A DNA stretch of 64,000 nucleotides from contig WRPG01000008.1 of assembly GCA_009773355.1 (NCBI GenBank), forward strand, positions 1 through 64,000, read 5' to 3'. The notes below the pieces were generated by a model. That model did not search any database. It was not told the origin of the DNA and saw only the letters and a list, made by a program, of their open reading frames with translations. Shown piece after piece: positions 1 through 64,000 of this stretch (positions within the stretch are counted from its first letter, which is position 1; the number at the start of each line of letters is the position of its first letter). Source of the stretch: Limisphaerales bacterium (GTDB lineage: Bacteria > Verrucomicrobiota > Verrucomicrobiia > Limisphaerales > SXTU01). The position numbers were made by a program, and so were the translations under genes.

Positions 1-3000
1 CGTCGCCGGCCAGCGCCTGCAACGTGCCCAGCGCGGCGAGCGCCTGCACCCGGACCTTGGGGCTGGACGCCTGCGCGGCCAGCCGCCCGAGCGCAGGGGC
101 GGTGTCCTTCGCGCTGCGTTCGAAGAGGAGCCGCTGGACGGTGTCGCGCTGCCAGCCGTTCGGGCTGTCGAGCGCGGCGGCGAGCGCGGCGTTGTTGAGC
201 TTCGCCAGGTTCGGCGTGGCGCGGAGCTTCGCGCCAACGGGCAGCACGCGGTAGAGGCGGCCCTTGTCCGCGCCGGCGCGCAGGTCCAGGCGGCTCTGCG
301 TTTCCGGCGCGATCCACTCCGGGTGTTCCAGCACGAACCGGCAGTAGTCCGCGACGTAGAGCGCGCCATCGGGGCCGGTGCGCGCCAGCACAGGGCGGAA
401 CCACGGGTCGGTGCTGGCGAGAAACTCCCGGTCCTGCTCGTCCTCCGCGCGGCGGCTGGTGAAGGTCGCGCCGTCGGGCGTGAGCACCTCGCGATGCACG
501 GCGTTGTGCACCGGCTCGCAGGCGAAGACGCTCGTGGCGAAGGCCGGCCCGAAGAGTTCGTCCCGATACGGCGCGGAGCCGCACCCGCTGGTGACGTGCC
601 CGGCGGACTGCGGCTGGTTGAAGCGGATGGGCAACTGGCTCACCGCGAAGACGCGCGTCGAGTCGGGATAGTTGGCGAGCACCTGTTTCGTGGTCTTCAC
701 CGCGAGCCTCGGGTTGCGCCGCAGGTAGGCGTCCGAAATCGTGTAGTGCCAGAGCCAGGTCGGGTTGTTGTTGCCGAACCAGTTGCCCCAGTCGTCGCGC
801 GAGCGGTGGTATTGCGTCTGGCCGCTCTCCGGCTCGAACTCGCCCGTGTCCGGACGGAAGCGGAAGTCGCGCCCGCTGATGTTCACGCCGTTGACCGTGC
901 CGCCGCTGTCGCCGTTCGCGGCGTAGATCCAGCCGTCCAGGCCCCACTCGAAGCCGTTCACGCGGTGCTGCTGGTTGCCCTCGCGGAAGCCGGTGAAGAG
1001 GACCTTCCGCACGTCGGCCTTGCCGTCGCCGTCCGTGTCGGCGGCGAACAGGATGTCCGGCGCGGCGGAGATCAGCACGCCGTTGCGCCAGGGCATGACG
1101 CCGGTGGGAAAGGGCAGGCCGTCGAGGAAGGTCGTGGCCTGGTCGTAGCGTCCGTCGCCGTCGGTGTCGGTCAGGAATTTCACCGTGCCGCCAGGCTGGC
1201 CCCGGCCGTCCAGACCCAGCGGGTAGTCGGGCATCTCGACGACCCACAGCCGGCCCGCCGCATCCCAGTCGAAGGCGACGGGGGCCTTGATGAGCGGCTC
1301 GGCGGCGACCAGTTCGACGGTGAAGCCGGGGCGCGGCCGCAGCGCCTTCAGCGCCTCGGCGGGCGACTTCGCGGGCGGCATCTCGAAGGCGATGAGTTCG
1401 GAGAAGGACTTGCGCCAGACGACATCGGGCAGGTGCGCGGTGTCCTCGTTTTGGATGAAGAGTTGGTTGCGGTGGAACCACGCGCCGTTGTTGCGGTGCG
1501 GGCCGGAGCGGACGAAGGAGGGGATCTCCTTTGGAGAGGGAATAGGGGATGGGGCATGGGGAATGGGGGCGGCAGTCGTGGTAGGGCCGCGCTGCTGCGC
1601 GGCTTTGGCGTCGTTGGTGGTCGGAGCGTTTTGGCCGACCGGCAGGTCGGCCCTACCAGCGTTGGGCCGTTGCTCGTGGAGGACTTTGTGGCTCCAGCCG
1701 GCGTGCCAGCCGAGGTTGGGCTTCACTTCGCGTGCCCAGAGGTAGATGGCGTATTCCTTTTCGTTGGAGAGGAGGAGGTCGTTGAAACCGTCGCCGTTGA
1801 GGTCCACGAAGCGGAGGCCGTTGTCCTCGCCGCGCTCGTTGACAAGAGCGAGGCCGGGCGGCAGGGCGTAGGGGAGCTTCTTCCAGGTGCGCTCGGCGTC
1901 GGACCACGCGAAGAGGGCGTTCTGCTTGTCGTTGCTGATGAGGAGTTCGCAGCGGCCATCGCGGTTGAAGTCGCGGAAGCGGACACCGGGTGAGTCGAAG
2001 CTGACTGGCCTGCCATCCACGACGGCGGGGAAGGATTTCGACATCTCAGCCCGTGACTCCCAGCCCAGCCCATAGCGCGAAGTGGAGACGCGTCGTTCAG
2101 AGCCGACAGCTCCGTTCGGACTCGGTTCGAGGAATACGTTGGCTGTGAAAGGCGCTTCCATCACGGCGAGACGAAAAGAGGGTGAGTAAGTCGCCTTAGC
2201 TGCGGAGGCATTGTGTTCGACGACTCCAAAGCTTTGCTGCAAGCTTGAGTTTGGCTTGATGGCTTGGTGTAGCCTGAATGTGAAATCAAAGAGCATGTCG
2301 CTCCCGAAACCGAGGAATTGCATAGGCGCGGTGTTTGCAACAACGACATCCATCAAACCGTCGTTGTCGATGTCCGCAACGCGAAGTTCCAGGTTTTTGC
2401 GACGGGGAGCGTTTAGCTGATAGCCGACTAAATTCTTGTTCAGCCGCTCCACCGCCTCCTTGAACGTCAGGAACTTCACCTTCCTGCCGTGCGTGCGCTC
2501 GGCGTGGTCAATGAACTGGATGATTTGGTCGGCGCGAATCCAGCCGTGCGGGTGGAAGATGAAGGTGAAGACGCCTTGCGCGCGGACCACGGCGTCGAGC
2601 GCGAGCTGCCAGTCGGCGACGGTGGCGGCGTTGGTGGGGCCGTGGGCGTTGAAGGCCTCCCAGTCGCTCGGGACCATCGCGGGAAACTCCCAGCAGGTGC
2701 GGTTGATGACGTAGGGATAGGGGTAGTCCTCGAGGTAGGTGCCGAAGTTGGCGAGGGATTTTTTCGTGATGGCATTGGTCTGGGCGGGGAAGTAGCGGCG
2801 GAAGTGGTCGGTGTAGGACAGTGCGTCTCGCCTGTCCTTCTGATTGGAAGAAGCCGCTTGAGCGGGGGCTTTAGTTAGAGGGTCAGGCGGGACGCGCTGA
2901 CCTACTGGGGAAGTGACGCCGTGGCGTTTGAGGAAGTCGTCCGTCAAGAGGCACATCACGGAGGAGTCGGCTTGGAGGAAGTTGCCGTCGGGGGAGGTGC

Positions 3001-3553
3001 GGTTGAAAATCTCGGCGTAGAAGCGCGGGCTGGGAGAGTTCATCGAGTCGCAGCACGGCATGCGGAAGGCGACGGGCTTGTTCCCCGGGACTTTGCTCAA
3101 CAGGTCCACGCCGCCGTGGTAGGTGTTCCAAGCGTTGGTGAAGCTGCCGCGCTGCAACAGCGGGCACGGGTGCGTGAGCGTGTGGACTTCGAGCGAGAGA
3201 CCCTCCTTGAGCCACGTCTGGAGCTGCGGGTCGGACGGCTCGACGACGTTGGCGAAGATGCTGACGGGCGCGCGGCCGTCCATGCGCTTGAGGCGGTCAA
3301 GGATCGGGCGAAGGAAGGCCTCGTATTTCTTCGAGTCCCTCATGTCGTCAATCGCGAGGATGACGACGGCCTCGACGCCCGGCTCGCCGACCCATTGCGG
3401 CGTGATGAGCTTGGGAAAGTCGCGGTGCGGGTAGAAGGGGTTGTCCTCGTCGAGGTAGGCGAGGCGGTTGGCATTGGTGGAGAACGGGGCGGCCAGCGCG
3501 CAGGGGGCCGCCGCCAACGAGAGCGCCGCAAGGAGTTTGAGAAAATGTTTCAT
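1..3553 (-). CDS. Giant secreted protein: polysaccharide-deacetylase-like domain, FG-GAP repeats, PVC membrane-bound dehydrogenase (3' end off window)
   Basis: The frame stays open from the ATG at 3553 through the left edge, so at least 1184 residues are coded and the C-terminus is missing. Residues 1-22 look like a signal peptide. A NodB-like region follows, with the Asp pair in AIDDMRD (about residue 68) and the metal motif HTLTH (about 122), then FRMP. Residues of roughly 440-620 hold FG-GAP/VCBS-type repeats (DIDNDGLMDVVV, DLNGDGFNDLLLS). From about 737 comes the PVC membrane-bound dehydrogenase/sorbosone-dehydrogenase-like propeller (FTVELVAAEP, AFDWDAAGRLWVVEMPDY, DTDGDGKADV). HEAT-like helices begin near 1110. 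Family members are exported and often carry a C-terminal cytochrome c, which would lie outside the window. It is 27 bp downstream of the related gene at 3581-6193, so probably co-transcribed. The deacetylase fusion is unusual. A heptamer array and a palindromic repeat lie in the linker at about residues 630-672. Confidence 0.85.
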   Translation of the reverse strand, partial: MKHFLKLLAALSLAAAPCALAAPFSTNANRLAYLDEDNPFYPHRDFPKLITPQWVGEPGVEAVVILAIDDMRDSKKYEAFLRPILDRLKRMDGRAPVSIFANVVEPSDPQLQTWLKEGLSLEVHTLTHPCPLLQRGSFTNAWNTYHGGVDLLSKVPGNKPVAFRMPCCDSMNSPSPRFYAEIFNRTSPDGNFLQADSSVMCLLTDDFLKRHGVTSPVGQRVPPDPLTKAPAQAASSNQKDRRDALSYTDHFRRYFPAQTNAITKKSLANFGTYLEDYPYPYVINRTCWEFPAMVPSDWEAFNAHGPTNAATVADWQLALDAVVRAQGVFTFIFHPHGWIRADQIIQFIDHAERTHGRKVKFLTFKEAVERLNKNLVGYQLNAPRRKNLELRVADIDNDGLMDVVVANTAPMQFLGFGSDMLFDFTFRLHQAIKPNSSLQQSFGVVEHNASAAKATYSPSFRLAVMEAPFTANVFLEPSPNGAVGSERRVSTSRYGLGWESRAEMSKSFPAVVDGRPVSFDSPGVRFRDFNRDGRCELLISNDKQNALFAWSDAERTWKKLPYALPPGLALVNERGEDNGLRFVDLNGDGFNDLLLSNEKEYAIYLWAREVKPNLGWHAGWSHKVLHEQRPNAGRADLPVGQNAPTTNDAKAAQQRGPTTTAAPIPHAPSPIPSPKEIPSFVRSGPHRNNGAWFHRNQLFIQNEDTAHLPDVVWRKSFSELIAFEMPPAKSPAEALKALRPRPGFTVELVAAEPLIKAPVAFDWDAAGRLWVVEMPDYPLGLDGRGQPGGTVKFLTDTDGDGRYDQATTFLDGLPFPTGVMPWRNGVLISAAPDILFAADTDGDGKADVRKVLFTGFREGNQQHRVNGFEWGLDGWIYAANGDSGGTVNGVNISGRDFRFRPDTGEFEPESGQTQYHRSRDDWGNWFGNNNPTWLWHYTISDAYLRRNPRLAVKTTKQVLANYPDSTRVFAVSQLPIRFNQPQSAGHVTSGCGSAPYRDELFGPAFATSVFACEPVHNAVHREVLTPDGATFTSRRAEDEQDREFLASTDPWFRPVLARTGPDGALYVADYCRFVLEHPEWIAPETQSRLDLRAGADKGRLYRVLPVGAKLRATPNLAKLNNAALAAALDSPNGWQRDTVQRLLFERSAKDTAPALGRLAAQASSPKVRVQALAALGTLQALAGD
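1538..1565. repeat. Four-heptamer array inside the dehydrogenase gene
   Basis: Four consecutive 7-bp units on the plus strand (GGGAATA, GGGGATG and two more variants of GGGNATG) encode a Pro-rich linker (PIPHAPSPIPSP) just before the dehydrogenase domain. The next 90 bp, 1579-1657, form an imperfect palindrome that opens with GTAGGGCCG and closes with CGGCCCTAC. Both lie in a region that is a loop in the family. Confidence 0.7.
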
Positions 3554-3580
3554 GGCCGGGAAGTGTGTGGGATTCACGGG

Positions 3581-6193
3581 CTACCTGGACTTGCGCGGGT
3601 TTAAGGCGGCGCGGGCTGGCTCAGGTGCCGCGCGGCTCGTCAGGAACGCCAGCAGGTCGCGCAGCTCGGTGTCCGTGATGGAGGCGACGAGGCCGGTCGG
3701 CATGAGCGAGGTCTTCAGCTCGGCGCGCTTCACGATGTCCGTCGGCTTGAAGCTGCGCTCCTTGCCGGTGAGGTCGCGGAACACGTCCACGCTCGACGAG
3801 CGCAGCAGGATGCCGGTGAACTCAGTGCCGTCCTTCAGCTCCAGTTGCGTGGGGAAGAACTGCGGCGCGACCTCGCGGTTGGGTTCGAGGAGGGATTGCA
3901 GGATGGCCCGCTGGTCGCCCTGCTGCGCGACGAGGCTCAGGTCCGGGCCGACGACGTTGCCGCGTCCGCTGTGGCGATGGCAGGTGGAACACATCGCCAC
4001 GCGCGAGTGGAAGAAGATGCGCCGGCCGGCCTCGGCATCGGGCTGGCCGGGTAGGGCGGCGAGGCGCTTCAACCACGCGGCGGTGTCCTCCACCGGCGGG
4101 CGGCCAGCCTCGATGGAAGCCGGCTCCAGCGCGGCCTTAACAAGTGGAGCGGAACCGGGGTAGCGTTTCGCCAAGAGTTCGAGCTTGGGCTGGACGAAGT
4201 CGTTTAGCGTCTGCGAACGCAACGCACGCAAGGCTTCGTTCCGCAGCGAGGCATTGTTGTGCGCGGTGAGTTTTATCAGCAAAGGCAGGTGCATCGGCGT
4301 GAGCGCGGAGGCCAGGCCGGCAGTCGCGTCGGCACGGAGTTCCGTCGGGCGCTGCTCATCGCCGGCGATTTCGGCGAGCACCACGCGCGCATCCTCGGCG
4401 TCGCGGGCAGCGAGCGTGCGGACGACTTCGAGCGAGAGGACGGGGTCGTTCGCGGCGAGCAAATCGCGCAGGAGCGGGACGGTGAGCTTGGCGTGGGTGG
4501 CGGGCGCGAGGCGGAGCGCGTAGCCCTTGAGACGAGCGGGCGTCGCGGCGTCGGTCACGCGGTCCACGAGCACGGTCGCATCGGTGACGCCGGCCTCGGG
4601 CTTGCCGCGCAGCGTGTTCCAGGCGGCGAGCGCAGCCTCGAACAGACGGTAGTCGAGGTCGGGCCGCGTGAGCATCTTCTCGACATCGCTGCTGAAGCCG
4701 GTGAGCACGGCGTCGGCAATCCAGCGCAGGCACTCGAAGCGGATTTCCGGGTCGGTGTCGTTGAGCAGCAGGCGCACCCATTTCTCCTCGTTCAAGTTCA
4801 CGCGACGCAACGCCACCAGCGCCCACACACGGTCCTTGGCGGCCAGCCCGCGCACGTGCTCCGGCGTCCAGTTCGCACCGAGCCGGGCGAGCGCGGTGAG
4901 CGCGGCGTCGGCCAGATATGGGTCGTTGCCGCGCATGAGGTCGAAGAGCTGCCGCTCCGAAGGCTTCGACTTTCCTTCGCGCAGGTTCCTGGCGAGCTGC
5001 GCGGTGCCGTCGGGCGGCTCGACCGCCGGCTTGAGCCACGTTGCCTTGGCCTTGTCCACTTCGAGCTTCCACAACCGCCCGCGGCCGTGAATGGGATACG
5101 AGCTGAACACCCAGTCGTTGAAGTAGAACGCGCCGTCCGGTCCCGTCGCGAGGCAGGAGGGGCGGAAGAAATCACTGCCGCGCAGCAGCTCGACGCGGCT
5201 GGCCGTGTAGCCCGCGCCCTTGCGCGTGAGCGGGAAGTAGTCGAGGCGATGATTGCTCCACGAAGGCACGAGCACGCCGCCGCCCAGCTCGACGATGCTG
5301 CACGGCCCCTCGCCCGACGGATGCACCATGCCCAGCGTGCCGCGCAGCTCGCCGTTCCACGCGACGAACGGATGCACCGGCGCGCTGCCATACACCCACT
5401 GGAAGCCGTAGTCCGCGCCCTCGACCACGTTCAGCAGGCGGCACGGCGGACGGCTGCCGGGGTCGTTGTCCACGGTGAACAGCTCGCCGTCCTTGCGCGC
5501 GAGCAGGCCGAAGGGATTCCAGAAACCGCGCGCAATGCGGCGCAGGCCGGAGCCGTCCGGTCGGCAGCGGAAGATGCCGCCTTCGCCCCGGCCCGTGAGC
5601 TTCGCGCCGTCGCGGCCCGTGAGCGTCCAGTTCTTCCCGAAGTTCTCGCCGTGCGAAAACATCAGGTCGCCGTCGGGCAGCCACGCCATGCCGGCGAGGC
5701 CGTTGTGCGGATAGTCGGCGACGGTGTCGAGCGTCGCGACGTTCTCCGCCACGTCGCCCACGCCGTCGCCGTCCGAGTCCTTCACGCGCAGGATGCGGCT
5801 GCGCTCGGCGAGATACACCCAGCCACCGGGGCCGAGCTTGAGGTTCATCGTCATGTCCGTCTTGTTGTAGAAGACGCGGCGGTTCTTCCCATCGCGGTCG
5901 AAGACCAGCACCTCGTCGTGCTCCGGCCCGGCGTAGCCCTGCGGGCGGAAATGCGTGTGGCACGACACCGTCCAGATGCGGCCCTGCGCGTCCACGTCAA
6001 TGCCCGTGGGCGTGACCAGCGCGGGATGCTCGGCGAGGAGCGTGAGCTTCACGCCCGGCTGGAGCAGCTCGATGTGCGGCGGCAGCTCGGCGGGGACTTC
6101 GGGGGCCTTGGGCGGCGGGGCGGCGAGGAGGGTGAACGGGAGGGCAAGAGCCGCGAGGAGAAAAACTACTCTCAAGTTGAGTGTTGGTTTCAT
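3581..6193 (-). CDS. PVC-type membrane-bound dehydrogenase with HEAT repeats and C-terminal cytochrome c
   Basis: 870 residues, beginning with a clear signal peptide (MKPTLNLRVVFLLAALALPF). A six-bladed propeller of the PVC membrane-bound dehydrogenase type (sorbosone/glucose dehydrogenase-like) fills roughly residues 45-400, with GIDVDAQGRIWTVSCHTH and a DSDGDGVGD calcium-loop-like motif. HEAT-type helices follow (about 420-700). Near residue 734 a single haem c site, CSTCH, begins the PVC haem-binding domain, which continues with the family's ELKDGTEFTGILL stretch. Such proteins are exported and thought to oxidise sugars or polyols, passing electrons to the haem; the substrate is unknown. 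It heads a probable two-gene operon with the even larger relative 27 bp downstream. Confidence 0.88.
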   Translation of the reverse strand: MKPTLNLRVVFLLAALALPFTLLAAPPPKAPEVPAELPPHIELLQPGVKLTLLAEHPALVTPTGIDVDAQGRIWTVSCHTHFRPQGYAGPEHDEVLVFDRDGKNRRVFYNKTDMTMNLKLGPGGWVYLAERSRILRVKDSDGDGVGDVAENVATLDTVADYPHNGLAGMAWLPDGDLMFSHGENFGKNWTLTGRDGAKLTGRGEGGIFRCRPDGSGLRRIARGFWNPFGLLARKDGELFTVDNDPGSRPPCRLLNVVEGADYGFQWVYGSAPVHPFVAWNGELRGTLGMVHPSGEGPCSIVELGGGVLVPSWSNHRLDYFPLTRKGAGYTASRVELLRGSDFFRPSCLATGPDGAFYFNDWVFSSYPIHGRGRLWKLEVDKAKATWLKPAVEPPDGTAQLARNLREGKSKPSERQLFDLMRGNDPYLADAALTALARLGANWTPEHVRGLAAKDRVWALVALRRVNLNEEKWVRLLLNDTDPEIRFECLRWIADAVLTGFSSDVEKMLTRPDLDYRLFEAALAAWNTLRGKPEAGVTDATVLVDRVTDAATPARLKGYALRLAPATHAKLTVPLLRDLLAANDPVLSLEVVRTLAARDAEDARVVLAEIAGDEQRPTELRADATAGLASALTPMHLPLLIKLTAHNNASLRNEALRALRSQTLNDFVQPKLELLAKRYPGSAPLVKAALEPASIEAGRPPVEDTAAWLKRLAALPGQPDAEAGRRIFFHSRVAMCSTCHRHSGRGNVVGPDLSLVAQQGDQRAILQSLLEPNREVAPQFFPTQLELKDGTEFTGILLRSSSVDVFRDLTGKERSFKPTDIVKRAELKTSLMPTGLVASITDTELRDLLAFLTSRAAPEPARAALNPRKSR

Positions 6194-6278
6194 TTCTTAG
6201 TGCAGGAGTTCCGCAAACCATTATCGCGCAACGCTGGGAGCAACTACGGTTCGCTTGGTATGCGCAACGTCATGTTTC

Positions 6279-6572
6279 CTACCAATCAAGATTTAGTGAA
6301 CCGCACTTCGGACACTCAGTCTGCCCGGAAGTCAGTAACGGTCCACGGCAACGAACACAGACCCCACGGGTTCGCGTGATGTGCATTTCCACCGCCTTCC
6401 CGTCTCGAAGGTCAAAGCCGGCGAACTGACGGAGTAACTGAATCGCTTGGATGTGCAGCCCCTCGCGAACAGACGAAGTAACGCGGTCTCTTTCGTCGTT
6501 TGTTAAAGTCGGCAGTGGAAAGGAAGCCCGACACCGCTTGCAGTGTGCGGAAGTCTGTGGGGTTGCTGTCAT
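6279..6572 (-). CDS. Small zinc-ribbon protein with an L7/L12 C-terminal-like helix pair
   Basis: 97 residues. Three Cys pairs are visible: HCKRC (residues 10-14), VCVRC and ECPKC near the C-terminus. The last two pairs form a classical zinc ribbon ending in GSLNLDW. Between them the stretch IQAIQLLRQFAGFDLRDGKA resembles the helix-turn-helix of ribosomal protein L7/L12 C-terminal domains (consensus KVIKVVREITGLGLKEAK). Proteins pairing this fold with a zinc ribbon are known but their role is not established. The ATG at 6572 is the only good start in frame. It is transcribed in the same direction as the dehydrogenase operon, 85 bp upstream of it. Function is not assigned. Confidence 0.65.
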   Translation of the reverse strand: MTATPQTSAHCKRCRASFPLPTLTNDERDRVTSSVREGLHIQAIQLLRQFAGFDLRDGKAVEMHITRTRGVCVRCRGPLLTSGQTECPKCGSLNLDW

Positions 6573-6636
6573 CGGAGTCTTCAGAGCGCGTCAGATATTT
6601 AGGAATGAGTTGAGCGGTCATGAAGAAGCTGTTGCC

Positions 6637-6717
6637 TCACGCCTTCATCACTGCCCGTTCGCTCACCCGCTGGGCGATGACGGCCACGCAGTCGCCTTGC
6701 TGAGTGAGGCACGGGGA
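6637..6717 (-). pseudogene. Orphan copy of the 3' end of the DoeB-like gene
   Basis: About 80 bp closely match the last 80 bp of the deacylase gene that ends at 7558, starting exactly at the stop codon. The shared core reads GCTGGGCGATGACGGCCACG in both copies (plus strand). Scattered substitutions, mostly at third positions, show divergence after duplication or a separate origin. Only the C-terminal 25 or so codons are present, with no start. The two genes at 6790-7531 lie between this copy and the intact gene. Confidence 0.7.
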
Positions 6718-6789
6718 AGTTGTCTCGCTGCACCTTCGCCGCTAGGCTTCGCGAACACTTGTGATGCCCGCCAACCTTCGCCCCTGCCG

Positions 6790-6993
6790 CTACTGCCGCG
6801 CCACAATGGCCACCCGCCGTGACGCCGCCGAACTGCCTTCCGGCAGGCGCACGTCCCAGCGGCGCTCCTGCTGGTCCACTTGCATCACCACGCTGGCATC
6901 GCCCGCCGGCAGGTCCACCGGCGCGTCCAGCAGGAGGAAATCCGGCCCCAACTGGACCACGGGCACGGTGAGATCGTTGACGAGCAGCCGCAT
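6790..6993 (-). CDS. Small hypothetical protein
   Basis: 67 residues if started at MRLLVNDLTVPV. A longer reading from 7038 would add 15 residues but would overlap the divergent gene at 7037. The amino-acid pattern is protein-like: alternating hydrophobic strands (LLVNDLTVPVVQLGPDFLLL, ASVVMQVDQ) and acidic turns suggest a small beta-rich domain. No family is recognised. It is divergent from the kinase-like gene at 7037, and both occupy the interval between the duplicated 3' ends of the DoeB-like gene, so they may have arrived together. Confidence 0.5.
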   Translation of the reverse strand: MRLLVNDLTVPVVQLGPDFLLLDAPVDLPAGDASVVMQVDQQERRWDVRLPEGSSAASRRVAIVARQ

Positions 6994-7036
6994 TTTCACC
7001 TGCGCGGAATGCCCACCCTGACTTGAGATTGGTCTC

Positions 7037-7531
7037 ATGGAAGAAACTTTGGTTCAGAACGCCCGCGCCTACGCCGCCCAACACCGGCTGCAACTGGCCG
7101 AGCGGCTGGGCTTCGGGATTCACGGTATCATCCTCGTCGCTGCGGACAACACCAAAGCTGGCCGGACGGCGGTCAAGGTGCATCGCTCCAGCGAGCCTTA
7201 CTTCCGCGAGCGGGCCTCGTATGAGCGACTGTGCGAGGCGCGCGTCACGGAGTTGCTGGGCTTCCATGTGCCGCAGCTCATCCGCGTGGACGACAGGTTG
7301 CGCGTCATCGAGATGACGATTGTGACCCGCCCCTTCGTGCTCGACTTCGCCGGGGCGTGGCTGGATGCGCCGCCCCACTTCCCCGAAGAGATTTGGGCCG
7401 AGTGGGAAGCCGAGAAACAAGGCCAGTTCGAGCACCGCTGGCCGAAAGTGCAGGCAGTGCTCGGCGCGCTGGAGGAACTCGACATTCACATGGTGGATGT
7501 GTCGCCCAGCAACATTGCCTTCCTCGACTGA
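7037..7531 (+). CDS. Minimal kinase-fold-like protein
   Basis: 164 residues. Features recall a stripped-down protein-kinase or aminoglycoside-phosphotransferase fold. There is a glycine loop LGFGIHGIILVA (about residues 24-35), a candidate lysine in TAVKVHR (about 47), a possible helix-C Glu in ASYERL, and a catalytic-loop-like stretch DIHMVDVSPSNIAFLD at the very C-terminus. In full kinases the DFG motif and a C-lobe would follow; here the protein stops at the Asp. It is therefore either a compact family or a truncated enzyme. Substrate unknown. It forms a divergent pair with the small gene at 6790-6993, inside a putative inserted cassette. Confidence 0.7.
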   Translation: MEETLVQNARAYAAQHRLQLAERLGFGIHGIILVAADNTKAGRTAVKVHRSSEPYFRERASYERLCEARVTELLGFHVPQLIRVDDRLRVIEMTIVTRPFVLDFAGAWLDAPPHFPEEIWAEWEAEKQGQFEHRWPKVQAVLGALEELDIHMVDVSPSNIAFLD

Positions 7532-7557
7532 GGTTGTTCGACCCGGTGGCATTGGCT

Positions 7558-8577
7558 TCACGCCTTCATCACTTCCTGCTCGCTCACCTGCTGGGCGATG
7601 ACGGCCACGCAATCGCCCTGCTGGGTGAGGCAGGGGGCGCGGATGGTGATGAGGAAGCCGCTGGATTGCGCGACGAGCGGCTCGGGGGCGCGGTCGGGGC
7701 GTTCGAGGTGGTGGATGTAGCCGACGGTCTGGCCGCACTTCACCTTCGCGCCGAGGTCGAGGCAGATTTCAAAGATGCCGGACTCGGGTGCGAGCAGGTA
7801 GTCCTCGCGGTGCAGCGCCTGGGTGAGGATGACGGGGGGCAGGCCGAGCTTTTTACGCGTCTGCGCGCGGCCTTTCAGCGCGCCGAGGTGGATGAGGACG
7901 TTGCGCAGGCCGCTTTGCGTGATGCGGTGCACGTCGGCGGGGATGCACTCGCCGCCGCCCATTTCGGTGGTGACGACGAGCTTGCCCTGGTTCTCTGCCT
8001 CGACGGGCAGCAGGCCCGTGCCCGCGATGTCCGCGTAGAGGAAGGCGAAGTCCGAGTTCCACGCGAGCATGGCGTCGAGCATGGTGCGGCGCTGCGCGCG
8101 GTCGGCGACGAGGTGCATGGTGGAGCACGGGACGAACTCCATGCTGCGGCCCCCGGAGTGGATGTCTATCACCACGTCGCTCATGGGAAAGAGCACGGTG
8201 GTGAGGTAGTGCGCAATCTGGCTGGTGACCGCGCCCTCGGGCTGGCCGGGGAAGGCGCGGTTCATGTTCATGCCGTCCACGGGCGAGAGGCGGGTGGCGG
8301 CGCGGGCGGCGGGGAAGTTCAGCGAGGGGATGAGGATGATGCGGCCGTTGACCATCTCGGGCGTCAGCTCACGCGCGAGCTTCATGATGGCGATTTGCCC
8401 CTGATACTCGTCGCCGTGGTTGCCAGCGAGGATGAGGACGGTCGGTCCCGTGCCGCGCGCGACGATGGTGCAGGGGATGAAGATGTTCGCCCAGCCGCCG
8501 AGGTTGTGGGACCAGGGGACTTGCAGGAAGCCCTGCTGTTTGCCGGGCGCGGAGAAGTTGAGGGTGGTGTTTAACAT
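7558..8577 (-). CDS. Succinylglutamate desuccinylase/aspartoacylase family deacylase, DoeB-like
   Basis: 339 residues, close to the usual length of the M14-like AstE/AspA family. Zinc ligands are visible in GNHGDEYQG (His and Glu, about residues 53-58) and DIHSGG (about 139-144). The arrangement most resembles N-alpha-acetyl-L-2,4-diaminobutyrate deacetylase (DoeB) of ectoine catabolism, which hydrolyses an N-acyl amino acid in the cytoplasm. No other ectoine genes are nearby, so the substrate is uncertain. The C-terminal region (YLLAPESGIFEICLDLG...) is the family's beta-barrel lid. Its last 80 bp are duplicated at 6637-6717. Confidence 0.85.
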   Translation of the reverse strand: MLNTTLNFSAPGKQQGFLQVPWSHNLGGWANIFIPCTIVARGTGPTVLILAGNHGDEYQGQIAIMKLARELTPEMVNGRIILIPSLNFPAARAATRLSPVDGMNMNRAFPGQPEGAVTSQIAHYLTTVLFPMSDVVIDIHSGGRSMEFVPCSTMHLVADRAQRRTMLDAMLAWNSDFAFLYADIAGTGLLPVEAENQGKLVVTTEMGGGECIPADVHRITQSGLRNVLIHLGALKGRAQTRKKLGLPPVILTQALHREDYLLAPESGIFEICLDLGAKVKCGQTVGYIHHLERPDRAPEPLVAQSSGFLITIRAPCLTQQGDCVAVIAQQVSEQEVMKA

Positions 8578-8591
8578 AATGGGGGCAGGAG

Positions 8592-8833
8592 TTTTTTAGC
8601 CACGGATGGAACACGGACGAAACACGGATTGGGGAGAAGAAGCAGGTCGCGCTGCTTTGCCCAAAAACCTCTGCGGCTGTCCCGGCTCTGCGGTGTCTGC
8701 CCAGAGTTTAGCACCGCAGAGACGGGACGGACGCAGAGGCCGGGGTTCAAGGGAGCAACCCGTGAGTCTTGGCTCGTTGGGTCTCTCCTGAGCTCCTCCG
8801 TGTTCAATCCGTGTTTCATCCGTGGCTAAAAAT
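8592..8833. repeat. Nested inverted repeat filling the intergenic space
   Basis: The outer arms are TAGCCACGGATGGAACACGG (from 8599) and its near-complement ending ...TTCATCCGTGGCTA at 8828. Inside is a second inverted pair: CTCTGCGGCTGTCCCGGCTC (from 8670) against a stretch reading GCACCGCAGAGACGGGAC (from 8711). The whole 240 bp can fold into a long compound hairpin and carries no convincing gene. It lies between two co-directional genes and could be a dispersed palindromic element or an RNA processing/termination structure. Confidence 0.7.
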
Positions 8834-8843
8834 CCTTTCCCGC

Positions 8844-10307
8844 TCACGCGAGGATGGGCCGCACGACTTCGCCGGCGACGTCGGTGAGACGGAAGTCGCG
8901 CCCGGCGTAGCGGTAGGTGAGGCGCTCGTGGTCGAGGCCGAGCAGGTGGAGCATCGTGGCGTGGAGGTCGTGGGTGTGGACCGCGCCCTCGGCGGGGAGG
9001 ATGCTGTGCTCGTCGGACTTGCCGTAGGCCAGGCCGCCCTTCACGCCGCCGCCGGCCATCCACGAGGAGAACACCAGGTTGTGATGCTCGCGACCCAGGT
9101 GGTTCGCCTGCTGGTGGAAGGGCGTGCGGCCAAACTCCGAGGTCCAGACGAGCAGCGTGCGTTCCAGCATGCCGCGCTGCTTGAGGTCCGCGATGAGCGC
9201 GGCGATGGGTTGGTCAATGGCCTTCGCGAGGCGTTCGTGGTCGCCCATGTTGCCGTGCGAATCCCAGTTCCCGCTGGAGCCGACATCAATGAGTTCGAGG
9301 AAGCGCACGCCGCGCTCGGCGAGGCGGCGAGCGACGAGGCATTGCCAGCCGAAGCCGGTGTTCGCGCCTCGCGTGAGGCCGTAAAGCTTGAGCGTGGCGT
9401 CGGTTTCGCGCGAGAGGTCGAAGGCGTCCGGGGCCTCGCGCTGCATGCCGAAAGCGGTCTCGAAGGAGCGGATGCGCGCGTCGAGCGCCTCGTCGGCCGC
9501 GCGGCGTTCGAGGTGCGCGCGGTTCAGTTTGCCGAGCAGGCCCAGCTCCATCGCCTGTAACTCGGCGGCGGGCGTGTTGGGCTTCAAGTTCGGCAGCGGT
9601 TCCTTGCCGGGGATGACGTGTGTGCCCTGATGGCAGGCGGGGAGAAAATCGCTGCCCCACGTTTGCGCGCCGGCGTAGGGCGCGGCGGGCGCGAGCACCA
9701 TGAACGAGGGCAGGTTGCGATTCTCGGTGCCGAGCCCGTAGCTCACCCACGCGCCGGCGCTGGGGCGGATGGCCTGGTCGGTGCCGACGTGCGCGGCGAG
9801 CGTGGCCTTGTCGTGGCCGTCGCTGTCGCAGTGCATCGCGTTGAGCACGCAGACATCGTCAATCACGCCGCCGAGGTGGGGGAAGAGATCGCTGACCCAG
9901 GTGCCGCTCCGGCCGTATTGCTTGAAACCCCAGCGCGACTTGATGAGGAAGCGGTCGAACTTGCCGGGCTTGTTGAGCCAGCGCGAGGCGGTGACGGCCT
10001 TGCCGTGGTCGCGGATGAGCTGGGGCTTGTAGTCGAAGGTGTCCACCTGCGAAACGCCGCCGGTGGAGTAGAGGAAAATGACGCGGTCGGCCTTGGCGGG
10101 AAAATGACCGGAGCGCGGGGCAAGCGGGTCGGTGCGGGCGGCTTGCGTTTCGTTCCACAGGCCGGCGAAGGCGAGCGCGCCGAAGCCACCGGAGGCGCGG
10201 CGGAGGAATTCGCGGCGGGTCGTGGGCAAGCCATTTGGTGCCAGGCCGAAGCTGGGTGGCGCAAGCCGCTGGCCTGCGCCACCCGCGCGCTGTGGTTTTG
10301 GATTCAT
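8844..10307 (-). CDS. DUF1501 family exported protein
   Basis: 487 residues with a twin-arginine export signal (TRREFLRRASGGFGALAFAG, residues about 29-48). DUF1501 members are sulfatase/alkaline-phosphatase-fold proteins abundant in Planctomycetes and Verrucomicrobia, usually encoded next to DUF1549/DUF1553 cytochrome-type proteins. Visible family motifs include NAMHCDSDGHDKA, WTSEFGRTP and HNLVFSSWMAGGGVKGG. Enzymatic activity is unproven. The ATG overlaps the stop of the Sel1-repeat gene by four bases (ATGA), so translation is probably coupled. The likely DUF1549/DUF1553 partner is the broken gene at 11952-15166, separated here by two extra genes. Confidence 0.9.
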   Translation of the reverse strand: MNPKPQRAGGAGQRLAPPSFGLAPNGLPTTRREFLRRASGGFGALAFAGLWNETQAARTDPLAPRSGHFPAKADRVIFLYSTGGVSQVDTFDYKPQLIRDHGKAVTASRWLNKPGKFDRFLIKSRWGFKQYGRSGTWVSDLFPHLGGVIDDVCVLNAMHCDSDGHDKATLAAHVGTDQAIRPSAGAWVSYGLGTENRNLPSFMVLAPAAPYAGAQTWGSDFLPACHQGTHVIPGKEPLPNLKPNTPAAELQAMELGLLGKLNRAHLERRAADEALDARIRSFETAFGMQREAPDAFDLSRETDATLKLYGLTRGANTGFGWQCLVARRLAERGVRFLELIDVGSSGNWDSHGNMGDHERLAKAIDQPIAALIADLKQRGMLERTLLVWTSEFGRTPFHQQANHLGREHHNLVFSSWMAGGGVKGGLAYGKSDEHSILPAEGAVHTHDLHATMLHLLGLDHERLTYRYAGRDFRLTDVAGEVVRPILA

Positions 10308-11206
10308 TTGCCGCTGCTCTTGAGCTTGGCCTCGATTTGCGCCCGCAACTCCTTCGTGCGCTTCTGGGCGTCGGCGACTTGCTGCGGGGACATCTTTATC
10401 TCCAAGCCATCACGGTTCTTTGCTGCGATTTCTTCTGTCTTGGCGGCGAGATTATACCACGCATACGCCTCCAAATAGTCCTTCTCCACGCCTTGGCCTT
10501 TCTCGTAGCTGAAGCCCAGATTGGATTGCGCCAAGGCGTAGTTCTGCTCGGCGGCCTTGCGATACCACTTCACGGCTTCCGCGTAGTCCTTTTCCGCGCC
10601 TTGGCCTTCGTAGTAGCAGCTGCCCAGATTGAATTGAGCCTGGGCGTCGTTCTGCTCGGCGGCCTTGCGATACCATTTCACGGCTTCCCCGTAGTCCTTC
10701 TCTACGCCTTGGCCCCTCTCGTAGCTGAAGCCCAGATTGAGTTGAGCCGAGGCGTAGTTCTGCTCGGCGGCCTTGCGATGCCACTTCACGGCTTCCGCGT
10801 AGTCCTTCTCCACGCCTTTGCCCTTCTCGTAGCAGACGCCCAGATTGTATTGAGCCTGAGCGTAGTTCTGCTCGGCGGCCTTGCGATACCATTTCACGGC
10901 TTCCGCGTAGTCCTTCTCCACGCCTGTGCCCATCTCGTAGCTGCCACCCAGCCTGGATTGAGCCTGGGCGTGGTTCTGCTCGGTGGCCTTGCGAAACCAC
11001 CTCACGGCTTCCGTGTGGTCCTTCTCCACGCCTTCGCCTAGGTAATAGCAGAGGCCCAGATTGGATTGAGCCTGGGCGTCGCCCTTCTCGGCCTTGGCTT
11101 TGTCTTCTAGGAATTGCTTGCGCAGCGCTTCGCTTTGCTGCGCAGGTGCGGATGGCAAAATCAGACTGTCGATGCAGAGCAGCACCGCGATAAGTGTGGT
11201 TCTCAT
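10304..11206 (-). CDS. Secreted Sel1-repeat protein
   Basis: 300 residues. A signal peptide (residues 1-22, ending near PSAPAQQ) precedes six Sel1 (TPR-like) repeats of 36 residues between about 42 and 250. Each carries the pattern A-x-A-Q-x-N-L-G and YAEAVKWYRKAAEQN. The repeats are so alike at DNA level that a 108-bp tandem repeat is visible. The C-terminal 40 residues form a charged helix. Sel1 proteins are protein-protein interaction scaffolds. The gene overlaps both its upstream neighbour (11203-11206) and the DUF1501 gene (10304-10307) by four bases, indicating a tightly coupled operon. Confidence 0.9.
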   Translation of the reverse strand: MRTTLIAVLLCIDSLILPSAPAQQSEALRKQFLEDKAKAEKGDAQAQSNLGLCYYLGEGVEKDHTEAVRWFRKATEQNHAQAQSRLGGSYEMGTGVEKDYAEAVKWYRKAAEQNYAQAQYNLGVCYEKGKGVEKDYAEAVKWHRKAAEQNYASAQLNLGFSYERGQGVEKDYGEAVKWYRKAAEQNDAQAQFNLGSCYYEGQGAEKDYAEAVKWYRKAAEQNYALAQSNLGFSYEKGQGVEKDYLEAYAWYNLAAKTEEIAAKNRDGLEIKMSPQQVADAQKRTKELRAQIEAKLKSSGK

Positions 11207-11745
11207 GGCGGAAAACTATTGCTTCTCTCCAAGGCAGTCTGAGTGGCTGTGAGTATTTCTATGTTAAGGCACATCCCCGCCAAGAGGAAATAAAGCTTGG
11301 TTGTCCTTTCAGTGTTGTCGGGGGCCACAACCGCTTGTCGCTCCTGCTCTGTAACAAAGAAATTCTTGGCGGCGCGATTTGGAGCCTGCAACGCATGCAC
11401 GCGATCTCGCACAGCAGAGGATCGAAAACTAAAAACCGTAGTGGAGTGAGCAGCAGTGTTCCGCAGTTTCCGAACCCACTCAAGATCGTCGTAAGTTTCC
11501 TTTTCGACCAACCCGTGTTTGTGCCCGAGGCGAATCCGTGTCGAAAATGATGCGTGCGGAGTCAGCGTTTTGCGCAACTTCTTAAGCAGGCTGTCGGATG
11601 GGGACGCCAGCGAGTTGATGTGAGAAAGGTGAAGTTCCTTTAATGTTTCATTCAGCTTTTCCGCAACGAGGATCACGCAACCCCTGTGCGACTCGTCGAA
11701 TAGCAATCGGAAGTATTCCAGACCGGGGTCTTGATTCGAGTTCAT
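11203..11745 (-). CDS. MtlR-like (mannitol repressor family) protein
   Basis: 180 residues. The core FSTRIRLGHKHGLVEKETYD followed by DLEWVRKLRNTAAH matches the helical MtlR/MltR family, in which such segments form the conserved surface. There is no DNA-binding motif in the family, and E. coli MtlR acts as an indirect repressor. No mannitol genes lie nearby, so the role here is open. The stop codon overlaps the start of the Sel1 gene by four bases. The ATG at 11745 is the most upstream start and leaves 206 bp of apparently gene-free DNA before it, which includes a half-copy of a GTAGGGC-type repeat near 11881. Confidence 0.7.
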   Translation of the reverse strand: MNSNQDPGLEYFRLLFDESHRGCVILVAEKLNETLKELHLSHINSLASPSDSLLKKLRKTLTPHASFSTRIRLGHKHGLVEKETYDDLEWVRKLRNTAAHSTTVFSFRSSAVRDRVHALQAPNRAAKNFFVTEQERQAVVAPDNTERTTKLYFLLAGMCLNIEILTATQTALERSNSFPP

Positions 11746-14302
11746 TTAACAGCTAGCGCGTTTTCGACTCCATCTTCCGAACAAGTCTAGCATTCGGTTT
11801 TGTGGCTGGCTTGGCAAGCGGGCGGTTGGGTTTCTGGCCTACACCTCGAACATCCCCCCAAGACCGGCGACCCCACGCGCGTAGGGCCGCCGGCCCAGAG
11901 GAGTCTCGTCCCACCGGGTTGCTCAACTCCGCAACATCTGCTCGTTTCAAGTCAGTCAACATACAGAAAGGCGTTGCTCGTGAGCAGCACGCGGGCGAGG
12001 CCGGCCCAGGCGAGTTCGGTGTCGTTGGCCGGGGGCTTTTCGAGGGTGGTGAGCTTGGTGCGGTAAGTGGTGAGGAAGGAGAGGGCGTCGCTGACTTCGC
12101 TGTCGCTCGGCGCGCGGCCGTGGGCCATCGCGAAGGCTAGGCGGATACGTTTCGAGTCGTCGCCCGATTCGGCGAGCAGACGGCGGGCGAAGGACTCGGC
12201 CTGCTGCTGCACGAAGGGCGAATTCATCAGGTAGAGCGTCTGCGTGGGCGTGGTGGTGGGTAGGCGTTGCGCGACGCTGAGGTTCGGGTCGGCGGCGTCG
12301 AAGAGCGCGAGGAAGGGATGGCGACGGTTGCGCTGCTGCATCAGGTAGAGGCTGCGATGGTCGCTGTCGTAAACGGCGAAGAACGGGTTGTGGATGGTAA
12401 AGCGCCACGTTGCCATGTCGGGGAACGGGTGCGGGCCGGGCACGGTGCGATTGAGCCGGCCGCTCACGGCGAGCATGGCGTCGCGGATGGACTCGGCGTC
12501 GAGCGGACGGCGGGCGTGCCGCCAGAGCCAGACGTTCGCCGGGTCCTTCTTCAGGTTTGCCGCGTGGTCGTCGCTCGCGAGTTGATAGGTTTGCGAGCGC
12601 ATGATGAGCCGGTGCAGCGCCTTCACGGACCAACCGGACGCGATGAACTCGGACGTGAGCCAGTCGAGCAACTCCGGGTGCGTGGGCGGTTCGCCGCGCA
12701 GGCCGAAGTCGCTGGGCGTGGGCACGAGGCCCGCGCCGAAATGCCATTGCCAAACGCGGTTCACGAACACGCGCGCGGTGAGCGGGTTACTCGGGCGCGT
12801 GAGCCAGTCGGCGAGTTCGAGGCGACCGCTGCCAGTCGAGCCGGCGGGGAGTTGGTCGCCGCCGAGCACGTCGAGGAAGCGGCGCGGGGCTTCGGCACCG
12901 AGCTTGTCCGGCTCGCCGCGAAGCTGGATATGCACGTTGACGGGCTTGTCCTCGCGCACGCCGTAGGCCACGGGATACAGCTCCTTCGCGGTTTCGGCCT
13001 CGCGGAGTTTCGTGGTCGCGGCGAGGTCGGCATCGAGCTGCTTGAGCCGCGCAGTTAAGTCAGCGGGCGGCGCAGCGGGCAGCACGACGGGGCCGGTGCC
13101 CGGCTCGGCGAAGGGCGTTTCGAGCAAGGCGATGTTGTCGAGGTCGCGCTCGGGCGCGGGGCCGCTGACGTGGCCGATGGCGTCGCAGATGAAGGTGTCG
13201 GCCACGCCGTCCCAGTTCGCGCCGAGCGGTTTGTCCGCGAACGTCGTGAGGTCGCCGACCACGCCGACCGCACCGGAGTAAGTCTTCTTCGCCGGGTCGA
13301 GCGTGAGGCGAAGCGTGTGCCAGGTGCCGGGCTGGAGCTGGCGGAGGACTTCCCATTTCGCGCCGTTGCGGAGCGCGAGTTCCGTCGCAGTCACGCTCAC
13401 TTCCACTGCGAGCGACGCGATGACGCCGCGCCCGAGATAGAAGCGATACGCGCCGGATTTGTCGGTCGGCGCGACGGTGCGGAAGTCCACGCTGAAGTGC
13501 ATTTGCTTGCCGGGCGCGGCCTTGAGCGGGCGGTTGAAAACGTAGCGCACGCCGTTGTTGGCCTTGCCGGTGCCGACGCGCACGCCGCGTGTGCCAACGG
13601 GGTGGATGTGGGCGAAGGGGCTTTGAGCTTCGGCCAAAACCTTGTTCGGCCCTTCGGACAGCCACGGCGCAGTGGGCGGCTCGCCGAGCTTCTGCAATTC
13701 GAAGCCGAGGTCCGGGCCGCCGCCGATGGATTTGTTGTCGAGCGCGACGCGGTCGGCTTTGAGCTTCGCGAGTGCGGCGTCGAGGCGGGCGAGTTCGGCG
13801 GCCTTGGCTTTGTCGAGCCGCGCAGCTTCGGCGGGCGCGACGAGCGGAGGAAAGTCGGAGGGGCGCTTCTGTTCCTCGCCGCCGGGGAACGCCCACTTGG
13901 TGCTCTGGAAGATGCCGTAGAGCGCGTAGTAATCGCCCATGTTGACCGGGTCATACTTGTGGTCGTGACATCGTGCGCAGCCGAGCGAGAGGCCGAGCAG
14001 CGAGCGGCCCACGGAGTCAATGGCGTCGGCGAAATCGAGGTGCTGGTAGTCTGGCGAGGGCTTGTAGCCGTAGCGTTTGCCGATGGCGAGGAAACCGGTG
14101 GCGGTGATGCGGCGGGGGTGAACTCGTTGAGGGGTTGGTCGGCGTTGAAGGCGTTCACGACCCAGTCGCGATACTTCACCGCCTCACGCACCGGATAGTC
14201 CGCGCCGTCGCCGGCGGTGTCGGCGTAACGCGCGACGTCGAGCCAGTGACGGCCCCAGCGCTCGCCGTAGGCGGGGGAGGCGAGCAAGCGGTCGATGGCA
14301 TT

Positions 14303-14330
14303 GGCGATTGCCGATTGCCGATTGCCGATT
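14303..14330. repeat. Four-heptamer array in the DUF1549 gene
   Basis: One GGCGATT unit is followed by three GCCGATT units on the plus strand, read on the coding strand as SIGNRQSAIAN. The same four units in the same order recur at 26857-26884 inside the MetE-like gene. The array sits in a loop before DRLLASPAYGERWGRHW, where family members vary in length. Confidence 0.75.
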
Positions 14331-14966
14331 GAGGAAGACTCACGCTCGAACGCCTCAATCTCGGCGGGCGTTGGCGGCAGGCCCGTGAGGTCGAAGGTGG
14401 CGCGGCGGATGAACACGCGCGGGTCGGCGGGGGGATTGGGCGTGAGGCCTTGTTGTTGCATCCGTGCGAGCACGAATCGGTCGAAGGGCTGCTGACTCCA
14501 AGAGTTCGCCTGCGGAGTCGGAGGCTGCGGATGCGTGAGGGGTTGGAAGGCCCAGTGTTTCCGCACGGCGGCGGGGTCCACGCCGGATTTGGCGACGGCG
14601 ACGCCTTCGCGCGGGTCGGGGGCGCCGAGCTTCACCCACTGTTCGAGCGCGGCGACTTCCTCGGAGCCGAGCGCGCGCTTGGGCGGCATCTGAAGCGACT
14701 TGTCCTTCCGGCGCACGGCTTGGATGAGGCGGCTCTTCTCCGGTTCGCCGGGGATGATGACGGGGCCGTGGTCGCCGCCTTTTTGCCAGCCGGCCTTCGT
14801 GTCGAGACGGAGGCCGGACTCCTGTTTCTTCTCGCCGTGGCACTGCTGGCAATGCGTGACGAAGAGCGGGCGGATTTTCGCCTCGAAGAAGGCGTGGCCG
14901 TCGGAGGCAGCGGACAAATTGAACGACAAGAAATGCAGGCCAGCGATTGAGGCGGCGAAGGCCCAC

Positions 14967-15106
14967 CGCGTCTTGGACTGCGGCGGGAAGCGAAGCGCCC
15001 CGCCGCTTTGGCGTCCTGCGGAGCGGGCGATGGCGGGCGAGGGTTCCGCTTCGCGGGAAGCCAAAGCGGTGTCGCCGCTGCGCTCTGCCACCGCAGTCCA
15101 TGACGT
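14967..15106. repeat. GGACTGCGG-type palindromic repeat within the DUF1549 leader
   Basis: The ends are TTGGACTGCGGCGG (from about 14973) and CCACCGCAGTCCA (ending near 15102), in inverted orientation around about 100 bp rich in further small palindromes. A related half-copy begins with TTGGACTGCGGCGG near 41399. Here it is translated as residues of about 20-65 between the start codon and the apparent signal segment (FAASIAGLHFLSFNLSAAS). Confidence 0.65.
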
Positions 15107-15162
15107 CGCGGGCGACTCACGGCTCTTTGGTATATCGGCGCTCATGGATTTGTGCGGACGGC

Positions 15163-16281
15163 TCACGCGACGCGGTGCTTGCGCACTTGCTCCTCGTTGA
15201 GTTCGAGGCCCAAGCCCGGCGCGTCAGGCACGGGAAGGAAACCGTCCTTCATGCGGACGTGGCCTTTGGTCAGGAACTCGCGGAGGCTGGTGTTTTCCTG
15301 CACGACGAACTCGGCGATGAGGGCGTTGGGGATGGCGTTGAGCCAGTGCAGCGCGGCGTGGACGTTGATGTAGGTGCTGAAGCCGTGGTTGGCCACCTTG
15401 AGGCCACGGTCGGCGGCGAGGCTGGCAATCTTCATCGCCTCGGTGAAGCCGCCGCAGCGCGTGAGGTCCACTTGCGCGATGTCCACGCGGCCCTTGTCCA
15501 TCAAGTCGAGGAACGATTGCCGACCGCTCTCCTGCTCGCCGGCGGCAATGTGGACGGGGCTGGCGGCGGTGAGCTTGGCGTAGCCTTCGTAGTCGTCGGG
15601 CGGCAGCGGCTCTTCGAGCCAAAAGATGCCGAACTCGGCGAAGGCCTTCGCGCGTTGGATGGCGGTGCGCGCGTCCCACACGAGGCCGGCGTCAATCATC
15701 ACATCGCCGTCCGCACCGAAGCCTTTGCGCGCCTGGCGCACCAGGTCCACGTCGGTCTTGGCGCTCTCGCCCATCGGTGCCCAGCCGAATTTCACGGCGG
15801 AAAAGCCTTTCGCGCGGATGCGTTTGGCGAGTTCGCCGGTGGCCTTGGGCGTCGCGCCGAAGAGAGAACTGGCGTAGCAGCGGATTTTCTTCTGGAAGCC
15901 GCCGCCGAGGAGTTTCCAGACGGGCAGACCGAGCGCCTTGCCCTTGATGTCCCAGAGCGCGAGGTCAATGCCGCTCATCGCGTGCAGGCCGATGCCGCGC
16001 CGGCCCGAGTAGATGGTGCGGTGATACATCTGGTGCCAGAGCCGCTCGGTCTCGAACGGATCCTGGCCGATGAGCAAATGCTTCAGCCCGGTGCTGATGG
16101 TGTGGCTGAACGGCCCCTCGATGACGGCCTTGGCCGCGAGCGGCGCGGAGTCCACCTCGCCGATGCCGGTGATGCCTGCGTCGGTGGTGACCTTGACGAT
16201 GAGCGCGTCCTGCCCGCTGTCGCACTGCTCGCGGACGACTTTTTGGGAAACGTAGATGGCCTCGATGTTGGTGATTTTCAT
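15163..16281 (-). CDS. Mandelate racemase/muconate lactonizing enzyme family protein (enolase superfamily)
   Basis: 372 residues, the usual length. The N-terminal capping domain (residues about 1-130) is followed by the TIM barrel. Barrel residues expected of the family are visible: the lysine in FSAVKFGWAP (about 170), metal ligands in MIDAGL, WLEEPLPPDD and IAAGEQESG, and a general-base His in KVANHGFST. Such enzymes dehydrate or epimerise sugar acids via an enolate intermediate. The KFGW and NHG motifs place it in the mandelate-racemase-like subgroup, but the substrate cannot be read from sequence. It is upstream of and overlaps the DUF1549 gene, suggesting one transcript. Confidence 0.88.
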   Translation of the reverse strand: MKITNIEAIYVSQKVVREQCDSGQDALIVKVTTDAGITGIGEVDSAPLAAKAVIEGPFSHTISTGLKHLLIGQDPFETERLWHQMYHRTIYSGRRGIGLHAMSGIDLALWDIKGKALGLPVWKLLGGGFQKKIRCYASSLFGATPKATGELAKRIRAKGFSAVKFGWAPMGESAKTDVDLVRQARKGFGADGDVMIDAGLVWDARTAIQRAKAFAEFGIFWLEEPLPPDDYEGYAKLTAASPVHIAAGEQESGRQSFLDLMDKGRVDIAQVDLTRCGGFTEAMKIASLAADRGLKVANHGFSTYINVHAALHWLNAIPNALIAEFVVQENTSLREFLTKGHVRMKDGFLPVPDAPGLGLELNEEQVRKHRVA

Positions 16282-16396
16282 GCCTGCGCGGTGCGATCAG
16301 AACTGAGGATGGACGCGGCGCTCGGACATGGGAATTCAGAAAGTTCCAAGCAAGCGCCTGAACGACGGTTGGGAACAGCCGCATCCTCCAAGAAGC

Positions 16397-16472
16397 TGGT
16401 GGGCGAGGAGGGACTCGAACCCCCGACCAAATGCGTGTAAAGCATCTGCGCTAACCACTGCGCCACTCGCCC
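16397..16472 (-). tRNA. tRNA-Val (anticodon TAC)
   Basis: On the minus strand the sequence starts GGGCGAGTGGCGCAGTGGTT and folds into a full cloverleaf. The acceptor stem GGGCGAG pairs with CTCGCCC, the anticodon stem GATGC/GCATT encloses loop TTTACAC, and the T-arm contains GGTTCGAGTCC. The discriminator A is followed by an encoded CCA (16399-16397). Confidence 0.95.
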
Positions 16473-16640
16473 GTGAACCGACGCGAGCGGTTGTTGCAGA
16501 GATTGCCATGGAAGACAAGGCATGGTGTCACGCCTGCTTGGTGCGCGGGGAGGCGCGCACCCAGGCTCGGGTGGTGCCGCCACAGTTTGGCGGCATTGTC
16601 AGGCAGGGCGCGGCCCGCTATGCTTCGCGCACGTTTTACC

Positions 16641-17465
16641 ATGTCGCGCCCCATCCTTCTCGCAGTTGCATTCCTCGTCGCCTTGTCCGCCATGGCCCAA
16701 GCGAAGGACAAGGAACTCCAAACCCTCCGGGCCAGTGTGGAGGGGATACCCATTTTGGTCATCGCCCCGCCGGAAACCAAAGGGCGGCCGCTGGTGATCT
16801 GGCTCACCGGCTTCAGCGGCCAGAAGGAATCGGTGGAGGCGCATCTGCGCGAGTTCGCCCGCTTGGGCTTCGTCGCCTTGAGCTTCGATCCCCACCAGCA
16901 CGGCGAACGCCGCACCGAGACGAAGGAGGAGCTGGTCAAGCGGGTGCGCGGCAACATCCGCCGCTTCTTCTGGCCCATTCTGGCCCGCACGGCGGAGGAA
17001 ACGCCCAAGGTCATTGACTGGGCGGTCAAGACCCTCGGGGTGCGGCCCGAGGTGGGCATGGGCGGCATTTCCATGGGCGGCGACATCTCCGTGGCGGCGG
17101 CCGGCGTGGATCGGCGCATTGTTGCGGTGTCCGCCTGCGTCGCCACGCCGGACTGGCTGCGCCCCGGCTCGTTCGAGCCGCCGGGTGAGCCGGACGCCGC
17201 CGCGCAGGCCGATTACGACCGGCGCAATCCGCTCACGCACCTGCCGCTCTACGCGCACCGGCCGGCCATCGCCTTTCAGAGCGGGGCGGTGGACCAGCAG
17301 GTTCCGCCGGATGGAGGCACCCGCTTCGTGGCCGCCCTTCAGCCCCTTTACGCGGGAGCGGCTGACCGGCTGGTCGTGAACCTGGAGCCGGACGTGCCCC
17401 ACCGCTTCACCCCGCGCATGCTGGAGAAGTCGGCCCAGTGGTTCACGAAGCATTTGAAGCCGTGA
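16641..17465 (+). CDS. Secreted alpha/beta hydrolase (dienelactone-hydrolase-like)
   Basis: 274 residues starting at the ATG whose first 22 residues form a signal peptide (MSRPILLAVAFLVALSAMAQ). The fold signature is clear: an oxyanion region PLVIWLTGFSG (about 50-60), DPHQHGERR (about 85-93), and the nucleophile elbow GMGGISMGGD with the serine near residue 142. The acid and His are likely in GAVDQQVPPDG and DVPHRFTP. It acts outside the cytoplasm; the ester or other substrate is unknown. No operon partner is close, since a tRNA lies upstream on the other strand and queE begins 116 bp downstream. An upstream ATG at 16620 is possible but would spoil the signal peptide. Confidence 0.82.
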   Translation: MSRPILLAVAFLVALSAMAQAKDKELQTLRASVEGIPILVIAPPETKGRPLVIWLTGFSGQKESVEAHLREFARLGFVALSFDPHQHGERRTETKEELVKRVRGNIRRFFWPILARTAEETPKVIDWAVKTLGVRPEVGMGGISMGGDISVAAAGVDRRIVAVSACVATPDWLRPGSFEPPGEPDAAAQADYDRRNPLTHLPLYAHRPAIAFQSGAVDQQVPPDGGTRFVAALQPLYAGAADRLVVNLEPDVPHRFTPRMLEKSAQWFTKHLKP

Positions 17466-17581
17466 GGCAGTTGCCACGCGTTCGTTTCAGCCCCATCTGC
17501 GGGAGGCGCGTCCCGGCCGGGACGAATCCCCGCCGCCGCTTCCTCGTTTCCTTCCCGGCCCGCGACCGATAGGCTCCGCGC

Positions 17582-18331
17582 GTGTCCGAGCGCCTCGTCG
17601 TCAACGAGATTTACCTGAGCCTGCAAGGGGAGAGCACCTTTGCCGGGCTGCCGTGCGTCTTCATCCGGCTCACGGCGTGCAACCTCCGCTGCTCTTACTG
17701 CGACACGGCGTATGCGTTCACGGAAGGCAAGCGCCGCCCGCTGGCAGAAATCCTCGCGGACGTGGAACGCCTGGCCGCGCCGTATTCAGCCGGTGGTCAG
17801 CGGTCTGCGGTCGGTGGTCCACGTCTCCCGCTCGTCGAACTCACCGGCGGCGAACCGTTGCTCCAGCCGAACGCCCTCCCGCTCATGCAACGCCTCTGTG
17901 ACGCCGGCTTCACCGTGCTGCTGGAAACCAGCGGCGCGCTGGACATCGCGCCCGTGGACGCGCGCGTGCGGCGCATCATGGATTTGAAATGCCCCAGCAG
18001 CGGCGAGGTCGAGCGCAACCGCTGGGAGAACCTGAAACACCTCAAGGCCACGGATGAAATCAAGTTCGTCATCGGCACCTTGCAAGACTACGAGTGGGCG
18101 AAGGAGCAGATCACCAAGCACCAGCTCGCGGCGCTTTGCCCGCTGCTGATGTCCTGGGTCACGCCGCTGCAACCGCATCAGCAGGACAAGGTCTTGAAAC
18201 CCGTGCCCGCCGGCCAGACGCCCATCACGCGGCTGGACCTGGTTGAGCGCATCATTGCCGACGCGCTGCCGGTGCGTTTTCAGTTGCAGATGCACAAGAT
18301 CGTCTGGGCACCGGACCAGCGCGGGGTTTGA
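17582..18331 (+). CDS. queE: 7-carboxy-7-deazaguanine synthase (radical SAM)
   Basis: 249 residues from a GTG start. The N-terminus VNEIYLSLQGESTFAGLPC is typical of QueE, and the radical-SAM cluster motif is CNLRCSYC (CxxxCxxC type, about residues 33-40) followed by DTAYAF. ELTGGEPLLQP is the SAM-binding GGE motif. The C-terminal half (MDLKCPSSGE, KFVIGTLQDYEWA) also matches the family. The enzyme converts carboxytetrahydropterin to CDG in queuosine biosynthesis. Residues 70-79 (SAGGQRSAVGG) are an insertion encoded by a four-heptamer array. The aminotransferase gene follows with 17 bp spacing. Confidence 0.92.
   Translation: MSERLVVNEIYLSLQGESTFAGLPCVFIRLTACNLRCSYCDTAYAFTEGKRRPLAEILADVERLAAPYSAGGQRSAVGGPRLPLVELTGGEPLLQPNALPLMQRLCDAGFTVLLETSGALDIAPVDARVRRIMDLKCPSSGEVERNRWENLKHLKATDEIKFVIGTLQDYEWAKEQITKHQLAALCPLLMSWVTPLQPHQQDKVLKPVPAGQTPITRLDLVERIIADALPVRFQLQMHKIVWAPDQRGV
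17792..17819. repeat. Four-heptamer array inside queE
   Basis: Four units ending in GGTC (GGTGGTC, AGCGGTC and two more) lie exactly end to end. They code for a short Gly/Ser/Arg loop between the first helix region and the GGE motif, where QueE proteins normally have a shorter linker. Confidence 0.75.
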
Positions 18332-18348
18332 ACGGAGGTGAGCCAGGA

Positions 18349-19728
18349 ATGAAACGAAGATCACATACCGACAAGGTGCTCGCCCTTCTCCGCGCCCATG
18401 AATCACGCAATGTGACCTTCATGGAGGCGGACGGCTCATGGCCCATCGTCTGGACCCGCGCGCGTGGCGTGAATGTCTGGGACGCCGAGGGGCGAAAGTA
18501 TCTCGATCTCACGGCGGCGTTTGGCGTGGCGGCGGCGGGGCACGCGAACCCGCGCGTCGTTCGCGCCGGGCAGCGCCAGATGGCCACGCTGCTGCACGCA
18601 ATGGGTGACGTGCATCCGCATCCGCTGAAAGCCCAACTGGCGCAAGAGTTGTCGCGGCTGACGTTTGAGCGGTGGGCATCGGCCAGGTTCAAGGTTCAAG
18701 GTTCAAGGTTCAAGGTTGGCCGTTCAGCGGGCAAAACCATCTTCTGCAACTCGGGCTTCGAGGCGGTGGAAGCGGCCCTCAAGACCGCCACGTTGGCGAC
18801 GGGCAAGCGCGGCGTAATCGCGTTCGAGGGCGCGTATCACGGGCTGGGCTACGGGGCGCTCAACGTCACGCACCGCGAGCACTTCCGCGGTCCGTTCCGG
18901 TCACAGCTCGGGGAGTTCGGGCACTTCCTGCCGTTCCCCGTGGTAGCCGCCGACGTGAGGAGGCGGAACTCAACGGATGCCGAACAGCTCCGCCTCCTCA
19001 CGTCGGCGGCCACGAGGCTCCTCCGTCGCGGCGACATCGGGGCGATTCTCGTCGAGCCGATCCAGGCGCGGGGCGGCATCCGCGTCCCGCCGCCGGAGTT
19101 CCTCCCGTTGCTGCGGCAGTTGTGCGACAAGCACGGCGCGCTGCTCATCCTCGACGAGATTTATACCGGCTTTGGGCGCACGGGCAAATGGTTCGCCTGC
19201 GAGCACAGCGGCGTGGTGCCGGACGTGATTTGCCTCGGCAAAGCGCTCACCGGCGGCTTCCCGCTCTCGGCCTGCGTGGGCCGCGCGGACGTGATGGACG
19301 CGGCGTGGCCCGCCTCGACCGGCGAGGCGATTCATACCAGCACCTTCCTCGGCCACCCGGTCGGCTGCGCGATGGCGCTGGCGAACATTGCGGAGATTCG
19401 GCGGCTGAAACTCGTGGAACGGAGCGCGCGGCTGGGCGAGTGGCTGTTGGCGGAGTTGTTCAAGGTTCAAGGTTCAAAGTTCAAGGTCGTCTGCCGTGCG
19501 CGTGGCGTGGGCTTGATGGCGGGGCTGGAACTCTTGCGCGCTGACGGCTCGCCGGCCACCGCCGAGTCGCTCGCGATCATCAAGCGGTTGCTACACCGGG
19601 GTTTCATCTTCCTGCCCGAGGGCGAGCACGGGAACGTCGTCGGCTTCACCCCGCCGCTCACCATCACGCAAACCCAGCTTCGCCGCGCGGTGCGGGCGCT
19701 GGCGGAGGAACTCGCCGTCCTGCTATGA
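18349..19728 (+). CDS. Class III (PLP-dependent) aminotransferase with three repeat-derived insertions
   Basis: 459 residues from the ATG preceded by GGAGGT at a good distance; a TTG 21 bp upstream is less likely. Class III landmarks are present: [45 protein letters not shown] (PLP-binding Asp about residue 268) and [14 protein letters not shown] (Schiff-base Lys about 297), then [17 protein letters not shown]. Related enzymes transaminate acetylornithine, 4-aminobutyrate or similar omega-amino donors; the exact donor is not evident. Residues of about 112-121 and 369-378 ([20 protein letters not shown]) come from heptamer arrays, and about 197-222 from a palindromic repeat. All are in frame and absent from ordinary relatives. 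The stop overlaps the rsmA start (ATGA). Confidence 0.9.
18685..18712. repeat. Four-heptamer array (AGGTTCA) in the aminotransferase gene
   Basis: Four perfect AGGTTCA units followed by a partial AGGTTGG. Translation gives [12 protein letters not shown] between the N-terminal domain and the GKTIFCNSG motif. The same unit family recurs 770 bp later in the same gene and orientation. Confidence 0.8.
18941..19013. repeat. GCCGACGTGAGGAGGC palindromic repeat in the aminotransferase gene
   Basis: The left arm GCCGACGTGAGGAGGCGGA is mirrored by the right arm TCCGCCTCCTCACGTCGGC (from 18989) across a 21-bp loop. The element is read in frame as part of an inserted loop ([14 protein letters not shown]...SAA). 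The same arms occur at 22491-22584 and as a half-copy near 41311. Confidence 0.8.
19457..19484. repeat. Second four-heptamer array in the aminotransferase gene
   Basis: Units TGTTCAA, GGTTCAA (twice) and AGTTCAA code for [11 protein letters not shown] in a surface region before the [11 protein letters not shown] motif. Unit sequence and orientation match the array at 18685. Confidence 0.75.
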
Positions 19729-20540
19729 CGCTCACCGAGATGCGGGAAATCCTCAAGGCGCGCGACCTCCAGCTCACGAAGTCGCTCGGGCAAAACTTCC
19801 TGCACGACGGCAACCAGCTCCGGCGCATCGTCGCGGCGGCGGAGCTGTCCGCCACGGACCAGGTGCTCGAAATCGGCCCCGGCCTCGGCCCGCTGACGGA
19901 GCTGCTCCTCGCCAGCGGGGCGAGCGTGCTGGCGATTGAGAAGGATGGGCGACTCTGCACCTTCCTTCGCGAGCGCTTTGCCAACGAGCCGAGCTTCACG
20001 CTGTTGCATGACGACGCGCTGGCTTATCTCCAGCGCCGTGCCGGCGACTTGCAGTCGCCGTTCGATGTGCCTTATTCCGTCGCCTCGCCCATCCTGGTCG
20101 AACTCGCGCTCCACCCGCGCGGACCGGAGCGCATGGTGGTCACGCTCCAGCACGAGGTGGCCCGGCGCATCGCCGCCGCGCCCGACACGGATGACTACGG
20201 CCTGCTCACGCTGCTGCTTGGACTCCGCTATCAGCCCGGCGGCCTCTTCAAGATTCCCGCGTCCTGCTTCTTCCCCGCTCCGGACGTCGAGTCCGCGTGC
20301 ATCACGCTCTCGCGCCGCGAGCCGCCGTTGCTCGACGAGCGGCAGGCGGAGGTTTTCGTCCGCATCGTCAAGCGCGCCTTCTCCCAGCGCCGGAAGATGA
20401 TGTTCAAGCTGCTCAAGACCGACTGGCCGGAGGACCAGCTCCAAGCCGCCTTTGCCACGCTGGGCATCTCCCCGCAGGAGCGGGCGGAAAAGGTTAGCTT
20501 GGAAGTATTCACGGATTTTTGCAGACTGCTCGGCACGTGA
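19725..20540 (+). CDS. rsmA: 16S rRNA dimethyladenosine transferase
   Basis: 271 residues. The start QLTKSLGQNFLHD, the SAM motif VLEIGPGLGPLTELLL, the acidic IEKDGRL and the C-terminal KIPASCFFPAPDVESA and VKRAFSQRRKM stretches are those of RsmA/KsgA, which dimethylates two adjacent adenines of the small-subunit rRNA. The catalytic motif, normally NLPY, reads DVPY (DVPYSVASP). The preceding strand (usually VVAN-like) is replaced by AGDLQSPF, encoded by a perfect 19-bp palindrome at 20042-20060. Activity may be altered, although related amino-methyltransferases use DPPY. The gene is coupled by overlaps to both the aminotransferase (ATGA) and the Nudix gene (GTGA). Confidence 0.9.
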   Translation: MTLTEMREILKARDLQLTKSLGQNFLHDGNQLRRIVAAAELSATDQVLEIGPGLGPLTELLLASGASVLAIEKDGRLCTFLRERFANEPSFTLLHDDALAYLQRRAGDLQSPFDVPYSVASPILVELALHPRGPERMVVTLQHEVARRIAAAPDTDDYGLLTLLLGLRYQPGGLFKIPASCFFPAPDVESACITLSRREPPLLDERQAEVFVRIVKRAFSQRRKMMFKLLKTDWPEDQLQAAFATLGISPQERAEKVSLEVFTDFCRLLGT

Positions 20541-21262
20541 GCGACGAGATTTTCGATGTGGTGGACGACCGTGACCGGGTCATCGGCAAGCAGACCCGGC
20601 GGGAGGTCCACCGCCGCGGCCTGAAACACCGGGCCGTCCATGTGCTGGTCTTCAACGAGCGCGGCGAGGTCTATCTCCAGAAGCGCTCGTTCAAGAAGGA
20701 CACCTTCCCCGGCGCGTGGGATTCCTCCGCCTCCGGGCATCTGGACTCCGGCGAAACTTACGACGCCTGCGCGGTGCGCGAGGCGCGCGAGGAGATCGGC
20801 CTGTTCCTGCACCGGACGCCGAAGCGGCTTTTCAAGATCGAGGCCTGCCCGCAGACCGGCCAGGAGTTTGTCTGGGTTTATCGCACCGAGTCCAACGGCC
20901 CCTTCCGCCTGAACCTCGACGAACTGGAGTGCGGCGCGTTCTTCAAGGCCGACCATATCAACCGCTGGATGGCCGAGCGCCCGCGCGACTTCGCGGACGC
21001 CTTCCGGCTCGTCTGGAAATACCTTTTCCACCCGCCGCCGCCCAAGCCCAAGACCGTTGCCAAGCCGGCGAAGACCGCCGGCAAATCGAAGCCCAAAGCC
21101 GCAGCCAAGCCGGCGAAGGCCGCAAAGTCAAAATCGGCCGGGCCAAAACCTGCCCGTCGCGGCACGCGGATAAAATCCAGGAAGACCGCAAAGGCCAGGC
21201 CAGTCGCTCGCAAGCCCGGCCGCAAGCCGGTGGCGAAGGCCCGCAAGCCCAGGCGCCGCTGA
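20537..21262 (+). CDS. Nudix hydrolase with a long Lys/Ala/Pro-rich tail
   Basis: 241 residues from a GTG that overlaps the rsmA stop by four bases. The catalytic domain (about 1-165) resembles isopentenyl-diphosphate-isomerase-like Nudix proteins: an N-terminal DVVDDRDRVIGKQTR, FNERGEVYLQKRS, and the Nudix box GHLDSGETYDACAVREAREE with IGL. The reaction is hydrolysis of a nucleoside-diphosphate-linked or related substrate. From about residue 170 the protein becomes a repetitive basic tail (PKTVAKPAKTAGKSK, AKPAKAAKSK and similar), like histone H1 or other nucleic-acid-binding tails. That fusion is not part of the normal family and suggests tethering to DNA or RNA. Confidence 0.88.
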   Translation: MSDEIFDVVDDRDRVIGKQTRREVHRRGLKHRAVHVLVFNERGEVYLQKRSFKKDTFPGAWDSSASGHLDSGETYDACAVREAREEIGLFLHRTPKRLFKIEACPQTGQEFVWVYRTESNGPFRLNLDELECGAFFKADHINRWMAERPRDFADAFRLVWKYLFHPPPPKPKTVAKPAKTAGKSKPKAAAKPAKAAKSKSAGPKPARRGTRIKSRKTAKARPVARKPGRKPVAKARKPRRR

Positions 21263-21326
21263 AAAAGTGTTTGGCGTCCGTGCGCGACCGTAGTATCTCC
21301 CTCCCGCGCACCATCGCGGTGCCGTT

Positions 21327-21401
<75 letters not shown>

Positions 21402-21465
21402 CTTTTCTTCGCATCGCGGTTGCGTCCGGTCCGCGTCCCGGGCTTCAATCCCCGCCTGATTTGAC

Positions 21466-23355
21466 ATGAGCGCCCATCCCGGTTTCGGTGCCCACACCGA
21501 CCCCAGCTTCAAATCGCAGCCGCGCTCGACTGGCGAGGTCGTGCGCCGCGTCGGCGTGTATCTGCGGCCTTACAAGCTGATGGCGCTCGGCACCATCGCC
21601 TTCGCGCTGCTCTCGCTGGCGGCGGCGTTCACCTACCCGAAGCTCACGCAGCACGTCATTGACGAGGTCATCACGAAGAAGAACGCCGACAGCCTCGCCC
21701 CGGTCATGGGCTTGCTCATCGGCGCGTTCTTCCTACGCGAGCTGTTCACCGGCCTTCGCATTCGCCTCAACAACGAGCTGGAGCAGAAGGTCATCCTCGA
21801 CATCCGCCGCGATGTCTACGCCCGCTTGCAACGCCTCCCCGTCGGCTGGTTCGACCAGCGTGCGTCCGGCGACCTGATGACGCGCGTGATCGAGGACGTG
21901 AACTCGATGGAGCGCCTGCTCATTGACGGCACCGAGCAGGGCACCGTCGCCGTCCTCAGCATCATCGGCGTGCTCATGATTCTCTTCTGCACGAACCCCC
22001 TGCTCGCCGGCATCGTGCTTATTCCGTTCCCCATCCTAGTTGGTGGCGCGCTCTGGTATACCCTCACCGCCCACAAGCGCTACCGTGCCCAACGCCAGGC
22101 TGCCGGTGCCATGAACGCACTGCTCATGGACAACCTCCAGGGCATCCGCCAAATCAAGTCCTTCGGTCGCGAGCGGCACGAGGACGCGCGTTTCGGTGCC
22201 CGCGCCGAAGACCTCCGCCAAGGCACGCTCACCGTCATGCGCGCGTGGTCCATCTACTCGCCGGCGATGGCCTTCGCCTCCTCGCTCGGCTTCGGGCTAG
22301 TGCTCTGGTTCGGCGGCACGCAAATCCTTGCGAACAAGATGACCGTCGGCGAGTTGGTGCAATTCCTCCTCTACCTCAGCTTCTTCTACGATCCAATCGC
22401 CCGCCTTCACGGGCTGAACCAGATGCTCCAGTCCGCCCGCGCCGCCAGCGAGCGCGTCTTCGACATCATGGACGCGACGGAAGAGCGCGATGTAGCAGCC
22501 GACGTGAGGAGGCTCACTTCAAACACGCAACACGCAACACGCAGCACGGAATCCGGTCAGAGCCTCCTCACGTCGGCTGCTACACGGATGCGCGGCGAAG
22601 TCCGCTACGAGAACGTCGGCTTCCAATACGGAGCGGACCGCGTCGTCCTCAAATCCATTTCGCTCCACGCCCAGCCCGGCCAGATGACCGCGCTCGTCGG
22701 CCCCACCGGCGCGGGCAAATCTACTCTCGTCAACCTCCTCCCCGCCTTCTACCAAGCCACCTCCGGCCGCGTGTTCATTGATGGCGTGGACACCCGCGAG
22801 CTGCCGCTGGAAACGCTGCGCGAGCAAATCAGCGTCGTTGCCCAGGAGCCGTTCCTCTTCAACGGCACCATCCGCGAGAACATCCTCTACGGCCGCCTCG
22901 ACGCCTCCGAAGCCGACCTCCACGCCGCCGCGAAGGCCGCCAACTGCCACGACTTCATCACGCGCCTGTCCGACGGCTACGACGCCCGCGTCGGCGAGCG
23001 TGGCGTGAAGTTGAGCGTCGGCGAGAAGCAGCGCGTGAGCATCGCCCGCGCGCTGCTCAAGAACGCGCCCATCCTCATCCTCGATGAGGCCACCGCCAGC
23101 GTGGACACGCAGACCGAGAAGCTGATTCAGGAGGCGCTGGAGCGGCTCATGGCCGGCCGCACCAGCTTCGTCATCGCGCACCGTCTCAGCACCATTCGCA
23201 AGGCCGACCAAATCCTCGTCCTGCGCCACGGTGAAATCGTCGAGCGCGGCACCCACGAGGAACTCCTCGCCACGGACGGCCTCTACGCCAGGCTCGCGCG
23301 CATCCAGAACACCACCTTCATCGAGGAAAGCTTCGAGAAGCTCGCGGTGAGCTGA
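21466..23355 (+). CDS. ABC exporter, MsbA-like (fused membrane and ATPase domains)
   Basis: 629 residues. The N-terminal half carries six membrane segments (for example LMALGTIAFALLSLAAAF and APVMGLLIGAFFL) and the exporter coupling region YARLQRLPVGWFDQ. The ATPase half has Walker A GPTGAGKST, a Q-loop VVAQEPFLFNG, signature LSVGEKQR (canonical LSGGQ changed at two positions), Walker B ILILDEATA and the H-loop IAHRLSTI. As in MsbA-type homodimers it probably flips lipid or lipid-linked substrates across the inner membrane. Residues of about 342-373, between membrane and ATPase domains, are a repeat-derived insertion (AADVRRL...LTSAATR). It stands alone, just downstream of a tRNA. Confidence 0.92.
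   Translation: MSAHPGFGAHTDPSFKSQPRSTGEVVRRVGVYLRPYKLMALGTIAFALLSLAAAFTYPKLTQHVIDEVITKKNADSLAPVMGLLIGAFFLRELFTGLRIRLNNELEQKVILDIRRDVYARLQRLPVGWFDQRASGDLMTRVIEDVNSMERLLIDGTEQGTVAVLSIIGVLMILFCTNPLLAGIVLIPFPILVGGALWYTLTAHKRYRAQRQAAGAMNALLMDNLQGIRQIKSFGRERHEDARFGARAEDLRQGTLTVMRAWSIYSPAMAFASSLGFGLVLWFGGTQILANKMTVGELVQFLLYLSFFYDPIARLHGLNQMLQSARAASERVFDIMDATEERDVAADVRRLTSNTQHATRSTESGQSLLTSAATRMRGEVRYENVGFQYGADRVVLKSISLHAQPGQMTALVGPTGAGKSTLVNLLPAFYQATSGRVFIDGVDTRELPLETLREQISVVAQEPFLFNGTIRENILYGRLDASEADLHAAAKAANCHDFITRLSDGYDARVGERGVKLSVGEKQRVSIARALLKNAPILILDEATASVDTQTEKLIQEALERLMAGRTSFVIAHRLSTIRKADQILVLRHGEIVERGTHEELLATDGLYARLARIQNTTFIEESFEKLAVS
22491..22584. repeat. Perfect 25-bp inverted repeat enclosing a four-heptamer array, inside the ABC exporter gene
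   Basis: The arms at 22491-22515 and 22560-22584 are exact reverse complements (core GCCGACGTGAGGAGGCTC). The 44-bp loop contains four heptamers at 22522-22549 (AACACGC three times, then AGCACGG). The whole 94 bp is read in frame in the linker before the ATPase domain, showing a heptamer array nested in the other palindrome family. Confidence 0.85.
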
Positions 23356-23486
23356 AGTCGAACTGTCCCGGCGGACCCGGTGACCAACCCGTTGCAGGGC
23401 TGAAACCGCTGTTTCGTCATGGAGAATGGCATTTCTGCACTTGGAAATGGATGTTTTGCCTACCGAAACGACTTCTGGAGGGCCTG

Positions 23487-23675
23487 AAGGCATTTCGCGA
23501 GGCCACCAAGTCATTTACCAGCGACGCCAAGTCATTTCTGACCCTGACCAAGTCATTTACCACCCGCGCCAAGTCATTTACCGGGTGCATCAAGTCATTT
23601 ACCACCCCCAACAAGTCATTTAGGTGAGACACCAAGTCATTTACCTGGCACAAAAAGTCATTTTGCGTTCAGCGT
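23487..23675. repeat. 21-bp tandem repeat array
   Basis: Eight copies of AAGTCATTT start at 23508, 23529, 23550, 23571, 23592, 23613, 23634 and 23655, an exact 21-bp period. A degenerate unit (AAGGCATTT) precedes them at 23487. Most units read AAGTCATTTACC followed by nine variable bases often ending in CC. Read on either strand the array gives a seven-residue period (VNDL on minus, QVIY on plus), so coding for a heptad peptide is possible but unsupported. It lies between the convergent ABC exporter and MBL genes. Confidence 0.85.
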
Positions 23676-23780
23676 ATCTGGGCTGTTTCTGCAAATTATC
23701 GCTTTTTCAGCCCTCCAGTGTGTCGCGGATGGCACACATCGGCATATTTCACTGAGAACCGACGTTTTTGACCGACCCCG

Positions 23781-23859
23781 GTAGGGCGCGGTGTCCTCAC
23801 CGCGCCGCTCGGTTGCGTTCGGACACCAAGCGGCGCGCTGAGGACAGACGCGCCCTACC
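23781..23859. repeat. GTAGGGCGCG-type inverted repeat
   Basis: The left end GTAGGGCGCGGTGTCCTC and right end GAGGACAGACGCGCCCTAC are inverted, with smaller internal inverted matches (GCGCCGC/GCGGCGC). It covers the stop codon of the MBL gene (23855) and lies between convergent genes, so it could serve as a two-way terminator. The same type of ends occurs at 1579-1657. Confidence 0.75.
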
Positions 23860-24718
23860 CAAGCTCCGCACTGCTCCACCGCTCGCCCGCCTGCAACACC
23901 CGGCACTTCTGCCCCAGCCGCGCACACTCCGCCACGAACTCGTCCGGCGAAGCCGTGTTGAACGTGAACAGGTCGTAGTGCATCGGGATCACGAGCTTCG
24001 CGCCGATGGCCCTCGCCAGTTGCGCCGCCTCGCGACCGTCGAGATTCCCCGCGACCTTGCGCTCCGGCTGGTCGCCGTTGATGGGCAGCAGCGCCACGTC
24101 CACGCGGAACGGGCGCACCCAGTCCTCGATGCCCTCGTAGTGCTTCGTGTCGCCCGCGTGGTAGATGCGCCACGGACCAAACTGGAGCAGGTAGCCGAGG
24201 AACTTGTGGTTGCCCTCCGTGTCCACCTCCAGCTCGTTGTGCGCGGCGGGAATGCCGTTGAACGTGAATCCGCCCGCCGACTTCACATCGCCCGCGCGCA
24301 CCCCGATGAGGTTCGGTGCCTTGAGACCCAGCCCGATGCGGAACGCCCCCGCGCCGCGATTCGCCTCCGGCAGCACGAGCGGCAGCGTGGGCTTCGCTGC
24401 GAGCAACGGCTTGAGCGTGTCCGGGTCGAAGTGGTCCGTGTGGTTGTGGCTGCTCGTCACCACGTCCACGAAGCCCAGCCGCTCCGGCGCGACCACGCGC
24501 TCCGTCATGCGCACATGGGGCTTGTCGGTCTTCTCATACTTCACCGTGAGCGAGTCGGAGAGATACGGGTCCACCAGCGCGTGCCGCCCGTTGAACTGCA
24601 CGAGAAACCCGCTCTGTCCGAGCCACCACAGACGGAAATTGGGCCGGTCGGACTTCGCGGTCTCAACGTCGGCGAGTAGGGCGTCGTCCTGAAGCAACGG
24701 CTTGATCATCACGGCCAT
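23855..24718 (-). CDS. Metallo-beta-lactamase fold hydrolase, UlaG/YtnP-like
   Basis: 287 residues. The metal site is SSHNHTDHFD (HxHxDH, about residues 90-99), with the later ligands in IPAAHNELE, IYHAGDTKHYEG and VIPMHYDLF. The early GQSGFLVQFNGRHALVDPYL is typical of the UlaG-like L-ascorbate-6-phosphate lactonase group. The exact substrate is unknown. The last codons overlap the end of a dispersed inverted repeat. An ATG nine bases downstream of the chosen start is equally possible. Confidence 0.85.
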   Translation of the reverse strand: MAVMIKPLLQDDALLADVETAKSDRPNFRLWWLGQSGFLVQFNGRHALVDPYLSDSLTVKYEKTDKPHVRMTERVVAPERLGFVDVVTSSHNHTDHFDPDTLKPLLAAKPTLPLVLPEANRGAGAFRIGLGLKAPNLIGVRAGDVKSAGGFTFNGIPAAHNELEVDTEGNHKFLGYLLQFGPWRIYHAGDTKHYEGIEDWVRPFRVDVALLPINGDQPERKVAGNLDGREAAQLARAIGAKLVIPMHYDLFTFNTASPDEFVAECARLGQKCRVLQAGERWSSAELG

Positions 24719-24776
24719 TTAGCCACGAAAGGAATTGGAAGGAAACCCGGATGTCAGCACCGCTCGGGGCTCGGCG

Positions 24777-25325
24777 TCAGGATTCCACATTCTCTCGCCT
24801 GGGCGTGGAACACTTCTTCCGCCATTCCTCCATCAAGTCGGCGAGTTCTTGCGGCCACATCCCATACGTATCGGGCAGGCGGGTTGGTGGAACACGTGCC
24901 CGTTTGTCAGTTCGGCGAAGCTCCATCCACTCGCTCCAAATCTCGTTGAAATATTCAATCCGCACGCCCTCAGAGCCACCAACTTGGCCGACTGTAAATC
25001 GTTTGATCTTGTTCCAAGGATACACGACTCCCTTCCCCCAAACACCGGATGCGATACCTGCCGAACTCAGGATCAATCGAAACCGGCGCATGAACATCAC
25101 AGCCAAGCAAGACACGATTCCCACCAAACCATACACCAAGACCAGTCCGCCAATCCAAGAACCCTCAGCAGCCTTCTCCCAGCCGATTCCCACCGCCAAG
25201 GAAAAGAAGGCAGCAAAACCGAGCCATTTGAACGGGCTCGGCTTCAACACCAGCGTGTCTCCGCCGATGCCGCTTCGCTGAGATTCATTCACAGCCGGTG
25301 ATCCTTTGCCTTGGTCATTGGACAT
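24777..25325 (-). CDS. Small membrane protein, hypothetical
   Basis: 182 residues. Two membrane segments are clear (WLGFAAFFSLAVGIG and IGGLVLVYGLVGIVSCLAV, about residues 34-48 and 58-76). A soluble C-terminal part follows that resembles membrane-anchored PH-like domains (FRLILSSAGIAS, VYPWNKIKRFTV), with a helical end. No function is assigned. The ATG begins immediately after the TGA of the duplicated MetE-like 3' end, so it was probably once directly coupled to that gene. Confidence 0.6.
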   Translation of the reverse strand: MSNDQGKGSPAVNESQRSGIGGDTLVLKPSPFKWLGFAAFFSLAVGIGWEKAAEGSWIGGLVLVYGLVGIVSCLAVMFMRRFRLILSSAGIASGVWGKGVVYPWNKIKRFTVGQVGGSEGVRIEYFNEIWSEWMELRRTDKRARVPPTRLPDTYGMWPQELADLMEEWRKKCSTPRRENVES

Positions 25326-25425
25326 TCAGCTCGCACCGCACCCGCTGCACGCCTTCCACCATATTCGGCAGTTTCTGTTTCGCCGCCCAGCGCGCGATCT
25401 GCGGGAGGCCGCAGTCGGAGGGCGT
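25326..25425 (-). pseudogene. Orphan copy of the 3' end of the MetE-like gene
   Basis: About 100 bp match the last 100 bp of the methionine-synthase-like gene that ends at 26205. The stretch TTCTGTTTCGCCGCCCAGCG is identical, and the rest carries scattered substitutions. In the gene's frame it ends GVQRVRCEL-stop against GVQRVSNELGL-stop in the intact gene. No start codon belongs to it. The nucleotidyltransferase gene lies between the two copies. Confidence 0.75.
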
Positions 25426-25427
25426 GC

Positions 25428-26135
25428 TCATGTCCGCTTGAGTTGCTCGAAGCGGGCGATGCGCGCCTCGATGTCCCGGACGATGACGCGCAGTTCGTGC
25501 AGGTCGCCCGGTTCCAGGTGCGCCTCCAACCGTTGAAGCAGCGGGGCCACCTCCGGGTGGTGCCGCTGGAGCAGGCTGGCGATGTCGGCTTCATAGACGG
25601 ACACGCGGTCGAACAAACCCTGCCGATACAGCGAGGGCAGCGCGTAAAGTTTCAGCAGGACCAGTCCCTCCGGGGTCGCCGTCGGCACGTCCAATTCAGC
25701 GAAACGGTGAACGGTGCCGTAGTCCTTCTGCGCCTCGGCGAACAGCGCGTTGGCCGTCAACAGCACATCCACGCGCACCGTGCGGAAGCGGCCCCGGACG
25801 AAGTTCTCATCGCGCTCCTCAATGGTGATTTCGGGAAGCTGCCGCAACGAAGGCAGCGACATGAGCAGGTCAATGTCTTCCGTGTTGCGTCCCTCGACGT
25901 AACGCAGCATGGCGATGCCGCCGACCAGCAGGTAGGGAATGGCTCGTTCGCGCAGCAGCTCGAACAGCGCAACCACATCGTGGTCGGTGGGCAGGACATT
26001 CTGGCTTTGCCCACGGTCACTCTTTCGTCCGCTCGGTGCGCCACCTTCCCAAGCATCCGGGCCGAGCATCACTGCGTTGCGGACAATCTCCGAAACGCGG
26101 CGCAGGCTGGCCCCGGGCGCAAGGGTGGCATTCAT
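25428..26135 (-). CDS. Nucleotidyltransferase-fold protein (AbiEii/DUF6036-like)
   Basis: 235 residues from ATG; a TTG at 26171 would add 12. The core LLVGGIAMLRYVEGRNTEDI followed by DLLM is the GG...DxD signature of nucleotidyltransferase-like proteins used by AbiEii-type antitoxin-linked enzymes and DUF6036 proteins. The third acid is likely in RTVRVDVLL, and ATPEGLVLLKLYAL is the helical motif common in this group. The C-terminal helix (HELRVIVRDIEARIARF) is coiled-coil-like. No partner antitoxin is apparent. It is inserted between the MetE-like gene and a copy of that gene's 3' end. Confidence 0.75.
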   Translation of the reverse strand: MNATLAPGASLRRVSEIVRNAVMLGPDAWEGGAPSGRKSDRGQSQNVLPTDHDVVALFELLRERAIPYLLVGGIAMLRYVEGRNTEDIDLLMSLPSLRQLPEITIEERDENFVRGRFRTVRVDVLLTANALFAEAQKDYGTVHRFAELDVPTATPEGLVLLKLYALPSLYRQGLFDRVSVYEADIASLLQRHHPEVAPLLQRLEAHLEPGDLHELRVIVRDIEARIARFEQLKRT

Positions 26136-26204
26136 GACAACGGCAGGATGGTCGCACAGTTGACCGCTCAAAGGAACATTGAAATCCGCTTCGGTCCCGC
26201 GACT

Positions 26205-27260
26205 TCAGAGGCCAAGCTCGTTGCTCACGCGCTGCACTCCCGCCACCATGTTCGCCAGCTTCTGTTTCGCCGCCCAGCGCGCGGTCTGCGAGAGGCCGCA
26301 GTCGGGGGCGAAGGCGAGCTTCTCCGGCGGGGCGTGCTTGAGGCAGGCGCGGACGCGCGACGCGATGTCCTCCGGCGTCTCGATGTAGTAGCTCTTCACG
26401 TCCACGATGCCCACGGCGGCGATGTGCCGCTTCGCGATTTCGCCGATGACCTCCAGCTCCGCAAACTCGCGGCTCGCCATCTCGACGTGGATTTCGTCCA
26501 GGTGCAGGTCGAGAAACGCCGGGAACATCGGCGCGTAGCGGCGCGGGCCGACGGCGCGGCCCTTGTAGTTGCCGAAGCATAGGTGCGTGCTGAGGTGGCA
26601 CTTGCCCGCGACCGCCTCGACGGTGCGGTTGAAGATGTTCACGAAGCGCCTCGGGTCTTCGCGATGCGCGTAGCAGCTCATGCTCGGCTCATCCACGCAA
26701 ATCTCCGTGCAGCCCGCGCGCACGAGCGACTCCAGCTCTGCGCGCACGAGCGGCAGCAACGCCTCGGTCAGCTCCCAGCGGTTCTTATATTGGTCATTCG
26801 GCAGCAGCCGTCCGCTCAGGGTGTAAGGCCCCGGCACAGACGCTTTCAGCGTGATTGGCGATTGCCGATTGCCGATTGCCGATTGGGCAATGCGCTTCAG
26901 CCGATCGAAATCTTCCACCGCCCCCAGCCCACGCGGCGCGCGCAGCTCGCCGATAACCTTGTGCTTCCCGCGCTGGTCGTGCGCCGGTGGGCCGAAGCGG
27001 CGCGGCGGTGCGCTCTCCAGTTCGATGCCCTCGATGAAGCCGTAGAAGCTCAAGTTGAAGTCCAGCCGCGTCTGCTCGCCATCGGTGATGACATCGAGGC
27101 CGGCGTCGAGCTGGTCCTTCACCGCGATGGCCACGGCGTCGTCCACCATCTCAGCGCGGTCGGCGTCGCCAAACTGGCCGAGGTGCTGGCAGGCGAATTC
27201 CAGCCAGCCGGGAAACGGGTAGCTGCCGATGACGGTCGTGCGGAGTGGTTGGACTTTCAT
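26205..27260 (-). CDS. Cobalamin-independent methionine synthase C-terminal-like enzyme
   Basis: 351 residues from the ATG followed by KVQPLRTTVIGSYPFPGW; a longer reading upstream has no family similarity. It corresponds to the catalytic C-terminal barrel of MetE. Zinc ligands are visible as His and Cys in STHLCFGNY, Glu in HVEMASRE and Cys in FAPDCGLSQ. The methyl-donor-binding DEPSM is also present. Short MetE-like proteins of this size occur in many bacteria and may use methyl donors other than methyltetrahydropteroyl-triglutamate. Residues of about 125-134 (AQSAIGNRQS) are an insertion encoded by a heptamer array. The last 100 bp are duplicated at 25326. Confidence 0.85.
   Translation of the reverse strand: MKVQPLRTTVIGSYPFPGWLEFACQHLGQFGDADRAEMVDDAVAIAVKDQLDAGLDVITDGEQTRLDFNLSFYGFIEGIELESAPPRRFGPPAHDQRGKHKVIGELRAPRGLGAVEDFDRLKRIAQSAIGNRQSPITLKASVPGPYTLSGRLLPNDQYKNRWELTEALLPLVRAELESLVRAGCTEICVDEPSMSCYAHREDPRRFVNIFNRTVEAVAGKCHLSTHLCFGNYKGRAVGPRRYAPMFPAFLDLHLDEIHVEMASREFAELEVIGEIAKRHIAAVGIVDVKSYYIETPEDIASRVRACLKHAPPEKLAFAPDCGLSQTARWAAKQKLANMVAGVQRVSNELGL
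26857..26884. repeat. Four-heptamer array in the MetE-like gene
   Basis: One GGCGATT plus three GCCGATT units, identical in order and sequence to the array at 14303-14330, with the three bases to the left also shared (ATT). It is translated in the minus frame as IGNRQS-type residues within a loop. Confidence 0.8.
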
Positions 27261-27274
27261 AAACGGGGCGCTGG

Positions 27275-27706
27275 CTAGTCTGTGATCTCCCACGACTCCA
27301 CGGCTCCGGGCACGATGCGGAAGAGCGGGTGAGGCTGCGGCTTCTCCACCTTGGACAACCCGGCGAGCCGCGCCGGGTCGCGCTGCGCGAGTTTGCGGCG
27401 CAGATGTTCCCACTCGAACTGCAACTGCCCGCGCGTCGCCGGGATGCGCGCGACTGGCGCGGACGCTGCGATTTTCGTCGCGTCGAATTCGTAGTCACGC
27501 CGCCGCGCCTCGGCCACCAGCCCGCGCAGGAATTCCGCCAGCGCGGCGACCGGCTCAGGTTGCGCCTTGAAACGAGTGAGCTGCGGGTGGTTCCGGTATC
27601 CGCGCGTCGCGCCCTGCAAAACTTTCTGCGCCAGCAAGGCCTCGCGCCAAGCGGCCACCAGGCCCTTTGCATCGAGGTATTGGGGATGGAGTGTCCAGAG
27701 GCGCAT
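27275..27706 (-). CDS. Pyrimidine dimer DNA glycosylase family protein
   Basis: 143 residues. The N-terminus MRLWTLHPQYLDAKGLVAAW followed by REALLAQKVLQG and YRNHPQLTRF matches the family that includes T4 endonuclease V-like pyrimidine-dimer glycosylases (Pyr_excise). These incise DNA beside UV-induced dimers using the N-terminal amine after Met removal. The C-terminal part is Arg-rich and ends PHPLFRIVPGAVESWE. It lies 15 bp upstream of the MetE-like gene and is probably co-transcribed with it. Confidence 0.85.
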   Translation of the reverse strand: MRLWTLHPQYLDAKGLVAAWREALLAQKVLQGATRGYRNHPQLTRFKAQPEPVAALAEFLRGLVAEARRRDYEFDATKIAASAPVARIPATRGQLQFEWEHLRRKLAQRDPARLAGLSKVEKPQPHPLFRIVPGAVESWEITD

Positions 27707-27751
27707 GATGAATCCGTCGTTCGCTTTGTGCCGTGTGCGGCGCTTCGTGGC

Positions 27752-28546
27752 TTAAGTTGTTTGGCCCAGGCTCTCGTAGAGCTTTGCCATGCGCCGGGCG
27801 TGCTCATCGTAAGCCGCCTCAAACAACTCGGTGGCCTTCGCGGCTCCGACCACGGCTCCGGCCGTGAGCACCTTCGGCGGTTGCCCGGCCTGCGTGAGCC
27901 GCGCGGCGACTTCGGCCTTCAGCGCGTTCACCAAGGCGCAGCCGCCGATGGTCGAGCCGGGCGCGACCGGCGTGTCGAGTCCAGGCACGCGCACCATCGC
28001 GTCGCCCACGGGCGCACCGGTGTCGAGGACGAGGTCGGCGAAGTCCTGAAGTTTCCTCCCGCTGGGATGCCGGCTGGTGCTCGCCTCGGAGTGCGCGCGG
28101 CTGATGATGGCGACGACGCGCAGGCCGCGTTTCTTGAACTGCTCGGCCATCTCGATGGGCACGACGTTGCAGCCCGACGAGGACGCGACGAGCGCGCAGT
28201 CGCGGTCGGACAAATCGAAATTGCGCAGGATGCGCTCGGCGAGGCCGGAGACGTTTTCGAGGAACATCGCCTGCCGCTGCCCGTTCGCCCCGACGACGAG
28301 GTTGTGGAAGGACAGCGACAGCTCGACGATGGGGTTGAAGCCGGGGAACGACCCGTAGCGCGGCCACATCTCCTCGACGAGGATGCGGCTGTGCCCGGAG
28401 CCGAACAGGTGGACCATCCGCCCCGCGAAGATCGTCTGGGCGAACCAGTCCGCCGCCTGCTGGATGGCGGGCGTCTGGCGCTCCACCACGTCGAGCAGGG
28501 CGCGGCAGCGTTGAAGGTAGTCGCCGGTCAGGGAGTTCGGCTGCAT
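27752..28546 (-). CDS. SIS-domain sugar-phosphate-binding protein
   Basis: 264 residues with one SIS (sugar isomerase) domain. VHLFGSGHSRILVEEMWPR (about 45-63) and ALVASSSGCNVVPIEMAEQF carry the phosphosugar-binding serines. LRVVAIISRAHS and the C-terminal helices follow. The protein matches the UPF0309-type group, which is linked to amino-sugar metabolism. With the ROK kinase and SDR upstream in the same direction it suggests a carbohydrate-use operon, though an 80-bp gap separates it from the ROK gene. Confidence 0.82.
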   Translation of the reverse strand: MQPNSLTGDYLQRCRALLDVVERQTPAIQQAADWFAQTIFAGRMVHLFGSGHSRILVEEMWPRYGSFPGFNPIVELSLSFHNLVVGANGQRQAMFLENVSGLAERILRNFDLSDRDCALVASSSGCNVVPIEMAEQFKKRGLRVVAIISRAHSEASTSRHPSGRKLQDFADLVLDTGAPVGDAMVRVPGLDTPVAPGSTIGGCALVNALKAEVAARLTQAGQPPKVLTAGAVVGAAKATELFEAAYDEHARRMAKLYESLGQTT

Positions 28547-28626
28547 TGCGTGGGCCAGTTCTAGCAGGCCGGGCCGGCGCGTGGATAGCGCGGAAGACTA
28601 TCGGGCATGGAGAAAACCACCGGCGA

Positions 28627-29643
28627 TTAATCGCGCGCGGGGTCAAAGCCCAGGGCATTCGCCGCCGAACCGTAGGCCCCGGCGTAGTCGCCCAGCTCCG
28701 CGCGCACTATCCGCGCCTGATGCCCGCCGGCCTGCCACTCGTAGTGGCGGACGTAGCGCTCCAGCGGCGCGAACAGCGTCTCACCCGCGCGGGCGATGCC
28801 GCCGCCGATGATGACCGCGTCCGAGTCGAGGACGTTGATGAGCGAGCTGATGCTGCAACCGAGCGCGCGCACGGAGCGGTCCCAGATTTCCTTCGCTGCC
28901 GCGTCGCCCTTGATGGCGGCGGCGACCAGCTCGTGCGTGCTGGCGAAGCGGCCCTTCGTGCGCTCGCGGATGAACTTGTTGCCCATGAAGTGTTCCAGCG
29001 AGCCGGGCGTGTTGAAGTCGTCGCGCGGGCCGTTCCAGTCCACCGTGATGTGGCCGAGATGTCCCGCGCGGCCAATCGCGCCACGCAGCAGGTGCCCGTC
29101 CACCATCGCCGCGCCGCCGACGCCGGTGCCGAGCGTGAAGAGCATCACGTCGCGCAGCCCGCGCGCCGCGCCGCGCCAGACTTCGCCGAGCAACGCGGCG
29201 TGGGCGTCGTTGAGAATCGGAATCGGGCGGGGCGACGCGAGGTAGTCCGTCCAGTCGAGCCGCTCCAAGCCGAGCAGCCGGCCCGGCATCACGGCGATGC
29301 TGCGCGCGTCCTTCGCCGCCAGGCCCGGTGCGGAGAGGCCGATGCCCGCCGGCTCGCCCAGTTCACGCCGCCACGCGCGGATGAGCGTGCGGATTTTTTT
29401 CGCCCACTCCATGTCGCGGTCCACGAACGGCACGCTGCGCTGCCGGAGCTTCTCGCCGGTCGCCGTGACCGCGACGGCTTTGATGCTCGTGCCGCCGAGG
29501 TCGAGGCCGAGGAAGTAGTTTTGAGTTTTGGGTTTTGAGTTTTGAGTTGAAGGCGTGGCGGCGCGAACGGCCGACTTGGAACCGGTCGCGCTGGGCGCAC
29601 CCGACTCAGAACTCAGAACCTTGAACTCAGAACCCTTCTTCAT
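28627..29643 (-). CDS. ROK family sugar kinase
   Basis: 338 residues. The ATG at 29643 overlaps the SDR stop (ATGA). ATP-binding LGLDLGGTSIKAV (about 42-54), the catalytic NDAHAALLGE, FTLGTGVGGA and the C-terminal AVIIGGGIARAG are all present. The usual ROK zinc Cys cluster is not seen; the corresponding region reads GHLGHITVDWNG. It phosphorylates glucose or a related hexose in the cytoplasm. ROK proteins normally begin directly with the ATP motif. Here about 40 extra N-terminal residues are encoded by an inverted pair of heptamer arrays. Confidence 0.88.
   Translation of the reverse strand: MKKGSEFKVLSSESGAPSATGSKSAVRAATPSTQNSKPKTQNYFLGLDLGGTSIKAVAVTATGEKLRQRSVPFVDRDMEWAKKIRTLIRAWRRELGEPAGIGLSAPGLAAKDARSIAVMPGRLLGLERLDWTDYLASPRPIPILNDAHAALLGEVWRGAARGLRDVMLFTLGTGVGGAAMVDGHLLRGAIGRAGHLGHITVDWNGPRDDFNTPGSLEHFMGNKFIRERTKGRFASTHELVAAAIKGDAAAKEIWDRSVRALGCSISSLINVLDSDAVIIGGGIARAGETLFAPLERYVRHYEWQAGGHQARIVRAELGDYAGAYGSAANALGFDPARD
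29518..29632. repeat. Gene-less inverted pair of four-heptamer arrays in the ROK leader
   Basis: The left array (29518-29545) is made of GTTTTGA units with one GTTTTGG in second place. The right array (29604-29632, complement) is made of GTTCTGA units with one GTTCAAG in second place. The two are inverted and 58 bp apart, giving a 115-bp element with the same terminal organisation as the elements at 60278 and 62223 but no gene inside. It is translated as the first 40 residues of the kinase. Confidence 0.75.
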
Positions 29644-30413
29644 GACACACACCACCCGCCGTCCACCGCCAGCACCTGACCGGTGACGAACTTGGAATCG
29701 TCGCTCATAAAGAAGACGGCGGCGGCATCCAGGTCCTCTGGCTGGCCGATGCGCCCGCCATCGAGCGGCTGCTTGGTGCGGATGAAGTCGAGGATCGCCG
29801 CGTCAGTTTGAGCACGTTCAGACATCGGCGTGGCGACGAGCGCGGGCGCAAGGACGTTGAAGCGGAGGTTGTCCTTGGCGTAGTGCGCGGCGGCGGTCTG
29901 CGTCAGGCCGATGATGCCCGCCTTGGCCGTGGCGTAGGCGTGCGTGGCGAAGAACTGCGGCGACGGCGACCAGCCCAGCACGCTGCCCATGTTCAGCACC
30001 GTGCCGCCCGTGCGTTGGGCGAGAAACTGCCGGATGGCGGCGCGGTTCGAGTAGAGCAAGGACGTAAGGTTCTCGTTCAGTGTAAACTGCCAGCCTTCAT
30101 CAGTGAGTTCGTGGAGCGGTCCGTCGCCTTGCCTGCGCCCGCTGCCGCCCGCGACGTGGTAAAGCCCGTGGAAGCCGCCGAACTTCTCCACGGCCAGCGC
30201 AATGGCCCGGGCCGAGGTCTCCGGTTGCATCGCGTCGGCGGCCAACCCCACAACAGCGGAACCTAGCTCGCGTTCGACGGCGTGGACCTTCGCCGCGCTG
30301 CGCCCGACAACGACCACGCGCGCGCCCTCGCGCACGAATGCCTTCGCCGCCGAGAGGCCGAGTCCGCTGGTGCCGCCGATGACGACAAGGACTTTGCCGC
30401 TGAGTTTGCTCAC
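29640..30413 (-). CDS. Short-chain dehydrogenase/reductase
   Basis: 257 residues. Cofactor-binding GGTSGLGLSAAKAF (about 13-26), VVVVGRS for NADP choice, the strand HVAGGSGR in place of NNAG, catalytic Ser in LNMGSVLGW, and YATAKAG (catalytic Tyr and Lys) are all classical SDR features. The C-terminal VLAVDGGWCVS is also typical. It reduces or oxidises a small alcohol/ketone in the cytoplasm; the substrate is not evident. Its stop overlaps the ROK kinase start, so the two are translationally coupled and may act on the same sugar. Confidence 0.9.
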   Translation of the reverse strand: MSKLSGKVLVVIGGTSGLGLSAAKAFVREGARVVVVGRSAAKVHAVERELGSAVVGLAADAMQPETSARAIALAVEKFGGFHGLYHVAGGSGRRQGDGPLHELTDEGWQFTLNENLTSLLYSNRAAIRQFLAQRTGGTVLNMGSVLGWSPSPQFFATHAYATAKAGIIGLTQTAAAHYAKDNLRFNVLAPALVATPMSERAQTDAAILDFIRTKQPLDGGRIGQPEDLDAAAVFFMSDDSKFVTGQVLAVDGGWCVS

Positions 30414-30503
30414 GCGCGGTTGATAGCCGGAGCGGAGCGCCGATGCCAGCCTTCAAGCAGGCCGTCACGCCGGCCGGGAACCGCTCCGCATCGAGTCCGC
30501 AAC

Positions 30504-31415
30504 TCAGCCGAAGAACGGAAAGAGCTGCTTCAGCTCGGCCTTGTCCGGGCGGCGGCCGTATTCGCAAATCTCGAACGCCTCGGCGTGCTTCACGGCCGCG
30601 CCCCGCTCCTCGCCATACCACTGCTTCAGCTCCTTGCGGAAACGGTCGGCGATGGCGAGGTAGCGGGCGGACTGGCTGGCGCGGACGGCGGCGACGCGCT
30701 TGGGCTTGTCGGCGGGCGTCCTGGGCAGCAGGCCGGCGTGGCCGAGCGCGCCGCCTTCGAGGAACTGCGACTCCATGACGGCGAGGGCGTCGAGCTTCTT
30801 CTCGATCACGGAGTCAATGGAGACGGCGATGTCGGCGGTGGAGGGGTTCGGCTTCTGGAAACGGTCGGTGTAATACATGAAGACCGGGTTGCGCGTGAGT
30901 GGCGGCACGTCGGGGCAGATGAAGGGCACGCCGACCATGAAGGCCGCATCCTGCACGAGCACGCCGGTGTAGCGGTGGTCGGGATGGTAGTCGTTCGGGC
31001 GCGGGCTGAAGACGATGTCCGCGCGCCACGCGCGGATGAGGCGCGTGATCTGGCGGCGGGTCTCCAGGTTCGGCTCCAGCTCGCCGTCGTGGATGTCGAG
31101 CACCTGGACGGTGGTGCCGAGAATCTTGGAAGCCTCCTCGACCTCGCGCTTGCGGCGCAGGGCCAGCGGTCCGCCGGCCTCGCGCCAGTGGCCGATGTCG
31201 CCGTTGGTGACGGCGACGAGCTTCACCTGATGGCCGCGCTCGGCCCACATCGCGCCGACGCCGCCGGCCTGAAGTTCGCAGTCATCGGGATGCGCGCCGA
31301 AGCAGATGACGCGGAGCTTGCCGTCACCGGCCGGCGCGGCGGCGGGCAGGGAGGACGCGGCGGCGGCCAGGGAGAGCGAGGTGAGGAATCGGCGACGGGA
31401 GGAGGCGGTCTTCAT
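30504..31415 (-). CDS. Exported PIG-L/LmbE family deacetylase
   Basis: 303 residues from the ATG at 31415; the twin-arginine-like leader SRRRFLTSLSLAAAASS confirms this start. The zinc motif is FGAHPDDCE (His, Asp, Asp about residues 38-42) with the distal His in NDYHPDHRYTG. PIG-L enzymes remove acetyl groups from N-acetylglucosamine-containing glycolipids or small molecules. The export signal suggests action on the cell surface or in the periplasm. No immediate operon partner; the next gene upstream ends 154 bp away. Confidence 0.87.
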   Translation of the reverse strand: MKTASSRRRFLTSLSLAAAASSLPAAAPAGDGKLRVICFGAHPDDCELQAGGVGAMWAERGHQVKLVAVTNGDIGHWREAGGPLALRRKREVEEASKILGTTVQVLDIHDGELEPNLETRRQITRLIRAWRADIVFSPRPNDYHPDHRYTGVLVQDAAFMVGVPFICPDVPPLTRNPVFMYYTDRFQKPNPSTADIAVSIDSVIEKKLDALAVMESQFLEGGALGHAGLLPRTPADKPKRVAAVRASQSARYLAIADRFRKELKQWYGEERGAAVKHAEAFEICEYGRRPDKAELKQLFPFFG

Positions 31416-31569
31416 AATGGCTTGGGCGGATTTAGCCATGAAGCTGGCGCGGAGGGAACAGGGAAAACGGGGAGGCGGCGTTGACGCCGCAGAAAGCCGC
31501 GACAGCCGATGCGAACTCGAACAGCCGCTGACGAGCGCAAGCGCCTGCGGCCTCAAGGCCGCGCCCCTG

Positions 31570-32958
31570 TCAGTTCCCGTAGTTGAAGGGGTCGGAGAGC
31601 TTCGGGTCGGTGGCGAGGTTGGTGTCCGTGAGCGTCTTCATGAACGCGACGAGCGCGGCCTGCTGCTGCGGGGTAAGCCCGAGCCGGAGCGGCGTGCCGG
31701 ACGCGCCGCCGGTGCCCTGCAGCGGTGGCGAGAGGTTCGGATGCTGGACGACCTCTTGATTGTAGAAGTTGACTACCTGTTCGAGCGTGGCGAAGCGGCC
31801 GTCGTGCATGTAGGGCGCGGTCAGCTCGATGTTGCGGAGCGAGGGCACCTTGAACAGGCCTTCGTCCTGCGGCAGGCCGGTGAGCGCGCCCAGGCCCTTG
31901 TCCACGTAGGGGTTTTCGAGGCCGTTGTTGTTGATGGCCGCGCCGGGGACGAAGTTGTCCGTGCCGTGACAGCGGGCGCAGGTGACGTGGGCGAAGGTTC
32001 CCTGCCCGAAGAAGATCTGCCGGCCCAGATTCTCCTGCGTGGTCAGGCTCGCGAAATTGTTCCCCGCCGCCAGGGCCGCGTCGTATTTGGACTGCACCGA
32101 GACGATGGAGCGGACGAACTGCGCGAGGGCCTGCGAGACGCGCTCCGACGTCACCTCCGGCGTGCCGAAGGTCTGGGTGAAGAGATTGGTGTAGAACGGC
32201 TCGGCGGCGAGACGGTTGGTGAGCGCCGGGAGCGTCATGCCCATCTCCAAGGCATCTTGAATCGGGCGCAAGGTCTGGTCCTCCAGCGTGGCGGCGCGCT
32301 CGTCCCAGAAGAACTTCTGCCGCTGATACCAGCGTGCGTTGCTCAGGCCCATCGAGTTGCGGCCCGTGAGTCCGCCGTTGAAGCCGACGCTGAACCGGCG
32401 CGGGTCCGAGAAGCCATTGGCCTGCACATGGCAGGAGGCGCAGGCGACGGTCTGGTTGGTCGAGAGGCGCTTGTCGTAGAAGAGCACGCGGCCCAGCGTG
32501 GCCCCGGCGTCGGTGGTGACGTTGGTCGCGGGCATCGTGTCCTGCCCGAGGATGGGCTGCTGCGAGAAGCCCGGCGGCAGGGCAGGGGAGGCGTATTTGA
32601 AGGGCGTCGCCGGCAGCAGCAGCGCGTTCGTCACCGCGCTGGGGATGGTCTGGCGCGCGGGATCGTAGACGGCACGGAACAGCACGTTCGGCGGGGCGGC
32701 GGGCGGGATGCCGTGCCGGAACGAACCGTTGTGCAGCTTGAGCGCCGCGACCTCGGCCCAGTTCGTGAGGTTCGTCGAGCTTTGGAGCACCCAGACGTGA
32801 TTGCCCGGGTCGGTGATCCGGACGCTGACGAAGTTCGTGCCCGGGCCGGGCGCGATGCCGAGGCTGGCGGGCGAGGCACCCTCACCGGCGGAGGCCCACA
32901 GCCACAGCCCCACCACCGCGAGAGCGGGGAATCGGGTGGGTTGCATGGCTCGTTTCAT
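31570..32958 (-). CDS. Di-haem cytochrome c peroxidase (CCP/MauG family)
   Basis: 462 residues. A signal-like N-terminus (RFPALAVVGLWLWASAG) is followed by about 100 residues resembling an Ig-like/Fn3-type region (HVWVLQSSTNLTNW). The catalytic domain begins near PILGQDTMP. Haem sites are CASCH (about residue 190) and CARCH (about 330). Distal-ligand candidates and the family motifs GFSDPRRFSVG, GRNSMGLSNARW and FKVPSLRNIELTAPYMHDG are present. It acts in the periplasm, reducing peroxide or oxidising a protein substrate as MauG does. Start could also be the second Met at 32946. Confidence 0.88.
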   Translation of the reverse strand: MKRAMQPTRFPALAVVGLWLWASAGEGASPASLGIAPGPGTNFVSVRITDPGNHVWVLQSSTNLTNWAEVAALKLHNGSFRHGIPPAAPPNVLFRAVYDPARQTIPSAVTNALLLPATPFKYASPALPPGFSQQPILGQDTMPATNVTTDAGATLGRVLFYDKRLSTNQTVACASCHVQANGFSDPRRFSVGFNGGLTGRNSMGLSNARWYQRQKFFWDERAATLEDQTLRPIQDALEMGMTLPALTNRLAAEPFYTNLFTQTFGTPEVTSERVSQALAQFVRSIVSVQSKYDAALAAGNNFASLTTQENLGRQIFFGQGTFAHVTCARCHGTDNFVPGAAINNNGLENPYVDKGLGALTGLPQDEGLFKVPSLRNIELTAPYMHDGRFATLEQVVNFYNQEVVQHPNLSPPLQGTGGASGTPLRLGLTPQQQAALVAFMKTLTDTNLATDPKLSDPFNYGN

Positions 32959-33234
32959 TGCTTGCCGCAAAGCTGGCACGACGACCTAAAGATAGTCCGA
33001 TGATCGCGCCCAACTGCCTGAAACCAGCATAAGGGAAAACCCGGAAGCTGCGAGGCCGGGGAGCACACGGATTTTGGCAAATCTGAGCCTTCGTTCCGGG
33101 CATGGCCTCGCCGTCACCGCTTCGGCATTCTGCCGGGCCGGTGGCCGGACGGCACGGGCCGGGAGCCGGAGCCTTTCATGAGCTTGGCGGGCCGCGGCGG
33201 AACCGGACGCGCAACCCGAAGGTGGCGGTGGCTT

Positions 33235-33804
33235 TCAGACCCGCAGCGCGCCCCGGAACGCCCGGGCACCGTAGTAGGACTGCGCGCCGTTGTGCCCCAC
33301 AAAGACGCGGCCGTAGCGGCGCTCACCATAGAGCGCGCCGCCCAGTTTTCTGACCTCCGCCGGGGCCTTCACCCAGCTCGATGTCCTGGTGTCAAACGCG
33401 CCCAGCTTTTGCAGTTCCCCATACTGTTCCTCGGTCAGCAGCTCGATGCCCATGGCCGCCGCCATGTCCATGGCGGTGTCATGGGGTTTGTGCTCCTTCC
33501 GGGATTCCAGCCCGGCGCGGTCGTAACAAACACTGGTGCGGCCCTTGGGGGTTTCCGCCGAACAATCAAAGAAGATGCACTCGCCCGTCCCTTTATTCTG
33601 GCCGACCACGTCCGGCTCACCGCCGGTCCTTTCCATCTCATGGAGCGACCACAGTTTTTCCGCCTTGGCCTCCAGCCGGGCCTTTACCCTGGCCCAGGCC
33701 AGCCCTTCATGGCGGTTCATGTGCTGCTCAAACCGGTCTTTCAACGCCTTGAGCAGTGCTTCCCGCTGGTCCGGGGACAGTTTCCTTTTTGTTTCAACCT
33801 TCAT
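33235..33804 (-). CDS. DUF4256 family protein
   Basis: 189 residues. The pattern LLKALKDRFEQHMNRH, WSLHEMERTGGEPDVVG and FFDCSAETPKGRTSVCYDR, with LLTEEQYGELQKLGAFD near the C-terminus, is that of DUF4256 proteins, whose function is unknown. There is no signal or membrane segment. The C-terminal tail (YYGARAFRGALRV) is the usual end. The gene is isolated, flanked by gene-poor stretches on both sides. Confidence 0.85.
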   Translation of the reverse strand: MKVETKRKLSPDQREALLKALKDRFEQHMNRHEGLAWARVKARLEAKAEKLWSLHEMERTGGEPDVVGQNKGTGECIFFDCSAETPKGRTSVCYDRAGLESRKEHKPHDTAMDMAAAMGIELLTEEQYGELQKLGAFDTRTSSWVKAPAEVRKLGGALYGERRYGRVFVGHNGAQSYYGARAFRGALRV

Positions 33805-34181
33805 ACGGGTTTTCTTTCAATGTCGCGGCTGAAGTCGCCTGACGACCCCGGTGCAACGATTCGGCGCGCGGGCCGAAGGGGGTGCCATGACGGGATGCGC
33901 GGCGCGGGCCGAAGGGGCACCAGCCGGGCTGCCTGAAACCAATCGCCATCCCGCATGACGTTTCCATTACAACCGCCACCGCCACCGCTGGCAAGCCCGC
34001 GCCGGCCCGCGCCCAACTCCCAGCGCACCCGGCGCAGGCCGAGGATGAATTCGAGCCACTTGGGCACGCGCAAGTGGCGGCGAGCTGCGGGGAGGAAACC
34101 GATCCAACCCCAAAGAAGGCCGAAGTGCTTGTTTGACAAATGCGTCAAATGGGCGCATTCAATTCGCAACGCCAGTCATCT
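33805..34181. other. Gene-free stretch with a short repeated motif
   Basis: No convincing coding region was seen on either strand. The sequence GCGCGGGCCGAAGGGG appears twice (near 33867 and 33903), each followed by a GTGCC/CACC tract. Two short ATGs near the right end (34140) lie upstream of the better pseudopilin start. It probably holds the divergent promoters of DUF4256 and the pseudopilin gene. Confidence 0.4.
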
Positions 34182-34964
34182 ATGCAGTTAGCCAAATTCC
34201 ATCCGCGCTCGGCATTTACCCTCATCGAACTGCTGGTCGTCATCGCCATCATCGCGATCCTCGCGGGGATGCTGCTGCCAGCGCTGTCGAAGGCGAAGGA
34301 GAAAGCTCACGGGACGCGCTGCATGAGCAACTCCCGGCAGATTGCATTCGCCTACAAGTTTTACACGGACGATTCCGACGCGAAGATTGTCGAACTGGCG
34401 CGCTATCAGGGACTCATCACGCAGCCCACGCCCAATCCCATCCTGCCGAACGCCAGCAATCACAAGTGGTGGCCGGACCTGCTAATCAAGTATGTCGGCA
34501 GCCCGGACATCTACAAATGCCCCGGGGTGAAGGTTGGAGCCACTGGGATAGGCATTGGGATGAACCATTCGGAGCTGGGGAGGTGGATTCCTCAGGGCAA
34601 TAATTCCCTCAAGGAGCACGAAATCGCCAAGCCCGAGGATACAATCGTGCTGGCGGATGCTGCGCAGATGGACTTGAACTCGATTCCCAGCCCGTCACTT
34701 AGTCCGGACAACTGGAAGCCGCAAACGCCCTTCTCAGGAACGCAGCTCTGGCGCACGCCTTCCAACTCACCCTATTACCAACGGACCGGGGCAGGGTCGG
34801 GCAACGGAGAACGGGTTCTCAACCGGCACAGCGGGCGGGCGGCTGCGGTGTTCATCAACGGGCGCGCGGAATTTCTGCCTGCCAGCAAGTTCGGTTTCCA
34901 AGACCCCGTGACCGGTGCCACGCTGCCCGTCGGACATCCATTGGCCCTGTGGGATCGTCAGTAG
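34182..34964 (+). CDS. Pseudopilin-like protein (prepilin N-terminal cleavage/methylation domain)
   Basis: 260 residues from the ATG at 34182. The prepilin peptidase site and helix [18 protein letters not shown] lie at residues 6-23, with Glu at mature position 5. The C-terminal domain has the PVC pattern of these proteins: paired cysteines ([12 protein letters not shown] and KCPG) and, near the end, the H-X9-DG-like motif with Asn in place of Asp ([17 protein letters not shown]). Such proteins are very abundant in Planctomycetes and Verrucomicrobia and may be secreted through a type II-like system. No secretion genes are nearby. Confidence 0.88.
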
Positions 34965-34973
34965 CCACGGCGG

Positions 34974-35387
34974 CTACTGATTCGCCAGGACGACATGGCC
35001 GCTCTTGCGGTCGATCATGAACAGCTTGCCGGCCGGGGGAACCGGGAGCCGCGTCAGCATTCCGGCCCGGACGAATTCTTCCAAATCCTTCGGCAGGTCG
35101 TTCTTGGACATCACCCAAGCCTGGAGCAGTTCATCCAGCACTTGCACTTGCAGTTGGGGGTTGCCGCTGGCGAGCTTTCGATCCAATTCCGTCTGTGCGA
35201 TGGCCGCCGGCGATTCAGGCGGCACGGCCAGAGCCGGCACGAAAGCGCCCTTCGGTGTCTGTGCATTGGGGGCGGCGCTGGAGGGTGTTCCCGGGTCAGC
35301 GGAAACACCGCCGGGCGGAGCTGGCCGTTTGCGGCAACCGGCGGCGACGATGATGACAAGCAAGCAACCAACGAGGGCGTGTTTCAT
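34974..35387 (-). CDS. Small predicted lipoprotein
   Basis: 137 residues from ATG 35387. The lipobox IIVAAGC (Cys about residue 18) closes a short signal peptide. A Pro/Ala-rich linker follows, then a helical region (LDRKLASGNPQLQVQVLDEL) and a C-terminal GKLFMIDRKSGHVVLA. The last part resembles the end of proteins that dock to a pseudopilin or cytochrome partner, but no family is recognised. It is convergent with the pseudopilin gene, with only nine bases between stops. Confidence 0.7.
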   Translation of the reverse strand: MKHALVGCLLVIIVAAGCRKRPAPPGGVSADPGTPSSAAPNAQTPKGAFVPALAVPPESPAAIAQTELDRKLASGNPQLQVQVLDELLQAWVMSKNDLPKDLEEFVRAGMLTRLPVPPAGKLFMIDRKSGHVVLANQ

Positions 35388-35489
35388 AGATAGGAGATGT
35401 TTGGCTGCACGCAGCCAAGAAGCCAGCAGGAATCCAACCGACTGCACAATTGTTGGCGAGGTTGAAAACTACCTTCTTACGTCTGTGCC

Positions 35490-37442
35490 CTACGGCCCCG
35501 TCGGCGGCGTGACCTTGTCGCCGAGGCGGAAGAACTGCCAGAAGGCTTCGAGCTGCTTGGCGGTGTCGCCGCCCAGCACGTCGGGCAAGGGGCTGGAGCC
35601 GTCCTCCTGGAAATACACCGGCATCTTGGTCTGCGGCTCGATGCGCAGCGGGTTGCGCATCCAGCGCTCGTAGTAGGCACGTTGCACGCGCGCGGCGGCA
35701 TACCCGAAGTTCACGCCCTCGCTCTCGAAGACCTGCGCGGCCTTCACCGCGCCGACGCTGTGGCAGGAGATGCACGAGAAGCCGCCGTCCACGCCGATGA
35801 GCTTCTGGCCGGCCTTAGCCAGCTCGGGATCGTGCGGTGGCTCGGCGGGCGTCTGGGGCGGGAAGCCGTGGGTCATCGCGAGGCCGACGGCGAAATCGGC
35901 GGCGTATTTCGGAAACACGGGCATCCGGTGCGCGAGCCAGTGACGCGGCTTGTATTTGATGTCGCCCGCGATGAACTGCGCCATCCACTCAGGCTTGAGC
36001 TTGCCGCCGATCATCTCGTAGCGCGTGAAGCCGTCGAGCTGCCCGTGGCAACTGGTGCAGTTCAGGTTGCGCGCCTGCCGCTCGGCGAACTCGACGGGGA
36101 CGTGGCGCTTCAACGATGCGCGGTCCGTGGCGGCGAAGGCCAGCAACGCCTCGCGCTCGGCCTTGGTGAAGGCGAAGTGCGGCGTCTTGCCGGCGGGCGC
36201 TTCGGCGAGACAGCCGCTGGTCCACGTCGCAGCGGCGAGCGCGGAGAGGGGCTTCGCCCTAAACTGGTTGTCCAGCTTGAGCGCGTGGCAGTTGAGGCAG
36301 CCCTTCGTCTGCACGAGGGTTTTGCCGCGCGCAAGGACGGCGGCATCCGTCGGCGCGCCGGGCTGCTTGACCAACGGTGCGATGGAAGAGAGGAAGCCGG
36401 CGAGCTGCTCGGCCTCGGCGTCCTTGAGCTTGAAGTCCGGCATCCGTGTCCACGCGTAGTGCGCGCCGGGGTTCTTGAGGAAGGCGAGGAGCGCGGCGGG
36501 CGGGAACTTCGCGTTGACGTGAGTGAGGTTGAGTTTCTTGGCGTCCGGGTCGCCGAGGTCCGGGACGTTGTGGCAGCCGGTGCAATGCAGTGTCTCGACG
36601 AGCTTCTTCGCGGCCTCGATGCTCTCGTCGTCCTTCTTTGGCTCGCCCGTCGGGGCCGCGCCGGTCTGCGACGCGAGGAAGGCGGCGATGGCCTCGGCCT
36701 CGGCCGGCGCGGTCGGGCCGTGGAGGAGCTTCGGCATGGTGGCATTGGCGCGCTGCACCTTCGGGTCAAGAATCCAGCTCGCCATCCAGCCAAAGTGCCG
36801 CCGCGACCCGATGCCCTCGAAGCCCGGCGCGTCCATCGCCAGCTCCGGCGCACCGGTCTCGGTGGTGTGGCACTTCGCGCAACGGGCCTCGAAGAAGGTC
36901 TCGCGCCCGAAACGCAGCTTGTTCTGCTGCGCCAGCGACTCGTTGCCCACCGCGCGGCCCACCATGCCGGAGTTGACCGGCTCCCAGAGCGAACCTTTCT
37001 CGGACCACAGGAGCTTGAGCATCGCGTCGCCGCTGGCGGGGCTGGTGAAGGTGACCTTGAGCGCGTTGTTGCCCTTGCTGAGGCGGATGGGCTTGGTGGG
37101 GTCGCTGGCTTTTTTCCCGTCGCCGGTGAACTCGATGATGGTGTTTGTGCCCAACTCGACCTTCACCGCGCCGCTGGCCTCGACCTTGAAGAGGTAGTCG
37201 CCGCGCAGGTCCACCGCGATGAAGCCGGTGAAAGACGCGGTGAACTTGCCGGCGGGCAGGAAGGGCGTGGGCGGCTGGCCGGCGGGGACATAGAGCCATG
37301 CGTTCGGCGCGCCGACGGTGTCGCTGGCGGTGCCGGTGGTGTAAGTCACTGCCATGCCCGGCTCGGTCTTCACGGGCTGGGCAAAGGCGGCAAGGCCGAG
37401 GAACAGCGAGGCAAACAGGCTGCGGAGAATGAGTCGTAACAT
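35490..37442 (-). CDS. Multi-haem exported cytochrome c protein
   Basis: 650 residues from the ATG opening MLRLILRSLFASLFLGLAAF, a signal peptide. Residues of about 40-150 resemble a PA14-like beta domain (GFIAVDLRGDYLFKVEASG). Five haem c sites follow: CAKCH, CTGCH, CLNCH, CTSCH and CISCH. Between them are typical cytochrome helices and methionine ligand candidates (WTRMPDF, HRMPVFP, KMPVYF). It is a periplasmic electron carrier or oxidase subunit. It is downstream of a DUF1501 gene with 200 bp between them, including a strong terminator, so the two are probably separate transcripts. Confidence 0.88.
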   Translation of the reverse strand: MLRLILRSLFASLFLGLAAFAQPVKTEPGMAVTYTTGTASDTVGAPNAWLYVPAGQPPTPFLPAGKFTASFTGFIAVDLRGDYLFKVEASGAVKVELGTNTIIEFTGDGKKASDPTKPIRLSKGNNALKVTFTSPASGDAMLKLLWSEKGSLWEPVNSGMVGRAVGNESLAQQNKLRFGRETFFEARCAKCHTTETGAPELAMDAPGFEGIGSRRHFGWMASWILDPKVQRANATMPKLLHGPTAPAEAEAIAAFLASQTGAAPTGEPKKDDESIEAAKKLVETLHCTGCHNVPDLGDPDAKKLNLTHVNAKFPPAALLAFLKNPGAHYAWTRMPDFKLKDAEAEQLAGFLSSIAPLVKQPGAPTDAAVLARGKTLVQTKGCLNCHALKLDNQFRAKPLSALAAATWTSGCLAEAPAGKTPHFAFTKAEREALLAFAATDRASLKRHVPVEFAERQARNLNCTSCHGQLDGFTRYEMIGGKLKPEWMAQFIAGDIKYKPRHWLAHRMPVFPKYAADFAVGLAMTHGFPPQTPAEPPHDPELAKAGQKLIGVDGGFSCISCHSVGAVKAAQVFESEGVNFGYAAARVQRAYYERWMRNPLRIEPQTKMPVYFQEDGSSPLPDVLGGDTAKQLEAFWQFFRLGDKVTPPTGP

Positions 37443-37595
37443 CGTCGTGGGCGTCCGGTCAGGCGAAACGCTCGGAGGGTTGTAGCGATTTTCTCGGGCG
37501 TGACAAGCGAGAGTGATGACGCGGAGGGTCCGACGGGGCGGGCGGGGCAAGGTCTTGGGCGGCCCGGCCAGCGCGTCTGGGTCCGGCGAAAAAGG

Positions 37596-37619
37596 AAGGC
37601 CGCGCAGCAGCGCGGCCTT
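37596..37619 (-). terminator. Intrinsic terminator after the DUF1501 gene
   Basis: AAGGCCGCGC at 37596 pairs with GCGCGGCCTT ending at 37619 around a four-base loop. On the minus strand the stem is followed by CCTTTTTC. It lies 23 bp past the DUF1501 stop. Confidence 0.75.
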
Positions 37620-37641
37620 GCCGGAAGCGAGTTGGCCGGGC

Positions 37642-39105
37642 TTACGCGAAGAGCTTCGTGACGGCCTTGGCCTTGACCAGTTCGCGCGGCTGGTTGAGGT
37701 GGTTCATCACCACCGTCTCCGGGTCAATGCCGAAGCTGTGGTAGATGGTGGCGAGCAGTTCCGTCGGGTGGACGGGGTCCTCCGCAGGCGCGGAGCCGGT
37801 CTTGTCCGACTGGCCGTGGACGTAGCCGCGCTTGATGCCCGCGCCGCCGATGACGCTGGTGTAGCAGTAAGGCCAGTGGTCGCGCCCGTCGGCGCTGTTG
37901 CTGTTGCCGCTGGTGCTCACGCCCTTCTGCGGGCTGCGGCCGAACTCACCGATGGCGACGACCAGCGTCTCGGCGAGCAGGCCGCGCGCGTCCAGGTCCT
38001 CGAAGAGCGCGGAGAGGCCGGTGTCGAGCATCGGGGCGCTCTGCTTCTTCATGCGGTCGTTGAGGCCGACGTGCACGTCCCACGAGTGGTTGTCGGAGTT
38101 GGCGACCTTGGGCCAGATGAGTTCCACCACGCGGGTGCCGGCCTCGACGAGGCGGCGGGCGAGCAGGCAGCTTTGGCCGAAGGTGTTCCGGCCGTAGCGG
38201 TCGCGGAGCTTGTCCGGCTCCTGGTTGAGGTCGAAGGCCTCGCGGGCGCGGCCGGAGACGATGAGGTTCATCGCCTGCTTGTAATACTCGTCGAGGTTGT
38301 AGTTCTCGACGGCCTTTTCGATTTCGGGCACCGCGTTGCTCAGTTCGTCACGCAGCTTGGCCCGGCGCTGGAGGCGGACGGCGAACATGTCCGGGCGGAG
38401 GTTGAGGTCGTCCACCTTGATCTTGTCCATCTTCGCCATGTCGAGGTCGTCGCCATCGGGATAAAGGGTGTAAGGATCAAAAGCCTTGCCGAGGAAGCCG
38501 GCGCTGCCGCCCTTGCCGACGACGTTCGACTCCTGCAACGGGCGCGGGAACATGACGAACGGGAGCATCGGCTGCGTGGGCGGCTTGAGGCGGATGATGT
38601 TCGAGCCGAAGTTCGGGAAGTCCTTCGGGCTGGGCGGCTCGAGCTGGCCGGACGGGCTGACCTTGTCCGTCGTGTAGCCGGTCATGATCTGGTAGATGGC
38701 GGCCGTGTGATTGAAGAGGCCGTTGGGCGTGTAGCTCATCGAGCGGATCATGGTGAACTTGTCGTTCACCTTCGCGAGCTTGGGCAGCAGTTCGGTGTAT
38801 TTGACGCCGGTGAGCTTGGTGGCGATGGGCGAGAAGACGGACTTCACGTTGTCCGGCACGTTGTCCTTCGGGTCCCACAGGTCCAGGTGCGACGGCCCGC
38901 CCTGCAAATAAATCATGATGACGCTCTTGGCCTTGCCCCAGCCGCGTCCGCCGGTGGCGGGGTTGGCGAGCGCCTGAAGCTTCATCGCGCCGCCGAGCGA
39001 GAGGCCCAGCAGGCCGGAGCCGCCGATGCGCAGGATGTCGCGGCGCGTGACGCCGAGGTGTTTGTCGCAGAGGTCTTTGCCGGGTTCGCCTGGGATTCGG
39101 ATCAT
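37642..39105 (-). CDS. DUF1501 family exported protein (second copy)
   Basis: 487 residues from ATG 39105. The Tat-type leader is [20 protein letters not shown] (about residues 19-38). Family motifs include [43 protein letters not shown] and [10 protein letters not shown] with a C-terminal [16 protein letters not shown]. As with the copy at 8844, it is a sulfatase-fold protein of unknown activity. Here no DUF1549/DUF1553 gene is adjacent; the upstream neighbour is a CBS protein, so the usual pair is split. Confidence 0.9.
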
Positions 39106-39185
39106 AGGGCTATGGGTTGAGCAGCGTTCTGGTGGGGAGTGGACGCGCGGGCCAGCGGGGAAATTGAAAGTAGTTTGGGCGTGGC

Positions 39186-39638
39186 TCACCCCGGATATCC
39201 GCCCGCGACATACGCCTCCAACTGGCTCAAGGCCGAGCGTTGCGCGTTGATGACCCACTTCACGAGGTCGCCAATGGAGATGAGGCCGATGATGCGGTCG
39301 CCGTCCCGGACGGGCAGGTGGCGCACGCGCTTCTCGGTGACGATGCGCAAGGTGTCCTCGACGCCGTGCTGCGGCGTGACGCAGATGACATCGGTCGTCA
39401 TGATTTCGCGCACGGTCGTGGACTTCGACGAGCGCCCTTGCAGGACGACCTTCCGGGTGTAATCGCGCTCGGAGAGGATGCCCAGCAACTGCCCGCCGTC
39501 CATCACGAGCACACAGCCGATGTTGCGGTCGGACATGAGCTTGATGGCATCGAAGACGAAGGCGTCGGGCGCGACGGCCTGGACGGACGCGTGGCCCTTG
39601 TGCTGGAGGATGGTGGCGACGGAGTCGGTGATTTCCAT
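39186..39638 (-). CDS. CBS-domain pair protein
   Basis: 150 residues forming two CBS motifs: residues about 20-70 ([35 protein letters not shown]) and 80-135 ([34 protein letters not shown]). Such stand-alone Bateman modules bind adenosine nucleotides and regulate partner proteins. The ATG at 39638 gives the normal family length. It lies 80 bp upstream of the DUF1501 gene in the same direction; a common transcript is possible but unproven. Confidence 0.9.
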
Positions 39639-39830
39639 GGCGCGAAGTGGTTTGGGCGTTGGCTGTGCTGACAGCGTCAGCTAAACGCAAACCAGCCCGA
39701 GGCTCAACGCAATTCTCCCGTGTGCTCGGGGAGCATTTGGGGGCGGCGGCTCCGGGCGGTTCGTCCGCTCACAATGTGTCAGTCAGCGCTTGCCAAACCC
39801 AAGGTCGCTCGGCAATTTACGCCCCGCTTT

Positions 39831-39905
39831 GCGCGGTTAGCTCAGTGGTAGAGCATTACCTTGACACGGTAGGGGTCGCAGGTTCGAACCCTGCACCGCG
39901 CACCA
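39831..39905 (+). tRNA. tRNA-Val (anticodon GAC)
   Basis: The acceptor stem GCGCGGT/ACCGCGC, D-arm AGCTCAGTGGTAGAGC, anticodon stem TTACC/GGTAG around TTGACAC, and GGTTCGAACCC are all present. CCA is encoded (39903-39905). Confidence 0.95.
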
Positions 39906-39926
39906 CCTCACCGATTCTCCCCCGGT

Positions 39927-40469
39927 TCACTTCACCGCGAACCGGCGCGTGAACTCCACGAAACCCGCCGCCTGCTTGCGCAGCCGCCCGACCAGCTCCT
40001 CGTCCTTGAGCCGTCCGTCCGCGCCCAACTGCTGGCCGATGCCGGGGATGAACACGCGCTCCGGGTAGATATAGGCGTTGCGGTAGCCGAAGATTTGCTG
40101 GAGCTGCTCCACCGGCCGCAGCGCGCCCCACATCCCCGCCGCCAGCCCCGTGAAACACACCGGCCGCCGCTCGAAGCTCTCCGGGAATTTCAGCATGTCT
40201 ATGAAATACTTCAGCACGCCGGGCATGGAGCCGTTGTATTCCGGCGTCACGACGTGCAGGCCGGAGGCGGTCACCACGGCATCGGCGAAGGGCGCGAAGC
40301 TCGCGGGTTTCTCCGCGTAGGCCGTCGGCGCGAAGACTTCCGCCGGCAACTGCGTGAGGTCCAGCACGCGCACCGGGTGCTGCAGCTCGGCGTAAAGGCC
40401 TTCAATCTGCCGCGCGACGAGCCGCGTGTTGCTGCCGGGACGGTTGGTGCCAACGAGGAGGGTAATCAT
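39927..40469 (-). CDS. NAD(P)H-dependent FMN reductase
   Basis: 180 residues from ATG 40469. The flavodoxin-like core starts ITLLVGTNRPGSNTRLVARQ (phosphate-binding loop). Then come the strand GLHVVTPEYNGSMPGVLKYF (PEYN motif of the FMN_red family) and KPVCFTG-like RRPVCFTGLAAG. It reduces FMN or a flavin-dependent partner (quinone, azo or chromate substrates in relatives) in the cytoplasm. The C-terminus sits 21 bp from the tRNA-Val gene on the other strand. No operon partner is apparent. Confidence 0.88.
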   Translation of the reverse strand: MITLLVGTNRPGSNTRLVARQIEGLYAELQHPVRVLDLTQLPAEVFAPTAYAEKPASFAPFADAVVTASGLHVVTPEYNGSMPGVLKYFIDMLKFPESFERRPVCFTGLAAGMWGALRPVEQLQQIFGYRNAYIYPERVFIPGIGQQLGADGRLKDEELVGRLRKQAAGFVEFTRRFAVK

Positions 40470-40554
40470 GGGAGTGGATGTTTGCGGGCGGGTGGCTCGC
40501 GTTGGTCCGCAGTGTGATGGGCCGGCCAAACTTGTCCAGCGTGAGGAAGCGCCG

Positions 40555-41361
40555 CTACAGCGGCAGCCCATGCGGCCAGCCCATCCACACCTCGTCGAAG
40601 CCCCGCGAATGATGCGCCATCGCGAGTTCCGCCGACCGGAACCAAGGCCACGCGTTCACCAGCAGGCTCCGGTCCTCGACCTGTAGTTCCATTCGCTGCA
40701 CCTGCCAAGTCGGATGCCACACGCGGAAGAACCCGCGTCGTCCGTGTCGCGCGGTGAACGCGGTGTAGCGCTCCAGCAGAAACTCATCGAGCGACTCAGG
40801 CGCACTGCCGGTGGGGCGAGCGTCCTCGCGAGCCGTCGGGAGGCTGCGATACGCGAATCGCCCCTCGCCCGCCTGCACACAGCCATGCACGCCTTCCGCC
40901 GGGTTTTCGTGCGAGTAGTCCAGCCGGCCGAAGCGAAATGGCAGTCCGAAGGGCATCGCTCCAAACCACGTTGCCAGCCGGCTCGAGAGCCACTCTGCCA
41001 GAAAGAAGACCCCCGTCTCCTCGCCGTGCCGCACATAAGTCCGCACGTTCAGGTAGCGGTGCGTGCCGACCGGCCGAAACAACACTTTGGCCAGCGTCCC
41101 GCCCCGGTGCGGTCGCATGTCTGTGAGCGTGAAGCAAACCAGGCTGACGAAGGCCTGACCGTCAAACCGCTCGACCACGAATGGCACCTCGCGCTGCAGC
41201 GCCTCCGCGTCCACCGCGAAGTGCAGCATCACCACATCCCGCCAGCCCGCGATGAACAACGGCTCGTGGGGCAGCGCCAACAACCGTTGCCTCCCGGCCT
41301 CCGACGGTGGCAGCCGACGTGAGGAGGCTCTCGCATCCGTTTTTGTCAGAGTCTCATGCAC
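40555..41361 (-). CDS. DUF2071 family protein (YqjF-like)
   Basis: 268 residues. Landmarks of the DUF2071 group are FIAGWRDVVMLHFAVDAEAL, FVSLVCFTLTDMRP, VRTYVRHGEETGVFFLA-type strands and the C-terminal SAELAMAHHSRGFDEVWMG. The function is unknown; the fold is a beta-rich SRPBCC-like or acetoacetate-decarboxylase-like domain. The first 17 or so residues (TLTKTDARASSRRLP) are encoded by half of a GCCGACGTGAGGAGGC palindromic repeat, so the original start was probably further downstream. A second family member lies 1 kb upstream in the same direction. Confidence 0.82.
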   Translation of the reverse strand: MHETLTKTDARASSRRLPPSEAGRQRLLALPHEPLFIAGWRDVVMLHFAVDAEALQREVPFVVERFDGQAFVSLVCFTLTDMRPHRGGTLAKVLFRPVGTHRYLNVRTYVRHGEETGVFFLAEWLSSRLATWFGAMPFGLPFRFGRLDYSHENPAEGVHGCVQAGEGRFAYRSLPTAREDARPTGSAPESLDEFLLERYTAFTARHGRRGFFRVWHPTWQVQRMELQVEDRSLLVNAWPWFRSAELAMAHHSRGFDEVWMGWPHGLPL

Positions 41362-41466
41362 TTGTGAAATCGCGGCTCATGTGCGCCGCAGCCCATCTTG
41401 GACTGCGGCGGCAGAGCGCAGCGGCGACGCCGCTTTCCCGTCCCGCAGAGCGGCGAGCGCTGAATC
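41308..41466. repeat. Half-copies of two palindromic repeat families
   Basis: GCAGCCGACGTGAGGAGGCT (from 41310) matches one arm of the repeats at 18941 and 22491. About 60 bp further, TTGGACTGCGGCGG (from 41399) begins a copy of the repeat seen at 14967, continuing with GCGACGCCGCTTT and GCAGAGCGGCGAGCG. Both are single-ended here. The stretch spans the start of the DUF2071 gene and ends at the stop of the epimerase gene. Confidence 0.65.
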
Positions 41467-42415
41467 AGCAGCACCCGTTGCGCGTCCGCAGGTCCGCGAT
41501 GGCCTCGCGCATCGCCGGGAAGCGGAACGTGAAGCCGCTGCGCAGCAACTTGCCCGGCACCACGCGCCGGCTCTTGAGAATCAACTCCGTCTCCGTCCGC
41601 AGGAAAACCGCCCCGACTTCCAGCATCCACTCCGTCGCCGGCAGACCGAACGGCGCGCCGACGGCCTCGCGGAACAGGCGCATCATCTCCGCGTTCGGCA
41701 GCGGATTGGGCGCGCCGAAGTTCACCGGGCCGGAAAGTTCCTCGTGGTGAATCACCCACTCGACCGCCCGGCAGAAGTCCGCCTCGTGCAGCCAAGACAC
41801 GAACTGCTCGCCGCTCCCCATCCGCCCGCCCAGCCCGAACCGCGCCAGCCGGCACAGCACGGGGAAGACGCTGTTGCGCGCGAGGCCCAGCACCATCGCC
41901 GTGCGCAGCGCGATCTTTCGGGTGCGTGGCGTCACAGCTTCGTTCAACGCCTTCTCCCACGCGTGGATGACTTCGAGGGAGAACTCGTCCTTCACCGCTG
42001 GCGTCGCCGCGAAGTCCGTCCCCGACTCGTCCCAAGCCGGGCCGAGCGTGTGCCGGTAAATCGTCGCGGAACTGGAGTTCAGCCACACGCGCGGCGGCTG
42101 CGCGCACTGCGCGATGGCCTGACCGATGACGCGGGTTGAGTTCACGCGTGATTCGAGGATGAGCCGCCGGTTCGCCTCCGTGTAACGGCAATCCACCGAG
42201 CGTCCCGTGAGGTTCACCACCGCCGCCGCGCCCTCCAACTCGCGCGCCCAGTCGCCAAGCGTCTCCGCATCCCAGCGCACTTCGCGAGCCGCTCGGTTCG
42301 GCTGCGGATTGCGGGTAAGCACCACGACCTCCCAGCCGAGCGCCTGAAAGTGCTTCGCCAGCGCCTGGCCGAGAAAGCCGGAGCCACCAGCGAGAATGAG
42401 GCGTTGCGGGTTCAT
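41465..42415 (-). CDS. NAD(P)-dependent epimerase, TIGR01777/SDR39U1 type
   Basis: 316 residues from ATG 42415. The Rossmann motif LAGGSGFLGQALAKHF (about 7-22), RWDAETLGDWARELEGAAAV, VNLTGRSVDCRYTE and SSSATIYRHT identify the extended SDR family TIGR01777, related to E. coli YfcH. A C-terminal domain (RSGFTFRFPAMREAIADL) of the DUF1731 type is present. The reaction is unknown. It follows the DUF2071-like gene with only five bases between, as the last gene of the GbsR-DCC-DUF2071 operon. The final codons overlap the end of a palindromic-repeat copy. Confidence 0.88.
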   Translation of the reverse strand: MNPQRLILAGGSGFLGQALAKHFQALGWEVVVLTRNPQPNRAAREVRWDAETLGDWARELEGAAAVVNLTGRSVDCRYTEANRRLILESRVNSTRVIGQAIAQCAQPPRVWLNSSSATIYRHTLGPAWDESGTDFAATPAVKDEFSLEVIHAWEKALNEAVTPRTRKIALRTAMVLGLARNSVFPVLCRLARFGLGGRMGSGEQFVSWLHEADFCRAVEWVIHHEELSGPVNFGAPNPLPNAEMMRLFREAVGAPFGLPATEWMLEVGAVFLRTETELILKSRRVVPGKLLRSGFTFRFPAMREAIADLRTRNGCC

Positions 42416-42420
42416 GTGCT

Positions 42421-43254
42421 TTAAGCGCGGCGAGTAGTAGCCATTCTGCCACAAGCACGCCACTCGCACTCGACGCCGCGCATCAGAAAGGCGGAGTCGA
42501 ACTGCCACGAGCCGGCGGGCAGGCACGGGTTGTCGGCAAAGAAACGGGACTCCACCCAGTCGGTCGCCAGCGGCTCCAGATGCCATTCGAGCGCGCGCAG
42601 TTCCAGCCCATCCAGCTCGCCTTCGCGTCGCCCCGGCGACCAGCCGACGGCCCCAGCGCGGAAGAACTCCTCCGCTTCCGTCACCGAGCGGAAGACCGAG
42701 TCGCGCGGCAGCGAGTCAGTCAGATGCGCGTGGACTCTGAGCAGCGGACGGGCTTCGTCGTCGGAGTTGAACACCACGACTTTGAAGCGATTTCCCGGCT
42801 CCCACACACGGAAGGTCGCCGCATGATGCACGCCCGGAAAAACCCGACCGCCGACGAGTTGGTTGAACCGCGATGCCGTGTCGCGGCGCGGGATGAAGAC
42901 GCCCTCGCGCGCAACGCCATCGCTGTCTTCCCACTCCACCGCGATGCGATGGGCCGCGTTCTCCGAGGAGAGTCCGATAAACGCGGGCAGGCCGACGGGC
43001 CGCACGTCCCGCAGGCGCAGCAGGCAAATGCCCGCGAGACCCCAGCCGCGCACGAGCTTGGGGCGGAACGGAGGCGGCAGCAGACGCGCGAGCGCATCAG
43101 GTGCGACGCGGAAGTTGATGAGCAGCCGCCGGTCAATCACCGCGCGCAAGGTCGGAACCAGCCCGTGCCGGCGATTTGCAATCGCCGCCGCCCGCCCGCG
43201 CGGCAAGACCGAAGGCGTGGGGCAGTCACGGCCGATGGTAAGCGCGGCGCTCAT
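42421..43254 (-). CDS. DUF2071-like protein
   Basis: 277 residues. The region LRAVIDRRLLINFRVAPDAL, LLPPPFRPKLVRGWGLAGI and CLLRLRDVRPVGLPAFIGLS matches the DUF2071-like acetoacetate-decarboxylase-fold group. Later strands (FIPRRDTASRFNQLVGG, ATFRVWEPGNRFKVVVF) are also family-like. The ATG at 43254 overlaps the stop of the DCC gene (ATGA). Together with the DCC oxidoreductase and epimerase this set recurs in other bacteria, but its pathway is not established. It is distinct from the YqjF-like protein at 40555. Confidence 0.78.
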   Translation of the reverse strand: MSAALTIGRDCPTPSVLPRGRAAAIANRRHGLVPTLRAVIDRRLLINFRVAPDALARLLPPPFRPKLVRGWGLAGICLLRLRDVRPVGLPAFIGLSSENAAHRIAVEWEDSDGVAREGVFIPRRDTASRFNQLVGGRVFPGVHHAATFRVWEPGNRFKVVVFNSDDEARPLLRVHAHLTDSLPRDSVFRSVTEAEEFFRAGAVGWSPGRREGELDGLELRALEWHLEPLATDWVESRFFADNPCLPAGSWQFDSAFLMRGVECEWRACGRMATTRRA

Positions 43255-43694
43255 GGCAGTTCAAAGAAGGCGGTCGTGCGGTGATGTTTGGGCGGCAGGC
43301 TGTCCCGGCGACAGGCACCGCCTAGGCAGTAACGATTCCGCGCGAGGCAGCGGTAGGCTGCAAGACAGAGGTCATGCAGACCGGGCAGCCGCATCAACCA
43401 ACCCAGCGGGCGGAGCCACCAGACCGACCGGAACAGTTCAGCCCAAGCATCTGCACCGCCAACCACACGCCCGTCTGCCAGCAGCAGCTTCATCTCGCCG
43501 AGCGTGTCCGACTGGGACACGCCGAGTCTGGCGGCAACTTCCGACCCTTGCAGCGGCTTCCAAACAAAGCCATGCCGAACAAACAACCCGCCGATGCGCT
43601 GGACGCCGGGGACGCACAGCGGGCACTCCGCGTCGTAAAAGACCCAGCCGCCTTGGGCGGTTCTAGCGTCCTTGTCTGTCATTTCGGCATTCAC
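43251..43694 (-). CDS. DCC family thiol-disulfide oxidoreductase (DUF393)
   Basis: 147 residues from a GTG with GAGG ten bases upstream; an ATG four codons later is an alternative. The defining motif is FYDAECPLC (CxxC redox pair, about residues 20-28). WWLRPLGWLMRLPGLHDL and YRCLARNRYCLGG are typical later segments. These small thioredoxin-like proteins probably reduce disulfides, and their partners are unknown. It begins 30 bp after the GbsR regulator and overlaps the DUF2071-like gene by four bases, placing it as the second gene of the operon. Confidence 0.87.
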   Translation of the reverse strand: MNAEMTDKDARTAQGGWVFYDAECPLCVPGVQRIGGLFVRHGFVWKPLQGSEVAARLGVSQSDTLGEMKLLLADGRVVGGADAWAELFRSVWWLRPLGWLMRLPGLHDLCLAAYRCLARNRYCLGGACRRDSLPPKHHRTTAFFELP

Positions 43695-43724
43695 AGAAAT
43701 TTAGCCTCAAAAAAAGGGGAACCA

Positions 43725-44261
43725 TCAGCCGTCCCCGAGGTTCAGGAGCTTGCGCACCTTGTCGCCGAGCTTGATGAACTTCACCACGGCGCTGGCGGGC
43801 CAGTTGCGGATCTGGGCATACCAGGCGTTCGTCGTCTCGAAGAAGCCGGCCAGCTCGCGGAGCTTCTGCTCGGTGTATTCGTCCGTCTCCTTGTCCTGCT
43901 CGGCCTCGATGATGCACTCGCGCAGGACGGTGAGCGTGGGGTCAATCTCGCGCTTCTTCCGCTCGTCCAGCACCACGCGGAACATCTCCCACACGTCCTT
44001 CATGCACTCGTAGTGGTCGCGGGAATCGCCCAGCACATGGACGCGGCGGATGATGCCCCAGGCCTGGAGTTCCTTGAGACTGGTGCTGACGTTCGAGCGG
44101 GCGACCTGGAGCGTCTCGGCGATGTCCTCGGCGGGCAGCGGCTTGGGCGCGATGAAGAGCAGCGCGTGAATCTGAGCGACGGTGCGGTTGATGCCCCAGC
44201 GCGTGCCCATCTCGCCCCAATGGAGGACGAACTTCTGCTGGACTGGGCTGAGGGTTGGCAT
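43725..44261 (-). CDS. GbsR/MarR-family transcriptional regulator
   Basis: 178 residues. The winged helix-turn-helix occupies residues of about 25-80, with PLPAEDIAETLQVARSNVST as the recognition region and IIRRVHVLGDSRDHYE as the wing. FVLHWGEMGTRWGINRTVAQ is the characteristic GbsR N-terminus. A long helical dimerisation or sensor part follows. GbsR relatives repress osmoprotectant or other genes and respond to small ligands. It heads the operon with the DCC, DUF2071-like and epimerase genes. A perfect palindrome lies 16 bp upstream, suggesting autoregulation. Confidence 0.88.
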   Translation of the reverse strand: MPTLSPVQQKFVLHWGEMGTRWGINRTVAQIHALLFIAPKPLPAEDIAETLQVARSNVSTSLKELQAWGIIRRVHVLGDSRDHYECMKDVWEMFRVVLDERKKREIDPTLTVLRECIIEAEQDKETDEYTEQKLRELAGFFETTNAWYAQIRNWPASAVVKFIKLGDKVRKLLNLGDG

Positions 44262-44276
44262 AAGCGGTGTCGGTTG

Positions 44277-44294
44277 TTTCTGTCTGGACAGAAA
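44277..44294. promoter_or_regulatory. Perfect 8-2-8 palindrome, likely operator of the GbsR-like regulator
   Basis: TTTCTGTCTGGACAGAAA is exactly symmetrical apart from its two central bases and lies 16 bp upstream of the regulator ATG. The half-site GACA recurs nearby in ACGGACAAAC (44299-44304). Position and symmetry suit a dimeric winged-helix repressor. Confidence 0.7.
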
Positions 44295-44423
44295 TTACGG
44301 ACAAACAGGTTTTAGGCAAGGGATATTTTGTGTGGCAGGTGAGGCGGGGGTCCCCGCGAACCGTCACCCTTCACAAGCGCGGGGCTGCTTGGCTCGCGGG
44401 TGCCCGCCCACCCGCCGTCCGGC

Positions 44424-45176
44424 TCAGAACTTGTATTCCAGCCCGCTGATGAGCCGGATGTCGTTCGCCTTCCGGCCCGGCGCGGGGATGCTGTCGTAGG
44501 CGTCCTGCAACACGACACGCAGGCTGACCTGGTCGGTGATCGCCGCGCTCGCGCCCAGCTCGGCGTTGACGAGATACTTGCGGAAGCGGTCCACCTGCGG
44601 CGTGAAGTCGGCGGTCTGCCACACCCGCGCGCGGTTGGCAAACTTGTGCTCGAACCGCTCGCCCACGCGCAAGCCCGCGTAGCTCTGGCTCACGCCGCCC
44701 AACTGCTCGATGACATACGACGGGCCGACCTCGGCGCTGAGGAGCGTGTTGGTGGCCTTCACGAAGTAGTAGCCGGCCAGCGGGCTGATCGTCACGCGGT
44801 AGTCGAGATCGGCGATTTCATCCTTCACGGCGTTCAGCTTGAGGCCGCCGTAGAAGCGTTCGGAGAACAGGCGGTTGTATTGGGCAAAGCCGCTGACGTT
44901 GTCCACGTTCTTCAGGCCCGAAGCCTCGCCGTAAGAAAAGCTCGCGCCGAGGCCGGCTTCGTTCGCCTGCCATTTGCGCGCGGAGGTCACGCCGAGGTTG
45001 GCCAGCAGCGTGTCGCTGTTCCCCTTCGTCAGCGTGAGGCCGGCGGTGGCGAGGGTCTCCCACTTGGGCGGCGGCGGGAGCGGCGCGGGCTGGTTTTGCG
45101 CGAAGGCGGACTGGGCCGCGCCCGCCAGCGCGGCGCAAACCACACTGCGGAAAAAGTGGTGATGGCAGTTCGTCAT
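44424..45176 (-). CDS. DUF481 family outer-membrane-type protein (YdiY-like)
   Basis: 250 residues. A signal peptide ends near SAFAQ (residue 26). The rest is a series of alternating strands typical of an outer-membrane barrel: WETLATAGLTLTKGNSDTLL is the DUF481 hallmark and the protein ends LISGLEYKF with a terminal Phe, the usual BAM recognition end. E. coli YdiY of this family is an acid-inducible outer-membrane protein of unknown function. It is divergent from the TPR lipoprotein gene at 45297 with about 120 bp between. Confidence 0.88.
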   Translation of the reverse strand: MTNCHHHFFRSVVCAALAGAAQSAFAQNQPAPLPPPPKWETLATAGLTLTKGNSDTLLANLGVTSARKWQANEAGLGASFSYGEASGLKNVDNVSGFAQYNRLFSERFYGGLKLNAVKDEIADLDYRVTISPLAGYYFVKATNTLLSAEVGPSYVIEQLGGVSQSYAGLRVGERFEHKFANRARVWQTADFTPQVDRFRKYLVNAELGASAAITDQVSLRVVLQDAYDSIPAPGRKANDIRLISGLEYKF

Positions 45177-45296
45177 GTTCGGATTCCGGCCCGCCGGCAG
45201 CCGGCGGCCAAGGCGCGGAAACTAGCGGGCCGCAAGCGCAAGGCAAGGCGGCACTCGCGGCTTGCCGGGCGCGGGGCGGAGGGCGAATCTCCATCC

Positions 45297-46121
45297 GTGG
45301 TTCCACATCGCATCTTTCGCGCCGCGCTCGGACTGGTCTTCGCCGGCTTGCTCGGTTGCGGCCTGTCCGCTGGCCGCGCCGCCGACAGCACGGCGCTTGC
45401 GGAAGTGCTCCGCCGCGCGGACGAGCTGGACGCCCGGCAGGAGATCGCCGCCGCGTTGAAGTTGCTGGAGGAGGCGGATGCGAAGCATCCCAACCAGGCC
45501 GAAATCCTCATCCGCCTCGCCAAGCAGCAGTCGAATCAAATCTTCATCGCCAAAGCCGAGGCTGAGAAGAAACGCCTCGCCGCGCTCTGCCTTGCCACCG
45601 CCGAGTGCGCCGTGGCTGCCGACACCAACAGCGCCCGCGCCCGGCTCTCCGTCGGCATCTGCCTCGCGAAAAATTTCCCCTACGTGGACAACCAGACCAA
45701 GGTGAACTACTCGCGGCGGTTGAAGGAGGAGACCGAGCGCGCCATCGCCCTCGATCCGAAGCTCGACCTTGCCTACCACATGCTCGCGCGCTGGCACTTC
45801 GAGGTGGCGGAGATGAACTTCATCCTGCGCGGCATCGCGAAGCTGGTTTATGGCGGCATCCCGAACGGAACGCTGGCGGACGCGCGGGCAAACTTCGAGA
45901 AAGCCCTCGCGCTCGCGCCCCGGCGCGTCATCCACCGCCATCAGCTCGCCCAAACGCTCCTCGCCTTGCGCAAAAAGCCCGACGCCATCGCGCAGCTCCA
46001 GCACTGCCTCGCCCTCACGCCCGCCGACAAGGACGACGCCGAGGCGCAGCAGGCGGCGGCGAAGCAGCTCCGCGACCTGGGCGTCGCGACCGAGTCCAAA
46101 GCACTGGCCGGCGGACAATGA
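45297..46121 (+). CDS. TPR-type lipoprotein (regulator-of-microtubule-dynamics-like)
   Basis: 274 residues from a GTG start. The lipobox LGLVFAGLLGC (Cys about 21) marks it as a probable lipoprotein. The helical repeats (LRRADELDARQEIAAALKLL and later) resemble the TPR-like family related to animal RMD1-3 proteins, found widely in Bacteroidetes and Verrucomicrobia, with the motif LDPKLDLAYHMLARWHFEVA. A role as a periplasmic scaffold is likely but unproven. It lies 138 bp upstream of pyrH in the same direction. Confidence 0.78.
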   Translation: MVPHRIFRAALGLVFAGLLGCGLSAGRAADSTALAEVLRRADELDARQEIAAALKLLEEADAKHPNQAEILIRLAKQQSNQIFIAKAEAEKKRLAALCLATAECAVAADTNSARARLSVGICLAKNFPYVDNQTKVNYSRRLKEETERAIALDPKLDLAYHMLARWHFEVAEMNFILRGIAKLVYGGIPNGTLADARANFEKALALAPRRVIHRHQLAQTLLALRKKPDAIAQLQHCLALTPADKDDAEAQQAAAKQLRDLGVATESKALAGGQ

Positions 46122-46259
46122 CGCCGCCGTCCGGCGCTTGATTGACTCGGCTTCTTCCGGTTGTTACAAGTGCGTCACGATGTTGTCCGCGCCCAACACT
46201 CTTGCTCCCGTTTCCTTGGCGCGCCTTGTTTGCCTGAAGTTCTTCCCCACCTGATACCC

Positions 46260-46991
46260 ATGCCCACCCGCGCCAAAGCCCAGCCCAAGTTCAAACGCGT
46301 GCTCCTCAAACTCAGCGGCGAGGCGCTCGGCGGGGAGGCCGGCTCGGGCATTTCCCCCGAGGTTGTGCAGGACATGGCCGGGCAAATCGCCGAAATCCAC
46401 GCGCTCGGCGTGCAACTCGTCATCGTCGTCGGCGGCGGCAACATCTTCCGTGGCGTGTCCGGCAGCGAGCGCGGCATCGAGCGCGCCACCGGCGACTACA
46501 TGGGGATGCTCGCCACCGTCATCAACGCCCTCGCCCTGCAGGACGCGCTGGAAAAGCAAAACGTCCCCACCCGCGTCCAAAGCGCCATCAGCATGACGCA
46601 GGTGGCCGAGCCGTTCATCCGCCGCCGCGCCGTGCGCCACCTCGAAAAGGGCCGCGTCGTCATCTTTGCCGGAGGGACAGGCAACCCGTATTTCTCCACC
46701 GACACCGCCGCCGCGCTGCGCGCCAACGAAATGAACGCGCACGTCATCCTCAAGGCCACCAAGGTGGACGGCATCTACGACAGCGACCCCAAAAAGAACC
46801 CCGCCGCCAAGCGCTACACACAAATCAGCTACCACGACGCGCTCGCGCAGCAGCTCAAGGTGCTGGACTCCGCCGCCTTCGCCCTGTGCATGGACAACCA
46901 GATGCCCATCATCGTCTTCGACCTCTTCAAGCCCCACAACATCAAGCGCGTGGTCATGGGCGAGAAGGTCGGCACGCTGGTGACGAACTGA
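46260..46991 (+). CDS. pyrH: UMP kinase
   Basis: 243 residues from ATG 46260. [51 protein letters not shown] and [20 protein letters not shown] are diagnostic PyrH stretches. It phosphorylates UMP to UDP in the cytoplasm and is normally regulated by GTP and UTP. In most bacteria frr follows immediately. Here frr lies 7.4 kb downstream, after a membrane protein and a metal-efflux operon. Tsf and rpsB are not upstream either. Confidence 0.95.
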
Positions 46992-47059
46992 CGGCACAAT
47001 CCGCTGGACAACCCCGGCGGTGGACGCAGGATTCGGCCAGCAATCACCCGTATTCCACC

Positions 47060-47434
47060 ATGAAAAAGTCCCGGTCCGGCCTGCTCATTCCCGTGCTCAT
47101 CATTGGCCTCGGCGTGGCTTGGCTGCTGACCACGCTCAAGATTCTGCCCGGCGTGGACTGGATCTGGACCGGCAGTCTCGGCATCTGCGGCATCCTGACG
47201 CTCGCGGTCAGCGGCCTGAACAAATTCTCCGTGGTGGTCGGCCCGTTCCTGCTCATTGGCTCCATCTTCTCCGTCCTGCGGCAGACCGGGAAACTCGCCG
47301 TGGACCTCGAGCTGCCCATCCTGTTCATCATCTTCGGCGTGCTGCTGCTCGCGGCCTATCTGCTGCCCCTCCCGCTGCCGGACTTCTTGCAGCCAGACGA
47401 CCCCAAAGACGGCGGCAACCCGCCGCAGTCTTGA
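47060..47434 (+). CDS. Small four-helix membrane protein, LiaF-like region
   Basis: 124 residues. Four hydrophobic segments can be seen: LLIPVLIIGLGVAWLL, WIWTGSLGICGILTLAV, VVVGPFLLIGSIFSV and LPILFIIFGVLLLAAYLL. No soluble domain follows. The pattern is like the membrane part of LiaF/DUF5668-type proteins, whose precise function is unknown. The start ATG at 47060 is 68 bp after pyrH, so co-transcription is plausible. Confidence 0.68.
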   Translation: MKKSRSGLLIPVLIIGLGVAWLLTTLKILPGVDWIWTGSLGICGILTLAVSGLNKFSVVVGPFLLIGSIFSVLRQTGKLAVDLELPILFIIFGVLLLAAYLLPLPLPDFLQPDDPKDGGNPPQS

Positions 47435-47483
47435 ATCCGTCACCGTCTTTGACTTGCCGCCAGTTTCGCGGCACACTCTCCCC

Positions 47484-47918
47484 GTGCGTCTGCTGAACCA
47501 CCATCTCCGCCCCGCCGCCTGCTGGCTGGCGGTGGCCGCGCTGGTGTTTCACATTGCCTGGCTGCCGGTGCATCTGCTCACCGAGGCGCATTGCGATTCC
47601 AGCCCCGCGCACAACCACGCCCAAGCCCACGCGGCACACCACGGCCACAGCCCTGGCCACAACCACGGGCCGGCCGACGCGACGCCCCATCACCACGATG
47701 GCGATCCGGACCACCACCACTTCAGCGGTGACCACGAGTCCAAGTTCCTCTCGAAGCGGCAGGCGGTGCTCTTCGCTCCGCTGTTGGTGGTCTGGCAGGC
47801 CGCGTTGGTGCCCCCGCCGCCCGCCGTGATGCGCGAGCTGCCGGTCCAAGCCGACCCCTCTCCGCCCCCCGCAGATTTCTCCCCTCCCTCCGGCCCGCGC
47901 GCTCCGCCGCTGGCCTGA
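47484..47918 (+). CDS. His-rich membrane-associated protein at the head of the metal-efflux operon
   Basis: 144 residues from a GTG. A hydrophobic N-terminus (ACWLAVAALVFHIAWLPVHL) is followed by a dense His cluster (HNHAQAHAAHHGHSPGHNHG and more, about residues 40-78), a potential divalent-metal-binding segment. A second hydrophobic stretch and a Pro-rich C-terminus come next. No named family is recognised. It precedes the efflux adaptor by 108 bp, so a periplasmic metal-buffering or sensing role is inferred. Confidence 0.72.
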   Translation: MRLLNHHLRPAACWLAVAALVFHIAWLPVHLLTEAHCDSSPAHNHAQAHAAHHGHSPGHNHGPADATPHHHDGDPDHHHFSGDHESKFLSKRQAVLFAPLLVVWQAALVPPPPAVMRELPVQADPSPPPADFSPPSGPRAPPLA

Positions 47919-48026
47919 TTCCCTCCCTCGTTTCACGCCAACCCTGGCGTGCCGGCAGCCGTGGTGTGCCCGGACACGGCCCTTGCCGGAAGTTTTCCGA
48001 CCGGGCGAATGCAGTTTCCGCCAGCC

Positions 48027-49703
48027 ATGAACCCAAATTATTTGCGGCCCGCCGCCGCCGTCCTCGCCATCTCATTTACCGTCGTCGCCGGGTGCAAACG
48101 CCACGACGACCACGGCCATCCGCACGACGCCAAGGGCGGCCACGAACACGAGCACGAGGAGAAGACCGCTCAAATCACGGCCTTCTCCGAGCGCCACGAA
48201 GTCTTCGCCGAGCACAAGGCCGCCGTCGTCGGCAAACCCACGACGTTCGTCACGCACGTCACGGACCTGAAGACGCTGGAGCCGCGCCGCGAGGGGCCGG
48301 TGAAGTTCGTCCTGCGCCATGGCGAGACCACGTTTGAGCATCCGCAGGCCGCGCCCGCCAAGCCCGGCATTTACCTGCCCGGCATCGTCTTCCCCAAGAC
48401 CGGCAACTGGCAGGTCACGTTGCTCGTGCCGGTGGGCGCGACCAATGACGCCATCTCACTCGGCGTGGTCGAGGCCTACGCGGACGCGCACGCGGCGCAG
48501 CACGCGGAGATTTCCGACGGCCCCGAGGGCGTCAGCTTCCTCAAGGAGCAGCAGTGGAAAATCCTTTCCAAGGCCGAGCCGGTCGCGAAGCGCCGCATCG
48601 TCGAGCGCGTGCGCGTGCCGGCGGTCGTCGTCGCGCGGCCCGGCTCGCTCGCGCAGGTCGCTACGCCACAGGGCGGACGCCTGCTTGCGCCGGCGGGCAA
48701 GTCGCTGCCCACCCTCGGCGACACGGTGGCTGCCGGGCAGACGCTGGCGCTGTTGCAGCCTGCTTTCGCCCCATCCACCGCGCTCGAATACACCTCGCGC
48801 CAGGCCGAGACCGCCGCACGCGTCGCGGAGTTCACCACGCGCGCGGTGGAGGCCGGCGCGGAACTCGCCCGCGCCAAGCTCGCCATCGAGCAGGCCGAGG
48901 TGACGCTCAAGCGTCTGCAAACGCTCGTCGCCGCGAAGGCCCGGCCCGAGCGCGAGTTGCAGGAGGCCGAGTTCACGCTCAAGGACGCCAAGGCGAAGCA
49001 CGCCGCCGCCATCGTCGTGGAAGCCGCCTACCGCGAAGCCGCCCGGGCGATGCGCGCCTCCCAATCACTCACCGGGCCCGTCGCGCCCACCGTCATCGAG
49101 TTGAAGTCGCCCATCGCCGGCACGGTCGTGGCGGTGTCCGTCGGTGCCGTGGGCGAGCAGCTTGCCGCCGACCGGGTCGTGTTCACTGTGCTGGACGCCA
49201 GCCGCGTGTTCCTCGAAGCGAAGGTGCCCGAAGCGGGCGCGCGCAAGCTGCCCGAGGCGAAGCAGGCCGTGCTCGAACTGCCCGGCGAACGCGGGCGCTT
49301 CCTGCCCGTCACCGGCAAGGGCGGCGGGCGGCTGGTCTTCACCGGCCTGCAAGTGGACCCCGCCACGCGCACGGTGCCGCTGGTCTATGAATTGCCGAAC
49401 CCGGCCGGCCGCCTGCGCCTCGGGGAGTTCGTCACGCTGCAACTGGAAACCGGTCGTGCGGAGGACGCCATCGCCGTCCCTGAGTCCGCGCTCGTCGAGG
49501 AAGGCGAACAGCTCGTCGTGTTCGTGCAGTTGTCCGGCGAGACCTTTGACAAGCGCGACATCAAGCCCGGCCTGCGCGACGCGGGCTTCGTGCAGGTGCT
49601 CGACGGGTTGAAGGAGGGCGAGCGCGTCGTCACCAAGGGCGCGTATGCCATCCGGCTCTCGTCCATCTCCGGCGTCATCCCCGCCCACGGCCACGCCCAC
49701 TGA
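48027..49703 (+). CDS. RND efflux periplasmic adaptor, heavy-metal type (CusB/CzcB-like)
   Basis: 558 residues from ATG 48027. Lipobox TVVAGC (Cys about residue 21) anchors it. A His/Glu-rich segment HDDHGHPHDAKGGHEHEHEE follows. The central part has a split lipoyl domain (TPQGGRLLAPAGKSLPTLGD and KSPIAGTVVAVSVGAVGEQL) around a coiled-coil hairpin (ARAKLAIEQAEVTLKRLQTL). The beta-barrel and membrane-proximal domains close it. It links the inner-membrane pump to the outer-membrane channel. The His-rich insert points to zinc, cobalt, nickel, copper or a related ion. Confidence 0.9.
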   Translation: MNPNYLRPAAAVLAISFTVVAGCKRHDDHGHPHDAKGGHEHEHEEKTAQITAFSERHEVFAEHKAAVVGKPTTFVTHVTDLKTLEPRREGPVKFVLRHGETTFEHPQAAPAKPGIYLPGIVFPKTGNWQVTLLVPVGATNDAISLGVVEAYADAHAAQHAEISDGPEGVSFLKEQQWKILSKAEPVAKRRIVERVRVPAVVVARPGSLAQVATPQGGRLLAPAGKSLPTLGDTVAAGQTLALLQPAFAPSTALEYTSRQAETAARVAEFTTRAVEAGAELARAKLAIEQAEVTLKRLQTLVAAKARPERELQEAEFTLKDAKAKHAAAIVVEAAYREAARAMRASQSLTGPVAPTVIELKSPIAGTVVAVSVGAVGEQLAADRVVFTVLDASRVFLEAKVPEAGARKLPEAKQAVLELPGERGRFLPVTGKGGGRLVFTGLQVDPATRTVPLVYELPNPAGRLRLGEFVTLQLETGRAEDAIAVPESALVEEGEQLVVFVQLSGETFDKRDIKPGLRDAGFVQVLDGLKEGERVVTKGAYAIRLSSISGVIPAHGHAH

Positions 49704-49712
49704 GGAACGCAC

Positions 49713-52700
49713 ATGGACAAACTCATTCAATGGGCCTTGAGCAACCGCGCGCTGGTGCTGGTCGCCGCGCTGGTGCTCACCGCCTTCGGCATTCATACGG
49801 CCACGCGCATGCCGGTGGACGTCTTCCCCGACCTCACCGCGCCGACCGTCACCATCATCACCGAGGCGCACGGCATGTCGCCGACGGAGGTTGAAACCCA
49901 GGTCACGTTCCCGGTGGAAACCGCCGTCAACGGCGCGGCCGGTGTGCGCCGCGTGCGCTCGGCCACCGCCGTCGGCATTTCCGTCGTGTGGGTGGAGTTC
50001 GAGTGGGGCACGGACATCCGCCACGCGCGGCAAACCGTCGCGGAGAAAATCGGGGCCGTCAGCGCGGAGCTCCCGCCCGAAGTCGAGCGCCCCGTGCTCG
50101 CGCCGCAGTCGTCCATCATGGGCGAAATCCTGTTCCTCGCGCTGTCCTCCGACCAGCACACACCCGCGGAGCTGCGCAGCCACGCGGAGGTTTCCATTCG
50201 ACGACGCCTGCTCGCCGTGCCCGGCGTGGCGCAGGTGACGCCCATCGGCGGCGGGGAGAAGCAGTTTCAGGTCGTCATCAATCCCACCGCCTTGCAGGCG
50301 CACGGCGTCACCCTGAACCAGGTCGTCCGCGCGCTGGAGGAGGCCAACGAGAACGTCTCCGCCGGCATCATCAACGAGCGCGGCGCGGAGTGGCTCGTCA
50401 CCGGCGTGGGCCGCGTCCGCTCGCTGGAGGACATCGGCGCGACCACCGTCGCCGCGCGCGAGGGCGTGCCCACGCTCGTGCGCGATCTCGGCGAGGTCAG
50501 AGTGGGTGAAGCGCAGAAGCGCGGCGAAGGCTCGGCGATGGGCAAGCCCGCCGTCCTGCTCGGCATCCAGAAGCAGCCGGGCGCGAACACGCTCGAACTC
50601 ACCAAGCGCCTCGATGCCGCGCTCGCGGACATCAGCGCCAAGCTGCCCGCCGGGATGAAGCTGAAGACCGACATCTTCCGGCAGGCGGACTTCATCTCCG
50701 TGTCCGTCCACAACGTGCAGACCGCGCTGCTCGAAGGCGTGGTGCTGGTGACCGTCGTGGTCCTGCTGTTCCTCGGGAACTTCCGCGCGACGCTCATCAC
50801 GCTCACGGCGATCCCGCTCTCGCTGCTGACGGCGGTGCTCACGCTGAAATGGTTCGGCGCGTCCATCAACACCATGACGCTCGGCGGCATGGCCATCGCC
50901 ATCGGCGCGCTGGTGGACGACGCGGTCATTGATGTGGAAAACGTCTTCCGCCGGCTGCGCGAAAACCACCACAAGCCGGAAGCCAGGCGTCGCCCCATCC
51001 TGCAGGTCGTGTTCGACGCGAGCGTGGAGATTCGGAGTTCCATCGTGTTCGCCACGCTCATCATCGCGCTGGTGTTCATCCCCATCTTCTTCCTCGGAGG
51101 CGTCGAGGGCCGCCTGCTGCAGCCGCTCGGCGTCGCCTATCTCGTGGCGCTCGGCGCATCGCTCATCGTCGCCGTCACCGTGACGCCGGTGCTGTGCTAC
51201 CTCCTGCTGCCCAAGAGCCGGGGCGTGCTGGCGGAGCACGAGCCGAAGTTCGTGCAATGGCTCAAGGCGGCCTACGCGCCCGTCCTGCATGGCGCGCTCG
51301 CGCACCCGTGGCGCTTCACCGTGCCGGCCGTCGTGGTGCTCGCGGTGGCGCTGCTGGCCGCGACCCGCATGGGCCGCGCCTTCCTGCCGGAGTTCAACGA
51401 GGGTTCGCTCACCATCAGTGCCGTGACGCTGCCCGGCACTTCCCTCCCGGAATCCGACGCGTTAGGCCGGGTCGTGGAGCAGACGCTTTTGAGCTTTCCG
51501 GAAGTCGTCTCCGTCGCACGCCGCACTGGCCGCGCCGAACTGGATGAACATGCGCAGGGCGTCGAGGCCTCCGAACTCGAAGTGTCCATCGCGATGAAGA
51601 GCCGCGGCAAGGCGGAGTTTCTCCAGGCGTTGCGCGACGCGTTCTCCACCGTGCCCGGCATGAACATCACCATCGGCCAGCCGATTTCGCACCGCATTGA
51701 CCACATGCTCTCCGGCACGCGGGCGAACATCGCGGTGAAGATTTTCGGCCCGGACCTTTACCGGCTCCGCACGCTCGCCGAGAAATCCCGTCAAGCCATG
51801 CAGGGCGTCACGGGCGTCGTGGACTTGTCCGTCGAGACGCAAACGGAAGTGCCGGTGCTCAAAATCAAGTTCGACCGCGCCGAGATTGCCCGGCACGCGC
51901 TCACCATCCGTGACGTGGCGCGCACGGTCGAGGCGTCGCTGCAAGGCGTGAAGGCGACGCGCGTGCTGGAAGGCCAGGCCGCGTATGACCTCGTGGTGCG
52001 GCTCGCCGACGCCGGCGGCTGGTCCCTCGACACCCTTGGCGACCTGCTCGTGGACACGCCCGCTGGCGCGAAGGTGCCGCTGCGCTCGCTCGCGCGCATC
52101 CAGCGCGACACCGGGCCGAACCAGATTCTGCGCGAGCAGGTCGAGCGGAAGATTGTCGTGCAGTGCAACGTCGCCGGGCGCGATGTGACCGGCGTGGTGC
52201 AGGACATCCAGAAGCTCGTGAACCCCATCGTCGGCGCGGCGGGCGGCTTCCGCGTGGAATACGCCGGGCAGTTCGAGAGCGCCGCCGAGGCGGGCCGCAC
52301 GTTGACGCTGGTAAGCATCGGCGTGGTCATCGGCATCGGCTTCCTGCTGCACCTCGCCTTCAAGTCCGCCCGCGACGCCGCACTCATCATGCTCAACCTG
52401 CCGCTGGCGCTCATTGGCGGTGTGGCGGGTGTGTTTGTGGGCGGCGGCGTGCTGAGCGTCGCCTCGCTCATCGGGTTCATCACCGTGTTCGGCATCGCCA
52501 CGCGCAACGGCATCATGCTCGTCGCGCACATCCGGCACCTGCAGGAGCACGAGGGCATGACCGACTTCCGCGAGGCCGTCCGGCGCGGCGCGATGGAGCG
52601 GCTCGTGCCCATCCTGATGACCGCGCTCGCCGCCGGGCTGGCGCTCATCCCGCTTGCGCTCGGCGGAGAGAAGCCCGGCAACGAAATCCAGACCCCGATG

Positions 52701-52811
52701 GCCATCGTCATCCTGTTCGGCCTGCTGACCTCGATGGTGTTGAACATGGTCATCGTGCCCGCGCTGTATTTCCGACTCGGGCAGCCGTCATCGCTCCAAC
52801 CCAACTCCTGA
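49713..52811 (+). CDS. Heavy-metal RND efflux pump (CusA/CzcA-like)
   Basis: 1032 residues, the normal length of the HME-RND group. It has the twelve-helix topology with two large periplasmic loops. The first helix is LVLVAALVLTAFGIHTATRM and the conserved TM4 region is GGMAIAIGALVDDAVIDVEN (about residues 390-410), where the acidic pair distinguishes heavy-metal pumps and supports proton relay. FGIATRNGIMLVAHIRHLQE and a Met/Glu-containing periplasmic core are also typical. It extrudes metal ions using the proton gradient. The start is nine bases after the adaptor stop. Metal specificity cannot be decided by eye. Confidence 0.94.
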   Translation: MDKLIQWALSNRALVLVAALVLTAFGIHTATRMPVDVFPDLTAPTVTIITEAHGMSPTEVETQVTFPVETAVNGAAGVRRVRSATAVGISVVWVEFEWGTDIRHARQTVAEKIGAVSAELPPEVERPVLAPQSSIMGEILFLALSSDQHTPAELRSHAEVSIRRRLLAVPGVAQVTPIGGGEKQFQVVINPTALQAHGVTLNQVVRALEEANENVSAGIINERGAEWLVTGVGRVRSLEDIGATTVAAREGVPTLVRDLGEVRVGEAQKRGEGSAMGKPAVLLGIQKQPGANTLELTKRLDAALADISAKLPAGMKLKTDIFRQADFISVSVHNVQTALLEGVVLVTVVVLLFLGNFRATLITLTAIPLSLLTAVLTLKWFGASINTMTLGGMAIAIGALVDDAVIDVENVFRRLRENHHKPEARRRPILQVVFDASVEIRSSIVFATLIIALVFIPIFFLGGVEGRLLQPLGVAYLVALGASLIVAVTVTPVLCYLLLPKSRGVLAEHEPKFVQWLKAAYAPVLHGALAHPWRFTVPAVVVLAVALLAATRMGRAFLPEFNEGSLTISAVTLPGTSLPESDALGRVVEQTLLSFPEVVSVARRTGRAELDEHAQGVEASELEVSIAMKSRGKAEFLQALRDAFSTVPGMNITIGQPISHRIDHMLSGTRANIAVKIFGPDLYRLRTLAEKSRQAMQGVTGVVDLSVETQTEVPVLKIKFDRAEIARHALTIRDVARTVEASLQGVKATRVLEGQAAYDLVVRLADAGGWSLDTLGDLLVDTPAGAKVPLRSLARIQRDTGPNQILREQVERKIVVQCNVAGRDVTGVVQDIQKLVNPIVGAAGGFRVEYAGQFESAAEAGRTLTLVSIGVVIGIGFLLHLAFKSARDAALIMLNLPLALIGGVAGVFVGGGVLSVASLIGFITVFGIATRNGIMLVAHIRHLQEHEGMTDFREAVRRGAMERLVPILMTALAAGLALIPLALGGEKPGNEIQTPMAIVILFGLLTSMVLNMVIVPALYFRLGQPSSLQPNS

Positions 52812-52812
52812 C

Positions 52813-53163
52813 ATGACCCAATACGCCATCAAAGTCCTCGTCAGCGCGGCAGTCATCGTCGCGGTCACGGAAATCAGCAAGCGCAGCTCGTTCTGGGGCG
52901 GCCTGCTGGCGTCATTGCCGCTCACGTCGCTGCTCGCGTTCGTGTGGCTCTACCGCGACACGCGCGACAACGCGCAGGTGGCCGCGCTCTCGTGGAGCAT
53001 CCTCTGGCTCGTGCTGCCCTCGCTGGTGCTGTTCGTCGTGCTGCCCGTGCTGCTCAAGCGCGGTGTCGCCTTCACTCCGAGCCTCGCGGCGGCGCTCGCC
53101 GCCATGCTCGCCGCCTACATCGCCGAAATCTGGCTGCTCAAGAAACTGGGAATCTCGCTATGA
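52813..53163 (+). CDS. DUF3147-type membrane protein
   Basis: 116 residues with four hydrophobic segments (VLVSAAVIVAVTEIS, LLASLPLTSLLAFVWL, LVLPSLVLFVVLPVLL, LAAALAAMLAAYIAEIWLL). FWGGLLASLPLTSLLAF matches DUF3147 proteins, which often accompany RND metal-efflux genes. Function unknown. It begins one base after the pump stop and overlaps the TolC-family gene (ATGA), so it is tightly embedded in the operon. Confidence 0.85.
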   Translation: MTQYAIKVLVSAAVIVAVTEISKRSSFWGGLLASLPLTSLLAFVWLYRDTRDNAQVAALSWSILWLVLPSLVLFVVLPVLLKRGVAFTPSLAAALAAMLAAYIAEIWLLKKLGISL

Positions 53164-54365
53164 AAACCACCGCCTTCCTCCTCGCCTCGCTGCTGCTGGT
53201 CGCTGCCGGCACCGTCCACGCCACCGCACTGACCAACCTGACGCTCACCGCCGCGCTCGAACTGGCCGAACGCCAGAGTCCCGCGCTGGCCGAAGCGCGC
53301 GCGCAAATCGCCGCCGCCGAGGGCCGGCTCCAGCAGGCCACGCGCCCGCCCAACCCCGAGGCCATCGCGCGCGTCGAGTCCGCCCCGCGCGACCCGGCGT
53401 TTCTCGTCGGCGCGGCGCAGAGCGTGCCGTTGGGCAAGCGCCTGACCGCCGCCCGCGAAGTTCACGAGCGCGAACGCGAAGTCCTGCAGCACGAACTGGC
53501 CGCGAAGACCCGCGAAACCCGCCGCCGCGCGCACGGGGCGTTTGCCACCGCACTGTTTGCTGATGAAGCCCACCGATTGAACACCCGGCTGGTGGACGCC
53601 GCGACGGAGGCCGTGCGCCTGGCCCGCGTGCGCCTCGTCGGAGGCGATGTCGCAGCCGACGAAGTCGAGCGCGCTGAACTGGAACTCGCCCGTGCCCGCG
53701 CCGAGCTGGCCCGCGCCACCGCGCTGCGCGGGCAGGCGCTTGCCGCGTTGTCCGGCACGCTCGGGCCATCGCGTCCGACGGTTCACTCGCTCGCCGGCGC
53801 GTTGGAGACTGGACTGGAACTCCCCGCGCTAGAAGCCATCGTCGCCGAACTGGCCGTGCATCCCGCGCTCGCGCAGGCGCAGGCCGAGACCGCCGCCGCG
53901 CGCGCCCGCGTGGTGCTGGCCCGCGCCGAACGCGTGCCAGACCTGACCTTCGAGCTGCTCTTCCGCCGCGACGAGGCGACACGCCGGAACGGTTTCGACG
54001 TGGGCTTCAGTCTGCCGCTTCCGATGTTCAACAAAGGAAAGGGGCGCGAGCAGGAGGCCCGCGCCTTGCAGACCGCCGCCGAGGCACGCACGCAGCGGAC
54101 GCAGGCCGACTTGGAGACCGACCTGCGCGCTGCCCACGGAGAGCTGGCCGCCAGCCTTGCACACGCGCGCCAGTTGCAGAAAGAAGTCGTGCCTCGTCTC
54201 GCTCGTCTCGCCTCGCTCGTCGAAACCCGCGTGTCCGTCGGTGACGCCACCGTTGCCGACCTGATTCCCCTCCAGCGCGAGTCCGCCGCCACGCACCTTG
54301 CCCGCTTGGAATCTCTGCGTGACGCCCATCAAGCTTGGGCGCGTCTCCGCCCGCTGTTGAAGTGA
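53160..54365 (+). CDS. TolC-family outer-membrane channel of the efflux system
   Basis: 401 residues from the ATG overlapping DUF3147. Signal peptide MKTTAFLLASLLLVAAGTVH. Two OEP repeats follow, each beginning with a helix such as LTAALELAERQSPALAEARA and LELPALEAIVAELAVHPALAQA. GFSLPLPMFNKGKGRE is the strand segment typical of CzcC/CusC-like proteins. It completes the tripartite pump with the adaptor and RND protein. The efflux operon ends here; frr starts 52 bp downstream. Confidence 0.9.
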   Translation: MKTTAFLLASLLLVAAGTVHATALTNLTLTAALELAERQSPALAEARAQIAAAEGRLQQATRPPNPEAIARVESAPRDPAFLVGAAQSVPLGKRLTAAREVHEREREVLQHELAAKTRETRRRAHGAFATALFADEAHRLNTRLVDAATEAVRLARVRLVGGDVAADEVERAELELARARAELARATALRGQALAALSGTLGPSRPTVHSLAGALETGLELPALEAIVAELAVHPALAQAQAETAAARARVVLARAERVPDLTFELLFRRDEATRRNGFDVGFSLPLPMFNKGKGREQEARALQTAAEARTQRTQADLETDLRAAHGELAASLAHARQLQKEVVPRLARLASLVETRVSVGDATVADLIPLQRESAATHLARLESLRDAHQAWARLRPLLK

Positions 54366-54371
54366 GCCGGG

Positions 54372-54399
54372 CAACTTTGAACTTTGAACTTCGAGCCGG
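54372..54399. repeat. Four-heptamer array upstream of frr
   Basis: Units CAACTTT, GAACTTT, GAACTTC and a degenerate fourth lie end to end between the outer-membrane channel stop and the frr start. They belong to the same GTTCAAA/AAG-type family (complement) as the arrays in the aminotransferase gene. The right edge is 18 bp before the frr ATG. Confidence 0.65.
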
Positions 54400-54417
54400 G
54401 AGTCCTAGCTTCCGCGC

Positions 54418-54978
54418 ATGGCACTCGACGACGTTTTGTTGGACGCGGAAGAGAAGATGATCAAGAGCGAGCAGCATGTGGAGCATGAGTTCTCCGGCGT
54501 GCGCACAGGCAAGGCCTCGCCCGCGCTGGTGGAGAACATCCAGGCGGAGGTCTATGGCGCGATGATGCGCATCAAGGAGCTGGCCAACATCTCGGTGCCG
54601 GAGTCGCGCATGTTGATGATCCAGCCGTGGGACCAAGGCAGCGTCGGCCCCATTGAGAAGGCCATCCAGAAGGCGAACCTCGGCCTGAACCCCGCCGTGC
54701 AAGGCAAGTTCATCCGCATCGTCCTGCCGGACCTCAGCACGGAGACGCGCCAGAAGTTCGTGAAGACCGTCAAGGCGATGGCCGAGACCGGCAAGGTCGC
54801 CATCCGCCAGATCCGCCGCGATGCCTTGGAAGCGCTCAAGAAGGAAGGCAAGAGCGGCGGTGTCTCCGAGGACGAGGTGGAGACGGCGGAGAAAGAGGTG
54901 CAGAAGCTCACCGACCAATACATCGCCAAGCTCGACGCGCACCTCGCCACGAAGGAGAAGGAAATCATGACCGTCTGA
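54418..54978 (+). CDS. frr: Ribosome recycling factor
   Basis: 186 residues, the standard length. VEHEFSGVRTGKASPALVEN, RIKELANISVPESRMLMIQP, GPIEKAIQKANLGLNPAVQG and the C-terminal KLTDQYIAKLDAHLATKEKE are diagnostic. It separates ribosomal subunits after termination, with EF-G. It is not next to pyrH, as is usual; the heavy-metal efflux operon lies between. The ATG has no strong Shine-Dalgarno motif. A heptamer array ends 18 bp upstream. Confidence 0.96.
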   Translation: MALDDVLLDAEEKMIKSEQHVEHEFSGVRTGKASPALVENIQAEVYGAMMRIKELANISVPESRMLMIQPWDQGSVGPIEKAIQKANLGLNPAVQGKFIRIVLPDLSTETRQKFVKTVKAMAETGKVAIRQIRRDALEALKKEGKSGGVSEDEVETAEKEVQKLTDQYIAKLDAHLATKEKEIMTV

Positions 54979-54996
54979 CGGTCGCGATTTTCCGGC

Positions 54997-55476
54997 ATGA
55001 CCCACCTGCCGCACACGCGCTCCTGCTTTGTCTGCGGGGAGTCAAACATCCACGGCCTGCGGCTGCGCTTTCACGCGGAAGAGCAACGTGTCCACACCCG
55101 CTTCACGCCGCGCGCCGAACACATCGGCTTCAAGGGCGTCACGCACGGCGGCATCCTCGCCACCGTGCTCGACGAGATCATGGTCTGGGCCGTGGCCGTG
55201 GGCACGCGGCGCTTCGCCTACTGCGCGGAGATGACCGTGCGCTTCCAGCAGCCCGCGAAGCCGGACGCCGAACTCCTCGTGACCGCCGAGCTGGTCGCGA
55301 ACCGGCGGAACAAGATCTTCGAGGCGAAGGCCGAGCTGCGTGATGCCGCCGGGCAGATCGTCGCCACGGCCACTGGCAAGTATTTGCCCGTGCCCGCCGG
55401 CGAACTTCCCGCGATGCTGACCGAACTCATTGGCGACCTGGGCGTGATCGAGGCCAGCGGCTTGAAAGAGCCGTAG
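54997..55476 (+). CDS. PaaI-family hotdog thioesterase
   Basis: 159 residues. The hotdog core shows FKGVTHGGILATVLDEIMVW (the HGG helix, about residues 44-63), FAYCAEMTVRFQQPAKPDAE and KIFEAKAELRDAAGQIVATA. An N-terminal CFVCGESNIHGLRLRFH is common in this subgroup. It hydrolyses an acyl-CoA or acyl-ACP thioester in the cytoplasm. It begins 18 bp after frr, so co-transcription is likely, and it ends just before an inverted CGCAACCT repeat. Confidence 0.87.
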   Translation: MTHLPHTRSCFVCGESNIHGLRLRFHAEEQRVHTRFTPRAEHIGFKGVTHGGILATVLDEIMVWAVAVGTRRFAYCAEMTVRFQQPAKPDAELLVTAELVANRRNKIFEAKAELRDAAGQIVATATGKYLPVPAGELPAMLTELIGDLGVIEASGLKEP

Positions 55477-55533
55477 GTGCGGCTTCGGGCTGCGCATGGC
55501 CAACCTTTCCGATTCGCAACCTGAAGGTTGCGA

Positions 55534-56757
55534 CTACGCGGCGTTTGCGCCGGCCACCACGCGGCAGCGCATCGTCTTGAGCACCCGGCCGATGGACTTT
55601 CCGTAGCCTTTCTCCAGCCGGTCACAGAATTCATCCGCCTCGTTCCACAGCACGAGGTTCACCGTGTGGCCGCCGAAGCCGTGGCCGGCGAGCCGCGCCC
55701 CCAGACACGCCGGGTGCGCGCGGGCCAGGTCCACCAGCAAGTCCATCTCCGGCGAGCTGCTCTGGAAAAACTCCCGCGCGCTCTCATGGCTCTGGAACAG
55801 GAACTGTCCGAACTGCTCCACGTCCCCGCCGCGCAGCGCCCGCTCGGCGGCCACGACGCGCTGGTTCTCGCCGACAATGTGATAGGCGCACGCGTGCTGG
55901 CGCGCAGTGAGTTGATGCCGCGCGGCCTTGAGCTGCGATGGGTCCACGGCCCGCAACGACTTCACTCCCAGCGCCCGCGCCGCCGCCGCGCAGTGGTAAC
56001 GCAACGCCGCCGAACGCGCCTCGACGACGGGACTGAGCCGCCCGGTGTCGCACACGATCACCGCCAGCTCGCCGATGAGTGGCAGCGCCTCCACTGTGCC
56101 GTGTTGCGTGTCCACCAGCACGGCGTTGAACTCCTCGCCGCAGAGCGTCGGCACCGCGTCGAGCGTGCCGCCCGCTTCGCCGGCGACGCTTTCCCCCGCC
56201 TGCCGGCAAAGCCTCGCCATCCGCAATCGCTCCAAGTCCGTTGGCGCGGGCATTCGCCCGCGTCCGAGCCGCCGGATGATCGCGCCGGACTCCGTGAGCT
56301 TGTGCGGATAGAGTTGCCGCACCGTGAGTGCGACGGCTGCCAGCAGCGCGCCCGAGCTGCCGAAACCCGCACCCGGCGGAATCTCGCTCTGCACCGCCGC
56401 GTTGAAGCCGCCGAAGTGGACCCCGCGGGCGCGCAACTCACGGAGCGCCGCCTTCAGCAGCCCGGTCCACGGCACGTCGGGGTTGTCCGTGAACTGACTC
56501 AGCCAAAACAGCTCGCGTTGCGGATAGGCGGACGTGACGACCTCGATGCGCCCGTCCGTGCGCGGCGTGCTGGCGAGACACAGGTGCCGGTCAATCGCCA
56601 CGGCCAGCGCCAGCCCGTCGTTCCACTCCGCGTGATGGCCGAGCAGTTCCAGCCGCGCCGGCGCTCTGACCAGGTGCGTGGGCGCGTGGCCGAACGTCTG
56701 TTTGAACAACGTCCGTGTCGCCCCCACCGGGTCACGGGTGACCGGACGACGATTCAT
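55534..56757 (-). CDS. Galactokinase-like GHMP kinase
   Basis: 407 residues from ATG 56757. The N-terminal galactokinase-type sequence is RAPARLELLGHHAEWNDGLA, where galactokinases have GRVNLIGEHTDYN. The ATP loop PPGAGFGSSGALLAAVAL is present, as is the C-terminal GHGFGGHTVNLVL (motif 3 G-G-G). A catalytic Asp candidate lies in EAGGTLDAVPTLCG. It probably phosphorylates a sugar, but the altered first motif makes galactose uncertain. It follows a TIM-barrel isomerase gene by 40 bp on the same strand. The stop is near an inverted repeat (CGCAACCTGAAGGTTGCG). Confidence 0.8.
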   Translation of the reverse strand: MNRRPVTRDPVGATRTLFKQTFGHAPTHLVRAPARLELLGHHAEWNDGLALAVAIDRHLCLASTPRTDGRIEVVTSAYPQRELFWLSQFTDNPDVPWTGLLKAALRELRARGVHFGGFNAAVQSEIPPGAGFGSSGALLAAVALTVRQLYPHKLTESGAIIRRLGRGRMPAPTDLERLRMARLCRQAGESVAGEAGGTLDAVPTLCGEEFNAVLVDTQHGTVEALPLIGELAVIVCDTGRLSPVVEARSAALRYHCAAAARALGVKSLRAVDPSQLKAARHQLTARQHACAYHIVGENQRVVAAERALRGGDVEQFGQFLFQSHESAREFFQSSSPEMDLLVDLARAHPACLGARLAGHGFGGHTVNLVLWNEADEFCDRLEKGYGKSIGRVLKTMRCRVVAGANAA

Positions 56758-56796
56758 GGGTTCAAGCAAGTTCCCGCCACGCGCGCGGCGAACGGC

Positions 56797-57606
56797 CTAC
56801 ACGAGCCGCCGGAAGCTCTCGATCGTCCGGGCCGCCGCCGTCTCCGCGTCTGGCAACGGGAGGATTTCTGCTGAGAGATAGCCGGCGTAGCCGATGTCCC
56901 GCAGGGCGGCGACGATGGGGCCGGCGTCCGTGTGGCCCAGCCCGATGGCGCGGCGGTTCGAGTCGGCGAAGTGGACGTGCCCCACCAGCGCACCGGTCTG
57001 CCGCAGCGACTCCGCCAGGTTCTGCTCCTCGATGTTCATGTGGTAGAGGTCGCACAGCAGCCGCACGTTCTTCAGCCCGCGCGTGGTGACGAAGTCCGCC
57101 GCGTCGGCGTTGCGGTTGCAGAGATTCGTCTCGTAACGGTTCAGCGGCTCGTAGAGGAGCACCTGCTGGTGCGCGGCGGCGCGCTCCGAGAGTGCCTGGA
57201 GTTCCTCCGCCAGCCAGTCCAGCGCCTGCTCGCGCGCCACCGCGCCCTCCCAACGCCCTTGCATCGAGCCGATGATCGCAGGCGCGCCGAGGTAGCCGGC
57301 CAGGTTGATGATGCCGTAGATGAACTCGCGGGCCTTCGCCCGCACGGCGGGGTCGGGATCCGTGAGGCGGAGCTTGTGCCTCACCCAGCCCGCGCCCGTG
57401 CCCACGGCGGCGACCTTGAGCGAATGCCTTTCCATCAGCTCGCGCGCCTGGCCGACGGACACGGCATTGGCGGCGGGCGGAAAAATCTCCACCGCGTCGA
57501 AGCCATGCCGCGCGGCGGCGGCAAACCCGGCCGCGAGGTCGTCCCAATACACAAACGGACCCCCGCGGGCTTCGGGGACCAGGGAGATGGTGATGGCTGA
57601 TTTCAT
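56797..57606 (-). CDS. TIM-barrel sugar isomerase (hydroxypyruvate-isomerase-like)
   Basis: 269 residues from ATG 57606. It has the AP-endonuclease-2 type barrel: GFDAVEIFPPAANAVS, HSLKVAAVGTGAGWVRHK, GAPAIIGSMQGRWEGAVARE, metal ligands in LLYEPLNRYETNL and CDLYHMNIEEQNL, then HVHFADSNRRAIGLGH. Relatives isomerise hydroxypyruvate, tagatose or other ketoses. It precedes the galactokinase-like gene in the same operon. A divergent gene of related fold begins 251 bp away. Confidence 0.86.
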   Translation of the reverse strand: MKSAITISLVPEARGGPFVYWDDLAAGFAAAARHGFDAVEIFPPAANAVSVGQARELMERHSLKVAAVGTGAGWVRHKLRLTDPDPAVRAKAREFIYGIINLAGYLGAPAIIGSMQGRWEGAVAREQALDWLAEELQALSERAAAHQQVLLYEPLNRYETNLCNRNADAADFVTTRGLKNVRLLCDLYHMNIEEQNLAESLRQTGALVGHVHFADSNRRAIGLGHTDAGPIVAALRDIGYAGYLSAEILPLPDAETAAARTIESFRRLV

Positions 57607-57857
57607 GAGCGTGACAATGGGCGGCCAGCGCGCCCGATTTGAGACCTTCACGGCGGCGCGGCCGGCAGGACTCAAAACGAAACCCGGCCGTTTGCCAACC
57701 CAATCACGCGCACCGAGCGGGGCAGTCTGCCTGCCCGCCGTCCCGAGCCTGGTGGTTTTCCGGCACCGGCGTTTGCCGGGCGTGGCTGGACGGGGCTTCA
57801 GCGGGCGGCGGAACAAAGTTCCTTGCGCGGCCGGCTGTATTTCCGAAACTGCCGCCC
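57607..57857. promoter_or_regulatory. Divergent intergenic region between two isomerase genes
   Basis: 251 bp separate the start codons of two divergently transcribed TIM-barrel genes, so both promoters should lie here. No clean operator palindrome or riboswitch-like fold was recognised. A GC-rich stretch with GCCGGCAGGACTC and GTTTGCCGGGCG-type elements is the only pattern seen. Confidence 0.35.
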
Positions 57858-58778
57858 ATGTTCCAACTCGGCTTCGTCTCCGCCATCCTGCCGGAACTCT
57901 CCCTCGACCAGGTGCTCGCCTTCGCCGCCGCCGAGCGGTTCCGGTGCGTGGAGGTGATGTGCTGGCCGGTGGGCCGGGCGGAGCGGAAGTTCGCCGGGGT
58001 CACGCACATTGACGTGGACGGCTTCACGCGGGCGCGCGCGGAGGAAGTCCACGGGCTGTGCGCCAAACACGGCGTTTCGCTCACCGCGCTCGGCTATTAT
58101 CCCAATCCGCTCGACCCGAACCCCGGAGTTTCCAAGGTTGCGGTGGCGCATCTCAGGAAGGTCATCCGGGCCGCCGCCGTGCTGGGCCTGAAGAACGTGA
58201 ACACGTTCGTCGGGCGCGACTGGACGCGCAGCGTGGACGACAACTGGCCGCGCTTCCTCAAGGTGTGGCGGCCGCTCATCGCCTTCGCGGCGGACCACGA
58301 CATCAAAGTGGGCATCGAGAACTGCCCGATGTCCTTCACGCGCGACGAGTGGCCGGGCGGGAAGAACTTGATGACGACGCCGGCCATCTGGCGGCGGGCG
58401 TTCAGCGACATTCCGTCGAAGCATTTCGGCCTGAACTACGACCCTTCCCACTTCGTGCTCCAGCACATGGACCCGGCGAGTCCGTTGCGCGAGTTTCAGG
58501 ACAAGCTGTTTCACTTCCACGCGAAGGATGTGCAGCTTCACAGCGACCGGCTCAACGAGGTCGGCGTCTTCGCGCACCCGAACGAGTGGCACACCCCGCG
58601 CATCCCCGGCTATGGCGAGATGAACTGGGGCAAGTTCATGGCCGCGCTGATGGCGACGAGCTACCGCGGCCCCGTCTGCATCGAGGTGGAGGACCCGACC
58701 TTCGGCAAGACGCTCGCGGGCCGGCAGGACGCCCTACGCGTCGCTGGGAATGTGCTGCGACCTTGCTGCGTGCGGTAG
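57858..58778 (+). CDS. Sugar phosphate isomerase/epimerase (TIM barrel)
   Basis: 306 residues from ATG 57858. The barrel shows LAFAAAERFRCVEVMCWPVG, VSLTALGYYPNPLDPN, GLKNVNTFVGRDWTRSVDDN, KVGIENCPMSFTRDEWPGG, GLNYDPSHFVLQHMDP and FHFHAKDVQLHS. This pattern matches IolE/IolI-like isomerases of inositol or related sugar-acid catabolism; the exact substrate is unknown. The last residues (RPCCVR) lie in the beginning of a palindromic repeat, so the C-terminus has probably been altered. Confidence 0.86.
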   Translation: MFQLGFVSAILPELSLDQVLAFAAAERFRCVEVMCWPVGRAERKFAGVTHIDVDGFTRARAEEVHGLCAKHGVSLTALGYYPNPLDPNPGVSKVAVAHLRKVIRAAAVLGLKNVNTFVGRDWTRSVDDNWPRFLKVWRPLIAFAADHDIKVGIENCPMSFTRDEWPGGKNLMTTPAIWRRAFSDIPSKHFGLNYDPSHFVLQHMDPASPLREFQDKLFHFHAKDVQLHSDRLNEVGVFAHPNEWHTPRIPGYGEMNWGKFMAALMATSYRGPVCIEVEDPTFGKTLAGRQDALRVAGNVLRPCCVR

Positions 58779-58845
58779 TCGCAACCTTCAGGTTGCGCTT
58801 CGGTTCGAAGGCTGACGCGCAGGCTGAAGCCTGCGACTACCTGCG
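58771..58845. repeat. GTAGTCGCAACCT-type compound repeat
   Basis: GTAGTCGCAACCTTCAGGTT begins the unit and TGAAGCCTGCGACTAC ends it, giving inverted GTAGTCGC/GCGACTAC ends with an internal small palindrome (GCAACCTTCAGGTTGC). A related copy, CGCAACCTGAAGGTTGCGAC, occurs near 55518. It occupies most of the gap between the isomerase and glutamine synthetase genes, which converge here, and may act as a terminator. Confidence 0.75.
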
Positions 58846-58854
58846 CTCCGAGAC

Positions 58855-60273
58855 CTAAATCTGCTCGAAGTAACGCTGCTTCTCCCAGTCCGTCACCGCG
58901 TTGCTGAACGCCTCGTGTTCCAGCCGCGCGTGGTGAGTGTAGAAATCCACCACGTCGTCACCGAAGGCCGCGCGGGCGAGTTTTGACTTCTCAAAGTGAT
59001 CAGTCGCATCGCGCAGGGAGCTGGGCAGGCGGGCGAGCTTCGGGTCCACGTAGGCGTTGCCGCGATACTCGGGGCCGCAGTCGAGTCCCTCGCGCACGCC
59101 GGCCATGCCAGCAGCGAGCATCGCGGCAAAGGCGAGATACGGGTTCGCGTCCGCGCCGGGCATCCGGTTCTCGATGCGGAAGGAACCGCCGTGCCCCACG
59201 ACGCGGAAGCCGGTCGTGCGATTGTCCACCGCCCACGCCATGCGCGTCGGTGCCCAACTGCCGGGCTGGTAGCGCTTGTAGCTGTTGATGGTCGGACCGA
59301 AGAACAGGCACAGCTCCGGCGAGTATTTCATCAGGCCGCCGAGGAATTGGCGAAACAACTTCGAGCCGCCCGGCCCCGCCTTCTTACGCATTACTTTGTT
59401 ACGCATTACTTCCTCCTGATGCGTAATGCGTAATGCGTAAGGGTCGGCATCCGTCGCCCAAAACAGGTTCTTCCCGCGCTTCCACAGGCTCATGTGGATA
59501 TGACACGAGCTGCCCGCCTCGCCGGGCGCATACTTCGCCATGAACGTCACCGCCTTGCCGTGCTGCTCGGCGAGTTCGCGCACGCCCTGCTTGAAGACCG
59601 CGTGCATGTCCGCCATCGGCAACGGCGCGGCGCAGGTGAAGTTGATTTCGTGCTGGCCGCGGCTCCACTCGCCCTTGCTGCTCTCCACCGGCACGCGCGC
59701 GGCGCACATGCCGTTGCGGATGGCGCGCATCAGTGGCTCGTCGCGCGTCGGCTGCATGAGGTGGTAATCAATCCGGTAATCGCTCGACGGCTGGAGATCG
59801 CGATAGCCGCTCGCGTGCGCCGCGTGATAGGTCTGGTTGAACAGGTAAAACTCCAGCTCGCTCGCGCACAGGCAGGTCTGGCCCTGCTTCGCCAGCAAGT
59901 CCAACTGTCGCCGTAGCACTGAGCGCGGAGCTTCCGCCACCAGCTCACCGCTCTCGCGCACAAAGTCACACAACACCATCGCCGCGCCCGCCTGCCACGG
60001 CAGGACGCGCAACGTGTCCATGTCCGGGCGGAACCCGAAGTCGCCGAAGCCCGTGGCCCAGTTCGCGACCTTGAAGCCATCGAGCGGGTCCATGTCCAGG
60101 TTGACCGTGAGCAGGTAGCTGCACCCGTGCGTCCCGTGCTTCACGACCGAGTCGAGGAAGAAGTCCGCGCGGAACCGTTTCCCCACGAGCCGCCCGAACG
60201 GGTCGGGGAAGGCGACGAGGATGGTGTCAATGTGGCCGGAACGGACTTGGCGGCGGAGTTCGGCAAGGGTCAT
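58855..60273 (-). CDS. Glutamine synthetase family protein (PuuA-like)
   Basis: 472 residues. GS motifs are clear: ASELEFYLFNQTY (metal Glu), GEWSRGQHEINFT, FMAKYAPGEAGSSCHIHMSL (metal His), GSWAPTRMAWAVDNRTTGFR and FRIENRMPGADANPYLAFAA. It is shorter and more divergent than GlnA and fits the group that gamma-glutamylates amines such as putrescine (PuuA). Residues of about 276-297 (YALRITHQEEVMRNKVMRKK) interrupt the region between KNLFW and GGSKLFRQFLGG. They are encoded by an inverted heptamer pair. The ATG is four bases from the left end of the element at 60278, so its leader has been replaced. It is last of an amine operon with the dehydrogenase and permease. Confidence 0.88.
   Translation of the reverse strand: MTLAELRRQVRSGHIDTILVAFPDPFGRLVGKRFRADFFLDSVVKHGTHGCSYLLTVNLDMDPLDGFKVANWATGFGDFGFRPDMDTLRVLPWQAGAAMVLCDFVRESGELVAEAPRSVLRRQLDLLAKQGQTCLCASELEFYLFNQTYHAAHASGYRDLQPSSDYRIDYHLMQPTRDEPLMRAIRNGMCAARVPVESSKGEWSRGQHEINFTCAAPLPMADMHAVFKQGVRELAEQHGKAVTFMAKYAPGEAGSSCHIHMSLWKRGKNLFWATDADPYALRITHQEEVMRNKVMRKKAGPGGSKLFRQFLGGLMKYSPELCLFFGPTINSYKRYQPGSWAPTRMAWAVDNRTTGFRVVGHGGSFRIENRMPGADANPYLAFAAMLAAGMAGVREGLDCGPEYRGNAYVDPKLARLPSSLRDATDHFEKSKLARAAFGDDVVDFYTHHARLEHEAFSNAVTDWEKQRYFEQI
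59384..59444. repeat. Gene-less inverted heptamer pair inside the glutamine synthetase gene
   Basis: The right part (59417-59444) has TAATGCG-type units (TGATGCG, TAATGCG twice, TAAGGGT). The left part (59384-59410) is its inverted counterpart built on TTACGCATTAC, with one extra base. Only a few bases separate them. The 61 bp is read in frame as about 21 extra residues, so the glutamine synthetase stays open. Confidence 0.75.
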
Positions 60274-60277
60274 GGGG

Positions 60278-60852
60278 CGTAAAACGTAATTCGTAAAACG
60301 TAAGGGCGGCTGGCGGCACTATGGCATGGGAATGTTCGTGAGCAATGGTTCGGAGGGAGATTCCGCTTCAAGTGCTGGCGGAGTGGAAGTGTAGCCATAG
60401 GGCGTTGGCTCCTCGCGGAGCACGGTTCCGCGTTGGTCGGGGACCATTGTCAGCAGCAGGCGGATGATTTCCGTCAGCAAATGGATTCGGTGAGTCGAGA
60501 CCGCCTCGCCCAGGACATGCCGGCCCTTGTAATACCAGCCGCGTGCCTCACGGGCGGAACCGAGACCGTATTCGTAGAAGCGCGCCCTGTCCTTTCCCGT
60601 CCCGCGCGAATAGCCTTCTTCAATGTCGGCACTGACGGCTCCCGCCGCGCGGTTGAGTTGGTCAGCGAGACTGATGGTCCGCTTGTCGCCCAGCAGCTTG
60701 GTCGAGTCGTGCCAAGCCAGCTCCGCCAGAAACAGCGCGAACCGGTATGCCTTCGTGTTCCAAACCGAATCGCCACGAATCTCCGCCGGCACCGACTTTT
60801 CCCACTCCGCGTAGTTCATAACGCCCTTACGCTTTACGTTTCACGTTTTACT
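60278..60852 (-). mobile_element. Four-helix-bundle element 1 with inverted four-heptamer ends
   Basis: The left end (60278-60305) is four heptamers of CGTAAAA type whose innermost unit is CGTAAGG. The right end (60825-60852, complement) is four of the same type, also with CGTAAGG innermost. Each end is 28 bp. Between them is a single gene, a four-helix-bundle protein, filling the space almost completely. The left end begins four bases beyond the glutamine synthetase ATG. The right end contains the TAA stop (60848-60850) of the aldehyde dehydrogenase. No target duplication was found. Confidence 0.7.
60319..60819 (-). CDS. Four-helix-bundle protein (23S rRNA intervening-sequence S23/IVP family)
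   Basis: 166 residues. LADQLNRAAGAVSADIEEGY followed by SRGTGKDRARFYEYGLGSAR is the family core (helix 2, then helix 3), and IHLLTEIIRLLLTMVPDQRG is helix 4. About 35 extra C-terminal residues (EPTPYGYTSTPP ... TNIPMP) follow. Family members are known from 23S rRNA intervening sequences and resemble the Avd protein of diversity-generating retroelements. They form pentameric barrels that bind nucleic acid, with no catalytic residues. It is related throughout to the protein at 62249, including the PMP end. The start is six bases inside the right terminal array; the stop is 13 bases from the left one. Confidence 0.9.
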   Translation of the reverse strand: MNYAEWEKSVPAEIRGDSVWNTKAYRFALFLAELAWHDSTKLLGDKRTISLADQLNRAAGAVSADIEEGYSRGTGKDRARFYEYGLGSAREARGWYYKGRHVLGEAVSTHRIHLLTEIIRLLLTMVPDQRGTVLREEPTPYGYTSTPPALEAESPSEPLLTNIPMP

Positions 60853-62215
60853 CGCTCACGAACACATTCTTCACCTCCGTATACCCCTCCATCGCCGCCA
60901 TGCCCAAGTCCCGCCCCAGCCCGCTCTGCTTGTAGCCGCCGAACGGGGCCTCGACATGCACGCTGCTGTGCGAGTTGATGCTGAGGACTCCGCTCTGCAC
61001 GGCGCGGGCGACGCGGAGGGCGCGGCGGATGTCGTTGGTCCAGATGGAGCCGCTCAGGCCGTAGGGCGAGGCGTTCACGGCGCGGAGCATCTGCTCCTCG
61101 TGGTCGAACGGCACGAGGCACACGACCGGACCGAAGATTTCCTCGCGCCAGCAGCGGGTGGACTTGTCCACGTCGAGCAGGACGGTGGGTTCGAGGTAGA
61201 AGCCCTTCGCGGAAGGTCGCTTGCCGCCGCAGCCGAACTGCGTGCCGTGCTTCCGCGCGTCGGCGAGGAAGTCCTCCACACTCGCGCGCTGGCTGGCGGA
61301 CACGAGCGGGCCGAGTTGCGTCGCGTCCAGCGCGGGGTTGCCCACAACCAGTTCCTTGGTGGCGGCGATGAAGCGCTCGGCGAACGGCTCGTAAATGCTG
61401 CGCTCGACGAACACGCGGCTGCGGGCGCAGCAGTCCTGGCCGGTGTTGGCGAAGACGCTCATGGGCGAAGTGTCGGCGGCGCGCTGCCAGTCGGCGTCGG
61501 CGAAGACGATGTTCGGCGACTTGCCGCCGAGTTCGAGCGAGACACGCTTCAGGTCGCGCGACGCGAGTTCCATGATGCGCCGGCCAATCTCGGTCGAGCC
61601 GGTGAAGGAAACCTTGCGCACCAGCGGATGCGTCACGAGCGCGTCGCCGATGGCCGAGCCGGGGCCGGCAAGCACCTGCAACACGCCGGGCGGCAGGCCG
61701 GCGGCGTGCGCGAGCTCGCCGAGCCGCAGCGCGGTGAGCGGCGAGAGCGACGCGGGCTTGAGCACGACGCAATTGCCGGCGGCCAGCGCGGGTGCGGCCT
61801 TCCAGCACGCGATGGGAAATGGGAAGTTCCACGGCACGATGGCCGCGACCACGCCCATCGGCTCGCGTAGCGTGAAGTCCAGCCCGCCGCGCGCGACGGG
61901 GATGGTCTGCCCGCAGAACTGGCCGATGGCCCCCGCGTAATACTCGAACACCCGCGCGCCAAGGCCGATTTCATCGCGCGCATCGCTGATGGGCTTGCCG
62001 ATGTTGGCGCATTCGAGCTGCGCGAGTTCTTCAAGGTGCTCGCGAAGGACGCGGGCGATGTTGAAGAGAATCTCTGCGCGCTTGCCCGGCGCGAGATTAC
62101 GCCAGCCGTCTTCCCATGCGCGCTGGGCGGATTCGACGGCGGCGTGGGCATCGGCAGGCGAGGCGGCGGCGACTTCGGTGAAAACCTCCTCGGTGGCGGG
62201 GTTGATGAGTTGCAT
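60848..62215 (-). CDS. NAD(P)-dependent aldehyde dehydrogenase
   Basis: 455 residues, a little shorter than the 480-500 usual for the family because the N-terminal extension is missing (it begins MQLINPATEEVFTEV). The cofactor motifs PWNFPFPIACWKAAPALAAG and FTGSTEIGRRIM, the general-base Glu in LELGGKSPNIVFADAD and the catalytic Cys in NTGQDCCARSRVFVE are all present. SPYGLSGSIWTND and PFGGYKQSGLGRDLG close the fold. It resembles PuuC/BetB-like enzymes oxidising aminoaldehydes. Placed between permease and glutamine synthetase, it fits amine catabolism. Its TAA stop is inside the right terminal array of element 1, and element 2 begins seven bases beyond its ATG. Confidence 0.92.
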   Translation of the reverse strand: MQLINPATEEVFTEVAAASPADAHAAVESAQRAWEDGWRNLAPGKRAEILFNIARVLREHLEELAQLECANIGKPISDARDEIGLGARVFEYYAGAIGQFCGQTIPVARGGLDFTLREPMGVVAAIVPWNFPFPIACWKAAPALAAGNCVVLKPASLSPLTALRLGELAHAAGLPPGVLQVLAGPGSAIGDALVTHPLVRKVSFTGSTEIGRRIMELASRDLKRVSLELGGKSPNIVFADADWQRAADTSPMSVFANTGQDCCARSRVFVERSIYEPFAERFIAATKELVVGNPALDATQLGPLVSASQRASVEDFLADARKHGTQFGCGGKRPSAKGFYLEPTVLLDVDKSTRCWREEIFGPVVCLVPFDHEEQMLRAVNASPYGLSGSIWTNDIRRALRVARAVQSGVLSINSHSSVHVEAPFGGYKQSGLGRDLGMAAMEGYTEVKNVFVSE

Positions 62216-62222
62216 GCGGGGA

Positions 62223-62806
62223 CGTGTTTCGTGCTCCGTGTTCCGTGATTACGCTTCGGGCATTGGCACTGAACTCAGGAGCGATTCGAGTTCGGATGGT
62301 GAAAAGGCGGGGACGTCTTGAGCGGGCTGCGTCGTGTAGGGAGTCTCGTCTTCGTGGAGAGAGTAGCCGCGAGTGGCGGGGAGCGTGGAGAGAAGCAGGC
62401 GGATGATTTGTGTCTCCAGCTTCATCCGATGGTCGGCCACCGCGTCGCCCAAGAGGTGGCGACCGTCGAAATACCATGTGCGGGTTTCACGCGCGGAGCC
62501 AAGCGCATACTCGTAGAAGCGCGCGCGATCCTTCGGGAATCCTCTTGAGTATCCTTCCGAGATGTTCGCCCCGATAGAGCCGACTGCACGAATGAGTTGC
62601 CCCGCCAAATCTCGCGTGCGTGCGTCGCGGAAGAGCTTTGTTGCGTCGTGCCACGCAAGGTCTGCCACAAACAGTGCCAGCCGATAGGTCTCCTGGTTCC
62701 ACAACGGATCCTCCGTAATTGTTGCCGGAACACCCTTCAACCACTCCTGATAGTTCATATCGTTGATGTCCCTTCGTTAGTCACGGAACACGGAGCACGG
62801 AACACG
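62223..62806 (-). mobile_element. Four-helix-bundle element 2 with inverted four-heptamer ends
   Basis: The left end (62223-62250) is four heptamers of CGTGTTC type with CGTGATT innermost. The right end (62779-62806, complement) repeats them with CGTGACT innermost; the two 28-bp ends differ at two positions. The second unit is CGTGCTC at both ends. A four-helix-bundle gene fills the interior, 584 bp overall. The left end begins seven bases beyond the aldehyde dehydrogenase ATG. The right end holds the TGA (62781-62783) and last residues (SVLRVP) of the permease gene. Confidence 0.75.
62249..62758 (-). CDS. Four-helix-bundle protein (S23/IVP family), second copy
   Basis: 169 residues. The same core as the protein at 60319: LAGQLIRAVGSIGANISEGY, SRGFPKDRARFYEYALGSAR and LETQIIRLLLSTLPATRGYS, and a similar C-terminal tail ending SSVPMPEA. 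The two are roughly half identical by eye. Family function is nucleic-acid binding without known catalysis. The stop codon TAA lies in the innermost left heptamer (62249-62251), so the gene and terminal array are fused at that side. The ATG is 20 bp inside the right array. Confidence 0.9.
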   Translation of the reverse strand: MNYQEWLKGVPATITEDPLWNQETYRLALFVADLAWHDATKLFRDARTRDLAGQLIRAVGSIGANISEGYSRGFPKDRARFYEYALGSARETRTWYFDGRHLLGDAVADHRMKLETQIIRLLLSTLPATRGYSLHEDETPYTTQPAQDVPAFSPSELESLLSSVPMPEA

Positions 62807-64000
62807 CCTCCGGCGGCCCTTTGAATCTCCTCTTCTCCAGCCCGAACCACACCGCCAGCAGCAGCACGACCGTGCCGCCGACAATTTTCACCGCCTGTTC
62901 GTTCGGCGGCTGCATCCCGATGACGATGAGGAAGAGGCAGCCGAGCACGGAGACCACGGCGAGCGGGCGGTAGAGGCGGCCGATTTGCCACGGGCCCATG
63001 CGCGTCCAAGTGCGGCCGTGGGCGAGGAAGCCGGCGGCGACGGGCAGCGCGTAGCTGATGTAGAGGAAGATGACGCACACCGCCGCGATGGTCACGTAGG
63101 GCACGAGGATGGTGAACAGCGCCGCCGCAATCGCCGCGAACCAGACGGCGACGGAGGGCGACTTGCTGGCCGGGTTCACGCGACGCAGCGCATCGGAGAA
63201 TGGCAGGCCGCCGTCGCGCGCGAAGGCGTAGGTCATGCGCGACGCGGACGTGAGCGCGGCGAGGCCGCAGAGGTATTGCGCGGCGATGATGAGCGCGAGC
63301 AGCACCGATGCGAGCGCGTCCGGCAGCGCGGCCTTCATCGTCCACGGCACGACGTTCGCGCCCTGCTCGACGCCTTCCTTCACCGAGGGCATCGCCAGCA
63401 GGATGGCGCAAATCATCACCCAGCCGAACACGCCGGACACCCACACCGAGCGCACGATGCCCTTGGGCACGTTCATCGCCGCGCCGACGGTCTCCTCGCT
63501 CGTGTGCGCCGAGGCGTCGAAGCCGGTGATGGTGTAGGCCGGCAGCAGGAAACCGAGCGCGAAGAGCCACATCAAGTTGTCCTGCTTCGGGAAAACCGCG
63601 CCGCCCTCGGGCAGCCCGCTGAAGTTCGTGAACGTCCACAGGCGCGCCCACTCGAACTGCTTCGTCGCCACCAGCAGCGCCACGGTCAGCACGGTTGCGA
63701 CCGCGAGAATCAAGTATCCACTCAGATCCGTGAGCCGCGTGGTGAGATGGATGCCGTAGTGGTTCAGCAGCCCTTGCGAAAGCGTCATCAGCACGATGAC
63801 CGTGGTGCGAACGGTGGCGGTGTTCGCCTCGGCTGACACGCCGAACGCGGCGGTGGCGAAGTCGTAAGTCCCCGCGTTGATGGCCGCGAGCACAGTGATG
63901 AGGCCGGCGAGGTTGAACCACGCCGTCACCCAGCCGCACGCGCGTCCGCCGAGGATGCTGCCCCAGTGATACAGCCCGCCCGCCGTCGGGAACGCGCTCG
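62781..64000 (-). CDS. APC-family amino acid/polyamine permease (5' end off window)
   Basis: The frame is open from the right edge; the true N-terminus lies beyond 64000. The visible part holds about 406 residues with ten or more membrane helices. The early SAFPTAGGLYHWGSILGG is the helix-2 motif of GABA/choline or amino-acid APC permeases. GFLLPAYTITGFDASAHTSE is the conserved unwound-helix region around residue 155 of the visible part, and LTSASRMTYAFARDGGLPFS is equally typical. It imports an amine or amino acid for the dehydrogenase and glutamine synthetase downstream. The last six residues come from the terminal array of element 2. Confidence 0.9.
   Translation of the reverse strand, partial: SAFPTAGGLYHWGSILGGRACGWVTAWFNLAGLITVLAAINAGTYDFATAAFGVSAEANTATVRTTVIVLMTLSQGLLNHYGIHLTTRLTDLSGYLILAVATVLTVALLVATKQFEWARLWTFTNFSGLPEGGAVFPKQDNLMWLFALGFLLPAYTITGFDASAHTSEETVGAAMNVPKGIVRSVWVSGVFGWVMICAILLAMPSVKEGVEQGANVVPWTMKAALPDALASVLLALIIAAQYLCGLAALTSASRMTYAFARDGGLPFSDALRRVNPASKSPSVAVWFAAIAAALFTILVPYVTIAAVCVIFLYISYALPVAAGFLAHGRTWTRMGPWQIGRLYRPLAVVSVLGCLFLIVIGMQPPNEQAVKIVGGTVVLLLAVWFGLEKRRFKGPPEACSVLRVP

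Follow-up and report, generated by a model that had tools for sequence, protein, structure and literature searches.

How the N-terminus of an enzyme can come to be written in inverted heptamer repeats is the question raised by a ROK-family kinase gene of a Limisphaerales bacterium. The gene lies at positions 28627–29643 on the minus strand of the window, by which we mean the entire 64,000-nucleotide stretch of DNA that was analyzed, and it encodes a protein of 338 amino acids with a Pfam match to PF00480 over residues 45–328. Its ATG (29641–29643) overlaps the stop codon of the upstream SDR gene (29640–30413, minus strand) in the arrangement ATGA, and the 42 codons that begin there (29518–29643, minus strand) are written by two four-unit heptamer arrays, their spacer and some adjoining codons; the motif YFLGLDLGGT follows directly. 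Arm 1 (29517–29547, plus strand; AGTTTTGAGTTTTGGGTTTTGAGTTTTGAGT) is built on the word GTTTTGA and lies on the side of the kinase domain, arm 2 (29604–29634, minus strand; GGTTCTGAGTTCAAGGTTCTGAGTTCTGAGT in the minus-strand reading) is built on GTTCTGA and lies on the side of the start codon, and the gene-free spacer of 56 bp between them (29548–29603) is identical at 40/54 positions to that of the congener G007 in the part that can be aligned. The reading frame is open throughout the extension, and no in-frame ATG, GTG or TTG was found in the sequence between the ATG at 29641–29643 and the conserved ROK domain; given standard start codons, the arrays are thus translated. A sequence-only reading of this DNA had reported a gene-free 115-bp segment translated as about 40 residues and an inverted pair of four-unit arrays, and this observation is indeed real.

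The two arms of the ROK pair are complementary at 24 of 31 positions, have a word distance of 1, and form the best ungapped inverted repeat at this place; the pair ranks within the top seven inverted repeats of the same geometry in the 64-kb window. The sequence GTTTTGAGTTTTGA, when at most one mismatch is allowed, occurs three times in the window, each time at the ROK pair, while 100 shuffles yielded 0.00 occurrences. The pair is also no isolated case in its genome. In a sample that comprises the window and 40 more stretches of its genome (768,077 bases out of 6.16 Mb), 96 arrays with a period of seven were detected, along with 56 of period 14, a harmonic of seven, and 0–12 for each of the periods 4–6, 8–13 and 15. 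Array lengths in this sample peak at 30–33 nt, and the words are diverse (GTTCAAR, GTGTTGC, TTACGCA, CCAAGCT, GATTGCC and others). A strict rule identified 25 inverted pairs, 23 of them with gaps of 0–84 bp, so that the search for further short-gap pairs proposed on first reading proved productive; in the two remaining pairs the gap measures 439 and 534 bp, no gap among the 25 falls between 84 and 439 bp, and both long-gap pairs enclose a gene of the PF05635 family (S23p, known from 23S rRNA intervening sequences, IVSs).

Two such complete elements are present in the window. Element A (60278–60851, minus strand) has inverted arms of the word GTAAAAC around a PF05635 gene at 60319–60819, and element B (62223–62806, minus strand) has arms of GTGTTCC/GTGCTCC around a PF05635 gene at 62249–62758. 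Their proteins match TIGR02436 and PF05635, and a six-sequence profile of PF05635 element proteins gave matches to the solved structures 2GSC and 2RLD. No transposase is found in the parent-like elements; the gene that they carry is PF05635. The 56-bp spacer of the ROK pair lacks the PF05635 gene that elements A and B encode, and the pair is located at the ROK/SDR junction and not in an rRNA gene.

The association between PF05635 genes and inverted arrays extends well beyond the window. Heptamer arrays with the same word in inverted orientation flank 19 of 35 PF05635 loci of the genus, as compared with 3 of 1360 random positions, and 16 of 30 PF05635 loci drawn phylum-wide from other genomes have inverted heptamer arrays; together these amount to 35/65 loci, where swapping of flanks between loci leads one to expect 4.2. 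When only an arm complementarity of at least 24/31 is asked for, irrespective of periodicity, 39/65 loci qualify as opposed to 0/65 in the swapped control, a count that treats loci with cut flanks as misses; a recount that omitted such loci (10 of the 65 PF05635 loci and 11 of 30 PF13366 loci, a second family considered below) gave 39/55, with 2/55 in the swap control. It should be noted that the 65 and 30 loci are the best of longer lists, and both sets therefore lean towards strong family matches. The arm period among the 39 loci is seven in 34 cases and eight in five (L003, L162, L248, L252 and L254). Each complete element uses words of its own, and arm complementarity reaches 31/31. The sequence-only reading had also pointed to an odd unit in second position from the outside as a common signature; this holds for both ROK arms and both arms of element B but represents no general rule, since the oddest unit varies in both collections of arrays studied. 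Among 28 paired arrays of the window genome it is unit 3 in seven, unit 4 in four, unit 2 in three and unit 1 in three, and among 43 arrays of PF05635 elements it is unit 3 in 11, unit 2 in seven, unit 4 in five and unit 1 in four, the remaining arrays having no unique oddest unit.

A direct connection between the ROK pair and a gene-bearing element is provided by the congener G007, whose complete element L155 possesses the arms GGTTCTGAGTTCGGAGTTTTGAGTTCTGAGT and GGTTTTGAGTTCGGAGTTCTGAGTTGTTAGT. Aligned in register with the right arm of the ROK pair, these are identical at 27/31 and 25/31 positions, respectively; the value of 27/31 is the highest of 156 arm comparisons, the majority of which scored 9–19. 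The window genome has another gene-less GTTTTGA/GTTCTGA pair on its contig 62. A complete element with the words of the ROK pair was not found inside the window genome, and the sharing of words between complete and gene-less forms there (2/6) was dismissed as evidence, as it was equally high in 155/500 shuffles. Since gene-less pairs are numerous in the genome and a complete element with matching arms exists in a congener, the earlier suggestion of a gene-less counterpart of complete elements has held up, and the evidence supports a kinship between the gene-less ROK segment and a complete element.

The arms of gene-bearing elements appear to change in concert. In the window genome, unit 2 of element B reads GTGCTCC in both arms, which lie 534 bp apart, and in the orthologous element of G007 both arms have GTGTTGC there. 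In another orthologous group, present in five congeners, the arms of G009 are exact complements (31/31), and G010 has a different word in both arms. This group shows seven double-sided changes as compared with 3.3 in shuffles, of which 3/500 reached as high a value, and 0–1 in a control with slid registers; because the double changes come mostly from G010, they amount to close to one lineage's worth of evidence.

What can be said about the history of the segment within the kinase gene? The SDR-ROK junction is readable in nine species of the genus, including that of the window, and a segment of similar length is present in all nine, with a distance of 139–160 nt between the codons for VDGGW and GLDLGG. 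Arrays were detected at the junction in six of the nine, mostly with different words (GCAAAAA, GGCAAAA, GTCCAAA and GTTCAAA on one side, CTCAACT-like words on the opposite side); by eye, degenerate units are visible in G001 and G002 and barely in G006. Sequence identity at the junction is 67–76% versus 82–91% for the flanking genes (six comparisons), and the right-arm sequence of the ROK pair is well conserved in four species. The ATG that overlaps the SDR stop codon is a possible start of the open reading frame in seven of the nine species, and the original start codon beside the YxLG motif has been lost. In the out-group, those ROK kinases that were read mostly begin directly with M-x-Y-x-L-G and have no extension; hence, the comparison with related kinases speaks against conservation of the extension in distant ROK kinases, which had been named in advance as the mark of an ordinary domain. 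Out-group junction lengths range from 56 to 320 (25 loci; 16 of the 49 loci surveyed had no readable SDR junction), and the genus values of 142–161 fall within this range, so that we can only infer an insertion of about 86–105 bp over the most compact form.

The folding of the junction adds to this picture. Compared with shuffled sequences, the junction hairpin of the window genome has a z-score of −4.5 and that of the out-group genome G012 one of −3.3, and in the remaining eight species of the genus the values lie between −1.2 and +1.1; a conserved RNA hairpin was therefore discarded as an explanation, good folding being restricted to the window genome and G012. A strain-specific insertion was likewise given up, since a similar segment is found in all nine readable species; the frame is intact, as the sequence-only reading had it. 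Given the segment in 9/9 species, the preserved frame and the mostly vanished stem, we regard the segment as old, with the window genome having kept or regained its stem. No target-site duplications were seen by eye at the few sites that were read.

We consider it probable that the 115 bp constitute a gene-less member of a family of dispersed small elements, which are bounded by arrays of four to five heptamers in inverted orientation. Complete members carry a gene for a PF05635 four-helix-bundle protein, the S23p protein of 23S rRNA intervening sequences. The ancestor of the genus may have gained a gene-less element at the SDR-ROK junction, whereupon the start codon of the kinase would have moved to the far end of the element and the element would have become a disposable N-terminal linker. 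Slippage-like homogenization within the arrays could then swap words over time, while in gene-bearing elements both arms would change together and retain their complementarity. We propose that an S23p homopentamer might recognize an array, either as DNA or as an RNA hairpin, with about one heptamer per protomer, and might move or maintain the elements in trans, gene-less copies included. According to PMC4990558, which cites Lin 2006, the S23p protein of Xanthomonas forms a homopentameric ring. The arrays measure about 31 nt, or 4.5 units, which comes near to five protomers and is at most suggestive of one heptamer per protomer. It speaks against a simple trans model that array density showed no correlation with PF05635 gene number over 11 genomes (Spearman 0.20, p 0.55), and such a relationship was consequently rejected; G001 (82% complete), the sole genome of the 11 without a PF05635 gene, has the second-lowest array density.

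An alternative, which we judge rather unlikely, is that these are selfish elements at the level of RNA, comparable to the IVSs of 23S rRNA, in which RNase III cuts the array stem and S23p is either a passenger or an RNA-binding partner. Its basis is the 23S rRNA IVS of Coxiella burnetii, described in PMC4990558 as being excised by RNase III and as having three tandem heptamers (GACAGAT) and a degenerate fourth one before the S23p open reading frame, with a heptamer copy number that varies among strains. The elements reported here resemble this IVS in their PF05635-type protein, their terminal inverted repeats and the heptamers ahead of the S23p start, and the match of the element proteins to 2GSC and 2RLD, as well as arms complementary up to 31/31, would suit an RNA-based mode of life. 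Unlike the IVS as this source portrays it, which sits in 23S rRNA, the complete elements lie between protein genes, have words of their own and have arrays as both arms, and gene-less copies are found in and between protein genes. Cleavage inside the ROK gene would sever the mRNA of the kinase, the stem has been lost at the ROK site in most species of the genus, and cleavage leaves the dispersal to many loci unexplained. PF05635 proteins have in addition been likened to Avd of diversity-generating retroelements (PMC10053308), and they are found in rRNA insertions of CPR bacteria (PMC11270868).

Less probable still, in our estimation, is that heptamer arrays arise in place by 7-nt polymerase slippage and that the inverted pair consists of two such arrays without any element. 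Heptamers are the commonest class among long bacterial repeats according to the introduction of PMC4679880, which cites Mrazek 2007, and homogenization within arrays with graded words can be observed, as in the left array of G009. The same article describes TAACTGA heptamers dispersed in Beggiatoaceae, Cyanobacteria and Bacteroidetes, with no mechanism of spread given. Like the arrays studied here, these repeats form arrays of a few units, are numerous per genome, and some are found in open reading frames near the ends of proteins; they differ in using a single word, in lying mostly upstream of start codons, and in that only one indirect repeat is described among them and neither an element nor a gene was linked to them.

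The solo arrays of the window bear on this explanation as well. A class-III aminotransferase gene contains two of them, GGTTCAA at site 1 (18685–18717, plus strand, in frame) and GTTCAAG at site 2 (19458–19487, plus strand); GATTGCC (26853–26885, plus strand) lies in frame in a methionine-synthase-like gene, and ATTGCCG (14300–14331, plus strand) in a gene with PSCyt1/PSCyt2 domains. The array of the methionine-synthase-like gene occupies the same place in congeners, with the words CAATCGG, GCGGTCA or AATCCAG, and corresponds to an insertion of nine residues relative to PDB 3rpd. At aminotransferase site 1, no array is present in G001 and G003, and other genomes have different words. At site 2, a lag-7 identity of at least 0.70 was found in 17/30 orthologues from several families, with differing words; the segment measures 26–29 residues in 30/30, is equally long with and without arrays, and aligns without a gap with E. 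coli PatA (4uox). A uniform insertion model for solo arrays was therefore abandoned: the methionine-synthase site and aminotransferase site 1 are insertion-like, while site 2, where arrays come without a change in length, would fit repeated slippage or replacement. Constancy of length at site 2 thus favors slippage, and the array sites in two genes that are insertions relative to homologues count against it. Slippage also fails to account for partners that are inverted and share a word, for the preference in their spacing and for the PF05635 gene that they enclose, and the arms of complete elements change jointly across about 400–530 bp.

Several other features were observed in the window. A second hairpin family of fixed sequence (GCCGACGTGAGGAGGC...GCCTCCTCACGTCGGC) is found at 18939–19017, in the aminotransferase gene, and at 22485–22590, and a related fixed-sequence hairpin is present at aminotransferase site 1 in the congeners G002 and G010 and in the out-group genome G085. 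Downstream of the methionine-synthase-like gene, a second short piece at 25324–25431 resembles the C-terminus of its protein (67% over 36 residues), and a 108-bp tandem repeat of 5.6 copies is located at 10476–11079.

That the extension is an ordinary ROK linker or regulatory leader, repetitive by chance, is very improbable, as its sequence is hardly conserved, out-group kinases mostly start with M-x-Y-x-L-G and arrays of the same kind occur in unrelated genes, even if the frame kept in the genus, the VDGGW-GLDLGG length of 139–160 nt in 9/9 species and the well-conserved right arm in four of them would be compatible with it.

The STRR heptamer repeats of heterocystous cyanobacteria are dispersed short arrays of a few fixed words; they resemble the arrays described here in being short, dispersed and heptameric, and differ in the fixed nature of their words, and we know of no inverted pairing of STRR repeats around a gene. 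More generally, the heptamer arrays reported here are distinguished from simple sequence repeats (LSSR/STRR) by their inverted partners and by a PF05635 gene. MITEs and the palindromes of REP/RAYT systems are likewise short inverted-repeat copies that lack a gene and are related to copies with one; in the family considered here, it is the period-7 architecture rather than a given sequence that sets the ends, and the gene carried does not encode a transposase. Searches of the open-access literature turned up only the Coxiella heptamers and no account of PF05635 genes flanked by inverted heptamer arrays elsewhere than in rRNA. The heptamer-array/PF05635 family is widespread, and little about it seems to have been described.

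A second gene family is organized in a similar manner. Among loci from the same order that carry a PF13366 (PDDEXK_3) gene, which we take to be the GxxExxY family, the arms are complementary at a minimum of 24/31 positions in 14/19, as opposed to 0/19 in the control; the best period is 8–12, mostly 9–10, and heptamer arrays were found in 0/60 of the PF13366 flanks. These cassettes are thus like the PF05635 elements in placing a gene between array-like inverted arms and unlike them in their period and their lack of heptamer arrays; since PF05635 arms have a period of seven (some eight) and PF13366 arms mostly one of 9–10, the period goes with the gene family. PF13366 loci, among them L281 and L144 of G006, consist of a gene between inverted arms with a period of about 9–11, and gene-less copies are seen at other sites. 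The junction of the SIS and methionine-synthase genes harbors a PF05635 heptamer element in G007 (L203:11051–11462), gene-less hairpins with a period of about nine in G010, G001, G002 and G009, and none in G005. Where the window genome has its PF05635 element on contig 90, G006 has a gene-less hairpin, one arm of which agrees with an arm of its own PF13366 locus L281 in 29/31 letters, as counted by eye.

On balance, we lean slightly towards regarding these as a class of bacterial elements defined by architecture, in which a short gene would stand between inverted arrays, each element with its own word and with co-evolving arms, and in which the period would follow the gene family (7, sometimes 8, with PF05635/S23p; about 9–11 with the PF13366/GxxExxY nuclease). 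Gene-less copies would be numerous in such a class, some of them absorbed in frame into enzymes such as the ROK kinase, and the rRNA IVSs would represent the special case of an element that landed in 23S rRNA. The link between PF05635 genes and arrays gives the PF05635 (four helix bundle/S23p) proteins a testable substrate, ties the rRNA IVSs to a wider family of elements, and suggests where dispersed heptamer repeats, hitherto unexplained, might come from. The ROK kinase itself illustrates a way in which an element of this kind can be built into an enzyme.

Follow-up and report, generated by a model that had tools for sequence, protein, structure and literature searches.

The locus studied here raises the question of why genes of one four-helix-bundle (4HB) protein family are enclosed, at two neighbouring places, by facing arrays of short tandem repeats, and whether gene and repeats together constitute a single inserting unit. 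In the window, i.e., the whole stretch of 64,000 nucleotides of Limisphaerales DNA that was analysed, both cases lie among same-strand genes for an amino-acid permease, an aldehyde dehydrogenase (PF00171; 60848..62215, minus strand), which separates the two elements, and a glutamine synthetase (PF00120; 58855..60273, minus strand), which is the downstream neighbour. Element 1 comprises a gene for a protein of 166 aa (60319..60819, minus strand), an arm on the 3' side of the gene at 60278..60306 (plus strand; four heptamers, CGTAAAA CGTAATT CGTAAAA CGTAAGG) and an arm on its 5' side at 60824..60852 (minus strand, on which it reads AGTAAAA CGTGAAA CGTAAAG CGTAAGG). The glutamine synthetase start codon is only 4 nt from the former arm, and the latter overlaps the aldehyde dehydrogenase stop codon (60848-60850). 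Element 2 comprises a gene for 169 aa (62249..62758, minus strand), a gene-3' arm at 62222..62250 (plus strand; CGTGTTT CGTGCTC CGTGTTC CGTGATT) and a gene-5' arm at 62779..62807 (minus strand), which codes for the last residues and the stop codon (62781) of the amino-acid permease.

In both elements the arms are inverted, imperfect and four units long, the units being CGTAAAA/CGTAATT for element 1 and, for element 2, CGTGTTC/CGTGCTC, and the arm-to-arm local scores (18 and 23.5, respectively) exceed the 99th percentile of random placements, which is 14. The two proteins are 59% identical and lie above the curated cut-offs of PF05635 (33.8 bits) and TIGR02436 (24 bits), scoring 46.6 and 50.6 bits for element 1 and 58.4 and 61.8 bits for element 2. 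The element 2 protein is predicted to form a four-helix bundle of four long helices (mean pLDDT 85), whose best Foldseek matches are 2gsc and 2rld (TM by target up to 0.89), with the Avd subunit of the diversity-generating retroelement (DGR) complex 8ube as a weaker structural neighbour. Coordinates, profiles and arm scores all agree with the first-pass annotation, which had described a 4HB gene within inverted heptamer arms in both cases. Rfam gave no match in the region of these elements.

About a dozen heptamer arrays occur in the 64-kb window, and the only widely spaced inverted pairs among them are those of the two 4HB elements. A gene-less palindromic array of the element 1 unit class (CGTAATG) lies inside the glutamine synthetase coding sequence (59383..59440); at the same spot a relative (G002, locus L042) has a different, direct array of GCCTTTT. 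A looser gene-less palindrome is found at 29514-29633. Other repeats are organised differently: two array pairs, of AAGGTTC (18677-18725 and 19454-19490) and of ATTGCCG (14295-14338 and 26848-26895), are direct rather than inverted, and at 22470-22600 a perfect palindrome (GTAGCAGCCGACGTGAGGAGGCTC...GAGCCTCCTCACGTCGGCTGCTAC) encloses an AACACGC heptamer array with its two arms, so that one repeat class lies within another. A 108-bp unit is tandemly repeated at 10476-11079 (5.6 copies, 85% identical), and the 11-bp tandem units CACGGATGAAA (8601-8629) and TCCGTGTTCAA (8797-8824) face each other at a distance of about 170 bp and may represent an 11-mer version of the heptamer-arm design.

The architecture is by no means confined to this locus. 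When the 280 nt upstream of a gene were aligned to the reverse complement of the 340 nt downstream of it, and the threshold was set at the 99th percentile of random placements of the same geometry (n = 1659), matched inverted arms were found at 71 of 83 4HB genes of the same order, as against 10 of the 1659 controls. Most other 4HB genes, when checked, thus have inverted period-7 flanks as the first-pass annotation had expected, the period among the 4HB genes with arms being 7 in 52 and 8 in 12, and the arms measuring about 32 nt. A second set, drawn from named Verrucomicrobiota and Planctomycetota genomes, gave inverted arms at 69/83 4HB genes, and among scanned loci that had been chosen for their 4HB genes, widely spaced inverted pairs enclosed such a gene in 81 of 110. 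The genome to which the window belongs has eight PF05635 genes, most with the same architecture and each with a different heptamer, and the family occurs in 46 of 58 relatives, in up to 16 copies per genome. The same organisation is present at most of twelve loci on cyanobacterial plasmids and on four viral contigs. On Pseudanabaena and Anabaena plasmids (L108 and L109), a 4HB gene with heptamer arrays nearby is flanked by cas6 and cas4 in a CRISPR-Cas locus, which in L109 is annotated as type I-D. The number of units proved less rigid than the "exactly four" initially proposed, since four is the commonest count in a range that extends from two to about twenty, with a period of 7 or 8.

Comparison with related genomes indicates that these are insertions. 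Congeners have orthologous empty sites, occupied by a short spacer of the ordinary kind in which there are no heptamers, arms and gene being absent together; element 1 has such an empty site in G002, and queries made of joined flanks revealed empty sites in congeners for at least six other elements. In Nostoc sp. ATCC 53789, two plasmids carry operons that are 91-99% identical, in which two neighbouring sites are reciprocally filled and empty. Arms and gene are therefore one inserting unit, i.e., an insertion element with array ends that is polymorphic for presence between related strains, and the view of the window elements as copies of one compact family is borne out. Conserved arrays that lack such polymorphism were not what the related strains contained.

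Recent insertions also reveal a target duplication. A Trichormus variabilis element, compared with 98%-identical empty sites in Nostoc linckia and Tolypothrix, shows the change from AAAAAGTAATTAACAAAT to AAAAAGTAAT-element-GTAATTAACAAAT, with a 5-bp duplication of GTAAT. At a second site, where the empty counterpart is over 90% identical, TTCTA is duplicated in two strains, probably through one event. Older elements of Verrucomicrobiota give no target-duplication signal (6 observed vs 9.6 in shuffled sequence), and the 5-bp duplication is therefore claimed only from the two recent Nostoc sites. A truncated element of Nostoc sp. C052 (L217, pC052_E) occupies the same site as L101, having kept its left arm and lost its right end.

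The insertion sites are themselves distinctive, a feature that had escaped the first-pass annotation. Measured over 128 elements, the median distance from the upstream stop codon to the outer edge of the arm that follows it is 4 nt, and that from the outer edge of the other arm to the downstream start codon is 5 nt; stop and start are both so placed in 66% of elements vs 9% of random placements. Most elements are co-directional with their operon, with a few insertions antisense to their neighbours (L099, L104). At some junctions (L024, L001, L077, L089), the downstream ATG apparently becomes CTG or GTG, or the first codons are overwritten by the insert. Many elements keep to one site across the phylum, and movement must therefore be rare. 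Indeed, the four commonest sites are clustered on the protein tree (11 changes vs 25 when shuffled) without forming clades, as would be expected of elements that reside at a site for long periods and move occasionally.

The relationship between arm and protein is equally informative. The unit varies from element to element, is common to both arms of one element and is only loosely conserved inside a protein subfamily. For example, proteins that begin with MFNFEKL are accompanied by GTTGANR units throughout Verrucomicrobiota and by related GTCNAGA units in Planctomycetota, and mean arm similarity is 11.2 among elements of this subfamily, whereas it falls to 5.6, the shuffled level, in comparison with other subfamilies. 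The suggestion that the ends are read by periodicity and not by a fixed sequence thus holds across subfamilies, whose units are unrelated, but not within a subfamily, where they are conserved; this combination points to sequence recognition that changes with the protein. In the gene-5' arm C is scarce (9%) and G abundant (39%), so that the arms have a fixed orientation relative to the gene. The two arms of one element match with a mean score of 21.9, a value inflated by the arms having been delimited by their mutual match. A fairer count at orthologous sites gave 111 concerted and 119 arm-specific columns, for which reason we claim similarity of the arms and have dropped the idea of strong, base-by-base concerted evolution.

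Arm pairs also exist without a gene, which the first-pass annotation had likewise not recorded. These "mini-elements" of roughly 70-90 bp are dispersed in the genome and are far more numerous than 4HB genes. In the genome of the window (G000), the arm pattern of element 1 is matched at ≤1 mismatch by 84 arrays, compared with 8 for a control, and many of the CGTAANN copies form pairs that point inward across a loop of 20-30 nt, often situated at stop|start junctions. Dispersed arrays tend to be most abundant where a 4HB element with that unit resides: CGTG arrays number 109 in this genome, 82 in G007 and 84 in G002, all three of which have either element 2 itself or an arm remnant of it, vs 0-8 in the other eight congeners, and outside the genus, genomes whose 4HB genes have CAGT arms also have more CAGT arrays (p = 0.002). 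There are exceptions. Every congener has CAGT arrays, known carrier or not, and G047 contains 35 CGTAANN arrays with no CGTAANN-armed 4HB gene among the 11 readable of its 12, so that a strict one-to-one match between dispersed arrays and resident 4HB arms fails in that genome. Mini-elements at three orthologous sites have entirely different arms in different congeners. At one of these sites (L245 vs L272), the loop is conserved and both arms have switched from CGTAAAA to CGTGTTG, an apparent arm replacement; at the other two, the loop is not conserved either, and the congeners may have acquired separate insertions at the same junction.

How might such elements move? Each carries one gene, has no room for its own promoter, encodes a four-helix protein of the S23/23S-IVP/Avd fold and ends on either side in an array of roughly four units of 7 or 8 bp, the two arrays being inverted relative to each other. 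Characterised relatives of this fold are oligomeric and bind nucleic acid, and Avd too binds nucleic acid. In the mechanism that we propose, the 4HB protein would bind the arms that belong to its own subfamily, with their 7-nt periodicity, and thereby select which arm pairs move, whether gene-bearing or gene-less, and an enzyme supplied in trans would cut and join the strands at a 5-nt stagger. The 5-bp duplication suggests strand transfer by such a transposase-like enzyme acting in trans; no transposase for these elements was identified in the genomes and loci examined. As to the alternative initially offered, of a trans-acting enzyme or an RNA route, the former is still likely, and the RNA or reverse-transcriptase route has been weakened by the 5-bp duplications and by genomes devoid of RVT_1. 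That the elements belong to a widespread class of compact insertions of this kind, with the roles of the 4HB protein and of the enzyme as given here, may about equally well prove right or wrong.

The most serious competing explanation, which we consider unlikely but worth keeping in view, is that arm pairs are REPIN-like mini-elements moved by another enzyme (e.g., a Y1/RAYT or DDE transposase), and that 4HB genes have repeatedly been caught as passengers. The great excess of gene-less pairs over 4HB genes would fit this explanation, as would G047, where the many CGTAANN arrays have no matching gene among those readable. The enclosed gene, however, is nearly always a 4HB gene, not only in the loci selected for such genes but also in both pairs of the unselected window; moreover, arm unit and protein subfamily have stayed paired across a phylum. 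The counts of Y1 and 4HB genes are weakly correlated (rho 0.38, with genome size alone giving 0.36), but three genomes that have at least three 4HB genes lack Y1_Tnp, which is otherwise common, and six 4HB-carrying genomes have neither Y1 nor RVT_1. Dependence on Y1/RAYT was dropped for these reasons. In addition, to our knowledge HUH/Y1 transposition yields no 5-bp duplication.

Within a transcript, the arms could instead act as an intervening sequence: they would pair in the operon mRNA, RNase III would cut the stem, the 4HB RNA would be released, and arm complementarity would be kept for that purpose. The same protein family is encoded in intervening sequences (IVSs) of 23S rRNA, where in Coxiella a 28-bp terminal stem is cut by RNase III (PMC4990558), and the predicted arm duplexes of the window elements are strong (-36.8 and -49.1 kcal/mol for elements 1 and 2). 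The prevailing co-directionality with the operon is also in keeping with such processing; antisense insertions, on the other hand, do occur. Among arm-to-arm mismatches, G.U pairs are not in excess over A.C (116 vs 106), and RNA-stem selection was consequently dropped as the cause of the matching arms. Nor are compensatory changes more frequent than arm-specific ones, as the column counts given above indicate, and a stem has no need of a 7-bp periodicity. We regard this explanation as improbable. The more specific idea that the arms are stems of 23S IVSs was ruled out, as the 23S motif is absent from every locus scanned.

Retro-mobility through a DGR-like or group II reverse transcriptase, with the 4HB protein in the role of Avd, is suggested by the structural similarity to Avd of 8ube. 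Of the 35 genomes that have at least three 4HB genes, however, 23 lack RVT_1, one of them with 16 copies, so that carriers do not need a genome-encoded RVT_1 and dependence on it was dropped, and DNA strand transfer is a better fit to inverted arms and 5-bp duplications. We hold it to be very improbable. Plain slippage of short sequence repeats near genes, with no element at all, is scarcely credible, for although simple repeats of heptamers are known to be over-represented in bacteria (PMC4692102), slippage accounts neither for matched inverted arms and target duplications nor for the precise presence or absence of arms plus gene, and the empty sites already refute it.

Returning to insertion elements guided by their 4HB protein, a bolder form of this proposal may be considered, in which they constitute a class with reprogrammable ends. 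A small non-catalytic 4HB protein would read a 7/8-nt-periodic array written in a lineage-specific word and direct its own gene, together with gene-less pairs throughout the genome, to stop|start junctions; upon a change of the resident protein, the arms at old sites could be replaced by the new word. In this extended form the proposal is tentative, and we consider it doubtful that all of its parts will hold.

Among known systems, REPIN/RAYT is nearest in organisation (Bertels and Rainey 2011, PMC3116915; Nunvar 2010, PMC2817692). In both, the dispersed unit is a pair of short repeats in inverted orientation, one resident gene is bounded by that repeat, the location is intergenic, and the repeat type tracks the gene type. 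Here, however, the resident gene encodes a four-helix bundle instead of a tyrosine transposase, the repeat is a tandem array of 7- or 8-bp units instead of a fixed palindrome, and recent insertions have a 5-bp duplication and sites at stop|start junctions. Nearest in content is the 23S rRNA IVS with an S23p open reading frame, e.g., that of Coxiella, which is a suspected selfish element (PMC4990558) and which shares the protein family and an open reading frame enclosed by terminal inverted repeats about 28 bp long; in contrast, the present elements lie in protein-coding operons, have heptamer arrays as arms and bear no sign of RNA-stem selection. In being polymorphic at orthologous sites and, at the two recent sites, flanked by a target duplication of fixed length (5 bp), they resemble transposons and MITEs, from which they differ in having no single conserved terminal sequence per family. 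Avd of DGRs has a related four-helix fold (8ube), but most genomes with 4HB genes here encode no RVT_1.

Heptamer repeats as such have been described before. Rehm 2015 (PMC4692102) reported G-rich heptamer repeats in Xanthomonas and Nostoc, most often of four units, with 70-75 inverted pairs per genome near the end of the upstream gene; their function was left open, and no element, gene or mobility was proposed. The link to 4HB genes, the empty sites and the target duplications come from the present analysis. MacGregor 2015 (PMC4679880) proposed a translational role for TAACTGA direct repeats and named no 4HB or S23 gene. Like these repeats and the cyanobacterial STRR heptamers, the arrays studied here are lineage specific and lie at gene starts, but the TAACTGA repeats are described as direct, whereas the arms are inverted. 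No paper joining heptamer arms to 4HB genes was found among the open-access papers searched.

PF05635 genes are very common in this lineage and have had no explanation there, and heptameric repeats of bacteria have been noted without a function being assigned to them. If 4HB genes and heptamer repeats are seen as one insertion element that exists with and without its gene, the two questions become open to test. This view is also likely to provide the context in which the IVSs of 23S rRNA, and the origin of Avd-type proteins, can be understood.
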